Shown here: positions 1-64,000 of the stretch, in pieces
How positions within the stretch are numbered: the first letter of the stretch is position 1
Layout: each line of letters starts with the position of its first letter
Assembly (NCBI GenBank): GCA_016647705.1
Contig: CM028336.1
Location: 620,001-684,000, forward strand
Reading direction: 5' to 3'
Length of the DNA: 64,000 nt
Origin: Eucommia ulmoides
Taxonomy: Eukaryota; Streptophyta; Magnoliopsida; Garryales; Eucommiaceae
Translations under genes and position numbers: made by a program
Notes under the pieces: generated by a model
The model's input: only the letters and a program-made list of their open reading frames with translations
What the model was told of the DNA's origin: nothing
Database searches by the model: none

Positions 1-208
1 TAAATTTTTTGTCTATTTCATGTAAAATTTAGATGAGATGTTTCATTTCACCAGTTTTTTAACATATTCAGTCAAATTAAATAAAAAATAAATAAAAAAG
101 TTGGTTTTCCCATCTCTTTTTAGTAGAAGGGGGTAAAGTGTAAATTTTTAAAGTAGAGGGAACAAGATGAAACAAAAACAGAGTACAAGGGGGGTAAAAG
201 GCAAGTAC

Positions 209-1096
209 CTCAGGGGTGCCATTTTGCGCCATGTAAGTGGCGTAGTCGTTGCCTGCTACAGAAACAAGAGCTATGGAGGAAGTTAGGTCATGTTCGGTGT
301 AAAATTTTACTTCTTTTTTGAAAAACTCGATTTGGGTTGTCATGTTTGGTTGATCAACGAGTGTGTTGAATACACCCGTTCCTCCATGCGCAAAATTCAT
401 CCCATATTTCAACGATTTCGCTCTGGAATGGCTGCGATACGGCGGTGGCGGAGACTTTATACCAACAAATGAAGCTGCATTTTAGAGAGAGAGAACCTAT
501 AAAATCAGTGAGGATATCGGGGGAAGGGCCCAACATCGATGTGGGATTCAACAAACCCCTTCACGCGCAGAATGGATTTTTTGACAAACCACTGCGACAG
601 ATATCGGGGGACCCAACATTGATGTGGGATTCAACACACCTAACATTAGACAAGAGTTTTGACTCTGTTACCATGTAGGAACCGAATGAGCCTAACTCAC
701 TCTCAAAAGACGTCTTGGAAGATAAGGACTACCTCTAAACTTACATATAGCTCCGGATCAGGTAATACAAGTGATGAAACAACCGAGAGAGAGAGAGAGA
801 CTATACACTCAGTGAGCAAACGACTGGAAGAGAGAGAGAGTACCTATATAATCGGTGAGGATATGACCATCAGAAAACCGACCAGAAGGTTGACCGGGAA
901 AGGTAGTGCCATAGGGCTCCTTCCAAGAGATAGAAGAAGATTTTGGCCAATTTCCAGTATCTGCATATGAATCTCCAAACACAAAAAGTCTTCTTTCTGA
1001 GCCATGACCATGGCCATGACTAGAACCACGAGCTTCTGCATTAACATCAATCGCAAAAACAAACCCCAAAAAAAAAACTAAAACGCTTCCATGCAT
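209..1096 (-). CDS. GDSL esterase/lipase, 5' part (left end outside window)
   Basis: Secreted-type GDSL/SGNH hydrolase, expected to cleave ester bonds of lipids or cell-wall esters. Exon 1 is 844-1096 (ATG at 1096-1094; donor after 844) and exon 2 is 209-474 (acceptor at 476-475; donor after 209). The phases join cleanly to give 173 residues, and at least one more exon lies left of the window. Residues 1-20 look like a signal peptide. Block I is FVFGDSYADTGN with nucleophile Ser43. Block II is NFAHGGTG (about 111-118) and block III is AGNDY (about 158-162). The Asp/His block V would be in the missing exon. It resembles the plant At5g03610-type subfamily (from memory). The intron between the exons carries repeated copies of the exon-1 end (see findings). 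Family assignment is firm; the substrate is unknown. Confidence 0.88.
514..637. repeat. Two direct repeats inside the GDSL intron
   Basis: A segment of about 40 bp containing GATATCGGGGG and GATGTGGGATTCAACA occurs at 514-556 and again at 600-637. Both lie in the intron between GDSL exons 1 and 2. Confidence 0.7.
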
Positions 1097-1240
1097 CTTG
1101 AAAACCCATAAAACTTTAGGATTAAAATTTTAAAAACCTGCGTAAATGTCGATGGAAGCTGCAAAAACACAAAACAGCGTGAAGTAATTGTGCTTTTCCA
1201 TTAATCTTTGGTGTGCTTAAGAAAGAAAAAGTGGTGGTGT

Positions 1241-1250
1241 GTTTATATAG
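1241..1250 (-). promoter_or_regulatory. TATA box of the GDSL gene
   Basis: The minus strand reads GCTATATAAACAC here, about 145 bp before the GDSL start codon, a normal plant TATA-to-ATG distance. The rest of 1097-1590 is promoter or leader sequence without a convincing gene. Confidence 0.5.
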
Positions 1251-1583
1251 CATGAGTTGTATGGATGCTTTGTTTGGTAGGAGGGGATAAGAAAATAAGA
1301 GTGGTGGGAAGGGGATGATTGAAAATAGGTGCAAAAAACAGTATGGGAAGGAAGGAAAAATGAACCGGTGTTTTTTTGTAGAAAACCAAACAAGCCTTAA
1401 CCCAAAACCATGGAAAACTGAGAGAGGGAATCCTATCCATTGATTTTCCTCCTCCTCCACCAAACAAGGGGATGAAAATCCTTTTTCTTTCCTCTCTTTT
1501 ATATAGAGAAGGCTCTTTGAGGAAAGCTGTTCGACATCTGCACGGTATAAGACCTTATGTATGTTTCCAAACATGACATATGA

Positions 1584-1588
<5 letters not shown>

Positions 1589-1616
<28 letters not shown>
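1589..1616. repeat. (TA)n microsatellite
   Basis: Uninterrupted TA/TG dinucleotides between the GDSL promoter and the 3' end of ORRM1. The surrounding 1256-1817 stretch shows no other gene. Confidence 0.9.
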
Positions 1617-1617
<1 letters not shown>

Positions 1618-1817
1618 ATATGATAAGTTTAAATAAATGTATAATTTTGAGAAATAAACATATATTTTGATAAGAAATTTTGATGAACAACTCAATAAGC
1701 AAAATTTATAGGAGCTGCTCAATGAATAGCACCCCAATTCCAAGCTTTCTACTTGCGGTTTTTCAATGGTTGTGGTTTCACCGTTTTATAGCTCTCTCTC
1801 TCTCTATCTATCTCTCA

Positions 1818-4800
1818 TCAAATTGTGGATCTTGGCCGTCTGCTGCGATTAGCACTTGGCTTGGCAACATCGACCACAATCATCCAGCCATTGATGATCT
1901 GTTACAACCAAATGTATTAATCAAACTGTAAAGGTCCGTTTGGATGAGGTACTTGATTTCGAGAAGGAATTTGTAAAATTTTCTTAATAAATTAATCAAA
2001 TACCTTACCCAAATGCACCGTAAATATTATGAAATTAAACAAGGATAAGTATCTCTGTATCTATGTGTGTGCATATATACCTTGCCATTCATCTCTTTGA
2101 GAGCTGCACTAGCAGCCTCCTCGGTAGTATACTCTATAAATGCATAGCCTTTCGACCTCTTAGAGATCTTGTCCATTATCACTTTAACTATAACACAAAA
2201 GAATTATTAAAAAAAAAAAAAATCAATAGGCTGTTCGTGCAATTAGGGCACCGGATATTTTTAAAAAAATATGTGAAATACCTTCAACGATCTCACCAAA
2301 ACCTTCAAATGCTGCACGCAAAGTTTTCTCGGATGTATAAAATGACAAACCTGTCAAAAATGAAAAAAAATTGCCAGCATTATTTTAAGCTAGGAAAGAG
2401 AAATGGCAAATGAAACAGAAAAAATACAATAGTGTTTGGTAGCACGTAATTCAAAATCAAAAAAATTATAATTGGAAACGAACAGTTTAGGGTGCGTTTG
2501 GCTAATGTATTTGTTTTTTAAAAGGGATTTGTAAAAAAAATTGAAGGAATTTTCCTAAGATTTTTTTTACAAATTCATTTTCTAAATCAAATTTATGCTT
2601 CAAATACGTCACCTAAACACACCCTTAAGGAATTTGCTAAAATGAAGAGAAATAAATGGTATAAAAATCGATATATCACCGGTTATAAAAAGCTTCTTAG
2701 TCTTAATATTTGCGGGTTGATTTGCTGGAGATGAATCCTCCGGCTTGCCAGATTGCTGTAAATTCTCGCCTGTCAAATTATAATCATATTAAAAAATCGT
2801 CTAAATTGGAACGAGAACTAATTAAGAACCCTAATTTTGAAAACGGAAAAAAAAAAAAAAAATAGAGTCCAATAGCCATCAAACCAAAATGCAAAAATCT
2901 AATCTCAGAAAAAAACATGGAAATTGAAAAGGAAAAAAAAAAACGATTTTAATGACAAACCTTCATTACCTTTAATATCAGATTCAAAATTCTCATCCGG
3001 ACGAACAGATAGAACACCAGGAACACCTGCCAGTTAGAAAAATTCATCCTCAAGCAGGTAAGTGGTAACAAATTAAAACTAAGGCAGCGTTTGGTAACAC
3101 AGAATTGAAGACTTAGAATTGGAATTCGAAATATTTGTATGAACATTTAAACGTGATCATTTCAAAATCCAATTCCATGAATAAATTAAGTTGACGAAAA
3201 TACCAACCGGCTAATTTCTTGGCACCATTTTCATCTAGTTCACAACAGAACCCAAAATTGGATTGCCACCATACATGATATATGCACTTTTGAGCCTCCT
3301 TCTCACTGCAAATGTCATCTAAATTTTAAGGGAAAAAAAAATGGAGCGAATTCCGATAAAATTCAGGCTTAATTGCAGTTTGCACCCCTAAGTTTTGGTG
3401 CAGTCACATTTCACCCCCTGATATTTTAATTGACTTAATTTGACTCCTGAAGTTTGTCTTTCGTATCAATTTGGTCCAATTGACAGATTTTGGCCAATTC
3501 TTTTGCCTAAATAAGGAGCAAAATGCAATGACACGCAGACTTCAAGGTGCAAAGAGCAACGTTAGATTTTTATACATTGTGTAACTTTTCTCGCATTTCC
3601 AAGTCAGGTGACTAATGTTGGTGATAAAATTGCAGAATCAGTCAATTGGACTAAATTGATACAAAAAACAAATTTAAAGAGGAAAATTCTAACAAGGGGT
3701 TTTAACATTTTGCACCTTCAAATTTTTACCATTATCTCATATAGGTTCCCAAGGTTTTAGTTTGAAGACATAACACCCTGAGGTTCCCTAATCATCCCAC
3801 AATAGTCCAACTTACTATTCCAATTGCAATTTCGGCTAGCACACTAACACTTGCCGGCATTGCCGCACATCTGAATATATATTTTTAAGGGGTTTCATGG
3901 TCATTTCTAGTCTCCTCCTTCCATCCCCCCAATTCTACTTTCTGCCCAAACCCTAAGGAATAAGATTATATAAATATATAATATAACATATATGTGTGTG
4001 TTTTGTAAAATATTCGGGAATGGGAAGGGGGAGGAAGAGGTTGGAATTACCCATAAAGCCCCTTAAAAATAATGTGCACAACACGAAACTTCTTGACGTC
4101 CATAATTGTAACGAGGTTAGAATGACAGGGAAACTTTATGGTATCATGCGTTCAAATTGAAACTATGAGTATGAAAATGAGAAAAGATAATGGTCAAACT
4201 TCAAGGTGCAAAATGCGAGGAAAAAAAAAGCTCTAACGATTAAAAACATCAGGGAGCAAAGCGAGACTGGACCCAAACTTTAGCGGTGCAAAATGCAATT
4301 TAGCTTAAAATTCATGAAACCTAGACTTACTTCTGCATAATATTGGTTAGAATTTGAGTGTAGTAATCAACCGCTTGTGACTTTGTGATGAATTCATCAT
4401 TGGGTTTTTCAGTTCGAACAACCCAGTGTTGATAATTCCCACCAATAAATTCTAGAGGTTTAATGGCGTTAAAATCTGCATCAGGTTCAACTGATAAAAC
4501 TCCCGGTAGACCTATGAACAAGGAAAAAAACAAGGTAAGGCGGCGTACAATAGACCTAACTGGTCCGACCCTTCCCTCCCTGGAACCCGCGCATAGAGAA
4601 CTTTGTAGCACCGGGCTGCCCTTTTTCAATTAGAAACTCGATACAGGAAGGCATGAACAGATAAGCGCAATTCGAAAGAAATCAAAACTCACCGGCGAGG
4701 TTGAGGGCATTTTCTTCATCAATTTCGCAGCAAAACCAGAAATCGGTTTGGCAAGAAGCATTGTATATACACTTTTGCGCATCTTTCTCGCTGTTGAAAA

Positions 4801-5260
4801 TTTTGAAATCGAAATTCAGAAACCGGAATTCAATTAGAAAAACGCCCAAATGATCATGTATGAGCTATGAATTGAACCTGTTCAACACTCTTTTGAGGTT
4901 GTTGACGTAGTAATCGATTATTTCCGGCTTGGAATTGAGCTCCTCCGGAGGTTTCTCCACCACAACCATCCAGTGGCGGGGAACGCCGTCGGTAGTTGAA
5001 GATGGGGAATCAAAAGCGGTAGGATCTGTTGACGTGGCTGCACTTGTTCTTGTTGAAGAAGAAGAAGAGATAGAGAGACTGTAAGTGTTACGGAAAGAAG
5101 AGCGGCTGCTACGGTGGCCCGAATCGACGGTGGATTTGGGAAATTTGAGGGTCGGCGGGAAGAGAGGAGAGAAGGTTTGGGTATGGAAATTGGTGGGTTT
5201 TGGAGGGAATTTGGAGATTATGGTAATGGAAGAAGAAGAAGGAGAGAGGGAGAGCTCCAT
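1818..5260 (-). CDS. ORRM1: ORRM1-like organelle RNA-editing factor (RIP-RIP-RRM), plastid
   Basis: Plastid C-to-U RNA editing factor. ORRM1 of Arabidopsis has duplicated RIP/MORF boxes that contact PPR editing proteins and a C-terminal RRM. Exons on the minus strand: 5260-4878, 4790-4693, 4511-4331, 3305-3208, 3026-2970 (or to 2961), 2769-2680, 2350-2282, 2187-2081, 1898-1818. All phases close, giving 387 aa (390 with the longer exon 5). Residues 1-80 are Ser/Thr-rich, as in a plastid transit peptide. RIP box 1 begins at RHWMVVVEKP (95) and RIP box 2 at QHWVVRTEKP (188). The RRM has RNP2 LFITGL (299-304) and RNP1 KGYAFIEY (338-345), and the protein ends in a basic tail. Exons 2 and 4 are both 98 nt with similar sequence. 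The two exon-5 donors AAAG/GTAATG and GAAG/GTTTGT both keep frame. Start chosen as the first ATG of a long exon-1 frame. Confidence 0.93.
1932..2021. mobile_element. Short MITE in the last ORRM1 intron
   Basis: About 90 bp with imperfect terminal inverted repeats: GGTCCGTTTGGATGAGGTA at the left against GGTGCATTTGGGTAAGGTA read inward from the right. It lies between exons 8 and 9. Confidence 0.6.
2490..2625. mobile_element. MITE in ORRM1 intron 6
   Basis: About 136 bp. Ends GGGTGCGTTTGGCTAATGTA and, read inward from the right, GGGTGTGTTTAGGTGACGTA. A TTA duplication may flank it, as in PIF/Harbinger-type MITEs. Interior is AT-rich and non-coding. Confidence 0.6.
3366..4306. mobile_element. 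941-bp non-autonomous DNA transposon in ORRM1 intron 3
   Basis: Terminal inverted repeats of roughly 65 bp: GGCTTAATTGCAGTTTGCAC at the left, and TAAATTGCATTTTGCACCGC read inward from the right. The 8-bp direct repeat AAAATTCA flanks it exactly (3358-3365 and 4307-4314), with a possible ninth base. Long TIRs and an 8-9 bp TSD suggest a Mutator-like MITE. No transposase frame is present. Confidence 0.75.
4534..4628 (+). mobile_element. Au-type SINE, 3' part, in ORRM1 intron 2
   Basis: The stretch includes CGGCGTACAATAGACC, GGTCCGACCCTTCCCTC, CCCGCGCATAG and CACCGGGCTGCCCTTTTT, the well-known 3' region of the plant Au SINE. The 5' pol III part is missing. Its left edge lies only about 20 bp from the exon-3 acceptor of ORRM1. 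Confidence 0.8.
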
Positions 5261-6339
5261 GGCTACAGCAAATTGAAAATCACTATCTACTGTTTCATTT
5301 TTGGCTCGAGCGGGGTTTTGATAAAATATTTTTCTTAAACCTTTACACCTCTCATGTGGGTCGGAACTGACTGGACAAGGAATTTCTCTACCTAGGAACC
5401 GTTATAATCACGGCCGCCGTTCACTGGGGCTTCAATCGCCGGCTCTCTTGTCATCGGGTCACCAATTTCCTCATTCTTCTGGCACTGGACAGGCATCATC
5501 CCCCATACATAGGTTTACGACTTTACAAAGACCTTTGTTTAGTATAGGAGATAGTCCATTATATTCCAGCGGACAAAAATGGCTCTCTCCTACGCTAGAC
5601 AAAAGGCGGTCTATTGTAGGTACACATTTGATCTACAAGTTCTCGTGCGACTATAACCAATTATCTAGATACATATTCAGTTCTTTAAGGAAACCGAATA
5701 TATAATAAGATAAACTTCATGATCCACATAGACGCCACTCCATATTTTAGGGACCAAAAATATAATTTTCCATCGAGATAACCCCAATCAAAATTAGAAA
5801 TACATTTTCATACCAATTTGATATACAATTTAAATTATAATTCTAAAATTTAAAATTAATTAATTAATTGGGGAATGATTTAAAATTAATTTACTAATTA
5901 TGGGTGATAGTGGAAGTGAAATCTTGTAAAAATTCGATTCCTCTATGGAGGTGGGAGAGTAAAAGTAAATAACATTATGAGGTCCTTTTATAAAATAAAA
6001 ATAAAATTATTCAAATGAAGTTTACACGAATGATACGGTATTGTGAAAGCCGGAGGTACAACCTCCGGCTTCCCTTTTGTTAACAAAAAAAAGGATTTGT
6101 GATATTTTTCTACTATACTATAAATAAAAAAATAAATTTGAACAGGCACAAATATTACATAATACAAATTGAAAATAACATGCATATATAGAGTTACAAT
6201 TATTTATACAAATTCAATCACATGCATTATTTTCTACATAGAAAAGGCAAATACATATGTTACCACATCAAGAAATAAAAAGAACATGGTTCCTTCTTAG
6301 TCTCTCCTTCAATGCTTATGGAATTATCAAAAATGATTC
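5261..6339. other. Intergenic: ORRM1 promoter side, no gene seen
   Basis: AT-rich DNA upstream of ORRM1. Short frames have no recognisable domain or codon bias. No RNA gene or clear repeat was recognised. Confidence 0.5.
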
Positions 6340-6790
6340 GGCGGGGTTTGGTAACCGTTTCTGTTCCCATTCCAACAGTGAGATGGGAATGGGATGGGAT
6401 GAGAATTTTGTTTCCTTCTTAACGATTTTATCTTAAAACTATTTTTTTTTTTTTATATTTTTTTTTTTGTTTTGGCCGGACGACGGCCGCACCAGTGGCT
6501 GGTGCCCGGAAAATTGCAGGCAGTGGCGGTGGCCGGACAATTGGCGGCCGGTGATGCCAGAGGTGACCGGCGACGGTCGCCGTTGATGAACAGTGACAAA
6601 TGGTTTTGGGAATGAAATGAGAATAATGAGAAACAATTTTTTTCTGTTTCTCATTTTTTAAGAAAAAAATAGGTACAATTCTCAAATGGAAATGAAATGG
6701 GAATGGGAATAAAAATTACTAAACACTATTCCCAAAAATTTGGGGATGGAATAGGAATTTCTAGAAGTGAAACGGGTACGAAAAGAGGCC
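6340..6790. mobile_element. GTTTGGTAACC-type MITE, copy 1
   Basis: Starts GGGTTTGGTAACCGTTTC and ends in a degraded inverted counterpart (GAAACGGGTACGAAAAGAGG). Internally it has poly-T, a GC-rich CCGGCGACGG core, then GGAATGAAATGAGAATAATG. The same layout recurs at 9399-10056, and in part at 37741-38824. Confidence 0.65.
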
Positions 6791-6882
6791 TAAATTTGCT
6801 TGCACTATCAATACTCATTTCAACCCGAAAACCACTTGAAAATGAGTGAACTATGGAACCTTCTATAGCAACAATATGTTGC

Positions 6883-7671
6883 TCAATCAGAACACAGACA
6901 TCGATATATTGCAGCTGATATAACTTGACCCCAATGGTATGGAAGCTGAAAGAAGATGAAATGCAAATGAGATCTGGTCGGCAACGAGATCTGGACCGAG
7001 AGTAGGCGACAAGATCTGGACTAGGGATGGTCATGGGTCCAGAGGCCCGATTGGCCCGCCAAGCCCGGTCCTATTTTTTTAGGGCTTGGGCTTGGTGTTT
7101 GAGCCCATGGGCCGGGCTAGGGCCCATTCATTTTTAGGGCCGGGCTAGGGCTTGATCATTTTTGTTTAGGGCCAGCTCGGCCTGGCCCTAACTTTTTTAA
7201 AATATAAAAAATATATATTTTTTTTATATATATATATATATATATCCATAGAGAAAGAGTTGAGGGGCTATTTTGTAATTTTTAATTTCAACTAAATAGT
7301 TTAGCAAGTTTCGTTCTTCTCCATAGAGAGAGAGTTGAGGGATCATTTTGTAATTTTAGTATATAGTTTTTAAATTTAAAAAAAAAAAAATTATAGGGCC
7401 GGGCCTGGACTTAATTTTTTTTTTTGTCGGGCCGGGCTTGAGCATGAAATTAGGGCCCGATCATAGGGCCGGGTCGGGTTAGGATCTAACATTTTTGTAT
7501 AATACCCTAGTCAAAACCTGGCTCGAGCCCGGCCCGACTAGGCCTATGACCATCCCTAATCTGAACCGAGGGCGACCATGAACGAATCACGGCGACTCGA
7601 CGGAGAGATCTTGACGGTTGACGGTTGCTAAAAATGAATGGGTTTAGCGGGTTTAGAGAGGGACAAAGCAT
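6883..7671 (-). pseudogene. Possible gene remnant split by a hAT-type MITE
   Basis: On the minus strand a frame opens at ATG 7671 (MLCPSLNPLNPFIF, Ser/Arg-rich, transit-peptide-like). It runs to the insertion at 7558 and continues on the other side of the element for about 45 codons before a stop near 6887. The flanks may instead be a non-coding leader of a lost gene. I recognise no domain. Confidence 0.2.
7022..7558. mobile_element. 537-bp hAT-type MITE
   Basis: Ends TAGGGATGGTCATGGG and, read inward from the right, TAGGGATGGTCATAGG. Flanked by an 8-bp TSD with one mismatch (ATCTGGAC 7014-7021, ATCTGAAC 7559-7566). The interior is rich in GGGCCGGGC repeats. A decayed relative lies near 61.55-61.94 kb. 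Confidence 0.8.
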
Positions 7672-7915
7672 CTGAGAAAAATGTTAGAAAAGGGATTGCG
7701 GTATTTATAGTTTCGACCCTTAATGTTTGATCTTCATCTCATTTTAGTCTTTATAGTTAAAAAATAAAAAATAATAATAATAACTGAAAAATATTGTATA
7801 TTTCTCAATCCAATAACTTACTATCGATGCCCAATTGATTCATTGTTGCAAGAAATTGTCATGCAGTTCTTTGATCCAAATTACACGAGATTATTTATTT
7901 GATGATGGATCCTAG

Positions 7916-8478
7916 GTGGCGTTTGGTTAGTGTTCCCATTTTTCTGAACTCAACTGGAATGGGTTGGGTTGAGTTGAATTGGGTTAAGTTGAGAATTTTG
8001 AGAACAGAATTATGTTTGGTAACGACAATTTTTGTTTTGTGCTGAGAACAGAATGTGTTTGGTAACGATTTTATCCTAAAATTAATTTATTTTTTTGAAT
8101 TTTTTTTTTGTGTTTGGCGGCGGTTGGCAGTGGTGGCCGGACGCCGACGACGGTGGTGGTGGCCGGCGGCAGCAGATTGACGGAGACGCACGGTGTCCAG
8201 CGACGGTCGCCGGCCGCCGGCCGGGGATGGTGACCAGCGGCGGGTGGTCGTCGGACGGTGGCCGGAGTTGAGAACTTTGGGTTGAGTTTTTTGGGCACAA
8301 AAAAAAAAAAAAAAAAAAAATTGTTTCTCATTTCCTTAACATTTTGAAAATCAATTCCTATTTTTTGGATTGGGTTGGGTGAGTTTTGAATTTGCCAAAC
8401 GCGTTCCCAAAAATCAAACTCAAAATTTTTTAGTTGGGTTGGGTTGGATTTAATTTGGAACACTAACCAAACGGGGCC
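7916..8478. mobile_element. MITE with GTTTGGTTAGTGTTCC ends
   Basis: Left end GGCGTTTGGTTAGTGTTCC, right end GGAACACTAACCAAACGGGGCC, a near-perfect inverted repeat of about 20 bp. The interior has GGGTTGGGTTGAG repeats, a GC-rich CGGCGGC core and a poly-A run at 8298-8320. Confidence 0.75.
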
Positions 8479-8633
8479 ATTCTCTGTTGTCATCATGTTT
8501 CTCGTCCTTCCTCTTTCTATTAATATTTGTTCTATGATCATAACCTCCAGTTGGAGCAAAATTGAACAATTCAATTCCGCTAGACACACGACGAGTTTTA
8601 TCGATTCTCCTAACTACATGCTGCCAGATAGCC

Positions 8634-8657
8634 GCGGCGGCGGCGGCGGCGGCGGCG
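8634..8657. repeat. (GGC)n microsatellite
   Basis: A run of GGC/CGG. On the minus strand it would encode poly-Ala in a 98-codon frame starting at 8746, but no known domain surrounds it and I do not call a gene. The rest of 8479-9398 shows nothing I can name. Confidence 0.85.
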
Positions 8658-9398
8658 TGCAAAAGAGGGTAGAGGCAAGGCATAGATGAGTTAGAGAGTG
8701 ATTTGAGAGTGAGAGAGAGATGGATCAGTGGTAACCTCAACGACATCTTGTGAAAAAAATCACTATATAGATTTGATGGGTAAATTTCACTGACACTCCT
8801 ATTATTGAAAAAATTTACATCGATATCTCGTATATTTGAAAAATATGTTTCCCCCAGTCATCTTAGAAACCCAACGACACCCCAAAATTTATGCAAGCAG
8901 ATGACACATCTAATTTTATTTGACATTTTTACTCTTTTAAATAAAAGATAATTTTTTAAAATAAATAACGAAAATTATGATTGCTTCCCTTGCTAGACCT
9001 TTTATATTTTTTTTAAAAAAAGTGCAAAATCAAAAATATAAACGAATAAGAAAATAAAAAGAGAAAAACACAAAAGTAAAAACGGGTAAAAAATATTAAG
9101 AGTGGAAGGATAATTATATTAGGATTAATTATATTTTCTACTCTCATTGTTAGACTGAATTTCACTTTGTACGCACGTGTTATTTTGGTTAGCATTTACA
9201 CTCCCTTTACTTCTGATTTTAAGTGTAACAATTAAAAATTTAATAGATGTAAGAGTAATTGCATTATTTCACTTAAAAATCAAGGGTAATTTTATCATTT
9301 TTCTCCAACTAATACAATGAGATTAATTTAGCAGAATTCTCATCCCATACCATCGAAATTTTTTTAGAGTAAAATGAGAAAAGTAGAAACACTAAGAT

Positions 9399-10056
9399 GG
9401 CGTTTGGTAACCGTTTCTGTTTTCATTCCAGCAGTGGGATGGGAATTATTTTTTTTTTTGGGAGTAGAATCGCGTTTGGTAACGATAATTTTTTTTTTGT
9501 TTTGGGAAGGGAATTGTGTTTGGTAACGATTTTATCCTAAAATCTTTTTTTTTTTTTTCCCTGTTTTGGCTTGACGGCGGTGGCTCTGGCGACAGCAACG
9601 GCTCCGGCACCGGCGGACGGCGATGGCCCCCCACCGGCGATGACCGGACGACGGTGACGCCGGCCGGAAGGCAATGGCGCCGTCGCCGGCGACGGCCGGA
9701 AAAATTCCGGCCGACGATGACCGGCGACAGTCGCCGGAGATGGCCTGCGGCGGCAAACAGTGACCGGAGATGGCCAGCGCCGGCAGCAGACGGTGACCGG
9801 AGATGCCGGTGGCGGCGGCGGGCGATAGTTGGCCAGTAGGTAAATAGTGACAATGTGTTTTAGGAATGGAATGGGAATAATGAGAACCAACTTTTTTTTG
9901 TTTCTCATTTCTTAAGAAAAAAGTGGGCACAATTCTCAATTGAGAATGAAATGGAAACGGAAACAAAAATTACCAAACGCTATTCCCAAATAGAATTTCC
10001 AAAAATCTGGGAATGGAATGGGAATTTCTGGAATGGAAATGGTTACCAAACGGGCC
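9399..10056. mobile_element. GTTTGGTAACC-type MITE, copy 2
   Basis: About 658 bp. Starts GGCGTTTGGTAACCGTTTC and ends GAAATGGTTACCAAACGGGCC, clear TIRs. The GC-rich core (about 9570-9830) is full of GCCGGCGAC units and gives long but meaningless open frames on both strands. Confidence 0.8.
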
Positions 10057-10381
10057 TAATCAAATGTCACTTTACTAAACTGCTTATTTAAAAAATAATT
10101 ATTTTTAAAATTTTAATCAATTACATCAATAATGTCATTCTTCATTTTTGTAGAATTTTCATCAAATCTCGTCTACTTATCGAATCATTAACACATTTTT
10201 TAAAAAATTGTTCAGAAAATAAACCACAAAACCCAAAAACAAAACCAAACAAATTTTGCAATTTTAGAAAATTATTTTTGAAATCAATTTTCAAGCTTTT
10301 CAGATCATTCTTACCTTATTATTCTTCATGAGTCAAAATAAAAAATTTACTTAATGCAATAAGGTTAAAGTTATTCTAAAA

Positions 10382-11479
10382 CTAGTTTTAGCCCTACGCT
10401 AATCGCGGGTTTTGAAATAATTTTTTTATTTATTTTATTTGATTATTTAAATATAGTTTATATTTATTATTTTTTAAAAAATATTTTGTATTAGTTAGTG
10501 GATTTTTTTCTTTTTATTTATTTTTTTAGTTAAGTGGATGAACTATGTATTATTTTACAGTGAAATATTTATTTTTTCTATTTTGTAATATTTGTTTTCA
10601 ATTAATATTATGAATATTTTATTTTGGGGGTTGAAATTAAAAGTATTGTTTAATTTTTGATAAATGATAAAATTTTAGTTCAACATAATTTTAATTTTAA
10701 AGAAATGTGCATATTCAAATTATTTAAAATGAAATTAATTAACAAATACTCTTAATAATTTAAATATACTCAAAATGTTGAGAAATAAGGAAAATGGTGT
10801 TGGTGAGCTCTCAAAAAGTTTTGAATTTTATAGAAGGAAGAGAAAGAGACAATATGAATCCCTAAAAATTGCGCCGAAATAATATCAAACAGATATCATC
10901 ATTTCGGATTTCATTACTAAGTAACTAATACATGAAAATCCCAAGAAATATGACTTACTTCATAATTTATGTATTTTAATAGGGTGTCCTAATTTCAAAT
11001 GTACAGTTGCTTATAAAAGATAAATCGTTCTATTTGATGCTATGATATTCGATAATATCATTTATCCATAATTTAAAACAAAATAAAAATGACAATATTA
11101 ATAAAATCTTTAAACCAACAAATAAAATACATATAGAGAAAACTCACGCTTCACACATAAATTGGACATAAATTTCATGCAAAAAAATAAAAACGATGAA
11201 TTCATTTCTCATTTTTAGCTTGACATATCAACTAATGATCCAGCTCTTTCAATTGACGTCGATCTTAATCTCGAAGCCCTCGTATAAAGAATTGCACATA
11301 ACCCGAACTAATTGTTTTACGATTAAATGACAAGATGTTGGCAAGTTCTTGAAATATACATTGACAAGGTACTGATAATAGTAAAAGTTTAAAGAATAAG
11401 CAAAAAAATATATAAAATTTAGACAATTTTAAAGTGTGTCCAATTATGGGGTAAAAAGAAAATAATCTTTATATAGAGA
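10382..11479 (-). mobile_element. Candidate non-autonomous Helitron
   Basis: On the minus strand the 3' end shows CCCGCGATTAGCGTAGGG, then AAAACTAG followed by T, close to a Helitron hairpin-CTRR end. A TCTCTATATAAAG motif at 11479 fits a Helitron 5' end, though the base before TC is C rather than A. Interior is AT-rich with no Rep/helicase frame. Confidence 0.45.
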
Positions 11480-12242
11480 GTAGTTGGGAGTCCTCTCAAA
11501 TTCTAACAATTAGTGGCATTATGTGCTTTTAATGGAATTATGACAATAAAATAATTGAAAACTTTTGACATATTCACACATTAAAAAAATTAAATTGGTA
11601 GATTTATGATAATAAAATTAATTGAAAAATACTTCTAGTAATAAGAATATACTCAAAATTATGAGAAATAAAGAAAATAGAATTGATTAACTCTCGTTCA
11701 TTTGAAAGTTTAAGGTTTCACTTTTAGTTTCTGTTATATAATATGATTTGTTTCAATCTCACAAAATTAAAAATATTGATAATAATTTTAAACTAAAAAT
11801 AAATTAGACTCACCACATAACATTTGCTATCGTTTTTCGTCATCCAATCATCATTTTGTTCTTTATGAAATTTGAAAAAAAAAATTAAAATATTTTACAC
11901 CTTCACTTTTCCAATTGAGTTAAATTATATTATTCTTCCTTTTTTTTTTTTTTTTTTTGGTACCATATCATTCTTCCTTTAAACTTTTGCACTTCCTTTA
12001 AAACTTTCCATTTACATTCAATTAATTATTATTTATCTTTAAGGGGTAATCCTTCTATGTATTTTTTCAATATTAAATTATATATTTTTTTTTCTGTATA
12101 CCCACATGTGTCCCCACATCCAGAGAATGTAAGACAAATCTCGTTCCGAGTGTGTAAGACTAATCTCGTTTGAAATGTATGACTGTCTCTTTCAACAAAT
12201 ATTTTTTCTTAAGCTTCCATTTTTTCTCGCAACTCTATATTA

Positions 12243-12283
<41 letters not shown>

Positions 12284-13090
12284 TTTTTATTTTTTTTTAT
12301 TTTTTTTCATACAACCCCAAAATTATTCAAATTCAACTAAATGCAATCAATCGTTAATTCACTCAATTTTTTTTTTTTCCTATTCCATAGCAATCACCTT
12401 TAAAATCCTAAGATTATAATTTCAAATCTTAGTTTCCCACATTCATTGACACCAGTATACTTAACCAACTTACGAGCCGAATGTTCACCTCATTAACATT
12501 ATGGAATTTATTTAACAACAATCACAATTTCTAATCACACTTATAAGCACCCTGTCAATTCTCGATACTACATAGGAAAATTCCCTAGATATTACGGTAT
12601 CCACTACCGAAACTTGTTTAAACAACATCTGCGTACCGACTTGTGATATCCTTTCTTTAACACTTTTCTAACCTCCTAAACCCCCTATTAGACTAATTGA
12701 GGTACTAGATATATCTTCCCAGCAATACACACTTTTATTCAACAAATATTTTTTCTTAAGCTTGAACCCTTAACTTTGCAGATGTCCTTCAACTGTTTTA
12801 ACTCAAGCGGGCTTTACCACTTGAGCCTAATTTTTAATAATAAACCAACAACTACTAAATTTGTATTTGTTTTATTCATATAAAAATAAAATAAAAAACA
12901 CACAAATTTTGTACGATATTCTGAAGAAAAGTCCAACAAATACAGCTTGAGTTTTACACGCGCCAATCTAATTAAATTATAAAGCCCACCCACTAAAGTC
13001 CAACAGCCCACATGGGCCATAAATAAACACATCACCAACCGATCTCTCCACCGTCCGATCAACAACTCCTCCCCCATCAAGATCAACGGC
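11480..13090. other. AT-rich intergenic DNA with an (ATT)n microsatellite
   Basis: Includes a poly-T run (11941-11958) and (ATT)n at 12243-12281. The segment near 12105-12215 shares TAATCTCGTT-type motifs with the 14.0/14.8 kb direct repeats. No gene is seen before the SAP stop codon. Confidence 0.6.
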
Positions 13091-13579
13091 TCAGATCTTC
13101 TCAAGCTTCTCCGCCTTAACCACCGGATTAGCCTTGCTTATCTCCTCCCTCCCCAACGCCTTGAAATCGAACGTGCAGCCGTGCTGCTCCGGGTACCTGT
13201 GGGTCCCGCAGAACGTCGTGCCGCACCTGCACGGGAACCCCGTGAGTCCCACGCGCCGCCGACACGCGGCGCACCTATTCGGTTGACTAATCGGCGGCTT
13301 AACCGCGGTCTCCGCCGCGACGGAGACCGAAAGAGGCCTCTCAGCCCTAACCTCGTCGGGAACCAAATGAACAGCCGGATCGGACGACGAACACGACTCC
13401 GACTGCGTGAGACTCTTCTCGACGGCGAGTTTCGCCGTCGACATCTGCCGCTCTTTCAAACAATGATCCTTGTAGCACTTCGAACACAGATCTAGCGTCG
13501 TCGGACTGCCGAAGAACCCGCAGTTGTTGGCGCAGAGGCTGTGGCCTCCAGGCTCCTGCCATTTCTGCTCCTCCGCCAT
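13091..13579 (-). CDS. A20/AN1 zinc-finger stress-associated protein, 162 aa
   Basis: Plant SAP family: A20/AN1 proteins that bind ubiquitin and influence abiotic stress responses, in cytosol and nucleus. The single coding exon is normal for the family. The A20 finger has C16-x3-C20-x11-C32-x2-C35. A Ser-rich linker follows. The AN1 finger has C103, C106, C117, C119, C124, H127, H133 and C135, all present. Length is typical (about 160-170 aa). The start ATG at 13579 precedes AEEQKW directly; the next Met is at residue 46, beyond the A20 finger. The GC content of the coding part is clearly higher than its surroundings. A leader intron is likely at 13700-13795. Confidence 0.95.
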   Translation of the reverse strand: MAEEQKWQEPGGHSLCANNCGFFGSPTTLDLCSKCYKDHCLKERQMSTAKLAVEKSLTQSESCSSSDPAVHLVPDEVRAERPLSVSVAAETAVKPPISQPNRCAACRRRVGLTGFPCRCGTTFCGTHRYPEQHGCTFDFKALGREEISKANPVVKAEKLEKI

Positions 13580-13699
13580 ATCGAATTCCGATTCCTCAAA
13601 CCGACCTTCTCCAACACCTCCAATCGAATCCTCTGAGCGATTGAATCTCGATTCAAACTCAATCGCTCAAAAACGATCCAAAAATCAAAAAATCAACAC

Positions 13700-13795
13700 C
13701 TAAACAACAAAAATCCGAAAAACAAAACACATAATCAATCAGATCGGAGATTCAAAGGCCTCAAAAACACAAAGAACAAGATCGAGATAACGAAC
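13700..13795 (-). other. Likely 5'-leader intron of the SAP gene
   Basis: On the minus strand TTCAG/GTTCGT (donor after 13796) and TTGTTTAG/GTG (acceptor before 13699) bound 96 T-rich bases. Leader introns are common in plant SAP genes. Inferred from splice signals only. Confidence 0.5.
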
Positions 13796-13935
13796 CTGAA
13801 GAGACCGGAGGAGAGAGAGAGATTTTTTTTTTTTGGGTGGGTGAGAGAAACGGGGAGGAGCTAGAAATAAAAGGAGGGGGATCAAAAAGGGAGCTTTGAC
13901 GTGAGTAGAGGGAAGATTCCTGGAGAGGAGAGAGA

Positions 13936-13945
13936 ATTTATAAAA
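13936..13945 (-). promoter_or_regulatory. TATA box of the SAP gene
   Basis: The minus strand reads TTTTATAAATTC followed by a CT-rich leader, about 140 bp before the inferred leader intron. Confidence 0.5.
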
Positions 13946-14019
13946 GGACGAAAATAGCCATGAATACTTTTCAGCGGTGATGGAAATAGAAAGCCCGTAC
14001 GAACATAAAGTTCCGTTTG

Positions 14020-14875
14020 AGTTAAAACAACTCTGTAAAGACAGGAATTTAAACTTGTTAAAAAAATACTTATTAGGATAGACAATCACACGCTCCGAAC
14101 GAGATTAGACTCACACCCTGTGTAGATGCGTCTGAATTAAAATTAGGAATGTCAACGGTCTAGGTTCGGCTCGATTTCATGTAAAACCAAAACCGTTTAA
14201 GATATGTAAAACTAAAACTAAAATCGCCGATTTTTTTTAAACGGTTTTAAAACCGGATCGTTTAATTTTAGTCAAAACCAAAATCGCAAAACCGCAAAGT
14301 CGTTTAAGATTTTTAAATTTTATAAAAAACCAAAACCGAAATCGCGAACCACAATTCACTATTGATTTTAAACATTTTTCAAATTATACACTCTTTAAAA
14401 TAACTAAAAACTAATGACAAAACCAACTATATAAAAATATTCTTCAAAATCATACAATCTACGAAACTAACTACATAAAAACAGTCTTCAACATAAACTA
14501 AAAATCAATTAAAGTGTAAACTAAAAGGGTTAGAAGTGTAAATAAATAAAAATAGAGATGAAATATATATATCGGCTCACAGTTCGGTTACGTGGTTCGG
14601 TTACTATCCTAAAACCAAAACCAAAACCCAAAACCACTTCAGTTTCTAAACATAAAACTAAAACCAAAACCAAAACCATTTAATCGGTTTCAATTCGGAC
14701 CATTCGGTTCAGTTTCTCTCGGTTACCCGTCGGTTCGTTTTTTTTTGCCATCTCTAGTTAAAATAGCTGAGAGATCTCTGTAAGGTCAAGAATTTAAACC
14801 TGCGAAAAAAATACTTATTGAAATAGACAATCACATACTCTGAACGAAATTAGACTTACATGCTATGTGGGTATA
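14020..14875. repeat. Pair of ~110-bp direct repeats around a MITE
   Basis: 14020-14130 and 14760-14875 share GAATTTAAAC, AAAAAAATACTTATT, ATAGACAATCACA and GAA(A/T)T-TAGACT-type blocks in the same order. The hAT-type element at 14144-14756 lies between them. Confidence 0.65.
14144..14756. mobile_element. 613-bp hAT-type MITE
   Basis: Left end TAGGAATGTCAACGG; right end read inward TAGAGATGGCAAAAA. Flanks ATTAAAAT (14136-14143) and GTTAAAAT (14757-14764) match at 7 of 8 bases, as in hAT TSDs. The interior is rich in AAAACCGAAA-type repeats. Confidence 0.7.
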
Positions 14876-15488
14876 CGAAAAAAGAAACAAAAAAGGAATA
14901 AAAAGTCGTTGAAGCCACGTTTGGACGAAACGGCGGTTGGCTGCTCTCCTCTCTTTATATTCCTCTTTTTTGTATTATGGCGGTTGCATTGCTTTAAGGC
15001 TACGTTTGTGTTCATGAAATTATTTACACTTTCTTCCCCCCTTTTTTTTCAATTGATCATAATTATTTTGTGATTAGTAGATAATTTTAATTTTAATATT
15101 GAAAATATTAAACGACAAGTGAGAATTTGGTCGTTTTTATATGCTTTCTAGACATTTTTAAAGGATAAAATCATCCAATAGCAAACTACAGTTTTAGAGT
15201 TGCATATTTAGGGTGTGCAGAAATCCGACCGAACTGATCAAAAAATGACCAAATTGGACACTTAAGGGATGAACCAGGCTACAATGCATTTGTGATTGGG
15301 AAAACCAAATCAAATACTTGTAATATCGGGAAAATATATTTGTAAGACTGTAACTCAACTTTCGAACCGACCCAATACCCATGCCATACTTGACCTGACC
15401 TGTGATCACCTCTACTTTAAATTTTAGGACAAACGGATAAAAACGCTTAAGTAGTCGTGGGTTTCATGGAATTGACACCTCAAAATTA

Positions 15489-16141
15489 AGGTTGTGTTTG
15501 GGTAGAGGATTTTTAGAAAAGATTTAATTTGGTTAAAAGATTTTAAAATTATTTTTTAACAAATCTCTTGTTTGGGTTTTAAGAAGGAATGATTTATCAA
15601 ATTCTTTTAGGAGTAAAAGGAAAGATTTGGAAATACTTTTGGGAGAGGTTGCATTTATCAAATCCTTCCTCGCCTCTTCTTCGTCTCTTCTTCGTCGTGT
15701 TCGCCGAAATAGGGTTCGTCGCCTCTTCGACGTCACTTCGTTCGGCTCTTCTTCTTCGTCGTCTTTGTCGCTCCGTCCATCGTTTTCGTTCGTTTGTCCT
15801 CTTCAAAATCAAAATAGGGTTCGATTTCAAAAACGAAATCGATTTCGAAATCGAATTCGAAATCGAATTAGGGTTCGAAATCGAAATGGAACCTTATTTT
15901 GATCAGCGAATGACGAACTTCGAACGGTGAACGAACAATGAACCTCTATTTCGAATTTGTTTTTGGATCTGTTTTTTTTTTTTTTTTTTTTTTTCTTTTT
16001 CCAGAAGTAGAATAAAAAATAGACGAAGGAAAAAATTATCCAAATACTTCAATTCAAACAATTATCCAAACAAGAGATTTGTAAAATGACGGGATTTCGA
16101 AATCTCATCATTTTACAAATCTCTTACCCAAACGCAACCTA
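15489..16141. mobile_element. 653-bp MITE with palindromic TTCGAAATCGAA interior
   Basis: TIRs AGGTTGTGTTTGGGTAGAGG and, from the right, AGGTTGCGTTTGGGTAAGAG. The interior at 15815-15885 is made of TTCGAAATCGAA units, also abundant in the element at 37741-38824. Long open frames inside are low-complexity. The remaining 14876-15488 and 16142-16585 hold nothing I can name. Confidence 0.75.
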
Positions 16142-16585
16142 AAATAAGTCTCTATAAGACAAACGGGTACAAACACATAAGTAGCGTTTGGTTTCACTAA
16201 ATTGGCTCCTCATAATTAGAAAAGAAAATTTTCAAATTACGAACTTGAATTCAGTGCTACCAACCGCTACCTTATAGAAAATCTCTCAATTTTTTCTCAA
16301 CTTAGCGACAACATCGGTAACGCTCATTCTTTCTCGGGTTGATTATAGTTTTACACCAATTAAATTTCAAAAGCAAAATTACCAAAAAAAAAAAAAAAAA
16401 CATAGTTAAGCAACATTGGGGGGAGGAGGGGGGGGGGGGGTTAGATCCATTATAAACAACTATACTAGTTCATATGATAACATAACGCCAGATTTCGGAA
16501 ATAGTACGGGCAAGTGAGACAAGCTAAACGAAAGTGGATGCTGGCAGTGTAGTTTCGCGTCAGTACACTGAGGCATAACCTCCGC

Positions 16586-19500
16586 TTACTCCATTTGCCC
16601 AGTGAGTTCTACATCTTCATCTTCAGCATCAAGTTCCTGCTCCACCCCTTTGACCTGAAAAAAGAAATTGTATGTTTTGGTAGGTAGATTCAACATAATT
16701 CCAAAAAAGGGGAACAAAAAAAACCAATTTGAATAAAGAAAATGGCCAAACAATGTCTATAAAAAAGCAAGATTGAAGTTACAAAATTGGGAAAATTGCA
16801 ATTTTTGGTCCCTAAAGTGTAAGGTGGGTGTCGCTGTGGATGTTGAGGTTTGTCAAATTACACATTTGATACCTCAAGTTTTAACATTTGTTTTCAATCT
16901 CGCAAAATTAAAAACGTTAATAGTTTTGAACGGAAAATGGGTTGTACTTAGCACTTGGGCTTCTAATGGAAATATTTTTGTCATTTCATTACTCCACTAA
17001 ACCTAAAACGTTTTTCCCTAATATTTCACTAACGACGATTCGTCAGAAGAATGAGAAAGAGAGAATCGTCATCAGGCTTCTTTCTCTCAGTAGGAAAAGA
17101 TTAGAATAAAACATCTTAAATTTAGTGGAGTAATGAAATGAAGAACATATCCTCATTAGAAGACCAATTATTAAGCACAACCCATTTTTCGTCCTTTCAA
17201 TTTTGCGAGATTTTAAACAAATGTGAAACTTCAACGACCAAATTTGCAGCTTGGCAAACCTCAGGGTGCACAGACACCCACTCCAGAATTTCGGGTTAAC
17301 AAAAGGTGTAATTTTCTCTTCAAAATTTTAAAACAACAGTCGTTACCTCGGGTACATAATGCATCAGCATGTTCTCAATGCCAGACTTGAGAGTTACAGC
17401 TGAACTAGGGCAGCCACTGCATGCTCCTTGCATTCTTAGTTTCACGATCCCACTATCTCTGAGAGAATAAGAACACAAACATGTTGAAGTTAACCGCTTT
17501 TCCAAATTTAATACCATTTGTTTCTACAAGTCTAACTGGAGTGGGCTAACCCTCGAGTTTCGCACCAATTGGACCCCATTTAGCCATTACTCTACCCGAT
17601 AACTTCGAATTCTACATTTTTGCAAAAATCCAAAACTGATTACCCAAATTCAATTCCGTTTGTTCCTACACGTTTTAATGGCTGGTGTGACACTAACCCT
17701 CAAGTTCTGCGTCAATCAGACCTTGTCTGGCCATTTTGGACACTCAACGCGATTTTCCAAATGGCCAAATAGGGTCAGATTAGCGCAAAAATCAAGTGAG
17801 CGTCACCCTGGCCATTAAGATGTGCAGGAAGAAACATAATTGAACTTGAATAAGCAGATTATGATTTATTCAAAAAATCAAACACTTAAAGAAGTTTAAA
17901 CCGACTTGAGCTTATAACTTTAATCAGAATCAAACAAACAAACAAACATACAGGTCAAACCCCCTGTACTCGATGTCTCCACCATCATCTTGCACTGCGG
18001 GTCGAATCCGAGTCTCTAATAGTTCTTTGATCATTGCAACTGTTTCTGAATCATCCTGCAAAAACATCCACGAAAGAAATTTTAAATTACAAAAGTTATT
18101 ATTTTATAAACAAGTGACTGAATTCAATGGAAAATAGCAAAATTCAACCAAATTATTTTAACCGAAACAAGGTTAAAGTTTGAAAAGATACTTCGTGTAT
18201 AGCTGTGTCCATGGAAGTTGCGGTGTTGGAGTCCAAAAAAAGCGGGTTCCCAGAAGAATAAAAATCCATGATTGCAGCAAATATTTCAGGTTTTAGAAAA
18301 TCCCAAGAAGAATCTTCTGATTTTGTTATGGTCACAAAATCTGACCCGAAAAAAACCCGAGTGACCCCTGTATAAAGAGGAACTAGGTCAGGCAAACTCA
18401 TCAATTCGAAATTTAAGCTAATGGGTGACATGATACAAACAATATATCAGCAAACTTATGCTAAGATCAAAATTAACAATATTATTGTATTAATTTCAAT
18501 TGTACTAACATCAAAATTAACGAAATTGTTGTATTAGTTTTCTTATAACGTTGACAACGGCCAAATCAAAAAAAGAAAAAAATAGAAACATTGTGAGTTT
18601 TTTTTTTAAATGTTTTCTTAATAGCTACATAAGCTTTGGGCTCCCTGGGAATTTTTTTTTATAGTTTGTGAATTGTTTCATTATTTCCTTGTAGATTCTC
18701 TGAACCCCATACGGTTATGGCCCTTATGGGTGACTTAAGCCAGCACGTTTGTTAGGAGGTAATGGAATCAGATTTGGATGGAATGGAATGGAATTGAAAT
18801 TCGAATGCGTACCGATAAAAAGTTTGATTTCATTCCATTAGAATGCTATTCTATTACTACCTCCCAAACATGCCCTTAGTATTCATGGTATTTAATAACT
18901 ACGAAAACCTAAAATGACACCAACTTTGAGAAGCTTGTTGTTGCGACAATCTTGATTTCCACCTAAGTTTATGTTTGGCTGAACGAAATTGGAGTTTTGG
19001 AATTGGGATTTGAAATGAATGCACGCAATTTAAATGAGAGCATGTTAAATTTTCAAGTTTTTCAGTCAGTTCTTTTTGAATTCCAATTTCAATGCCCCAA
19101 TTCCATGAAACTAAACGCTACCTGAAATCATTTCTAATTCCAAATCCAATGGTATAATTCCATGCTACCAAAGATTACCTTGGGGATCGGGATTGCTAAT
19201 TCCACCAACATGGTTATGTCGAGGGATTATAAGCGTCTTCTATACCTATCTTAACCTTCTAAGGCATTGAGAGAACTTCACGATAAAAGCTAAGAACAAC
19301 AACACAATGAGCAACATAAACAACATGGTTTTAACCCGTGAGAATCCATGAACAAGCATCAATATCACTATGTGAAGCAAACACTAAACCAATAAAACCA
19401 GTATTTAAACATGATTTACAGAAGAAGAAAAAAAAACTCACCATCGATTCCATATAGGGCCTTAGCCAGTGGTGAATTCATCGCCGAACGAACATTTGGA

Positions 19501-20492
19501 AAGTCTGCACTACCAACTTCCATGACGGGTTTTCCAGGATAGAACATGAGCGAAGAAGGATTAGGAGTTGATTGTGTTTGGATGAACATGCTCCTCCTCT
19601 GTCCTGTGCAAATAAGTGTCAAAATTAGAATGTAAAAGCATCTATAAGAACACTAGCACATCAAATTCAACAAATTTCAACCATTCAATCTCGAAATATG
19701 ATCAGAAATTGCGAATATCTTAAAAATCAACATGGAAAAACAACAAATCATGGCCTATAAACAAATTTGAATTTCTGTGATATGCAATTTAGAAGCAGCT
19801 GCTATCATTTCTCTTTCGCCATGAGCAATTCACAAAATATTCAACCAAGAAATCAAGCAAAAAAATTTGTTTATACCGTGAATTTCAAAACATCTATCCA
19901 TAAGATCATGAAATACTAACGCTGCATTGGGTAGGTTGTAATAGAATGACAATAGGATTGAAATTAGTATGGTAATCGAATAGAATAATAATTTAATTAA
20001 AATTTTCAAACTGGTATAATAGTTAATTTAATTAAATTTCATTCCAATTCAAATATTTATTTAGTATTTGATCTCGTTTTTTGACTGATTATTATTAAAA
20101 CCTAATCCCATACAATTGTGATTAACTTGGTATTGGTTAATTCATGGTTTGTGGGAATAGGGAATACTTGGTAATGGGAATGACATTCAATCCCACTGAT
20201 GACCATTTTCATGGCCATTTCAATCCCATCTCGAATCCCGCGTACCAAACATCACCTAATTAATTAACATGCGGGAAAAGAGCGAAACCTGACCTGCGAA
20301 ATTGCCACATGCGGAGGAGTACGATGGAGGAAGAACTGAAGATTTCAATCCCAACGAAGAACAATTCGATAAATAATTGGATGAAGTCGAGGAGTAGAGT
20401 CGGTTTAATATGAATTTGCAACGGGAAGCGGTTTGCGGGAAGTGTTTCAGCTGAAATAACCTTCCTATCATCAATTTTCCGGACCCCTTCAT
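16586..20492 (-). CDS. NFU4: Mitochondrial NFU4/NFU5-type iron-sulfur cluster carrier
   Basis: NFU proteins receive [4Fe-4S] clusters and pass them to mitochondrial enzymes. Exons on the minus strand: 20492-20294, 19603-19442, 18367-18192, 18055-17952, 17458-17347, 16654-16586. Phases close, giving 273 aa with TAA at 16588-16586. Residues 1-66 are Arg/Ser-rich with few acids, as in a mitochondrial presequence. The NFU N-domain starts near 71 ([20 protein letters not shown]). The C-terminal NifU domain has the cluster-binding CSGC motif (about C227, C230) in [11 protein letters not shown]. The acidic tail ends TGQME. Arabidopsis NFU4/5 are of similar size; I cannot tell which paralogue this is. 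Introns 1, 2 and 5 contain MITE-like insertions. Confidence 0.94.
16789..17321. mobile_element. Fold-back element in NFU intron 5
   Basis: Two arms of roughly 230 bp are inverted copies. GAAAATTGCAATTTTTGGTC at the left pairs with the right end read inward. Both arms contain TCTCGCAAAATT and CATTTCATTACTCCACTAAA. The same family occurs upstream of the aminopeptidase gene at 35677-36190. Confidence 0.7.
18740..20262. mobile_element. Two or more short MITE-like segments in NFU introns
   Basis: At 18745-18884, ends ACGTTTGTTAGGAGGTAATG and, inward from the right, GCATGTTTGGGAGGTAGTAA form an inverted pair (intron 2). At about 19922-20262, the edges GCATTGGGTAGG and TACCAAACATCACC suggest a further element (intron 1). 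NFU exon 2 (19442-19603) lies between them and is not part of these elements. Confidence 0.5.
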
Positions 20493-21553
20493 CGCCGGAA
20501 AGCTCGCCTGCCGGTTCTGGATGTGTTCAATTTATCTCCGGTTAATCGGAAAACCTGAATAGTTCCGACGATCTGCTTGGGGACGAAATCAAACAATCGG
20601 AAGTTCGTATGGATTGTGAGCAAATGCATTTGTAGTACATAACCCATCTAACGAAATAAGCATAAATTGGCCCCCATTAAACATGAATTTCAATTTCGAC
20701 CCCAAAACTAAACATTAGTTTTATTTTCGACCCCCCAAATAACATGAATTTGAATGTATGACTTGATTTTAATTTTGTGTATACTATCAATGCATTTTAC
20801 CTAATACTTGACATTCAAATTTGTAATTTTTAGGATTTTTTGTCATGGACCCTAAATTTTGTAACTCACAATTTAATTGACCCACTTCGTACAATAATTT
20901 TTAGAGATATTCGTAAAAACAGTTTTAATGTTCTCAATTTTCTGTATTAATCTCATAATTTTGATTTTGACTAAAGTTTTTTCCACTTTTTTTTCAGGGA
21001 AAAATGATAAGAATTTTAATTTAAATTTTAGTTTAAATCATTGTTCAAGTTGCTTATCTTCAGTATCTCTCAATGTTTTTTCCGTCTCTCTCCCCCATAA
21101 GAAAAGTAGCGGTGAATGTTTTGGATTAAAATGAGACATACAAAACCTAGGGTTTTTAAGTGTTCCAATTGAAACAACAGGGACCAAACTGTGATCTTAA
21201 CTAACTAACAGGGGTACAAAGTGTAAAACCTATGAAATCAAGAGGAACAGCACCTGCATGTCACGTGGCTCGTTAGAACCACGCGCTCAACACTTCTCTC
21301 ACCGCACTCAATCGTCAAACGAGTCGACCCTATCTCCTCTCGCCTCTTCCCCCTCTCTCTCTTCTCTTTCGCTGGATCGATGATTCTCGAATTCTTCCCT
21401 CTCGCGCGCTAATTTGATCAGATTTCGATAATCATCCAATTGTTCTCATGAATTTCGAGGAGTTTTTCGAATCTAGGTTCTGTTTAGTTCCAAAATCGAG
21501 CTCAATTTTATGATATCTTTTGCACACAAACCCTAGAGCTTCGCCGATCAACC
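20493..21553. other. Divergent intergenic region between NFU and the R3H gene
   Basis: About 1.06 kb separates the divergent start codons, so it should hold both promoters. 21290-21370 is CT-rich, as in plant leaders. No other gene is seen. Confidence 0.6.
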
Positions 21554-24500
21554 ATGGAGGGCTCTGCGGAGGATCTGGGGGTCGCACCGGAGTCATGGGA
21601 GGTGGCTGACCTGGACGCAAGCATGCGGCGGTTGATGCTTTCCTCTTCGACGAAAGACTTATCTTCAAAATCGTCGTCGTCGTCGTCCAAGACTTCTCCT
21701 GAATTCGCCGACGCTTTAGATGTGAATTCTTCAGCTCCGGCTTCGGCAGCTTCATGTAGTTCAGCTCCAGCTGCGGGGGTTTCTGAGGATGCGATAAATA
21801 CAGTAGATCAGTTTCTTCGGGAGGCCTTGCAAAACCCTCGCGAGCGGCTTTCGGGTGAGGTTTATCGTGTTTTTGGTATTTTTCCTTCGAATTTCTACAT
21901 GAAATCTTTCAGCATACATTTATTAACTCGATTTAGGGTTTACCCTAGTCCATAGCTTCATCATATCAGCTAGTGGTATTGTTTTGTTGTTAGTTGCTTA
22001 CCTGCATAGTTGATTTAAATGTGTATAGATTTGAACTAGAACATTCTGTTATAGGATGTGTTGGAATGATAGAATAGAATTCCAATATCTATTTTGGAGT
22101 TTTTGCTCAATCCCAGCTGCGGATTCTGAGAATTGGTTGAGGCGGGATAATATTTTTTTTGGAGTTTATTAGATATTTTTATATTTTAGGGGGGCTTATG
22201 TAAAAAATTTCAAATGTTTGGGGGTGCTTGAATCCCCCGGGCATTAAGTAGCTCGGCCATTGCTCACTCCCAAGCGGCCATAGTAAAGGTCTTATACGGT
22301 TGAGTGTACACACATATATGAATAGATCCATCACTATATTATCAAATTATCAAAACTCACACAACAATGAGAAACAACTCTAGAATGCCCCTCAAATTCA
22401 AAGGTGAATTCATAAATCTCGTAAGAATTTAGTTCTATTTGTACCTTACACAAGAATCATTAAAAATAGAATTTATGAATTTAATTATTTTCTTGTTTTA
22501 CTGATAGCAAAATGATGTTAAAAGGTGGAAGAGAAGGGAGTTGGTCGACGTGACGTGTAGACAAATTATTGAAGGAAATTACTAGACAATGAATTACTAT
22601 TATATGTATTGTCTTTAGCTTAAGCATGGGGGCTAACACATATATATGAAGGGACTATGATATTAAACATTATATCATCAATTTATCAGAACTCACACTG
22701 CACAATACGAGACAAAGCTCTATTAAGGGCAACTCGGTGCTACAAAGCTCCCGCTATGCACAGGGTCCGGGGAATGGTTCGACCACTTAAGTCTATTATA
22801 TACAACCTTACTTTACTTTTTGCAAGAGGCTGTTTCCTCAACTCGAACCCATGACCTTTGGGTCACATGGCGACAACTCGAACTTGTGACCTCTATTATA
22901 AATAAAAAATATATGAGAACTCTAAACAATCATTTGCCTCAATACTCTAAGACTCTAACTCAACTCCATTTACCTGAGACTATGTTATATAGCCATACGT
23001 ATGTAGCTCCCAGTATTGCATAAATACACCACACACTCGTTATGTTATTACTTTTTCTAATCACTCCACCCATTAAAACAACTTATGACCATTGCCGGTG
23101 AATCAATAATAACCCACTAATTCACTTATGACCAATCAGAATACCTTGCTAACCACAAATCACATCCCTGTGTTGTGAAGGTCTTCTTTACTGAATTGGA
23201 ACATAATGCCTCTTCGCAGATTTATTTCTACTTCAATGGGTATTTGCAGTGTGCATGTATTTTAGGTTCTATTATATAGTTTTGATAATGGTTAGTGTAT
23301 GCAAGTGGAATGATACGAATCAAGCCCATACTTGGTATGAACCAATGGTTACAAATCCACTAGGTAGAACTCACCCTTGAAAACCGGCTTGCAAGGGGAG
23401 GGTGCCTAGGAGCTTATAACCCACCAACCAATTCCATACTTAGTCGATGTGGGTGATAGGTACCAGTACAATTCAAGTAGAAATGGAGAAAACTTTTATT
23501 AATCCGGGACCATGCTCTGATACCAATTGATACGAACCAAGTCCATACTTGGTACGAACCAATGGTTACAAACCCACTAGGTAGAACTCACCCTTGAAAA
23601 CCGGCTTGCAAGGGGAGGGTGCCTAGGAGCTTATAACCCACCAACCAATCCCATACTTAGTTGATGTGGGATCCTAACATGGAACGCCTAATTATACCCA
23701 TGGAAATTGTTTATCGTTAGAATGGTTTCAGTAAATATGTTATTTTGACAGTTGTAACCAAATCATCACTCTTGTGCTCTTTGTTTCTTTATCCAATCGA
23801 TATTGCTGTATGTGTTTTCAGTTTTAAGGATGGAGCAGGACGTCGAGAAGTTCATTCAAGATCCTACTAGACAACAAATGGAGTTCCAGCAGCTTCCTAC
23901 TTCCTACCTGCGGTTGGCTGCACACCGTGTTGCCCAGCATTATTCGCTGCAGTCAATGGTTTTGTTGGACAACACTCTGCCCGATGGTTCTGGTTCCAGA
24001 ATCATAGTCCACAAGACTTCTGATTGTCGACTTCCTTCAATTCGTCTTGCAGACCTTCCTGTAAATGTACCAACAGAAGATGGGGGTACTGTCAAGGTTG
24101 CAATTAAACAGAGGCCACAGAAGAAGTCACAGGTCGTAGGCACTTCAAATTCCAATTCCTTGAAGGCCAATAGTTTGAAAAGTGTAGAGGAGAGGAAGGA
24201 GGAATACAACAAGGCTCGTGCACGGATATTTAACTCCAATAGTTTCACTGGGAAACCTGAAAGTGATTCTAGGGCACAGGAAAATATCCAGCATGGATCA
24301 CAAGGGAAAGTGAAAGTAGAAGAGAAATTTTTGCCGGGGAGTTCTGATGTGAATATTGGCCGGGGTTTGGTTGATCCTTCAACAGGTAGCATTAGGCCAG
24401 CTAGAGGTAGGATGGAGGAGCCAATTGGTAGGTTTAGAACTAATAGTAGGGTGGCCATCTTTCGGGACCGTGAAGTTGATCGCAATGATCCTGATTATAA

Positions 24501-26555
24501 TAGAAGCTATGACAGGTAAGCAGTTGCTTTATTATACAAATTCAAAGCCGTCCTGTTCTACTTATTTCTTCATACGAAGGGATATATTAGATTTCATATA
24601 ACTTTGTTTTGGGCAGCGCTTTTTCATTTGTCTTCCATTCAGATTAATGTTTCACTGCCTAGTAGGAGCATCAACTGACCTCTCCTTTTCATTTAAATAA
24701 CAGGATAACACCCATAATTTTTAGACAGTCAAAATGTCCATTATGTCTGTTTTTTTAGCTTGTTTTCTATATTGTTCTCTTGATGGATTTTGGTTGCATT
24801 GATCAAAAATCAAAATGTATTCTTTTGTCTGTCCCTTCCGTGGACTACTACCCCATTCTAAATCATTATTTCAGTTGAAGAAGCTTCACAATACACTAGT
24901 GACAATTTTTCCTTTATTTTAAAAATTAGAATGTTGTCCGATCTTCTTTAGATTTTGCTCTTTGAACTGCAATTACCACTTGGTGGTTGGAAAAAAAGCA
25001 TCTCTTTTTTGTGAATTCTTCGGAATATGATTCTTCATGTGGACACATAGAAAGGCCCCTCTCAATGTTCTCAATGTTCAAATATTTGATGCTTAGCCCA
25101 TGTGGAACACAGTATTATTGAATGAAATTTCCGAAACAAATGCTTGTTTATGCTTGTTTTAGTATGATGTATATTTGCGAATGTGTTCTTGATCTCTTTT
25201 GATTAAATTCCAGTGATGTTGATCTGAGATGCTAGCTGTCATAATGTTTCTATGGTCTGTTCCTCTTAGTAGATTTTTACATGTTCTGGTATGATTTAGA
25301 TGCTGCTTATCTCAGCAGAAATAACCATCTTTCTAACTTTCTCCCAGGTATACGCAAAGATTTGATCCTGGATTTGGGTTTAGTGGAGGACCGTATACCA
25401 TTCAGCCTATGTACTCTCCTGCAATGAATTACAACACTGAATTCCCACAACTGGGATCAGCTCATAGGCCTCTGATCTCTACCGAGCACCAATCTCGGCC
25501 ACTTCCTCAACATCTAGCTGGTCCATGGGTGTCACAATCCACCCCTGCAGCCATGGGATATGGTCATGCTCATCCCGATGCCATGATGGCTCCGTTTAGT
25601 CCCAATCATGTTGGTGCTCGTTCTGCTTCTGCTCTATACATGCAATCCACTCAGTATCCTTATCAGCGTCCTGGAATGCCTTACGTCCATCCTCATGAAC
25701 ATCTTAATCAACACTTTTCACAGGTATGGCTTTCTTTCAATTGGATACTGTAATAGTCTAATGTTTTGATTTTGGCTATCTATATTATAAATTAGGATGG
25801 TGTTGATAGGACAATTGATATCTAATATTAAATAAATGGACTGAATCTCAACCATTCAATTGAAGGGATATTTTCATCTGTTGGACTATACATTTGGAGG
25901 GATCCTAAACTTTCTGTTGATCATAATTACGTTGTAGATCTCACGTCATTCTAATTATAATATAAAACTGATTTTTACAAAAATAATGCTAAAGCGCGTC
26001 TTTGAGCACGAGTACTTTCTAGTTATTGAATAATCCTGCTTTGAAGTTTTACTTGTGTGAAAGTTAGGAAGTGTTTTGCCTTGGCGTTATTAATTCACTG
26101 CTTGGTGCAAGTAATAGTCTAAAGTCAAATCGTTTTATTGGACTGGAATGTTTATACATACAGATCGTTCTGGTTTAAAATTCGGCATTTATCTGATTGA
26201 AGGTGGTTGTTTTATCTAACAACAGCCTTCATTGATTTCAATCGTGTTTCTACGTTCATGAAGTTTAAAAAAAGAAAAAAATAATTTCATTCAATCAATT
26301 GCGAATCAGTGCATATTGAAGTTAACAAATTAAAAAAAAAAAACATATATTTAACCAAACCAATATTGTTCTCATCACGTGCACTCATCTTCTAGCTAAA
26401 CCAACGAACCATAGAAAGATGCCGAAACTTATATTTGTTTATAGTTTTTTTATTTTATTTTATGTTAGATTGTAATTATTTCAGTGTTCTTTTCTTTTTT
26501 GCAGTCTCATCAGCAGCATCCTGACGCAGGTTTTGGGTTTGCCCGGCCCCGGTAA
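21554..26555 (+). CDS. R3H-SUZ domain single-strand nucleic-acid-binding protein
   Basis: Probable cytoplasmic RNA-binding protein of the plant R3H-SUZ family; its RNA targets are unknown. Exons: 21554-21854, 23822-24515, 25348-25723, 26505-26555, closing to 473 aa. Residues 1-95 are Ser/Ala-rich and acidic. The R3H domain (about 101-165) has the defining R131-x3-H135 in YLRLAAHRVAQHY. The SUZ motif (about 195-240) ends in ERKEEYNKARARIF. The C-terminal third is Pro/Gln/Tyr-rich and low-complexity. Intron 1 (about 2 kb) carries a SINE and a TRIM. The TAA stop at 26553-26555 lies inside CCG/GTAAGG. If that donor is used with the acceptor at 28127-28128, the stop is removed and the protein ends RTQQS, with TGA at 28142-28144. 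Confidence 0.9.
22725..22876 (-). mobile_element. Au-type SINE in R3H intron 1
   Basis: The minus strand carries GTTGTCGCCATGTGACC, GTCATGGGTTCGAGT (box B), GAGGAAACAGCCTCTTGCAA and a 3' part matching CCGGACCC...GCATAGCGGGAGC...CACCGAG. Only the extreme 5' end is missing. Confidence 0.8.
23311..23679 (-). mobile_element. 369-bp TRIM (terminal-repeat retrotransposon in miniature)
   Basis: Two LTRs of about 150 bp (23528-23679 and 23311-~23459) in direct orientation, with TG...CA termini. Next to the minus-strand 5' LTR is a primer-binding site, TGGTATCAGAGCATGG (complement of 23510-23525), matching initiator-Met tRNA. The internal region is only about 50 bp. A perfect 5-bp TSD, TGGAA, flanks it (23306-23310 and 23680-23684). 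No coding capacity. Confidence 0.88.
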
Positions 26556-26977
26556 GGGGCATGGGCCATGCCTGCACCCACCCTCTCCCCCCATTTCACG
26601 ATGAAAAGCAACACATTCTTTTACTATTCTCTCTCTTGACTGCTCTGGTTAGAGGAGGGGGGTGGTTGGGGGGTGCAGGCATAAAGGAGGTTGGCTGGAA
26701 TGGATATGGAAATGGACATTTTAGTATTATTGAAAAAAAAATAATGTCCTCCGTTCACTTCCTTCCACCAATCTCCCGATTTCAACAGAGCTTCTTGGTA
26801 AAGCTTGGAGGTTCGTTGCAATTTCCGTTCCATTATTTGGCTAAAAGGAGAGCTCCTTCTTGCCACTGACGACAATGATGACGAACAACAACAGATTTCA
26901 GCAGAGCTAGGAATATATGGTTTCCGTTCGGGATCAGGTATCCATTTGTCTCCACCTTCCCCTCCCATATTATACTA

Positions 26978-27213
26978 CTAGCAAGTGTCCGGGCCTAAAA
27001 GTACTATTACTAAGTATAAAGTGATCATAAAAAAATAAATTACTGTTTATATAATTTTAAGATTTAAATTTACATAGTTAACTAATGAATTTTGGGTTTA
27101 AATTTTTGTTTTGATTCAATTGAGTTGCAACTAATGTGACCTTTTGTTGTTTCAAAAAGGTGTTTATTCTGCTTTTATCATGATGAACTTTTAGATCTAT
27201 CTATATGGAGAGA
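26978..27213 (-). mobile_element. Short candidate Helitron (236 bp)
   Basis: The minus strand starts A/TCTCTCCATATAG and ends GGCCCGGACACTTGCTAG/T. TC at the 5' end, CTAG at the 3' end and insertion between A and T all fit Helitrons. No coding frame. Confidence 0.55.
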
Positions 27214-27257
27214 TTTGGCCTAAATCCTAACCATTTTATTGAAGACCATGTGAAAAT

Positions 27258-27971
27258 AGGGTTTATACTGCTTACCTCTCCTATCATTTTGGCCAAAACT
27301 ACAAACCTTCTTCGTAGTTTGGAAATACCTGTCATCCCCTCATCATTTTAGTCAAACATCATTTGGTTTCCCTATAGATTAAAAATCAATAAAAATTTTA
27401 CTATAATGACAATATTATCCTCACCAATTTCAAAATAATTAAATAATTTAAATTTAAATTACATAAATAGCCCTGTGTTTTTAATATTTATCTAGTTTGT
27501 CTTTTTACACTAATGTTTCTATTTTGGAAAAAAAATAATTTTTTCACCACTTTATTTTTAGCAAATTAAAAAAAAAAAAAAAAAACTACCCTGTTCTCCC
27601 ACCCCCACCCCGCCGGAAGGCCCGGAACGACCACCACAAACCGTCGGAATTTACTTCCTCCTTCCTTCTCTTTCCCCCTCTCTCCCCCAGATTTGTTTGT
27701 TGCGATGTATCTAGTAAGGGGGAGAGAGAGAGAGAAGTGGAAGGAGAGGGGGATGGGGGTGGGGGTAAATGTTATTGTTTAAAAAGTTACTGGTAAAAAA
27801 TATATTTTTTAAAAATAGGGGTCTTAATGAATTTATTAAAAAAAATTAATAAGAAATGGACATGTCTTTTTACAAGAAAAAAATAGTTAAAGGAGGTGAC
27901 CGATATTTTTAAATAATGGGAGATTTGTGGTTTTGGACAAAATAAAAGAGGAGGTAAGTGGTATGAACCCT
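27258..27971. mobile_element. 714-bp MULE-like MITE
   Basis: TIRs AGGGTTTATACTGCTTACCT and, from the right, AGGGTTCATACCACTTACCT. Flanks GTGAAAAT (27250-27257) and ATGAAAAT (27972-27979). The interior holds poly-A and a GA-rich stretch at 27718-27765. Confidence 0.65.
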
Positions 27972-28711
27972 ATGAAAATGAGCATCGAAGACATTTTTTG
28001 TGGGGACCACACCTCATCGTGTAAATTAGTATATACTTCATTCAATACATAGATTTTGTTATTTAGTTAATCAATAAACGTGATTTATAAATTGAAAATG
28101 TGGGTTTTTGGTGTTTTTGTATTTACAGGACACAGCAAAGCTGACGATTGGAAGGGAAAAACTTTTGGTGCAGAGGCCAGAAACTCTGTTTTTGACAAAA
28201 AAAGCTCTCTTGATATTTGTTAGATTTTAGAAAAATAAGGTAGTGTTTAACCCCTTTGGTATATGTACTATATTAGCTTTCTTCTCCTCCTCCTTTTGAA
28301 TTGGCTTTGTTACCCACCATTATACCTATTTGTTATTACTCGTCAACCTTCATTTCAAACCAAATTATGCATTTATCTTGATCTCTTCTCTCTTGTGGTA
28401 ATTTTTTTTTTTAAATTCCATTGATGGTATGCTTTTCAACCACCGTTCATTCTGCAACAAAAGCAACACAAGTTATGTGCTACGAAGTCGATTACTACAA
28501 TAGAACAATCAATGGCAGGTATTGGGAGACTTGAGCGACTTTTAAGTCTCTTACGATCGATTTCTGGATCTGCCGCTAGTGAGAATAATAATGCCTGTTG
28601 GGTCGAGAACGAAGCCCGTGGCCATGCCATCCTTAATCTAATTTCTGTTATGCAAAGAACTTATTTAAAACTCATCATTAATAAAAGCCAAAATTAACAG
28701 TCAAAGAGCAC

Positions 28712-29766
28712 ATGTATCTTGTGTTCCTTTATCCTTTTTTGGGGGGTAGGGGTGGGGGTGGGGGTGTGATTCCTCCTAATAACACTTTCACCACTCACTC
28801 AGCTGTCTCCCGTGCCCATAGCCTTACGCCAGCATGTTTCTGGTATTATCATCATAAAACCAGGCATACTCATCATCACCACATCTCTCTTTTTCTACTT
28901 TTACGGTAAGGTGTGTTCGAATCAACTTATGTGCATCTTAACTAATCACCTCCCCGGACGATCTTAAAGGTGTACTTCCCCATATTAACCTAGTGTATTC
29001 AGGATTAAATTCAAGATTTAATTCCTGGAGTGTTCCTAAGCGAGGTTGACAAGGACAGAAGGCACCTCATCATCTCTCTTCGTATGTATATCTATATTCC
29101 AACCGCCCCCTATACTGTTCCCCACAATTCTGCTTTTAAATAGAGAAGCAAGTTACACGTGCAATGGCTAATTTTTGCCTCATAAAATGCAGATTGCTCT
29201 TTTGTCTTGACCGTTAAAGCCTTCTTCTCTTCTACAAACAACAGAATGCCTCTTAAACCATGTCATTTTCGTGTCCCTTCCTTTTTTCCACACACACATC
29301 TTCATCCTCTCTCTCGCTCTCTCTATATACATATATAATATAGATATACCATACCTTGAGCAGAAGAGCTTTCTCTTCTAAATAAGCTTTGCCCGGTTCT
29401 TCACCTGTCGTTGTTTTCGTTCGCTCGGGAGGAGATTGCCAAAAGGTCTGTCCATTTTCCTTACTATTTTATCAATCTTTCTTCACTTGTGTACACACAC
29501 ACACACAAGGAGCGCGAGCAAGCAAGAGAGGGAGAGAGAGAGAACCGAAACACACACAGAGCACACACATACATTTTTTATGCATCTTCCCCGTATTCTC
29601 GCACACGAGAGAGAGAAAGAGAGATGTCCCGAAGAACAATAACGGGTTCGTTCATGCACGAGTAGAAGATAACTGAAAAAGAAGGTAAAAGCATTCACTT
29701 TCTTTTTCTTTCTTTTTTTTAAAATTTTTGTTTCAGGGAGCAAAGCAAAGCAAAAGCAGTTTCAAA
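28712..29766 (+). promoter_or_regulatory. LITTLE ZIPPER promoter and leader
   Basis: TATA-like CTCTATATAC at 29321-29330 follows a CT-rich tract. The leader has (CA)n and (GA)n runs (29493-29580). An acceptor TTGTTTCAG/GGAGC at 29736 with an upstream donor (CAAAAG/GTCTG near 29445, or GAAG/GTAAAAG near 29683) suggests a leader intron. A short ATG frame at 29623-29664 could be a uORF. Confidence 0.45.
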
Positions 29767-30006
29767 ATGGAGAAAATAAACTCAGAGCTGTACCTGAAAA
29801 ACTGTCACATTATCCGAGAGAACGAGAGGCTGAGGAAGAAAGCGCAGAAGCTCAACAGAGAAAACGAGGCTCTTTTGTCCGAACTCAAGAAGAAGCTTTC
29901 CGAAGCTAACTCCACATCAAAATCTGAACTTGAAATCAAGCTTAATCCCACCTCCACTTCAAATCCAAAGAATTCCACCAAACCTAGGTCACATGATTAT
30001 AAATGA
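29767..30006 (+). CDS. ZPR: LITTLE ZIPPER (ZPR) microprotein, 79 aa
   Basis: ZPR proteins are small leucine-zipper microproteins that form inactive dimers with class III HD-ZIP transcription factors, limiting their activity in meristem and leaf polarity. The motif block NSELYLKNCHIIRENERLRK followed by KAQKLNRENEALLSELKKKL matches the ZPR core. Leu/Ile heptads run from about residue 7 to 45 and the tail is Ser/Asn/Thr-rich. There is no DNA-binding domain, as expected for the family. Single coding exon; the ATG at 29767 (MEKINSEL) is the family start. Which of ZPR1-4 it corresponds to is not decided; the short length favours ZPR3/4 or a ZPR1/2 form with a short tail. Confidence 0.93.
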   Translation: MEKINSELYLKNCHIIRENERLRKKAQKLNRENEALLSELKKKLSEANSTSKSELEIKLNPTSTSNPKNSTKPRSHDYK

Positions 30007-30215
30007 AAAAAAAAAAACCATCTATGCAGTTGTTTCTCTCTTCTACTACCCCCCCCCACCCCCAAGAGTATTTGTTGTCACATTTTCATAAATTTTTATT
30101 TTTGGAGGAAAATGATGTCATAAGTTACAGGGACCTATGAGAAATAAATGCTTTATGTTTTCCCTGTAAAGAAATTGCTGTCTTGAAAAGACGATGATGG
30201 GCTTCAAGCAGGATT

Positions 30216-33200
30216 TTAATAATCCACACTTAGTTTCCGGTCTATGCTCGAGAATGTTTGATAAAATGAGGTGAAATGCTTGTATGCAATGTCGATGTCT
30301 TCTTTCCCACAAATTTCTCTTACACTGCACAGAAGTTTAAAAAAAAAAATAAGAATGGAAATTTATGGAATATAGAAATGGGGGGATTTCTATAGTTCAT
30401 AGTTCATACTATAGTTCATACCTGTGCATAGAAAGCTGGGCGATGCCACAATCAATTGTACGAATTCCGACCCCTGAAGCAAGTATAGGGCCAATAGTTG
30501 AGCCACACCCCATATCATTCCTCACCGCAAATTCCTGCATAGGGTTGAACATGAGATTTTTTTTTTTTTTATAGTTGCAACTACAATAACAGAATGCCAG
30601 TGAGGCATTATTTGCGTAATCAAATGAAGTAAATGAGATCGAGACAAATTTTGTATTGGGTTTATCCCACATCGGATGTGGAAGGGGTTGGTAGTCAGTT
30701 TATAAATATGAGGAAAAAGCTGGTGGTCAGGTTATAAATGTGAGGAAAAGCCTCACCTCATGAGCTAGCTTTTGGGGATGAGAGAAACCAAAGACCACCC
30801 CACATTCTAAATATGTTTATGCCTTTTATTTATGGTTTCTTCATCACTATAATATTGTTTTTGGATCTATATTTATGTTAAGGCCTGGTAAAATGCAGTT
30901 ACCTGAGTCGGGAGGTTATGAATTTTGGCAACTTCTTTGAAAAGCAAAGCCGTAACTCCACTTGTTGCATAACGCTGATTTGCATTGTGTTTAATAACAA
31001 GGCCCTTATTTAACTCTGGCCGATGGTGCTCTTCGTGCTTATCCGTAAAATTTGGGTGAACTCCGTGAGCCATATCCGCAGAAACTGCATGCAAAGCATT
31101 CAAAAATAGATTCCTTTCTAAGTCAAACACAGGATAGAAGGTCTTATTTTTGAGAGAGAGAGAGAGAGAGGCATTTTCCAGATTAAATCAAGAACACTTC
31201 TTTTCTGGCTGGAGACCATTTTTATACTTCTAAGAATGAATCCATATGGTAGATAGAACTATAAGTGATGAAGTTAGTGTCATAATTGGCAATGAATATG
31301 ATATGATCAAGACAACGTTTATCTGTAAAATAGCTAAAAAGGGGAAAAAAAACAAAAACAAAGATGAAGTACCGAGAAATGATTGGCGAATTGCACGCTG
31401 AAAAGCATCTTCCCCAACAAAATCATCAGCCAGGCACTCCGCTATTCGTCTCATGGCCTGAAACATGGTCGGTGCACCAGCTCCTTGAACCGAATCAGAA
31501 CCAACCTGCGGATTTCACGGGTAGTAATATGATAGAATAACACTCAAACACAAATGAACTGAATTGGAATTAATCAAAATATAGAATGGAAATACAGAAA
31601 AAACAGTAGATAGGTTCTAGGATTTCGAGAGCCTAGTCTCTCCCATTCAATTCCCAAATTTCCATATGCCTTCACTCCCCACCTCCCTTGGTTATTTATA
31701 CTAGAAACTTAAACACTCTCAACAACAAGCTCAACAACTCAAAACAAACTCAACAACTTAACTAGACTCTAACTAACTCAAACAACTCAACAACCAAAAG
31801 AGAATATAAGCTTCTATTCTATCCAACTCAATGGTCTATCATAATAGTAAGTAACTGCACAACTATGTCCAAATATTACCAATAAAGTGCAAAAAATGGA
31901 AATTCTTATTGTTGATTTTGATGCAATAACTTAAGAACATACACTGACCCACCCTTGTAAAGGTGGTTCTTCCTGTTATTCATCTATTTGTTGGATTATC
32001 CCACAAAGGAGCTGATGATCAAGTTATAAGTGTGAAGGAAAACCTCAACTCATGAGCTATCAGTCTCTCCTTCTGTGGTTATTGGGCTATAGTCGTTGTA
32101 ACTTGGGCTCTGATACCAGTGTAGGGTGGTCTTAGGCCTCTCTCAACCCCAAAAGCTAACTCATGAGGTGAGCCTTTCCCTCACACTTATAACTTGGCCA
32201 ACAACCCCTTCCACATCTGATGTGAGATAAGCCCAACACTCTGTAAAACCACTAGACAATTAGGAAAGCTTTTAGTATTTCCTCAATGCTCTACGTTATA
32301 TAAGCATATATTCTTTTAGGGTGGGTTTGGATAAGATATTTCATTTCAAGAAGGGATTTGTAATTTTTTCTTAACAAATTTTCTTAAGAAAAAATCATCA
32401 AACCCTTCTTAAAAATGCAATTTTTATCATCTGAAAAAAAACTAAAGCATGTGGAACAAATTAGACAAATGCGAATAATATGGGGTAATACGAGATGCTT
32501 ACCTCTTCATTATCAAAAAGAGCAACCATTCGAATCGCATGCTCATCAGATAGATCCCGGGAAGATTTGCATGAATCAACAAGAGCTCTGAGTGCACAGT
32601 AACTTGAAGCAAGATTATCTAATCTTCCAGAAAAAATGAACTCGTTGTTTCCACCACCAAGACAGCTAGGTTGAATGTCACATACATTCAACTCAATGCT
32701 CGCTATGTTATCAATATCACAACCCAGCTCATCTGACAATATCTGAAATTGGAATTGAACAGGATGTAAATTTTTAGATTTTTACATTTGTTCATTTCTA
32801 ATTCGAATTCCTAGGCTCCAATTCCATGAAAATGAACGCTACCTTATTGAAATATGATTCAATGGATGCATTTCTTAATCCTATAGCTAAAGAATTACAC
32901 GACGATACACCACCTTGAAGAAACCAAATAATATACCCGCATAAGCAATGGATGATGAACATCTTTAGCACCACTCTTCTCCTTGGATTCGGCATTTGCA
33001 CCCTCAGCTTTTGTTGCTAGTAGAGGGATGAGATGAGTCTCTAGATTTGGCTTAAAACCATCCTTGTTCACCGTGCTAAACCACCAAAAAATCAGAACAC
33101 ATTAATTGTCACTAAATATTTCAGTAGAGATCTTAATGAACAATATATAGAAAATCTATCAGATTTTTGAAATATAATGTGTCTAAAATATGTTTTCAGT

Positions 33201-35345
33201 TACTTATGACAAAGTAAAATATAGTGTCCCACGAATATTCATATCTACACTAGATATATTTCAATGAAGAACAATAAAAATCAAGCTAGAGTCATTAAAC
33301 GGAAAATAGTGACAAGGAAAAGGAAATATGAATCTTAAAGAAGAGGCAACAAACCGGTCAAGATGTATGGCGAGTGTAGGAACTCGTAAAAGAGGTCTAT
33401 TTACTTTAACAAGCTTATGCACAAAGGAACCATCGTTGCCCCTTACTATGGCTCTTCCAGCTACACTTAAATCCCTATCAAACCATGTATGCCATAAACC
33501 ACCACCATAAGTTTGCACATTGACCATAAGATAGCCAGATTTGGATGACGCAGACTTGGGCTTTAGTTTTAGGCAAGGGCTATCTGTGTGCGCAGCAATA
33601 ACATGAAAACCATTGCCAACAGAATACCTGCAAAACTAACGCAGCCTTCAATTAAATTAGATCATAAGAGAAATAAAGAATGAATGCATCATATTGAGTA
33701 AGGGCTCGTTTCACAACACAACAATGTTTCACAACACAACAACACTTAAAACTGAATGCATTAAGTACTGGTCATTTTAAGTGTGTTTGATAACAAAATA
33801 AAACCACCACCTAAAACACAAGTATCACTAAAAAATTGTTCAAAATTTTAGGGATGTGTGACTCGCTTATTTTTTAGCACGCTTTATTAAAAACATCAAA
33901 CATCTATCTACCACAACCAATTATTCAACATTTTAACACAATAAAACCTTGCAAAAAAGTTATATACAAATAATTATAGATAGAGAAAGTACTAAATTGA
34001 CAAAAAATAAGGGAGTCCAAGACAGAAAGTTTTAGAGAGAGAACATTAAGAAAAAAATTGTAAAACTTATTTTAGGGAAAAAAATTGTACAAAGATAATT
34101 TTTTTGAAATTAATTACTAAAAAAATAAATACTCAATAGATTCAGCACTTAATAAATTTAGCACTCATAATTTTAGTACCTAAAATTCAGCACTTAATTT
34201 TCAATATCATCAAACAAGCTCTAAGACAGTTGAATTTTTATGGAAGATATAATCAGGCGACTCACTTCTCCCCGACGGCGAAAGCAACCAAGCAAGACAT
34301 ATTCCTCGTGAAGAAGTATCGTCCACCAGGCTTCAGGTGCCATTCATTGTTCTCACTTAGCAAATGAAATCCAGCAGCAATTAGTTGCCGTTTTGCTTCA
34401 GCTATACAAGATTAAGTGGTGTAAATTAGAAAGACATCACCACAATCACAATCCAAAATTTTGTCTATGGATCATTAAGGATTTCATGTCTATGGATCTT
34501 CTGAGGTACATATACTTTTTTTTTACTAAAAGGCGAAAGAATAGTTCGCTCGGTGCTCACTGCGAGGCTGCTAATGTACATATTCTGAACAACCTGAAGA
34601 ATATGAATGCATGATCGATCATCGTAGAACGGATAAATTAACAATTCTAATTCGATCTGGATTGGTTATTCAGTGCGACAAATTCTCCGATGAAGAACAA
34701 CATTTGCAGCCTAAGATCATTCACTCTCTAGTTTCAATGAACTTTATCATCAGCACATTGACATTCAAAAGCAAAAGCACAAAAAATTAACACCAATCTT
34801 AAGAACATCCGAGAACTACTTTTGATTTGCTCCTACAATGCTATCTATCTTCATGTGTGGATGAAGAAAAAATGTAAAAGATAAAATCAATGAATACCTG
34901 TAGCATGAAATTGAGTCCAGGACTCGTTGAGGTAGTCCAGAAGATCCCCAACTATGGACGGCCTCGAACTGGAATCGGATGAACTCTGCATTGAAATTCA
35001 CATGTTTCAGAAACGCTCATGCATACATATACACGCGTAATTTTATATATTTATAGAAAGAGAAAGACTGAGAGACAGGTAGAAAGAGAAAGTAACCTCG
35101 GCGATGGGATCGGAGCTGGAGCAGAGTGACGGGCTGACGAAGAGCTTGCGGGGGCGAGTACTGTGGATGGCTCTGGAAACGGGGTTATAGAGAGAGAATT
35201 TCGATAAAATTACGGCGGGCTTGACCACCGGAGACGATGGTTGCAGGAGGTGGAGGCTAGCTACGGCAGCCATTTTCTCCGGCGGGGAAGCGATTTCAGG
35301 TTTTGGGGGTTCGCTTATCGAATTAATCAGTAAAACGCCTTCCAT
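30216..35345 (-). CDS. DAP: Aspartyl aminopeptidase (peptidase family M18), plastid-type
   Basis: Zinc aminopeptidase that removes N-terminal Asp/Glu. Exons on the minus strand: 35345-35097, 34985-34898, 34401-34266, 33627-33355, 33075-32937, 32742-32503, 31505-31373, 31084-30903, 30534-30422, 30324-30216. All phases close, giving 553 aa with TAA at 30218-30216. Residues 1-80 look like a transit peptide, and a second Met at 24 ([10 protein letters not shown]) is an alternative start. M18 motifs: AAHTDSP (H171, D173), [10 protein letters not shown] (201-210), SGRLDNL (D337), DNEEVGS (E374, E375), [11 protein letters not shown] (D423), [12 protein letters not shown] (485-496) and [11 protein letters not shown] (H517). 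The expected metal and catalytic ligands are present, so the enzyme should be active. Several introns carry repeat fragments. Confidence 0.95.
30655..30811 (+). mobile_element. TRIM-like LTR fragment in a DAP intron
   Basis: Shares CCCACATC-GATGTGGAAGGGG, TTATAAATGTGAGG and CTCATGAGCTAGCTTTTGGGG with the TRIM remnant at 31993-32238, in the opposite orientation to the LTR at 32121-32238. No partner LTR is adjacent. Confidence 0.5.
31993..32238 (-). mobile_element. Rearranged TRIM with inverted LTR copies in a DAP intron
   Basis: An LTR of about 118 bp at 32121-32238 reads TGTTGGGC...TGTACA-type on the minus strand. It is followed by CTGGTATCAGAGCCCAAG, an initiator-Met tRNA primer-binding site (about 32103-32120). 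A second LTR-like copy (31993-32075) is inverted relative to the first, so the unit is not a simple TRIM. Confidence 0.6.
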
Positions 35346-36330
35346 AGCATTATATAAAATACACCATGATCCCCTTATTATTCAACAAATTACATTTTAA
35401 CCCCTTTCAAAATTAATTTCTTGAACGGGCAAATGTCTATGTGAATTCCGGGATTTATCAAATTGTACATTTAATCCTTCGAGTTCCATATGTATTTCAA
35501 TCCCACAAAATTTAAAATATTTTAATGATTTTATAAGAAAAATGAGTTATTTTCAATTCGTGACCTTCTAATAAAAATATTTTAGTCGTTTAATCAAATC
35601 ACTAAACATGTAACATTTTTCTCTAAGAACGATTAGGCTAGAAAATGACTAATTTATGTATGAAAAAGGGGGAAAATTTCATTTTTAGTCCTTAAAGTAT
35701 AGGGTAGATGTCTACGTGAACTCTAAGATTTATCAAATTGCACATTTAATCACTCGAGATCCAAATTTGTTTCAATCTCGTAAAATTAAAAATATTTTAA
35801 TGATTTTAGGCAAAAAATGAGTTGTTCTCAACACGTGGTCTTCTAATGGAGATATTTTAGTCATTTTATCATTCAACTAAATGTATTACAGTTTTCTCTA
35901 ACAACGATTTAGTCTTTTGTCTCTTATCTTTTAAACGAATCGTTGGTGTGAAAAAATTAGAAAACAAATATATTATATTTAATAGAATGATCAAATAACA
36001 AAAATAACCCCATTACAAAAGACATATGGTTAACATAATCTATTTTATGCAAAATCATTAACAACGTTTTTAATTTTATGAAATTGAAACAAATATAAAA
36101 CGTGAACGACCAAATGTACAATTTAATAAATCTCAAGGTTTACATACACACCCATCTCATACTTAGGATTAAAAATATAATTTTCCCTAATAAAAATGAA
36201 AATAAAAATAAAAAGTAGTTGTTGATTTGATTAAAAAAATAAAAAAAAATGTTTTAGAAAAGGAAACCCCCAAAACTATTAGGGGTCATTTCATAATTTT
36301 ACAAAAATATAGGGGATGCTAATAGAATTA
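35346..36330. repeat. DAP promoter side with a fold-back element
   Basis: 35677-36190 is a fold-back: GGGAAAATTTCATTTTTAGT at the left pairs with the right end read inward, with arms of about 240 bp containing AAAATTAAAAA and TTCTAATGGAGATATTTTAG. A further left-arm copy lies at about 35425-35640. Same family as 16789-17321. The only DNA upstream of DAP is this repeat. Confidence 0.65.
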
Positions 36331-36937
36331 AGGGTTAATAGCACTTTATCCTTGCAGTTTGGCTGATTTGCACTTACCCCTTGTGTTTTTATTTTTGGCA
36401 GTTATCTCATTGTGGTCTTGAACTAAAGTACAATGGTTAAAATTATGGATAATTGTATTAGTTCACTTTGAAATTAAAGGTAATTTTGTCATTTTGTTCT
36501 AATTAATTGAATGCGATCTATTTACAAATTTTGTGAAACTTAATGGGTCAAAGTGTTTTTCTTTCATCATCTCCTCCACCCTTCCATTTCGGTAAGGCCC
36601 TGATTTTAGAGAGAGAGAGCGTAGAGAGAGAAAGAGGTGGTGGCTTGGGATGATGAAGAGACTATACAAAGGGCGACAACCACCGTTTGTCTGAAGAGGA
36701 ATTCGACAATAATTTGAGGAGTCAACTTCTGTCTCGTTAGGTGACTGACGGTGACGGAAGCTTTGATCCTTTGCCTCCTGATCGAAATCCACGACATATG
36801 CCTTATGGCCGCAATTGATATGGGAGTCCGGAGGAAGAAAATGATGTGATAATAGAGAAAATACATTTATGGTCCTCTAAGTTATTAAATAGTATTAAAA
36901 TAGCCCTTATAAAAATATTTAAAGGATATAAATGTCA
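36331..36937. repeat. Dispersed repeat shared in inverted form with 51.4-51.5 kb
   Basis: 36331-36430 (CACTTTATCC, GTTTGGCTGATTTGCACTTA) matches the reverse complement of about 51425-51525. Probably the terminus of a DNA transposon. The remaining 36431-36937 shows no gene. Confidence 0.5.
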
Positions 36938-37652
36938 TTGATGGTCCAAGAATTACCCAAGAGGGGGAGTGAATTGAATTTGGCAATTTTTCGTTAATTA
37001 ATTCTACTTAATTTAAATTTATGTGTTTTATGTGATTGTGTGAAGTGCATAGCGGATATTCAATCAAAACAATAATCACAAACATAATTATGAGCGGAAA
37101 TATAAATAGTAGAGTTAAAGAGATTGACACAGATATTTTATAGTGGTTGGGTAAACACCCTTTGCCTAATCCACTTCCCCGAGCTCTTTCGAGATTTTTA
37201 CTATCTTTGATCTTCTTACGGGTGAAGACCAAACCGTCTAAAGTTGCATCTTGAGAAACACGTATCCCAAGACTCTACATTCAAGAGTGAATAAATTTCA
37301 CTTATAAATCTCTCTTCTTGAGTAAAACCCTTGACTCAAGATTTACAATGAATATTCTCACGTCTCACAAAATAGAGTTTCAATACTTACAAGATATAGA
37401 ACTCAAGAATCTATGTATGTGAAGCAAATACAACAAACACTCAAGAAATATGAATAAAGAAGCAATAGAAGTGTTGTTGGACAGATTTTACCTTGGAAGC
37501 CTTTGGTAGTATTTCTTTGATCTTTGTAACTTAAGTTGAGTGATTGATACTTGGTGAGTTTCTTAGTTGATGAACTTCCAACTATCTTCCTCCTTTTATA
37601 GATGTAGTAAATAAATGGAAGAAATCTCAATTGAAGAACTTGATAGTATATA
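36938..37652. repeat. AT-rich repeat R, truncated copy
   Basis: Begins TGATGGTCCAAGAATTACCC and contains AAACACCCTTTGCCTAATCC and TTGATCTTCTTACGGGTGAA. The same order of blocks recurs from 37654. Probably an LTR or large retroelement fragment. Confidence 0.6.
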
Positions 37653-37740
37653 ATGATGGTCTAAGAATTACCTAAGAGGGGGGGTGAATTGGGTTTTGGC
37701 AAATTTTAAGATAATTAAATCTACTCAATATAAACTAAGG

Positions 37741-38824
37741 CCTCGTTTGGTAACCACTTCCATCCCAAAAATTTTCATCCCATTTCCAGATTTTTGGAAT
37801 TTATTTTTGAGTATAGCTTTTGGTAAACTTTTGTTTCCATTCTCATTTCATTCCAAAATGAGAATTGTGCCCACTTTTTATATAGAAATGAGAAACAAAA
37901 AAAAAATGTTTCTCATTATTCTCACCATATTCCCAACAAAAAAAAAATCCATTCCCAACCCATCTGCTCATGACATTCGTCTGGTTCGTCGTCTTTCTTT
38001 TTTATCACCTTCATCTGATCCATTACCTTCCATCACGTTTGTTGTCTTTGTCATCCGCCATCACCTATGTCGTCTTCGTTGTCCTCCTTGGTTCGTTCAC
38101 CTGCGTTGTCTTCGTCATCTTCGCCATCACTTGTGTCATCTTCATCATCGTCTTCTCTATCATGTTCTGGTTCGTCATCTTCTTCTCTATTTCGATTTCA
38201 AAACTGGGTTTCAATTTCAATTTCGAAATCGATTTCGAAACCCTGTTTCAATTTGGATTTCGACTTTGATTTCAAAAACGAAACCTTGGTTTGTTCACTA
38301 GCGTCGTCTTTGCCTTCTTTTCTGTTTCGATTTTGATTTCGAAATCGAAACATTTGATTTCCTGTTTCGATTTCAAAATCGATTTTAACCGTGTTCTTCA
38401 ACTTTTTGATTTCGAAGTCGAAATCGGTTTCGATTTCAAAATTGATTTCAACAGTGTTCTTTGCCTCATTGTTGTCGTCATCGATTTTGTCTACTTATAG
38501 GGTTTCGATTTCGAAATCAAAATCGAAATAAGGTTTCGATTTCGATTTTGATGGGGATTTAGAGTTCAATATCAATTTCGATTAGGGTTTAAGATTTCGA
38601 TTTCGATTGTGATTTAGGGTTTGATTGCTTAATGATTTTTTTATTGTGGTTTAGGGTTCGTTCTTCATTTTTTGGATATCGTTACCAAACGCGATTCTGT
38701 TCCCAGATAAAAAAAAAATTATCGTTATCAAACGCGATTCTATTCCCAAGAAAGAAACATAATTCTCATCCCATCCTATTCTCATCCTATTGCATGGGAT
38801 AGACACGAAACGGTTACCAAATGT
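37741..38824. mobile_element. GTTTGGTAACC-type MITE, copy 3, with palindromic interior
   Basis: Left end CCTCGTTTGGTAACCACTTC; right end read inward TGACATTTGGTAACCGTTTC. It splits a block of repeat R, and a CTAAG flank appears on both sides. From 38190 to 38620 the interior is built of TTTCGATTTCGAAATCGA units, giving long low-complexity frames that I do not call as genes. Confidence 0.7.
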
Positions 38825-40926
38825 CACCTAAGTGTTTATGTGATTTGTGTCAAGTGTACAACGGATATTCAAACAAAAGCAATAATCATAAATACAAATA
38901 AATGCAAAAATTTAAAGAATAGAGAATGAGAGATTGACACTGGTATTTTATAGTGATTCGCCAAACACCCTTTGCCTAGTCCACTCCCCTGAGCTCTTTC
39001 GAGGATTTCACTATCTTTGATCTTCTTACGGGTGAAGACCAATCCATTTAAAGTTGCCGCTTGAGAAGTTCGCATCTCAAGACTTTACAATTTAGAGTGA
39101 ATATGTTCTACTCACAAATCTCTCATCTTGAGCAAAATTCTTACTCAATATTTACAATCAAAATTTTCATCGTCTCACAAAGTAAAGTTTCAACATTCAC
39201 AAGATATAGAACTCAATAATCTATGTGTGTGAAGCAAATATAACAATAATTCAAAAGAAATGAATCAAGAAAAAAATGAAGTGTTGTTGTTGCACAGAAA
39301 TTTGCTTGGAAACTTTGGTAGTATCTCTTTAATCTTTGTAACTCAATTGAAAGAGTGATACTTGATTGATTGGTGAGTTGTAATACTTTCCAACAATATT
39401 CCTCTTTATATATATGTTGAGAAGTGTTAAGAGGATTTCACAATTGAAGTGTTGAGAAGATATGACATTTGGGTATGATTTCTTCAAGTGTCAAGACGTA
39501 GACTCCTCTTCACTTTTATTTTCTGCAGATTTGTCAAGATTTCAATCACTTTTTCCAACACCATAAATGTTAGACATATCTAATTAGATGCATATGACCC
39601 TTTGTCCAGTTTTTGTCATGATGGTAGTGAAAAAATATAATAAAGATTTCATATATTCAAAATGGATATTATTAAGTATGATTGATATTTAAAGCATATA
39701 GACAAATCATGATGGAGATATTCAAAGTTGGATGTGCATCATTAAAGGTATGGCTCCTCCAATTTAAATTATGATCAAGATAATAAATGAATATGGTTGG
39801 CATGGGATAAAGCATGACATACATTAATTAGTCAATCCTATCATAAAGTAGGTATGCATTAAATACTCCAACTACTTGCACAAGTTGGTCAAGATAATAT
39901 ATTTCATGTGTATAATACTAAGACCACAAATTTATATGTCAAACACATGATGTATAATCACATTTATACATGAATACAATAAATTTGATCATTTAAAAGA
40001 ATTCCAAACATGTTACACCACTTAATCACATTTTGCATGAAAAAACAGAATTTTCAGAGTAGTTCAACCAATTTGTCAGTTAAACATGGATATAAAGTTG
40101 AACATATCAATTAACCCTGCATATATCATGTAGACATATTAAATTAATATATCATAATATGATTTGAACATTTTGAATAATATTTGATATGTAAATTCAA
40201 TTTTTGGTTCATGACAAAAAGCTACAAAATGAGTTTTTAAGAGTTTCAAAATGTTTTGATCAATTCTCTTCAATTCAGTATTATTTTGATCATATTGAAT
40301 GATGATTAAGATATTATACATACAATATAATATATAAAAACCATCATACAACAGTTAGAACAAACAAATATCGCCAAATAAATAAATGCTATTGACATTT
40401 TTACAAATAGTTACTATTTTATAGGAAAAATATATCAAAATTTTGCCTACTATGCAAATAAATAAATGTTATTGAGTTAGGGTTCCATAGCAAAAAGAAT
40501 CACTTCATTTGGACTCCAAATGAGTGAGATATGATCAAATGAGTGAGTAAAGGCCTAGACAGGATTTTCTGCAAGAATCAGCTACTGATATGAAATTTAT
40601 ATGGTTTTAATGATATTTGAATTAACTTTTCAACCATATAAAATGCATTAAATTTGGATAAGTAATAAGAGAGATATGACCAATTTACTACAGAAGATCC
40701 ATTCTGATTTTTTGGACAACAACAGTTTATTACTATAGTGTTTTCAATACAATTCTATTTTTTCTCATCCGTTCTTGGTTTTGGTCGATATCTATGATTA
40801 TTTTTTAGCCAAATACCTTAAAAATATTATTTTAATGATGTCCAAAGTGTTTTGATGATCCAAATATACAATCTACCTTATGATTACATAGATACCGAAT
40901 TTAAGTAATTTGAGCATTTTTGTGAC

Positions 40927-41756
40927 TAGGGGTGAAAGAAATACCTGTCTACCTGACCTGCTCGACCACCGCGACCCGTTCGGATTCGGTCAGATTTCAA
41001 TATTTTTTTTCTTTTTTTCACCTGACAAGCCCACCCTGAAATAAGACAAAAATATAGGGTTTTGCCCACCATACCCGCTCGAACCCGAACTCGAACCCGT
41101 CCAATTCTGAATTAGTAATACATTAAATTATCATTTACCCCCCATAAACTTAGCATATTACCAAACCATCCCATGTATATATACTGGAATTAGGGTTTGA
41201 TATCTCATTCTTGAGCAGTCAGCCGCCGTTTCCATGGAGCATCTCTTTCTTTCTCTCTTGTTCTCTCTCTCAGTCCTCGATCTCAGATCTCCAGCCCTCT
41301 ATCTCAGATTTTCGGCCTCCATTCCGTTCAATCTCCATCTCAGATCTCTAACATTCGCTCCTCAAATCTCCGACCGCTCAACACCTCAAATCTTTAGCCG
41401 TCGCTGCCTTAGTTCGTTGTCTCTGTGCTTCGTCTCTGCTCCGCCGTTGCTATTTTAAGGTTTGAACTGTATTGTTTTCAATTTTTTTACTTTAAATGTG
41501 TAAAATTCATGTTTAGTTTTTTGGATTTGAAATTTCTTCCATGTTTCATGTTTAGTTGTTTGGATCTGTGTTTCACTATTTGAAATTTCTTCTGTGTTTC
41601 AAAATCGACCGAAATCAATTGAACCCGAAGCACCCGAACCTGCTTAGATGGTCGGAGGTTTTGGCTCAGGGTCGATCGGATTTCGACCCCTAAAAACGTT
41701 CGGATCGGCCCCAAAACCCCTCCATCCCCGACCGATCCGATCGATTTTCTCCCCTA
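40927..41756. mobile_element. 830-bp hAT-type element
   Basis: Ends TAGGGGTGAAAGAAA and, read inward from the right, TAGGGGAGAAAATCG. Exact 8-bp TSD TTTGTGAC (40919-40926 and 41757-41764). The interior at 41230-41460 looks like a captured CT-rich leader with an ATG (a 74-codon frame with no known domain). Confidence 0.8.
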
Positions 41757-42309
41757 TTTGTGACCAAAATGTAAAATTTTCAATTGAGCAAGGTATGAAC
41801 AATCTTATTGCATGGATCATGATATAATAATTATATGAATATATTCAAAATATTATATCAATAACATTTTAAGTGTTTTCACATTAAGATTATGTAATGT
41901 ACTATTTGGTCACAATAAATCTAAGTTTGAACATATTAAATACATTTCTGATCAAGATGTGAATTTTTCAAATTTGCATGATATAATCAAACATATAATA
42001 CACATTTTAATATTTAGATATATTGGACATGTTAGAAACAAAATATCACAAATGTATGCACCTTCGGTGTGTGTGTGCAACCTATAGAGTTTTGAGTTTA
42101 ATATCTTGAGTAATGTTGTCGAAATGAAAAATTATATTATTTAAATCATACCTTTCGACTTGAATGCATCTTCATGATGTATTTCCATAATATATGGATG
42201 ATCTATATTTAAAAATAATGTTAGTTCATTCAAAACGTCAAATAAGGTGTTATCGTCAAAATCACATTTTTCGGAGATCCTATAATTGAAACCGCTTAAG
42301 CTAACATAT

Positions 42310-43922
42310 TGATAGGTGTAAAATACCTATCTAATTCTAAACCGAATTTGCCAGTTTTCGAGTATTTTATTGAAGTTTGAATATATTTTTAGTTATTTTT
42401 ATTAGTTAGGAGAAGGGACGTAAACAATCGGCAAACTGAATGAAATGGTGGAGAAAAGGGTAGCTAAAAGATAAAAAAAAAGAGGTTTCAAAGAACAATC
42501 CAATTCCGCCTAGGCGAAGTTTTCACCTCCTAGGCGGAAATCCATTAGAAAGTTGCAAATGCTGAAATGTTGAAATCCACCTAGGCGAAGTTTCCACCAC
42601 CTAGGCAGAAATCCGTTAGAAGGTTAATAGCGCTGAGAAGTTGAAATCCGCCTAGGCGAAGTTTCCACCGCCTAGACGGAAATCCATCAGAAAGTTGCAA
42701 GGGCTGAAATATTGAAATCCGCCTAGGCGAAGTTTCCATCGCAAGGCAGAATTCCGTCAGAATGCTGGACGTGCTGAACTGCTGGAAGTGCTGAACTGCT
42801 GAAACCCATTTAGGCGAAGTTTATACCGCCTAGGCGAAAATCCATCAAAAAGAAAGAAGATAAGAAGTTAGTCCTCCGTCTAGGCGAATAAACCATTGCC
42901 TAGGCAAAATTCTAACCGACTTAAACTCCGCCTAGGCGAAGATTCTACCGCCTAGGCGCATTTCGCAGAACAATCTAAAATATCTGTTTAGATATTTTTG
43001 AACCCCGATGTCTATTTATACCCATTTTCCACGTCTGAAAAAGGTTGTTGATGAACCCTAACCCTAGTAGAGAGTTCTTAAGCTATATTTTGAAGACCAA
43101 GAAGGAGATTCATCATTCGGACAAAGAAGAATCACTTGCGGATCGATCATTAGCGACAGTGAACCGTTTCACTTTCAGATTTGATCGTTTATCTCTTGTT
43201 TTTATCTTTGTAATCACTTTTTTATATCTAAGAATGTTGAATCTCTCTTATTTTGTATGGTATATGGCTAAAATCTTGTAGTATTAGTTAAATGTTACTT
43301 AAGTGTAGTTGAAATCATGTAATTGTTAAGTTGAAGGAATTAATGTTACTTTAATGAGTTATTTGTTAAATCCGATTGTGTTTACCATTATTCTTGATAT
43401 TATGCTTATATTGATAAACCGAGAATATGGGATTTGTCACTCGGGAGAGGTAACCCCGGATTCGGACTAGGGTAAATACAACGTGACGTTCTAACGACCC
43501 AGGAGGGCATTAGAACGTATGTAATCCATGACGTTGGCTAAAGACTCACGCGACCTAGGGTCGTAAAGGCATTGAAGGGGATTTCTTCGTTGACACTCGG
43601 GAGAGGTAGCGGAAGAGTTATCAATACAGAGATTGTCGGAATAGATAGAAAACCATTATAGCTAACTTAATGATGTCGATTATGTATTATGTGAAAAAAA
43701 TCAATACCTAAGTAATTAGTGTAATTAGAACTAACCTAATAGTTGTCGTTTATCTTAGTATATTAAATAGAAAACAAACAAATTTTGATCTCAACCGAAT
43801 TACACGTCATTTCCAGTGGAACGATATCCGATCTTACGAGATCCATTATATTAAAATTAGACCTCGTATACTTGCGAATAGTCAATACCGCAAGGACGAT
43901 GGTGTGAATCCTCGTGCGTACA
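42310..43922. mobile_element. Solo LTR, 1613 bp, TSD CATAT
   Basis: Begins TGATAGGTGTAAAATACC and ends CTCGTGCGTACA, TG...CA termini. A perfect 5-bp TSD CATAT flanks it (42305-42309, 43923-43927), and repeat R resumes beyond. No internal domain, primer-binding site or second LTR, so it is a solo LTR from recombination. Contains the palindromic minisatellite at 42505-42965. Confidence 0.8.
42505..42965. repeat. Palindrome-bearing minisatellite, about 7 units of ~71 bp
   Basis: Each unit carries two copies of the palindrome CGCCTAGGCG (variants included) about 20 bp apart, as in CCGCCTAGGCGAAGTTTCC followed by ACCGCCTAGGCGG. The spacer varies in length in the last units. Confidence 0.85.
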
Positions 43923-43927
43923 CATAT

Positions 43928-44640
43928 AACCATTGGAGATTCTCTTCAAATTATCAAGATTCAAAATGCAAGACTCTTCTCCATTATCTCTGCATATTTG
44001 TCAAGATTCCATTCACTTTTCTAACCTCATAAATGGTAGATAGGTATAATTAAATACAAAGGATCCATAGTCCATTCTTGTCTTTGAGGTAATGAAAAAT
44101 TACAATCATTTGATCACATATACAATGTATATAATTGAATATGGTTGGTAATTATAAATTTAAACAATTCATGATGAAAATCTTCAAAGTTATATTGGAA
44201 TCATTAAATGTAAGACTTCTCAACTTTAAAAATGAATCAAGATAATGAAGATAAGTTAGCATATTCATGGTGGGAGACAAGATATGGGTTAACAATAAAT
44301 GAGTTACCCTACCACCAAATCAAAATAATATCTTTTGTATTCCCATTTGATTGTATTGACAAGTTCAAATTCAAATTCAAATCAAATACTTGTATACATA
44401 CATTATTATGTATTTGAGCACGTGTATATAATATGTATAAAGTATATTATACATGTATACAATCTAATTAAGCACACACAAGCCTTTCAAGAGATTGAAC
44501 ACTTAGAATTTATTCAACATTTAGAAAACATAATTTTCATACTCTTTGATCTAATTTGTCAATTAATCATAGATGTAATGATAAACATATCAATTGATTA
44601 TGCATATATCATGTAGACATGTTAAACTAACATCTCATAA
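43928..44640. repeat. Repeat R, partial copy
   Basis: Matches the 39470-40150 part of the long copy (TTGTCAAGATT-TCACTTTT, TCATAAATG blocks). It passes directly into the cysteine protease remnant at 44.9 kb. 44641-44890 has only AT-rich sequence. Confidence 0.5.
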
Positions 44641-44892
44641 CATGAAATGACTTATTTTTCTATTTGTCCTTTTGCAATTTATAATTTATTCTCAACGTTA
44701 ATTATTTTTTATCTTTGACATATCAAATTTTATTTTAATTTGTAATAATATGATTCTTTTAGTTGACATACGTATACTCATGATGTTTTCAATGAAATAA
44801 GAAATCAAGAATGATGTAGTAAATTATCTCAAATTAAAATTATATTTTTTTTCTTTCTTGGTTATATTAATATTTATATTAAATCATTTTAA

Positions 44893-45735
44893 GGTTGTTG
44901 CCATGCTATGGTGGCACCAAATGCATACAAAGCTCTCTATAAGTTAGAACACAGTTAAAAAATTCTCCTTGCACCGCAAGAATTAGTTGATTGGTTACAC
45001 TAGAAAGTTGTTCATGGTCTTACAAAAGTGGATAAGGTTGGATTCTGTACTTCAACCATCAATAAGACATTTAGTTATATAAAGAAATATGGAATAAGCA
45101 AATATATTAATTATCTGTATGTGATTAATAAAAGCGAAAAATCTCTATAACCAAAAGTAAGTTTAAAAAATAATAAATTTACGTGCATATGAGTTTGATT
45201 TCAAAAATAATTCTGAAATATATTTGAACTATTAACACGCATTTAATTTATTTATTTTAGAGACAAAAATTTAAGATTGATGGTTACACGAAGGTTCATC
45301 AAGATGCCAATGAGAAAGATATCTTAGATTTCATTAAACAACGTCCAATTTGTATTGTGATAATTCTATATGATAATATAGAATTTTTAAATTATGTAAA
45401 TATAACTTTTAATGTGTGTGTGTTTATATTATTCATTAAATTTGAATAATAATTATTATTTCTTTAACTTTTGAGTATGATACTTTAACTTTTAAGGATT
45501 TTTTGACAATAGCAAGTTTTTGATATTTTGCTCGTTCTTATCATTTTTTAGTAGGAGATTTATCAAGGACCAAGACAGACCCTAAGACCGTGAGATTGAC
45601 AAACATGATATACTAGTCGTCAGATATGGAACTGAAGATGGAGTAAACTACTATTGGATAATGAATTCTTATGGAGTTTCTTGGGGATGTCGAAGGATAC
45701 GGCAAGATCCGGCGTGATCTTGTCTTCCATTTTTC
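44893..45735 (+). pseudogene. Papain-like cysteine protease remnant, copy 1
   Basis: Three exon-like blocks. Block 1 (44893-45151): GCCHAM, corresponding to the active-site region GxCWAF, then LAPQELVDW for SEQELVDC; it has in-frame stops. Block 2 (45260-45400): KFKIDGYTKVHQDANEKDIL, corresponding to the papain YEDVP-NDE region. Block 3 (45552-45735): KHDILVVRYGTEDGVNYYW then MNSYGVSWG, matching the catalytic His and Asn regions. Stops and frameshifts make it non-functional. AG/GT sites flank the blocks. The whole set is duplicated at 49.1 kb. Confidence 0.75.
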
Positions 45736-47104
45736 CTTTTCAGAAAAGACTTTCATCCAATAAGTTGGTAAAGATAAACTTTTATATTGACATTTTTATT
45801 TTACTAACAGGGTTTATTTATCTGGTGTAACTTAAAACTCTTTTTAAGTCGTAATATGTGTTATCTTGATATATCAGTTTTTTATCTTAGAACATATGAG
45901 ATGTGTAGGTGCAAGGGCGAATGCGCATACTGTCTAATAGCGTGGTGGTTCTACTCATTTTTTTTTCTTTATTACATTTTTTATAATGTACTTGTTATTT
46001 TAAATAAATATGCTCTCACTAAGTTTTGTGTATAATTTCATTTTTTCCTTTGAATTTAATATATTTAATCACCTAAAAACACATGCTAGATTTTTTTTCG
46101 TGATTAAACATAAAAGTGGGGACAATTTAATAGTTAATAAAAGCCCGTATGCAAGAGTGCATATTTTTACTATATTTGTTGATTCAATAATTTTTTGAAA
46201 TTATCTAGTTCAAAAAAAAAAAAAAAACTAATTAAAAGAATCAGATTGAAGTAGGTTCTCGTCAATTAAAAGAAATGAACTTCAATGCATTTATATACTT
46301 TATAAATCGCTAATTACCTTACGGTGCAAAAAATCGGAGCGGAATTGTTCCTTATGTTTGGGATGTGGGAAATGATAATTGTCAAATTCAAGAACCGGGG
46401 CAGCCTCTTCCTGATTTCTCCCTGATCTCCTTGGTGCCACGGATGGAATTTCTCAAGAACACAAGCTCTCAACCTAGGATTTTGGTATTTCTCCGAAATG
46501 CTCAAGGTATGCTTCCTCTCTAAGATGAGAATGAAAATGTGGTGAGAATATGAGTATATATAGGTAAAGAAATCGTGTAAACAAACCTTAAAGCCATTAA
46601 GATTAGTATTAATTCTGTAACTATCCATGCACTCAATACCAGGACAAGTAGTCGACTACTTATCCAACAAGTAGTCGACTACTTCTGTTATAACATTTCC
46701 AAGAGGTAGTCGGCCTGATCCGTTTTTCGTTCGCACTCTATTTGGATGGATTTAATCAATATTCAGCCTTTGTATGATTTGTTGTAGTATAAATCAATCT
46801 CAATTAATTTAGAATTGATCCATATTACTTATAACCAAATTTCGTTGTTGTCTCAAAAATTTAAGTTATCAAAATTTGATTTTTGATCGCATTGAAAAAC
46901 ATGATTTTAAAATAATTTTTAAAATCATTTTGAACACATCATATATGTATAAATATCAGTAAAATTCATTTTCAATATTGTAAATTAAAATTGAAGTAAA
47001 TTTTAGCAATTAAGATAATTTTTGCAAAGTATAACATATTTACTCTCAAAGTAAAATGTTTTGAAAATTTTATTTTCAAAATAATTTCAAAGTATCTTTT
47101 TCTC
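45736..47104. other. AT-rich DNA with a probable LTR fragment and paired palindromes
   Basis: 46314-46628 on the minus strand resembles a retroelement LTR leader: TATA-like TACCTATATATACTC, then a spliceosome-like leader, without coding domains. 46646-46684 holds two copies of AAGTAGTCGACTACTT. No gene is seen. Confidence 0.4.
46646..46684. repeat. Paired 16-bp palindrome AAGTAGTCGACTACTT
   Basis: Perfect palindromes at 46646-46661 and 46669-46684, starts 23 bp apart. A related pair lies at 50103-50141. Confidence 0.9.
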
Positions 47105-47452
47105 TCATCATTTACAGTCATTTAATCACATATACAATGTATATAATTGAGTATGGTTGGTAATAATAAATGTAGACAATTCATGATGGAAGTCTTCAAA
47201 GTTGGATTGAAATCATTAAAGGTAAGGCTTCTCAACTTTAAAAATGAATCAAGATAATAAAGATAAGTTGGCATATTCATGATGGGAGACAAGGTATGAG
47301 TTAACAATAAATGAGTTACCCTACCACCAAGTCAAAATAATATTTTTTGTATTCCCACTTGATTGTATTGACAAGTTTAAATTCAAATCAAATACTTTTA
47401 TACATACATTATTATGTATTTGAGTACGTGTATATAATATGTATAAAATATA

Positions 47453-48640
47453 TGAAAAAGTACAATTTAGACCCTTTAACTATTGACACATTTCTAAGTG
47501 GTCCCTCTAAATTTAAACGTTTCATTTCAAACCCTCTACGTATCATAACATTTCTAAATGGTTATTCCGTTAGAAAAACAGTTAAAACTAATAAAATTTA
47601 GGGGTAAATACATCATTTCACAATTTTTTAAAATTTTTTAATCATTTTTTTTAATCTCTCTCTTCCTCTCTCTCCCTCATTCCTCTCATTCTCCCTCTTC
47701 CTCCCATTCTCCTCTTTCCCATACTCCCCCTGCAATAGGTGGGTGGATCATCTCGTAACCACCCCCTGTACCAGGGGGTGATTTTTCAACTAAATGACCT
47801 TCGGGATTCTGCGGATAACTGTAGGGTTTTTCCAACGTATCTGAACGGGAAGTGTTTTACATATATCCTTCCCTTTCTCTTCAAAATATTTGAAACTCCT
47901 GAACTAATCTATTTGAAGCTCTCTCTATCAAGAACTAGAACGAGAACTCTCTCTCTCTCTCTCTCTAAAATATTTGAATGAAGAATTTGTCATCCTTAAA
48001 TCGCTCTCTCTCTCTCTCTATATATATATATATTTGTATCGTGACCGTTAGATTTCTCTCTACATATATCTTTCCTTTTCTTTCCAAAATATATTTGAAA
48101 CTCCTGAACTAACTTGTTTGAAGCTCTCTCTTAAGAACTAGAACGAGAACTCTCTCGCTCTCTATGTAGATATATACATACACTGAGAGAGAGATATCTA
48201 GTTTTCTATCTAGTTCATTAGAGATGGTGATATACGGAGGGTTGAAGAGGAATAGAGATGAAGAAGATCAGATCAATGGGATTGGCGAAGCTGGACATGG
48301 CGAGGGGATCAACGGGAACGGTACAATTTTTCCGACTACGGGGTTGAATCTTAATCTTGGTTTAAGTCCAGCTATGCCAAAAAATATAGAAGTGGTGACA
48401 GGGATGGTGGTGAGAGTCCAAGCATTGATAGTGCGCCAGTAATGGCCTTGACGGTCGCCGAGATGGTGGCGACATCATTGTCTCTCTCTCTCCTTCGGCA
48501 CTGCCACTGCCACATCCTGGGTTCATTTCGGTACCGACATATAGAAGCCGAACAAGGCAACGGAATCGTCGCCGGTGACCTCCGATACCGGAAGGGAGAA
48601 GCGAGATAGTTACGTAGATATTATACACGTATACAATCTA
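47453..48640 (+). mobile_element. ~1.2-kb insertion carrying gene-like leader and a short ORF
   Basis: Contains two similar leader-like stretches (47868-47962 and 48066-48160, both with GAACTAGAACGAGAACTCTC) followed by an ATG frame at 48224-48442 of 72 codons including LNLNLGL, an EAR-repressor-like LxLxL pattern. Probably a captured fragment of a transcription-factor gene. Terminal repeats are not clear, so element class is unknown. Confidence 0.4.
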
Positions 48641-49092
48641 ATATATTATACATGTATACAATCTAATTAAACACACACAAACATTTCAAGAGATTGAACA
48701 CTTAGAATTTATTCAACATTTAGAAAATATAATTTTCATACTCTTTGAGCCAATTTATCAATTAATCATAGATGTAATGATAAACATATCAATTGATTAT
48801 GCATATACCATGTAGACATGTTAAACTAACATCCCATAACATGAAATGACTTGTTTTTCTATTTGTCTTTTTACAATTTATAATTTATTCTCAATGTTAA
48901 TTATTTTTTATCTTTGACATATCAGATTTTCTTTTAATTTGTAATAACATAATTCTTTTAGTTGGCATACAGATACTCGTGATGTTTTCAATGAAATAAG
49001 AAATCAGGAATGATGTAATAAGTTATCTCAAATTAAAATTATATTTTTTTTCTTTCTTGGTTATATTAATGTTTATATTAAATCATTTTAAG

Positions 49093-49600
49093 GTTATTGT
49101 TATGCTATGGTGACAACAAATGCATGTAAAGCTCTTTATAAGCTAGAACACGATTCAAAAATTCTTCTTGCACCACAAGAATTAGTTGATTGGTTACACA
49201 AGAAAGTTGTTCATAATCTTACAAAAGTGGATAAGGTTGGATTTCATACTTTAACCATCAATAAGACATTTAGTTATATAAAGAAATATGGAATAAATAA
49301 AGATATTGATTATCCATATGTGGTTAAGAAAAGCGAAAACCTTATGTAACCAGAGGTAAGTTTGAAAAATTATAAGTTTACATGCATATGAGTTTGATTT
49401 TAAAACTAATTCTAGAATATATTTGAACTATTAACACACATTTAATTTATTTATTTTAGAGACAAAAATTTAAAATTGATGGTTACATTTACGTTCATCA
49501 AGATGCCAAGGAGAAAGATGTCTTAAATTTCATTAAGTAGTGTCCAATTTGTGGTATGATAACTCTGTATGATAATATAGAATTTTTAAATTGTGTAAGT
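49093..49600 (+). pseudogene. Papain-like cysteine protease remnant, copy 2
   Basis: Block 1 (49093-49349) has no internal stop: CYAMV, LAPQELVDWLHKK, INKTFSYIKKYGI and DYPYVVKK, the last like the papain DYPY motif. Block 2 (49461-49600): KFKIDGYIYVHQDAKEKDVL, then a stop. The His/Asn block of copy 1 is missing, since the sequence passes into repeat R at about 49630. Confidence 0.7.
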
Positions 49601-49639
49601 ATAACTTTTAATGAGTCTGTGTGTTTATATGTATAAAAT

Positions 49640-50360
49640 ATATTACATATGTATACAATCTAATTAAGCACACACAAGCATTTCAAGAGATTGAACACTT
49701 AAAATTTATTGAACATGTAGAAAATAGAATTTTCTACTCTTTGAGCTAATTTGTCAATTAATTATAGATGTAATGATGAACATATCAATTGATCATGCAT
49801 ATATCATGTAGAAAAATTAAACTAACATCTCATAATATGATTTGAACATTACGAACAAAATATGATATGCAAATCCACATTTCGGTTCATGACAAAATTC
49901 TGCATTTAGTGTTCTTAAGTTGTTTAAATTGTTTTAATCCAATTTTATTTGATTCAACATGGTATGGATCAAATTAAATGATGATAACATATTAGATAAT
50001 CAATATAAAGCATATGAATCATCATACAACAATTAAAACAAACATACGACGCCAAAACGTGAAGCTAAAAATAGAGCAGGAGAGAGAAAGTACACTGCTT
50101 GGAAGTAGTCAACTACTTCCAATATAAGTAGTCAATTACTTATGTTGCAGATCCTGCGGCATTTTGTTTTCGTTTGTTTTGGGTTTTTAGTCTCAGATTA
50201 TGATCGTTTATCAATCTAAACACTTTTAAAAATATGTATCAACTATATTCATGATATTTAGATGATCCAAAAACTCAATGTACCTCATGATCATGTTAAG
50301 AATATGAATTTTCGATTTTGCATAATTATGATCAATATCTGTTTTTTCTGTTATAGCATG
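49640..50360. repeat. Repeat R copy with paired palindromes
   Basis: 49640-50060 matches 40000-40380 and 44420-44640. At 50103-50118 and 50126-50141 are AAGTAGTCAACTACTT and AAGTAGTCAATTACTT, starts 23 bp apart, diverged relatives of the pair at 46646. Confidence 0.6.
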
Positions 50361-50998
50361 TGTTGATGCCAAAAAGTGGTGACGGGTCAACAGGATGATC
50401 TGGAAGGATATCAGGGGCACAGGACCGCTGATGGTGTAATTAACTGGGTGAATTTTGAGGTAATGACGACCTCCGAGCTGAGCTCCACTTTTTCACTTCG
50501 AGCACCTGCACAAAGACCCACTGGGGTTGTGCCCGATGAAGTCCCTCCGGCGTGAGAGTAAGTATCCGGGGGAGAAGGGCTAAAAGTGCTCTAGTGTCAG
50601 TAGAGAAGACGTACCTTGGGCATTGAATGCCACGGTGTATTTATAGGTGCTGGACTCGATTAGCGCCGCGAGATCAGGGAGATAAACTCGGGTTAACCAA
50701 CCTAACTCGTTGGTAGCCAATGAGCAGGCGGATTAGTGCTCTAATCAGTTAGTTTGGGCTTATGGGCCCATCTGTGGAGGCCCATGGGCCGTAGCTTCCC
50801 CATGGCCTGAAGAGGTCCTCAGCGGCGAAGAATCTGAGCTGGGAGTATTTGAGCTCATCAGCTCGGCACGGACTCCACCAGCTCGATACAATGGTCTTCA
50901 GCTCAGTTTGGAGGGAACCCGGCTCCCAGCTCGGCTATTTTTCCATACTTTGAGCGATATCTTCCACGTGACATATGTGACGAAATTTCCCCACATCA
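50361..50998 (-). mobile_element. Solo LTR, 638 bp, TSD GCATG
   Basis: Read on the minus strand it starts TGATGTGGGGAAATTTC and ends CTTTTTGGCATCAACA. A perfect 5-bp TSD GCATG flanks it (50356-50360, 50999-51003). A promoter-like CCTATAAATACACCG occurs at about 50635-50650 on the minus strand. Its GC content is clearly above its surroundings, suggesting a recent insertion. Confidence 0.82.
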
Positions 50999-51003
50999 GC
51001 ATG

Positions 51004-52654
51004 TAATGATCAAACGCATATTTCACATTATAATATATAAGCATATTGGATATGTTAAAATCAGTATATCACAATTATGAACAAATACGGGGTATGTGTG
51101 TGCGTACTATAGAGTTCTGAGTTCAATATTCCGTGGGTATTGTCGAAATAAAAAATTACTTTAATGTAAATCATATCTTTTCATACCTTTTCGACTTGAT
51201 TTCACTTTCATGATATGTTTCGGTGATGCTTGGATAATCTATATTCAAAATCATTGTTAATTCATTTAAAACGTCAAATATGTGTGTTATCGTCAAAATC
51301 ATATTTATCCGGTGATCTTATGATTGAAACCGCTTAAACTAACAAATATCATTTCACACTATTTAACGGATTTAACTGACTTCCGGCTGTTGACCGTTAG
51401 AGTTAACGAAAAACGTAACCGTTGCACTTTAATTCAAAACTACAGGAGGGTAACTGACAAAAATAAAACCACATGGGGTAAGTGCAAATCAGCCAAACTA
51501 CAGGGGATAAAGTGTTATTTACGCCTGGGAGAGCATTTAATGTGAGAGGACAAAGAGAATTTGACATTTGATAAAGTTGTTAAAGTTAAGATATACATAC
51601 ACACCCATTAAGGAATCTTAGAAAAGATGACAATTTTGACCTTCCCAAATTTTTTGTTTGTTGACATGAAAACAAACAAGATGTTTTTACACTTCGTTTG
51701 TTGGTGATTTGATAGGGAATTAAGCGTATACGAAACGCATCTTGTAGCGGTAATGAAATTTTTGCCTTCGCCTTGATTTTCACCTCATCGGGGATGTCCA
51801 TCGTCTATGACAACAATATGGTCGAAAACACATTATGAAAAGATACAACCCCAATCTCAATACCATTCCCATCGTTGTCCTTTCTCCTCACCAACTTTAT
51901 ACACAACGTCTAATTTTTAAAAGATAAATATACAATTAAAAATATAAATATAAATAAAATAGTATTTTGTTTTCACAATAAAAATAAATAAAACAATATT
52001 ATATTTTTTTTTCTTTTTAACTTTTATTTTTTGTATTTGATATTTATTTTTTATTTCTAATTATATTATAAATTTTATTAGATTAATAATAAAATTATTT
52101 ATATTTTGGCTAACAAGAAGCAATGAAATTATCTATATTTTGCTAATGATTGTCTTAATTCTAATTAATTGTATATAACTTCGTACTTTTATCTTATTCA
52201 TTCTCTCCAACCGTTTAATAAATTTATCTCTCCATCTATTAATTATATATAAAATTTATTCAATTCCATGTGCTTTAAGGAGTATTATAATATTTTTTTA
52301 TCAAATAATAAAAATTACTAAACAACATAAAAAATGACTTGTTATATTATTTCAAAACTATTATCTGAAAAATATAAAGTTAAATAATTGGAAAAAAAAT
52401 CCTAGGATTTGTTAACTTTATATTTACTATTTAAAAAAAAAAAAAAAGTGGTTACTGTTAATAAATTTAGAGGTTGACATTAATAGTTTTTTAAGTTAGT
52501 TTTTTTAATATTTTTGAATAAATTTATTTTTGATATACTCATAAAATATATTTGATATAAAACTAAACGATTAATTGTGTCTATGTACAATATTCAAATA
52601 AAAAATAATTATTAATATTTTTTAGGTCTTGCATATTATACGGGTTTATAACTA
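51004..52654. repeat. Repeat R end and AT-rich DNA with a Helitron-like 3' end
   Basis: 51004-51341 matches 41790-42306. 51425-51525 is the inverted partner of 36331-36430. At 52640-52655 the plus strand reads ATACGGGTTTATAACTAG followed by T, like a Helitron 3' end; I cannot place its 5' end. No gene is seen. Confidence 0.4.
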
Positions 52655-52745
52655 GTCTAATACTTAAAGTGGAAGGAGAAAAAATATTTTAATGTGGTTA
52701 GAAAATATTTATATCAAGAATTTTAGTGAACTAACGTATAATCAA

Positions 52746-53016
52746 TGTTAGAGTTTTTTTTAATTATTTAGAAGTTCATTATTTAGTTTGTAGTTATTTT
52801 TTTAGTGGATAAAGAACGTGGGTTTTCTTTACCTAGCTTCTAGGAGTTGATGTTAGTGGAGTAGGTTGATGTTAGTGGAGTAAATAGGAGTTGGTGTTAG
52901 TGTCTTAGTGGGTAGTTTTTAATTAAATGTACTTGCCTATTTATAGGCTATTATTATTATAAAATATATGATATGTTGAGCTTCCAAAATTTTCAACTCT
53001 CTTTTATTTTTTAACA
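52746..53016 (+). repeat. Copia 5' LTR
   Basis: Differs from the 3' LTR by a few substitutions and small indels, so the insertion is old enough to have diverged but still clearly paired. Confidence 0.93.
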
Positions 53017-53070
53017 GTGGTATCAAGAGTCAGAGAGAAAAAACAGCAGTTTGAGGTAGCAGCCAAAAAA

Positions 53071-55046
53071 ATGTCCAACGACAACTATATTCAACCAGCA
53101 ATTCCATACTTTGATGGTCACTATTATCATTAGAGCATGTTGATGGAAAATTTTCTGCGATCCAAGGAGTATTGGACCATCGTGGAAATTGGTGTGATTG
53201 AACCAGCCAGTGAAAAAGTGTTGACAGAAGCATAACAAAAGAAATTGGAAGAATAAAGGCTAAAGGATCTCAAAGCAAAAAATTATCTGTTTCAAGCAAT
53301 CGATCGTTATATTTTGGAGACTTTTCTTCTAAAGGATAATTGCAAACAGATCTAGGATTCAATGAAGAAGAAATATCAAGGTTCTTCTAGAGTCAAGCGT
53401 GCACAACTTCAAACCTTGAGAAGAGATTTTAAAACTCTGCAGATGATTTGTACTCTGAAAATGAAAGAAGTATCTAATAATACAGAATTTTCAATGTACT
53501 CCCAAGTCTCCTCCAAAGTCAAGCAAAAACTTATGGAGATCAACAAATTGGCCATACCATTTTCCACAGGAACCCCTGATGGAGTAATTTTTAATGACCA
53601 GAAACTTAAGTGACATACAAAAATAAAAATAATTTATTTTTATTATGTTCTCAAATTTAATTTCGTTTTAAAATATATCGAAAATACAAATAAAAATTTA
53701 AGAACACTAACAATAAAAGAAACACAATTAATACTACAAGAAAGTTAAAAAAGAAACAAATTAATTTTATTGAGAAACAATTCATTTTCACTGCAATAAA
53801 TTTATTTTGGATGTGATTGCATACATTCTCTCTCTTTTTTTATTTTTTTTATTTTGTTTTTAAGGTGATTAGATAGGAACAAAATTGAGTTAGTGATTAA
53901 GTATATTCAATGTGTCATATATTTTGTATATGTGTCTCATACATCTCAAATACGTTCAAATGTTTCAATTATATTGGATATGTTAGATATACATTTCTAG
54001 TAAATATCTATTGAATATTTATCTAATAAAATAGGTCTACATAAGAAAAACTTCATATTTCCGTTGCGTCGCTTTCATAAGAAATATCCAAAATTCCAAC
54101 CACGTTATTCATTTGATAGAACATGCCCTTACACTATTCTACTAGCCAATCAAAATTGAATTCCAACCACCTTATTAATTTGATAGAACATGCCCTTAGA
54201 CTCTTCCACTAGCCAACCAAAATTGAATTCCAACCACCTTATTAATTTGACATAACATGTCCTTTTCATTGGTTATTGTAGAAGTTAATGTGTGACACTA
54301 ACAGACATTTACTTTTCAAGTAGTGAGATTTCGATTCTATTTTCATTGGTTATTGTAGAAGGTAACAAAAAAAGAAATAGCGGAAAAAGATAACATTTTT
54401 ATCTATTCTCTAACTAAAATACTGGTATTGCATACGAAAAATACACAAAAAGAAAATAATAAATGAAAAGATTGGACTATAATTTTGCTAAAACTGGATA
54501 CAAATTACTGCTAGTAACTGTTTGAAGTGAAGTAAACTTTCAATATTACTCCCATAACTCAGACTCAGAAATAACTTCAAGCTCGCCTGTGTGGCTATTG
54601 TTGAGAAGATTTTACATTCGTTGGTCCCAAAATATGATTATATTGTCTGCTCAATCGAAGAATCCAATGATATAAATGGGTGTTCATTTGATGAACTCCA
54701 AAGCTCCTTACTGGTTTTATGAATAAATGATGAATCGAAATTCAACTTCTGATGTTCAATCTCTAAAGACTACTACTTTTGCTCAATTCTCAAATTCAAG
54801 AGGAAGGGTAGAAGTAGAGGCAGAGGAAGAGGAGGTAGAGGCAATAGAGATGGAAGTAGGCAGTATCAGAATTTCAAAACTGATGAAGGTCACTCAAATT
54901 ACAGAAGTCACGATAAACAACTTGGCAAATCCAAGATAGAGTGCTACAGGTGCCATAAGTTTGGTCATTACCGATCGGAATGTTATACCAAACTGCTAAA
55001 TGACAGAGAAGGTGGAGAAATCAAATTTTGCAGCAGAAAAGAATGA
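53071..55046 (+). pseudogene. Copia gag, broken, with a ~1-kb insertion
   Basis: The start is MSNDNYIQPAIPYFDGHYY, followed by in-frame stops. The gag frame ends near 53450 and resumes at about 54585 (AIVEKILHSLVPKYDY). It ends in a zinc knuckle CYRCHKFGHYRSEC (C-x2-C-x4-H-x4-C, about 54941-54983). The intervening AT-rich ~1 kb has no TIRs I could recognise. Confidence 0.8.
54088..54262. repeat. ~67-bp tandem repeat, about 2.7 units, inside the gag insertion
   Basis: Units contain AATTCCAACCACCTTATTAA and TTGATAGAACATGCCCTTA, then CACTAGCCAA(C/T)CAAAATTGA. Confidence 0.8.
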
Positions 55047-58000
55047 ATCAAAGACTTTATTGATGGTTTTTCATGTCAATGAGGAACTATCATCAGATGT
55101 TTGGTATGTGGATACAGGCTGCAACAACCACATGTATGAAAATAAGTCCTTTTTTTCTTCTTGAAATGAAGGGTTTCATTCTACTTTGAGTTTTGGTGAT
55201 TGTTCTACAGTGAAAGAGATGGGAAAAGGTGATATTAATATTAGAACCAAGAACGGTTTTGTAGAAACAATTTTCAATGTTTTTTATGTTCCTGACTTGA
55301 AAAATAATTTATTAAGTGTTGGTCAATTTCAAGAAAAGGGTTATGTGATAACTATTCAAAAAAGTGTTTGTGAGATTTATGATCCTTCAAGAGGAGCAAT
55401 TATTGTTGTTCATATGAGTTCAAACAAGTTGTTTCATTTGAAGATAATAACATCTCAATCCTGTTTGATAGCTGAAGTAAAAGATCCTTCATGGCTTTGG
55501 CATTTTCGCTATGGTCACTTGAATTTTAGTGGATTAAAGACTCTTCAACAGAAAGATACGGTGATTGGCCTCCCTCAAATTACCATTCCTTCCCAAGTTT
55601 GTGAAGAGTGTGTTGTTAGCAAGCAACATCGTTCTCAATTTCCTCAAGGAAAGTCATGGAGAACAAAAAATGTCTTGGAACTGGTTCATTTAGACATTTG
55701 TGGGCCAATAAATCCATCTTCAAACGGGGGTAAAAGATATTTAATCACTTTCATTGATGATTATATTAGAAAAACTTAGGTTTATTTTTTGCAGGAGAAA
55801 TCAGAAGCTTTTAGCGCATTTAAAACCTTTAAGGCACGTGTGGAGAATGAAGCAGAAAGAGTGATTAAAACTCTTCGCACTGATTGTGGGGGAGAATATT
55901 GCCCAAAGGAATTTGATGTTTTTTGTGATGAGCAAGTATTCGAAGGGAACTTACAGCTGCATACACACCACAACAAAATGGTGTATCGAAGAGGAAAAAT
56001 AGGACCACTCTCAATATGGTGAGAAGCCTCCTGGCAAGAGGAAGAGCTCCAAAAAAATTCTAGCTTGAAACAGTAAACTAGAGTATTCATGTGTTGAACA
56101 GAAGTCTTACTTTTTCTATTCAAAACATGACACCTGAGGAGGCTTGGAGTGGGCGCAGACTAGCTGTAGATCACTTCAGGATTTTTGGTTGTATAGCTTA
56201 TGTACATGTCCCTGATGAGAAAAAGAAAACGCTAGATGATAAAGGGGAAAAATGTGTCTTTCTCGGTGTAAGTAAAACATCCAAAGCATATAAATTGTTT
56301 AACCCACTTATAAAGAAAATTGTCATCAATAAAGATGTCATATTTGATAAGGAGAACACTTGGGATTGGAATAGGCAACAACTTACTTTAGTCATTTTTT
56401 TACGAAAAAAATGATGAAAAAAGTCAACAGCCCCTACAACCACAAATTCCAACAGCTCATATGTCCGAAAATTCACTAAATGAAACTCCAACAGCTGCTG
56501 AAACTTCACCAGTAGTAGCAGAATCCACTAATTCAACAGTTGATCACAGCTTCACCGTGTTCGAAAAAGGCCTGGATGGATGATAGATTATGAGATAACA
56601 AAAATTAACCAATCTAATGATCCCATTACACACTTTGCTCTTTTTTCAGATTGTGATCCTACAGTTTTTTAGGACGCTGTCAAAGAATCAAAATGGCAAA
56701 AGGCGATGGATAACGAAATTGCTTCTATTGAAAGGAACAATACTTAGGAGCTGACTGATCTTCCAAAAGGACACAAGACTATTGGTGTCAAGTGGGTTTA
56801 CAAGACAAAATTGAATGAAAATAGAGAAATTGATAAGTACAAGGTTTGACTCGTTGCAAAGGGGTACAAACAAGAATACAGTGTCGACTACAAAGAAATG
56901 TTTTGTTACATCCTACCCCGGTTACCCGACCCACAGGGATCGGTGTGACAACGACACATCTCATTCAAAAAAGACTAACACTATGGAAAATAACTTACAC
57001 ATAAAAATATTATTTACTAAAGCCAACAAAAATACATATACCCCTTCTATTGGGAACTCTCTTGATCTTACAACAAAAATATTAGTTCATTTTAAACAAC
57101 CAACATATACAACCCAAAACAGAAATCACTGTCAAGATACTCTCTCGATACGGCCCTTCCGGATTCGACCTACTGCCAGTAGGGGACAAAAGTTTCTCTA
57201 CAGCACCTGCGAATGTACTGTCTTCTTAGTAATTTAAAATACATTTTTAAAATAATAATACATTCTCAATACCTTTAAAGGGATCAAACGTAAATATACG
57301 AATACCATAGTATAAACATTTCTTCTTAAATTAAGCAGTGAAATAAATAATGAATATATAAATATCTTTCTAATCCATTCAGTGTAAAACCATACCAATC
57401 ACCATACGCAATAAATCGTCAATCTTAGTAAAACACCGCATTTCAAAATTTACATATCACCCACATACACACCTGCTAAATCATAGTGATCGTTTTAACC
57501 TCACGATCGGGAGTTGCAACGGTACCGTAACTATCTGTAGGATATGCCTTCCTAGAGGACCTAACTGCGCAGATCACCACCTACTGGACGTCTCCGGAGG
57601 CCATAATATAAATCACCACATATTATCAATCACCACCTGCCGGACCACCCTACGAACATGACATAATATGAATCACCACCTGTCCGACTACCCTCCGGAC
57701 AGGACGTAAACTATGTCATAGTCCAACCAACAACACTAATAAAAAACAATAACACTATTTGCCGAAGCAGATACTCGCCATTGTCAAATCAATTACCGTC
57801 AATTTCTAACAAATTATTTATAAAATCTTTCTTTTTAAAACCCAAACAATTCAACGGAATTTCATTTTACCAACTCACTCAAAACCTGCTCGATCCACAA
57901 TATTTATAAAATCATGCAGTTTAAGCAAACACCTAGGTTATCATATATGTACATAGAAAAATATTTTAGTAAGAAGACAGTACACTCACCTGAAAATTCG

Positions 58001-58299
58001 CACTTGCAAGCTCCCTTGGCTCCCTGTTACTAAGTCTCCGAAAATTGTGAACCTATTTGTGACAGGACCTAAATTAATAGAGTAGCGAAAATCAACCTAA
58101 TCGTGTGATGCAAGCCCTACGTTCATTAATTTTCCATTCCCCACATTTTGTCATATAAAGATATGATTTCTTCATTTGATATATTAAGGCTATAAAACTA
58201 ATTTAGTAAATCATAAAAACTAATAAGAGACGTTACCCACTTCGGAACGGTTGTCGATTCTCTTAGAAATTCCTTAGGATATGATTCTGCTCCCCATCG

Positions 58300-58590
58300 C
58301 CTAAGCGAAAATACACCGCCTAGGCGAACAGACGATTTCTTGTTCTCTGTTCTTTTACCGCCTAAGCGAACTTCCACTGCCTAAGCGAACATGTGATTTC
58401 TTGCTCTCTGTTCTTTTACCGCCTAAGCGAACTTCCACCGCCTAAGCGAACATGCAATTTCTTGCTCTCTATTCTTTTACCGCCTAATCGAACTTCCACC
58501 CCCTAAGCGAAACTTGCGATTTCTTGCTCTCTGTTCTTTTACCGCCTAAGCGAACTTCTACCGCCTAAGCGAAACTTCCATCGTCCCTAG
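58300..58590. repeat. Palindrome-bearing minisatellite, 4-5 units of ~63 bp
   Basis: Units read CCGCCTAAGCGAACTTCCAC then CGCCTAAGCGAAC, followed by TTTCTTGCTCTCTGTTCTTT. Each unit has two near-palindromic CGCCTA(A/G)GCG sites about 19-20 bp apart. Confidence 0.88.
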
Positions 58591-58982
58591 CAGAACATAA
58601 CAGAATAGACCAGTCCTTTATCCCTTCGCATCACCAACTCTGGCCACTAAATTCATCACTCCACCTCTACGATCAACCATGCCAAATTTACAACTGACAC
58701 TACCAACCTCATTCCCTTCAACCCAACTAAAACACACACTAAAACAGCACCCCAACCCTACCGGTTGCAGCCCAAAACAGCAAAACAGAGCACACACACT
58801 TCACACACACATACCAACTTTCATATGACCCAAAAAAAATGTCACACTTACATACTCTAACCACCAAGATGACCATCAACCCTGAGAAAACACCCTGAAC
58901 TGTCACCGGTGATCTCCGGCAGCTTCTCCGATGGCTTCTACTCCTTCGTTCTTCTCTCTCTCTCTTGGTTTTTCTTCTAGAA

Positions 58983-59039
58983 TGATGGTGATCCTTGATT
59001 ACCACGTTTATATATATGATGGTGATCCTTGATTACCAC

Positions 59040-59103
<64 letters not shown>
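58983..59103. repeat. 34-bp duplication followed by (TA)n
   Basis: GATGGTGATCCTTGATTACC plus CACGTTTATATATA is tandemly duplicated (58983-59016, 59017-59050), then TA dinucleotides run to 59103. Confidence 0.9.
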
Positions 59104-59106
<3 letters not shown>

Positions 59107-60609
59107 GTTTAAAATACTCATTCCTCCCCCCAAACTTTTAATTTTCTTACCTTTGTCTCTTTAAATTTTTTTATTTTTTTATTTTTTTTTAAATGCACTT
59201 AAATGACGCACAAGCATGAAATCGGGGTCTTACATGTTTGCTCCAGTAGCAAGGCTTGACACTATTCGGTTGGTGTTAGCCACTATTGCCCAAAATTCAT
59301 GGCCTGTATATTGGCTGGATGTAAAGTCAATATTTTTGCATGGGAAATTGGAAGAAAAGGTGTACGTTGATCAACCACCAGGATATGTGAAGCAAGATCA
59401 CGAAAACTAGGTATACAAGTTTAAAAAAGCATTATATGGACTAAAACAAGCACCTAGAGCTTGGTATAGTCGTATAGATACTTACTTTGCTAAGAAATTT
59501 TTTTTTAAATGTCCTTATAAGCATACACTCTATACTAAATATAAAACAGATGAGAAGATGCTTGTAGTGTGCTTATATGTTGATGACCTTATTTATGTTA
59601 GTAATGATAGAGTCATGCTTGCTGATTTTAAGAAATCTATAATGAATGAATTTGAAATGATAGATCGATCGATGTACTATTTTCTGGGCATTGAAGTAGT
59701 GCAATCTCCTGCTGGTATCTTTGTTTCACGAAGGAAATATGCCTTTGAAATTTTAGACAGGTTCTAAATGAAGAATTGTAATCCAATTTTGACTCCAACT
59801 GAACCTGGTCTGAAACTCACAAAACATGGAGCATAAAAAAGAGTGAATGCTACTCTTTACAAGCAAATTGTTGGGAGTCTCATGTATTTGACATCCACAA
59901 GACCAAACATCATGTATGTTGTAAGCCTAATCAATAGATACATAGAAAATCCATCTGAAGTTCATCTCTTAGCTGTAAAGAGAATTTTTCGTTACTTGAA
60001 AGGTACAACAGATTTCGGAATCATGTATAAAACTACTGAAAAATCAAGGCTGATTGGTTTTTCAGATAGTGATTATGCAAGAGATCTCGATGATAGGAAG
60101 AGCACATCTGGTTCTGTGTGTCTAATGAGCTCTAGAGCAGTAACTTGGTTATCAAAGAAGTAACAAATAATGGCTCTATCAACTACAGAAGCTGAGTTCG
60201 TTGCAGTAGCATCAAGCACATGTTAAGCTATTTGGTTACAAAGGTTAGTTGGAGTTCTACACAATCCGCAACAAGGTCCAACTTTAATCTACTGTGATAA
60301 TGTTTCTGCAATTAAACTATCAAAGAATCCTATTCTACATGGAAGGAGCAAGCATATTGATGTGAGATTCCATTTTCTACGTGATCTATGCAAGAATGGT
60401 GTGATTGAGTTGGTGTTTTGTAAGAGTGAAGATCAAATTGTAGATTTGTTAACCAAGCCTCTCAAGCCTCCTGTCTTTTTGAAGCTTAGAAGAATGCTTG
60501 GAGGATGCTCTTCAAAGGGTATTGATTCAGAGGAAGCTTAGTATGGTTGTTTAATTGTTGAAGTCTTTGTTTCTAAACTGATTTCTGCATATATCAGTTT
60601 AAGGGAGGG

Positions 60610-60876
60610 TGTTAGAGTTTTTTTAATTATTTAGACGCTCATTATTTAGTTTGTAGTTATTTTTTTAGTGGGTAAAGAACGTGGATTTTCTTTACCTAGT
60701 TTCTAGGAGTTGATGTTAGTGGAGTAGGTTGATGTTAGTGGGGTAGATAGTAGTTGGTGTTAGTGTCTTAGTGGGTAGTTTTTAATTCAATGTACTTGCC
60801 TATTTATAGACTATTATTATGATGAAATATATATGTTGAGCTTCCAAAATTTTCAACTCTCTTTTACTTTTTAACA
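60610..60876 (+). repeat. Copia 3' LTR
   Basis: Near-identical partner of 52746-53016; preceded directly by the polypurine tract. Confidence 0.93.
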
Positions 60877-60881
60877 ATCAA

Positions 60882-61618
60882 TGCCTGAAAGTACGGGTGT
60901 AAAACAAAAAGACATAAAAATAGATTTTTTATTTTTTTATTTTTTAAGTAATATCTTCTATTCATTCAACATTTTATGCATATTTCATATGAAGATAAAA
61001 CAAATAACAACAATGAAATAATAATAACTAACAATCGAGACTAAAATTTGCACATATATAAAAAAAGGATACATAACACATGTTATATACAAATAATAAA
61101 TAAATTGTACTATCAATCATGAGAAAATAATAAACATCATTTCATCTATACTATTGATCCCCAATAAGAAAAAGAAAGATTATATATTCTTTATAAATAG
61201 ACCCTATTTATATATATACATAGAGTATCCAATAGATTTTTTTTTTTTTTTTTTTGCTTCATCTACACCCTAAAAAAGGATTAAAAAAAAAAACAAAACA
61301 ATTTAGTCATGAAAAATTACACAGGAAAAATAATATGAAAAAAATCAATAATTACAACATGGCTTTGCTTAGAGAAATATTTAAATATTTAAAAAATAAA
61401 ACTCCATTAATATCTTAGATTTACTTTATCAAATTAATAGATTGCGATAACAATCAATGACATTTCAGGACATGAATCGAGGTAGAAGTTAACAACTTTT
61501 GAGCATAAATTATAACAACCTAAAAATTCAATATTATGGTCGAGTTTGAGTATGACCATTTTCATTTAGGGCCGGCTCGGCCATTTATTAAAAAACAAAT
61601 TATCTATCTATCTGTCCA

Positions 61619-61696
<78 letters not shown>

Positions 61697-63314
61697 TAAG
61701 AGTGTATTTACTTTATTTCGGTATGGATGCATATAATTTATTTCAGTGTGGAACGTGGATGAATGCATTTTATAATTTTATTTGTTATTTTAGTAATTAT
61801 TTTTTAAATTATAAAAAAAAAATAAAAAAAAAATATAGGGACAGCTAGGTCCTAAGGCTGGACTTGGGTTTCAAACTTTTTAGTAGGGTCAGGCTTAGAC
61901 ATAATAATAGGGTGTAGTAATAGGTCATATCCGGTCTCATCCCTACCGGACATGCCAATGGCTTGTGGAAGACAAGAAAAAGTTTCAATTACTTAAAAAC
62001 AAGAAGAAAAGTTGGATCTTAAAAAGTTTGCCGAAAGAGTAGATCGATTAATTATGAATTTTATTTCTCCGACTTGTTTGGTTTATTTTTTTGTAAACAA
62101 TTACCCTTGTCGCTTTCATACTCATCAAATCAAGCACACTTTCCCGTGATTTTTCTGTTTGTGAAATTCACTTTTAGGGGTTTCATTTTTTGGGGGAGGG
62201 GGAGGGGGGGCAATATAGGAGGTGCGAAAAAATGTAGGAGGCGTTTGATTATTGTTACTGCTAATCAAAGTTAAATGCAAGAGGGTGAAATAATTTTATT
62301 CTTAAAAATAATTTTAATTTTATTTTATTGTCTATATATTATTTTTATAATTTCTATAAATTTAATATTCATAAGTTTTGTACCTTATATTTTCGTTTTT
62401 ATATTTTTTTTGATAATTTTTATATTAATATTTTAGTATTATTACTAAATTAATATCTATGTATAATTTTTATAGTTTTCATAAATTTAATGTCCATAAA
62501 TTTATGAAAACTATGTTATATTATTTCTTCAATTTAATTTGTATTAATTTAATGTTTTGATATTATCAATAAATTTAATATCTATTTATTAAATTATGTT
62601 TATATATTATTTTATTTATTTATTTTATGTGTATTTAATATTTTAGTATTATTATTAAATAAAATATCCATATATTGTTACTGTAATTTCTGTAAATTAA
62701 ATACTTTTTTTTGTTATTATATATTTTTAAATGGGGATGTTAGTCTAAAAAATAAAAGATTAATATATATATTAAAGGGTTATTTATATATTTTATTTTT
62801 GAATTATTTAATCATTTTTAAATAGTTAAGAGTAAAATTGTTATTGCAATAAAAAATTTATTAATTTTTTTTTTTTTTTTAATCTATAAGAAAGGTAAGT
62901 GATCTTTGAGCAAAATTGATAAGAGGACTGACTACTATTTATAAAATAACAAGATGTATCTGCTTTAGGACAAAATAACATAATGATATAAACCCATATG
63001 TATAAACTAGGGAGCCCACCTTTCACCCATATCTTCTTCCTTTCTCACAACATATACACACACATATATATATATAAACAAGTGGGATCCACTTTTACTC
63101 TTAAGGAGAAGTTTCATAAGGACAAATTCCGTTCTGAGCCTTCTGTAGGTACCACTCCCTAAATAGCAGGACTTTGGGCACAAGGTCAGTCCTCCCAGGA
63201 CCGAGGACAGCTCACTTGAAGAATTTTCAACCGACGACTCCACCTCAACAAGAGGACTCACTTATCATCCGACTGAACCATACTCGAAATGTGTACCAAT
63301 TTTATAAACCAACA
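60882..63314. other. AT-rich intergenic DNA, no gene seen
   Basis: Very AT-rich. Includes (TATC)n 61602-61656 followed by (TA)n 61657-61691, inside a decayed relative of the 7022-7558 MITE (GGGCCGGCTCGGCC near 61569, GGTCATATCCGGTCTCATCCC near 61923). Confidence 0.6.
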
Positions 63315-63531
63315 AATAGAATTATCAAATAACAAAAATAACCTCATTACAAAGACACATGGTTAGCATGATCTATTTTTTATGCAAAATCATTAACAAC
63401 GTTTTTAAATAAAAAACGGTTGTTGATTTGATTAAAAAAAATAAAAAATTGTTTTTGAAAAGGAAACTCCACAAACTAGTAGGGTTCATTTCATAATTTT
63501 ACAAAAATATAGGGGATGTTAATAGAATTAA
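63315..63531. repeat. Copy of the DAP upstream segment 35982-36331
   Basis: Shares AATAGAAT-ATCAAATAACAAA, GTTGTTGATTTGATTAAAAA, GGTTCATTTCATAATTTTAC and AATATAGGGGATG-TAATAGA in the same order and orientation. It lacks about 130 bp of the fold-back arm. Confidence 0.75.
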
Positions 63532-64000
63532 TCGATTGCATTTAACCCTTCTGCTTCACTCGCACACAACCCGGTATTCATATGGGTTCCGAAAGACGAT
63601 TCTGAAATGCAGTAGGATTCAAGCCGGAGGACAAACCCAATCCGCTAAGAAATCCGCCGAATACGATCTCAGGGACTTCGCCGACTTCCCTTCTCTGCCG
63701 TTCGCGACCAACAGGTATCTCTGTTTTTCATCTCCGTTTTTCGTCATCGCCTTCACCGCGCCACAAATTCCCAATTATCATCTTTGAAATTTGTTGTAAA
63801 TCGCCAAATTTTGTTCCAGATCCAACTGAAGAGACGTTGTGAGATTGTTGTTCAGTCCAGCCATAGCTCCGGTGAGATTGTGAATGACTCTCTCTCCTCT
63901 CAGATCTAACGCCAATTTTCTCTCTCTATTTCATCATATTCTTCCCTGAATCTCTTCATTTTCGATCGAGAATTCCTTAGTTTTCCTTCAATTGGTGTTC
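63532..64000 (+). other. Possible 5' end of a plus-strand gene leaving the window
   Basis: CT-rich, GC-raised sequence with good splice sites: donor CCAACAG/GTATCTC at 63716, acceptor TTCCAG/ATCC at about 63818, donor CTCCG/GTGAG at about 63870. The frame SAEYDLRDFADFPSLPFATN before the first donor lacks an upstream ATG in frame, so it may be leader rather than coding. I do not recognise it. Confidence 0.35.

Follow-up and report, generated by a model that had tools for sequence, protein, structure and literature searches.

The long terminal repeats (LTRs) of Sireviruses carry palindromic repeated motifs in high copy number upstream of the TATA box; these motifs are near-identical in some elements of very low sequence homology and a regulatory role has been proposed for them (Bousios et al. 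2010, PMC2829016). According to section 9 of that paper, the motifs begin 200-400 bp into the LTR and span 300-500 bp, and a CGG-CCG core is found in 12 of the 13 motifs, with one element lacking it. In maize, the palindrome CACCGGACNNNGTCCGGTG is reported as the commonest in the structured regions of both Copia elements and Helitrons (PMC10760457), in a study that cites and builds on Bousios et al. 2016. A single row of Table 4 in PMC2330051 gives a tandem repeat from soybean Rps1-k, GCTCGCCTGGGCGAGCTGA, with 1.9 copies, and for the Tnt1 superfamily divergence of the U3 region has been described within one superfamily (PMC1838419).

Here we analysed a 64,000-nucleotide window of Eucommia ulmoides DNA (contig CM028336.1) that contains two solo LTRs, each with a tandem array of paired palindromes. 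Solo LTR 1 (positions 42310-43922 of the window, 1613 bp) begins with TGATAGG, ends with GTACA and is flanked by identical 5-bp copies of CATAT at 42305-42309 and 43923-43927 (unstranded, as are those of LTR2). Solo LTR 2 (56904-59234, 2331 bp) has the plus-strand ends TGTTACATCC...TCTTACA and is flanked by TGTTT at 56899-56903 and 59235-59239. The TG...CA ends and the exact target site duplications bear out the boundaries originally predicted for both. No second copy of either LTR was found within the window, where all matches outside the LTRs themselves were short or simple-sequence. Up to the insertion point, the left flank of LTR1 is ~76% identical to a second copy (50999-51348) of the repeat that surrounds it. 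Homology to this copy does not resume in the right flank, and the empty-site homology is thus on the left side only. Joining the flanks of LTR2 restores an uninterrupted Copia reverse transcriptase reading over the junction, with a stop codon just upstream of that stretch. LTR2 therefore lies inside the reverse transcriptase of a plus-strand Ty1/copia element (52746-60876) with terminal repeats that are 93.7% identical (52746-53016 versus 60610-60876), the domains gag_pre-integrs, Pol_BBD, SH3_retrovirus and RVT_2, and ATCAA on both sides.

The likely sense strand of LTR1 is the plus strand, because the TATA-like TATTTATA (43013-43020, plus strand), found in LTR1 on this strand only, directly follows the array. 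TATAAA itself occurs in LTR1 three times on the minus strand and nowhere on the plus strand, so this assignment stays short of proof. For LTR2 the minus strand is preferred; read on this strand, its start and end presumably resemble those of chromovirus LTRs. TATAAA is present in LTR2 at minus-strand positions 189, 223, 1327 and 1413 and also at seven plus-strand positions. With TATA-type motifs on both strands of each LTR, neither sense strand is proven.

The LTR1 array (42507-42958, plus strand) comprises seven palindrome pairs, starting at 42507, 42578, 42649, 42720, 42807, 42877 and 42929, with a 71-bp period over the first four. It occupies LTR positions 196-649 and its last base lies 55 bp before TATTTATA. 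The LTR2 array (58298-58571, plus strand) comprises five pairs starting at 58298, 58359, 58420, 58481 and 58543, with a period of 61 bp (62 once). It occupies LTR positions 664-937 if read on the minus strand, which would place it ~440-750 bp downstream of the TATAAA at 189 and 223 and upstream of those at 1327 and 1413, or positions 1395-1668 if read on the plus strand. It is not evident that the LTR2 array precedes a promoter, which speaks against the regulatory reading given below. Counted per LTR and allowing three mismatches, there are 13 half-sites in LTR1 and 10 in LTR2, and the mean major-base frequency of the palindrome columns is 0.886 and 0.96, respectively. A search of the window against Rfam gave one match, outside both arrays, and a tRNA scan of the window gave none.

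The spacing between the two palindromes of a pair had been predicted at 19-21 bp. It is indeed constant within each LTR, but at 20 bp in LTR1 (6/6 measurable pairs; the second half-site of the fourth pair, at ~42740, is too degenerate to place) and 19 bp in LTR2 (5/5 pairs), and so differs by 1 bp between them. Three or four length changes fell between pairs and none inside the measurable pairs, a distribution that a hand estimate puts at a ~7-14% chance and that is not significant. The constant within-pair spacing is therefore only suggestive of a constraint.

Comparison of the array consensus units identified one module common to both LTRs, identical in 28 of 31 columns and consisting of two 10-bp near-palindromes CGCCTARGCG around a spacer. 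Its alignment score of 18 exceeded that of all 2000 Markov shuffles (maximum 14), which upholds the near-palindrome core first noticed in both LTRs. The sequence originally quoted for this core, CGCCTA(G/A)GCGAA(G/C)TTTCCACCG, fits LTR1 but not LTR2, which has CGAACTTCCACCG, one base shorter; with up to three mismatches it was found at five places in LTR1 and one in LTR2, the last half-site of that array. Searching both strands for CGCCTANGCG with at most one mismatch returned 37 rows, all within the two arrays, where shuffles would lead one to expect 1.31 (largest 5). The paired pattern CGCCTARGCG-N8..10-CGCCTARGCG returned five rows at four places (one place on both strands), with 0.00 expected. 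The spacers, AAGTTTCCAC and AACTTCCAC, are also alike: among 200,000 random spacer pairs, 0.07% were at least as similar. Since the spacers are similar too, these sequences suggest that the whole 31-bp module is shared as a unit, through common descent or transfer, as opposed to separate convergence on the palindromes alone; this comparison rests on two loci with one copy each. A scan of viral contigs with the module and the bare pair gave no match, a result that applies to viruses and implies nothing for plants. Among the literature string matches listed, most are unrelated to plant repeats by title, with few exceptions; the match in PMC4163409 is a primer and has no bearing on the module.

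Outside the arrays no homology above chance was detected between the two LTRs. They had been called unrelated, a claim that a whole-LTR alignment joining them in one family would have overturned. With the arrays masked, the best alignment score was 11 across both orientations, no higher than that of shuffled whole LTRs (mean 12.5, maximum 17, n = 200), and the two do not form one family by this measure. Separate lineages are nevertheless not established, because LTRs of a single plant lineage can be equally dissimilar: Sirevirus LTRs have a mean pairwise identity of 3.9% (PMC2829016 Table 1).

Within the arrays, the pairwise difference among the four 71-bp units of LTR1 is 0.233 for the palindromes, 0.100 for the spacer and 0.451 for the linker, the linker value being inflated by the fourth unit, which enters a different small repeat. 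The least variable part of these units is the spacer, not the palindromes. Among the five LTR2 units (the last of 38 bp) the values are 0.080, 0.178 and 0.215, respectively; since spacer and linker vary to a similar extent, the lower variation of the palindromes may in part reflect recent duplication. The predicted RNA hairpins of the consensus pair have energies of -24.8 (plus strand) and -28.5 kcal/mol (minus strand) in LTR1 and of -7.1 and -16.4 kcal/mol in LTR2. A frequent change in LTR2, CCTAGG to CCTAAG on the plus strand, gives C-A mismatches on the plus strand and G-U pairs on the minus strand. The changed positions of the 10-bp arms in LTR1 have no such G-U strand preference (five for plus, six for minus), so there is no visible selection for RNA pairing in LTR1 and, despite the change in LTR2, we make no claim of selection for an RNA hairpin.

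Transitions account for six of eight changes at CpG positions of the LTR1 palindromes and five of eight elsewhere, proportions too alike to say anything of CpG decay. GC content is 0.41-0.48 and CpG observed/expected 0.83-1.41 in 200-bp windows starting at 42510-42810, and 0.42-0.47 and 1.35-1.44 in those starting at 58204-58404. The palindromic motifs of Sireviruses define a CpG island; the GC values here lie below the usual CpG-island threshold of 0.50, and CpG observed/expected above 1 also occurs in other parts of both LTRs.

The explanation we favour, at about even chances of being right, is that each solo LTR carries a putative multi-copy palindromic cis-element shared as the 31-bp module. 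Within each LTR the module would have multiplied in tandem, with linkers that differ between the two, giving the 71-bp and 61-bp units. By analogy with the proposal made for the palindromic repeated motifs of Sireviruses, the most likely role of the arrays would be in transcription, presenting close to the promoter of the LTR several copies of a dyad site that a host protein binds. Hairpins formed by transcripts of the arrays could, in addition, supply the small-RNA silencing pathway.

The alternative that survives best, which we regard as possible but rather unlikely, is a functionless module that passed between the LTRs, or that both acquired from some other repeat (a minisatellite, for instance, or a small palindromic element), and that was amplified by slippage. 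Such neutral exchange would fit a homology that is limited to the module and takes in the spacer as well as the palindromes, in a window rich in tandem repeats (53 TRF rows, some overlapping). It sits less well with palindrome and spacer columns that are less variable than the linkers in both arrays (only slightly so for the LTR2 spacer), or, more weakly given the ~7-14% chance, with the constant spacing of 11 measurable pairs next to three or four changes in the distance from one pair to the next. If LTR1 is read on the plus strand and LTR2 on the minus strand, the module is moreover inverted relative to transcription and would not be the product of a template switch on sense RNA.

That both LTRs converged independently on a binding site of the same host factor appears improbable, because the match over the 9-10 bp spacer (0.07% of random pairs) would go unexplained unless the spacer belongs to the site. 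Precedents for convergence do exist in the near-identical palindromes of some low-homology monocot and eudicot Sireviruses (PMC2829016) and in the soybean 19-bp tandem unit with the palindrome CGCCTGGGCG (1.9 copies, PMC2330051 Table 4). We give very little credence to one old lineage with the module as its sole recognisable remnant: plant LTRs of the same lineage can be almost unalignable, as the 3.9% for Sireviruses illustrates (PMC2829016), but here the termini, the length (1613 versus 2331 bp) and the surroundings of the arrays all differ, and the module is probably in opposite orientation relative to transcription. A chance likeness of two unrelated GC-rich minisatellites, which could be read into a best BLASTN E of only 0.011 between the LTRs and a score of 13 for the less exact TRF consensus units (three higher, at 38, 17 and 14, and one tie among 378 comparisons of 28 units hand-picked from the 53 TRF rows), is hardly credible against a consensus score of 18 with a shuffle maximum of 14 (n = 2000) and 37 half-site rows with 1.31 expected and none outside the arrays.

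There is a broader reading, which we consider doubtful: the paired palindrome would be a cis-element portable among many unrelated eudicot LTR families and recognised, at a distance of about two helical turns, by a single pair of host dimers, with lineages converging on the module or passing it round. The 19-bp CGCCTGGGCG repeat of soybean would then be a further instance. Recurrence of the pair in various families, with its spacing unchanged, would indicate a host factor needed by several plant retroelement lineages and provide a sequence by which to trace how regulatory parts are acquired or exchanged by LTR promoters. Failing such recurrence, these arrays are one further case of palindromic repeats in LTRs.

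Among the systems described, Tnt1 resembles this locus in that a regulatory part of the LTR evolves modularly, separately from the remainder of the element (PMC1838419), but it concerns divergence inside one superfamily, whereas here a motif is common to dissimilar LTRs. The soybean Rps1-k repeat has a near-palindrome one base off ours, repeated at 19 bp, although it is one short row of PMC2330051 in which the element is unnamed, and its spacer is not alike. With the maize CACCGGACNNNGTCCGGTG our locus has in common a single palindrome recurring in unrelated element classes; the maize clusters are tied to small RNAs (PMC10760457), and motif and plant differ. Closest are the Sireviruses, with clustered, high-copy palindromes in the LTR (PMC2829016). 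If the plus strand is sense, the LTR1 array begins at nearly the same offset and lies upstream of the TATA-like sequence, whereas the LTR2 array fits this offset on neither strand. The Sirevirus definition of at least eight copies per element, commonly at >85% identity, also describes each LTR here, albeit by a different identity measure. Our core is CGCC..GGCG, however, paired 19-20 bp apart in 61- or 71-bp units. Because the CGG-CCG signature is absent from the module (core CGCCTARGCG), we file it as a variant of the palindrome clusters already described in plant retroelements, and its occurrence is the less surprising since the phenomenon has already been published for Sireviruses and maize.

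On its coding content we read the window as nuclear DNA of a plant, and of a eudicot: nine of the ten open frames tested gave a Pfam match, the domains including MORF, A20/AN1, R3H/SUZ, M18 peptidase and pieces of a Ty1/copia element. A bacterial-type large-subunit rRNA fragment on the minus strand at 5341-5550 (Rfam RF02541, 96.7 bits) is probably an organelle DNA insertion. LTR1 (42310-43922, 1613 bp) starts with TGATAGG, ends with GTACA and has CATAT on both flanks. LTR2 (56904-59234, 2331 bp) starts with TGTTACATCC, ends with TCTTACA, has TGTTT on both flanks and lies within the reverse transcriptase of a Ty1/copia element (52746-60876). The terminal repeats of this element are 93.7% identical, ATCAA flanks it on either side, and GTGGTATCA immediately follows its left repeat. 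The Copia reverse-transcriptase reading was uninterrupted once the LTR2 flanks were joined, and LTR2 is therefore an insertion with exactly these bounds. The left flank of LTR1 matches another instance of the surrounding repeat (50999-51348) at ~76% identity as far as the insertion point; the match is not taken up again in the right flank. The window holds no further copy of LTR1 or LTR2, and both are solo LTRs. A long direct repeat also lies near LTR1 (44443-45429 and 48642-49630, 90.7% identity across 989 bp), with related pieces around LTR1 at 39506-39787, 40042-40378, 44100-44447, 47112-47453 and 49627-50056.

Each LTR carries an array of paired 10-bp near-palindromic half-sites (CGCCTARGCG), two half-sites and their spacer forming a 31-bp module and a linker completing the unit. 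The LTR1 array has seven pairs (starting at 42507, 42578, 42649, 42720, 42807, 42877 and 42929), with a half-site start-to-start distance of 20 bp in six of them; in the fourth, the second half-site was unrecognisable within three mismatches. All five LTR2 pairs (58298, 58359, 58420, 58481 and 58543) have a distance of 19 bp. From start to start, successive recognisable half-sites are 20, 51, 20, 51, 20, 51, 87, 20, 50, 20, 32 and 20 bp apart in LTR1, and 19, 42, 19, 42, 19, 42, 19, 43 and 19 bp apart in LTR2. Searching for CGCCTANGCG with at most one mismatch gave 37 rows over both strands, all within the arrays, against 1.31 expected. CGCCTAGGCG with at most three mismatches matched the plus strand at 23 places in the arrays and 45 elsewhere in the window, all 45 carrying two or three mismatches. 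Within 58562-58590, the last LTR2 half-site is followed by CGAAACTTCCATCG, resembling a third, decayed half-site that closes the array.

The original prediction of a paired-palindrome core common to both LTRs was confirmed above chance, although the core it quoted is one base too long for LTR2. Consensus units were built for each array from its pairs one to four; they align over CCGCCTAGGCGAAGTTTCCACCGCCTAGGCG and CCGCCTAAGCGAA-CTTCCACCGCCTAAGCG with 28 of 31 columns identical, scoring 18 against a mean of 6.6 and a maximum of 14 in 2000 Markov shuffles. Whole-LTR alignment also scored 18 (200 shuffles: mean 12.5, maximum 17), and masking the arrays lowered the best score between the LTRs to 11 in either orientation. 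The spacers (AAGTTTCCAC and AACTTCCAC) match with a score attained by 0.07% of 200,000 random spacer pairs. BLASTN of single copies was weak (best E 0.011). Between the less exact TRF consensus units of LTR1 and LTR2 the score is 13. When 28 units hand-picked from 53 TRF rows were compared with one another, three of the 378 comparisons exceeded this (38, from repeats in the Copia element's two terminal copies; 17 and 14, from A/T-rich repeats) and one equalled it. The case for sharing therefore rests on the consensus from aligned pairs.

In both arrays the module is less variable than the linker. Pairwise differences among the four 71-bp LTR1 units were 28/120 in the palindromes, 6/60 in the spacer and 111/246 in the linker, the last value being inflated because the fourth unit continues into a different small repeat at 42763. 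In LTR2, with five units compared, they were 16/200, 16/90 and 49/228, spacer and linker being nearly equal; the final unit there has only 38 bp, and a single base of one unit was omitted for the alignment. No special CpG decay was shown in the LTR1 palindromes, because transitions made up 6/8 changes at CpG positions and 5/8 at others. Of the six steps from pair to pair in LTR1, three are altered in length, and one of these three adjoins the degenerate half-site, so that its change may fall inside that pair; of the four LTR2 steps, one is altered. Within-pair spacing is altered in no measurable pair of either array. This constancy is only a hint of constraint, because by a hand estimate length changes would spare all measurable pairs by chance in ~7-14% of cases, and the 19 versus 20 bp between LTR2 and LTR1 is itself a within-pair change. 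Neutral exchange of the module between the LTRs is a less likely alternative to a regulatory function, and convergence of both LTRs on the palindrome pair is less likely still.

Predicted hairpins are strong for LTR1; for LTR2 they range from weak to moderate. As RNA, the consensus pair of LTR1 could fold into a 12-bp hairpin (-24.8 kcal/mol on the plus strand, -28.5 on the minus), and that of LTR2 gives a good fold on the minus strand alone (-16.4 versus -7.1), because a common G-to-A change yields G-U pairs there. Array-level RNA z-scores (60 Markov shuffles) were -2.1 (plus) and -4.6 (minus) in the LTR1 array; the LTR2 array had -0.7 (plus) and -2.4 (minus). As single-stranded DNA, z was -4.3 and -3.7 for two LTR1 pairs; for one LTR2 pair it was -1.7 (plus) and -1.2 (minus). 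Changed arm positions in the LTR1 palindromes favoured neither strand.

The LTR1 array occupies LTR positions 196-649, and TATTTATA occurs at 43013 on the plus strand, 55 bp past it. The plus strand is probably the sense strand of LTR1; we only infer this, because TATAAA occurs three times on the minus strand and is absent from the plus. For LTR2 the minus strand is favoured, because TATAAAC occurs at minus-strand positions 189 and 223, near the LTR start, and because its TGTAAGACCCCG start and GGGTAGGATGTAACA end look like the termini of plant chromovirus LTRs. TATAAA is also found in LTR2 at minus-strand positions 1327 and 1413 and at seven plus-strand positions; read on the plus strand, only ~130 bp would remain beyond the TA tract. 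At 58982-59103, the presumed promoter end of LTR2, two identical copies of a 34-bp unit adjoin this (TA)30 tract. If the minus sense is right, the LTR2 array (664-937) would lie downstream of the first TATA and its module would be inverted relative to transcription compared with LTR1.

A regulatory function of the arrays, by analogy, is the best reading, at about even odds. No report of a CGCCTARGCG pair in an LTR was among the literature matches listed, subscription papers being mostly outside that search. Palindromic LTR arrays, and palindromes common to dissimilar elements, are already known. One report describes palindromic repeated motifs in thirteen Sirevirus elements, each with 8 to 32 copies. 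Within the LTR the motifs mostly begin 200-400 bp in, extend over 300-500 bp and lie on the upstream side of the TATA box; in some elements of monocots and eudicots that have very low sequence homology they are near-identical, and a function for them was suggested without demonstration (PMC2829016). In maize, the palindrome CACCGGACNNNGTCCGGTG is the commonest structured-region motif of Copia elements and likewise of Helitrons; the study discusses cis-regulation and small-RNA targeting as the two sides of a tug of war (PMC10760457). For a soybean locus, a tandem repeat GCTCGCCTGGGCGAGCTGA is listed with 1.9 copies of a 19-bp unit (PMC2330051); it is one base off the LTR1/LTR2 palindrome and spaced as in LTR2. 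The arrays belong to an already known kind, from which they differ in motif and in their paired layout.
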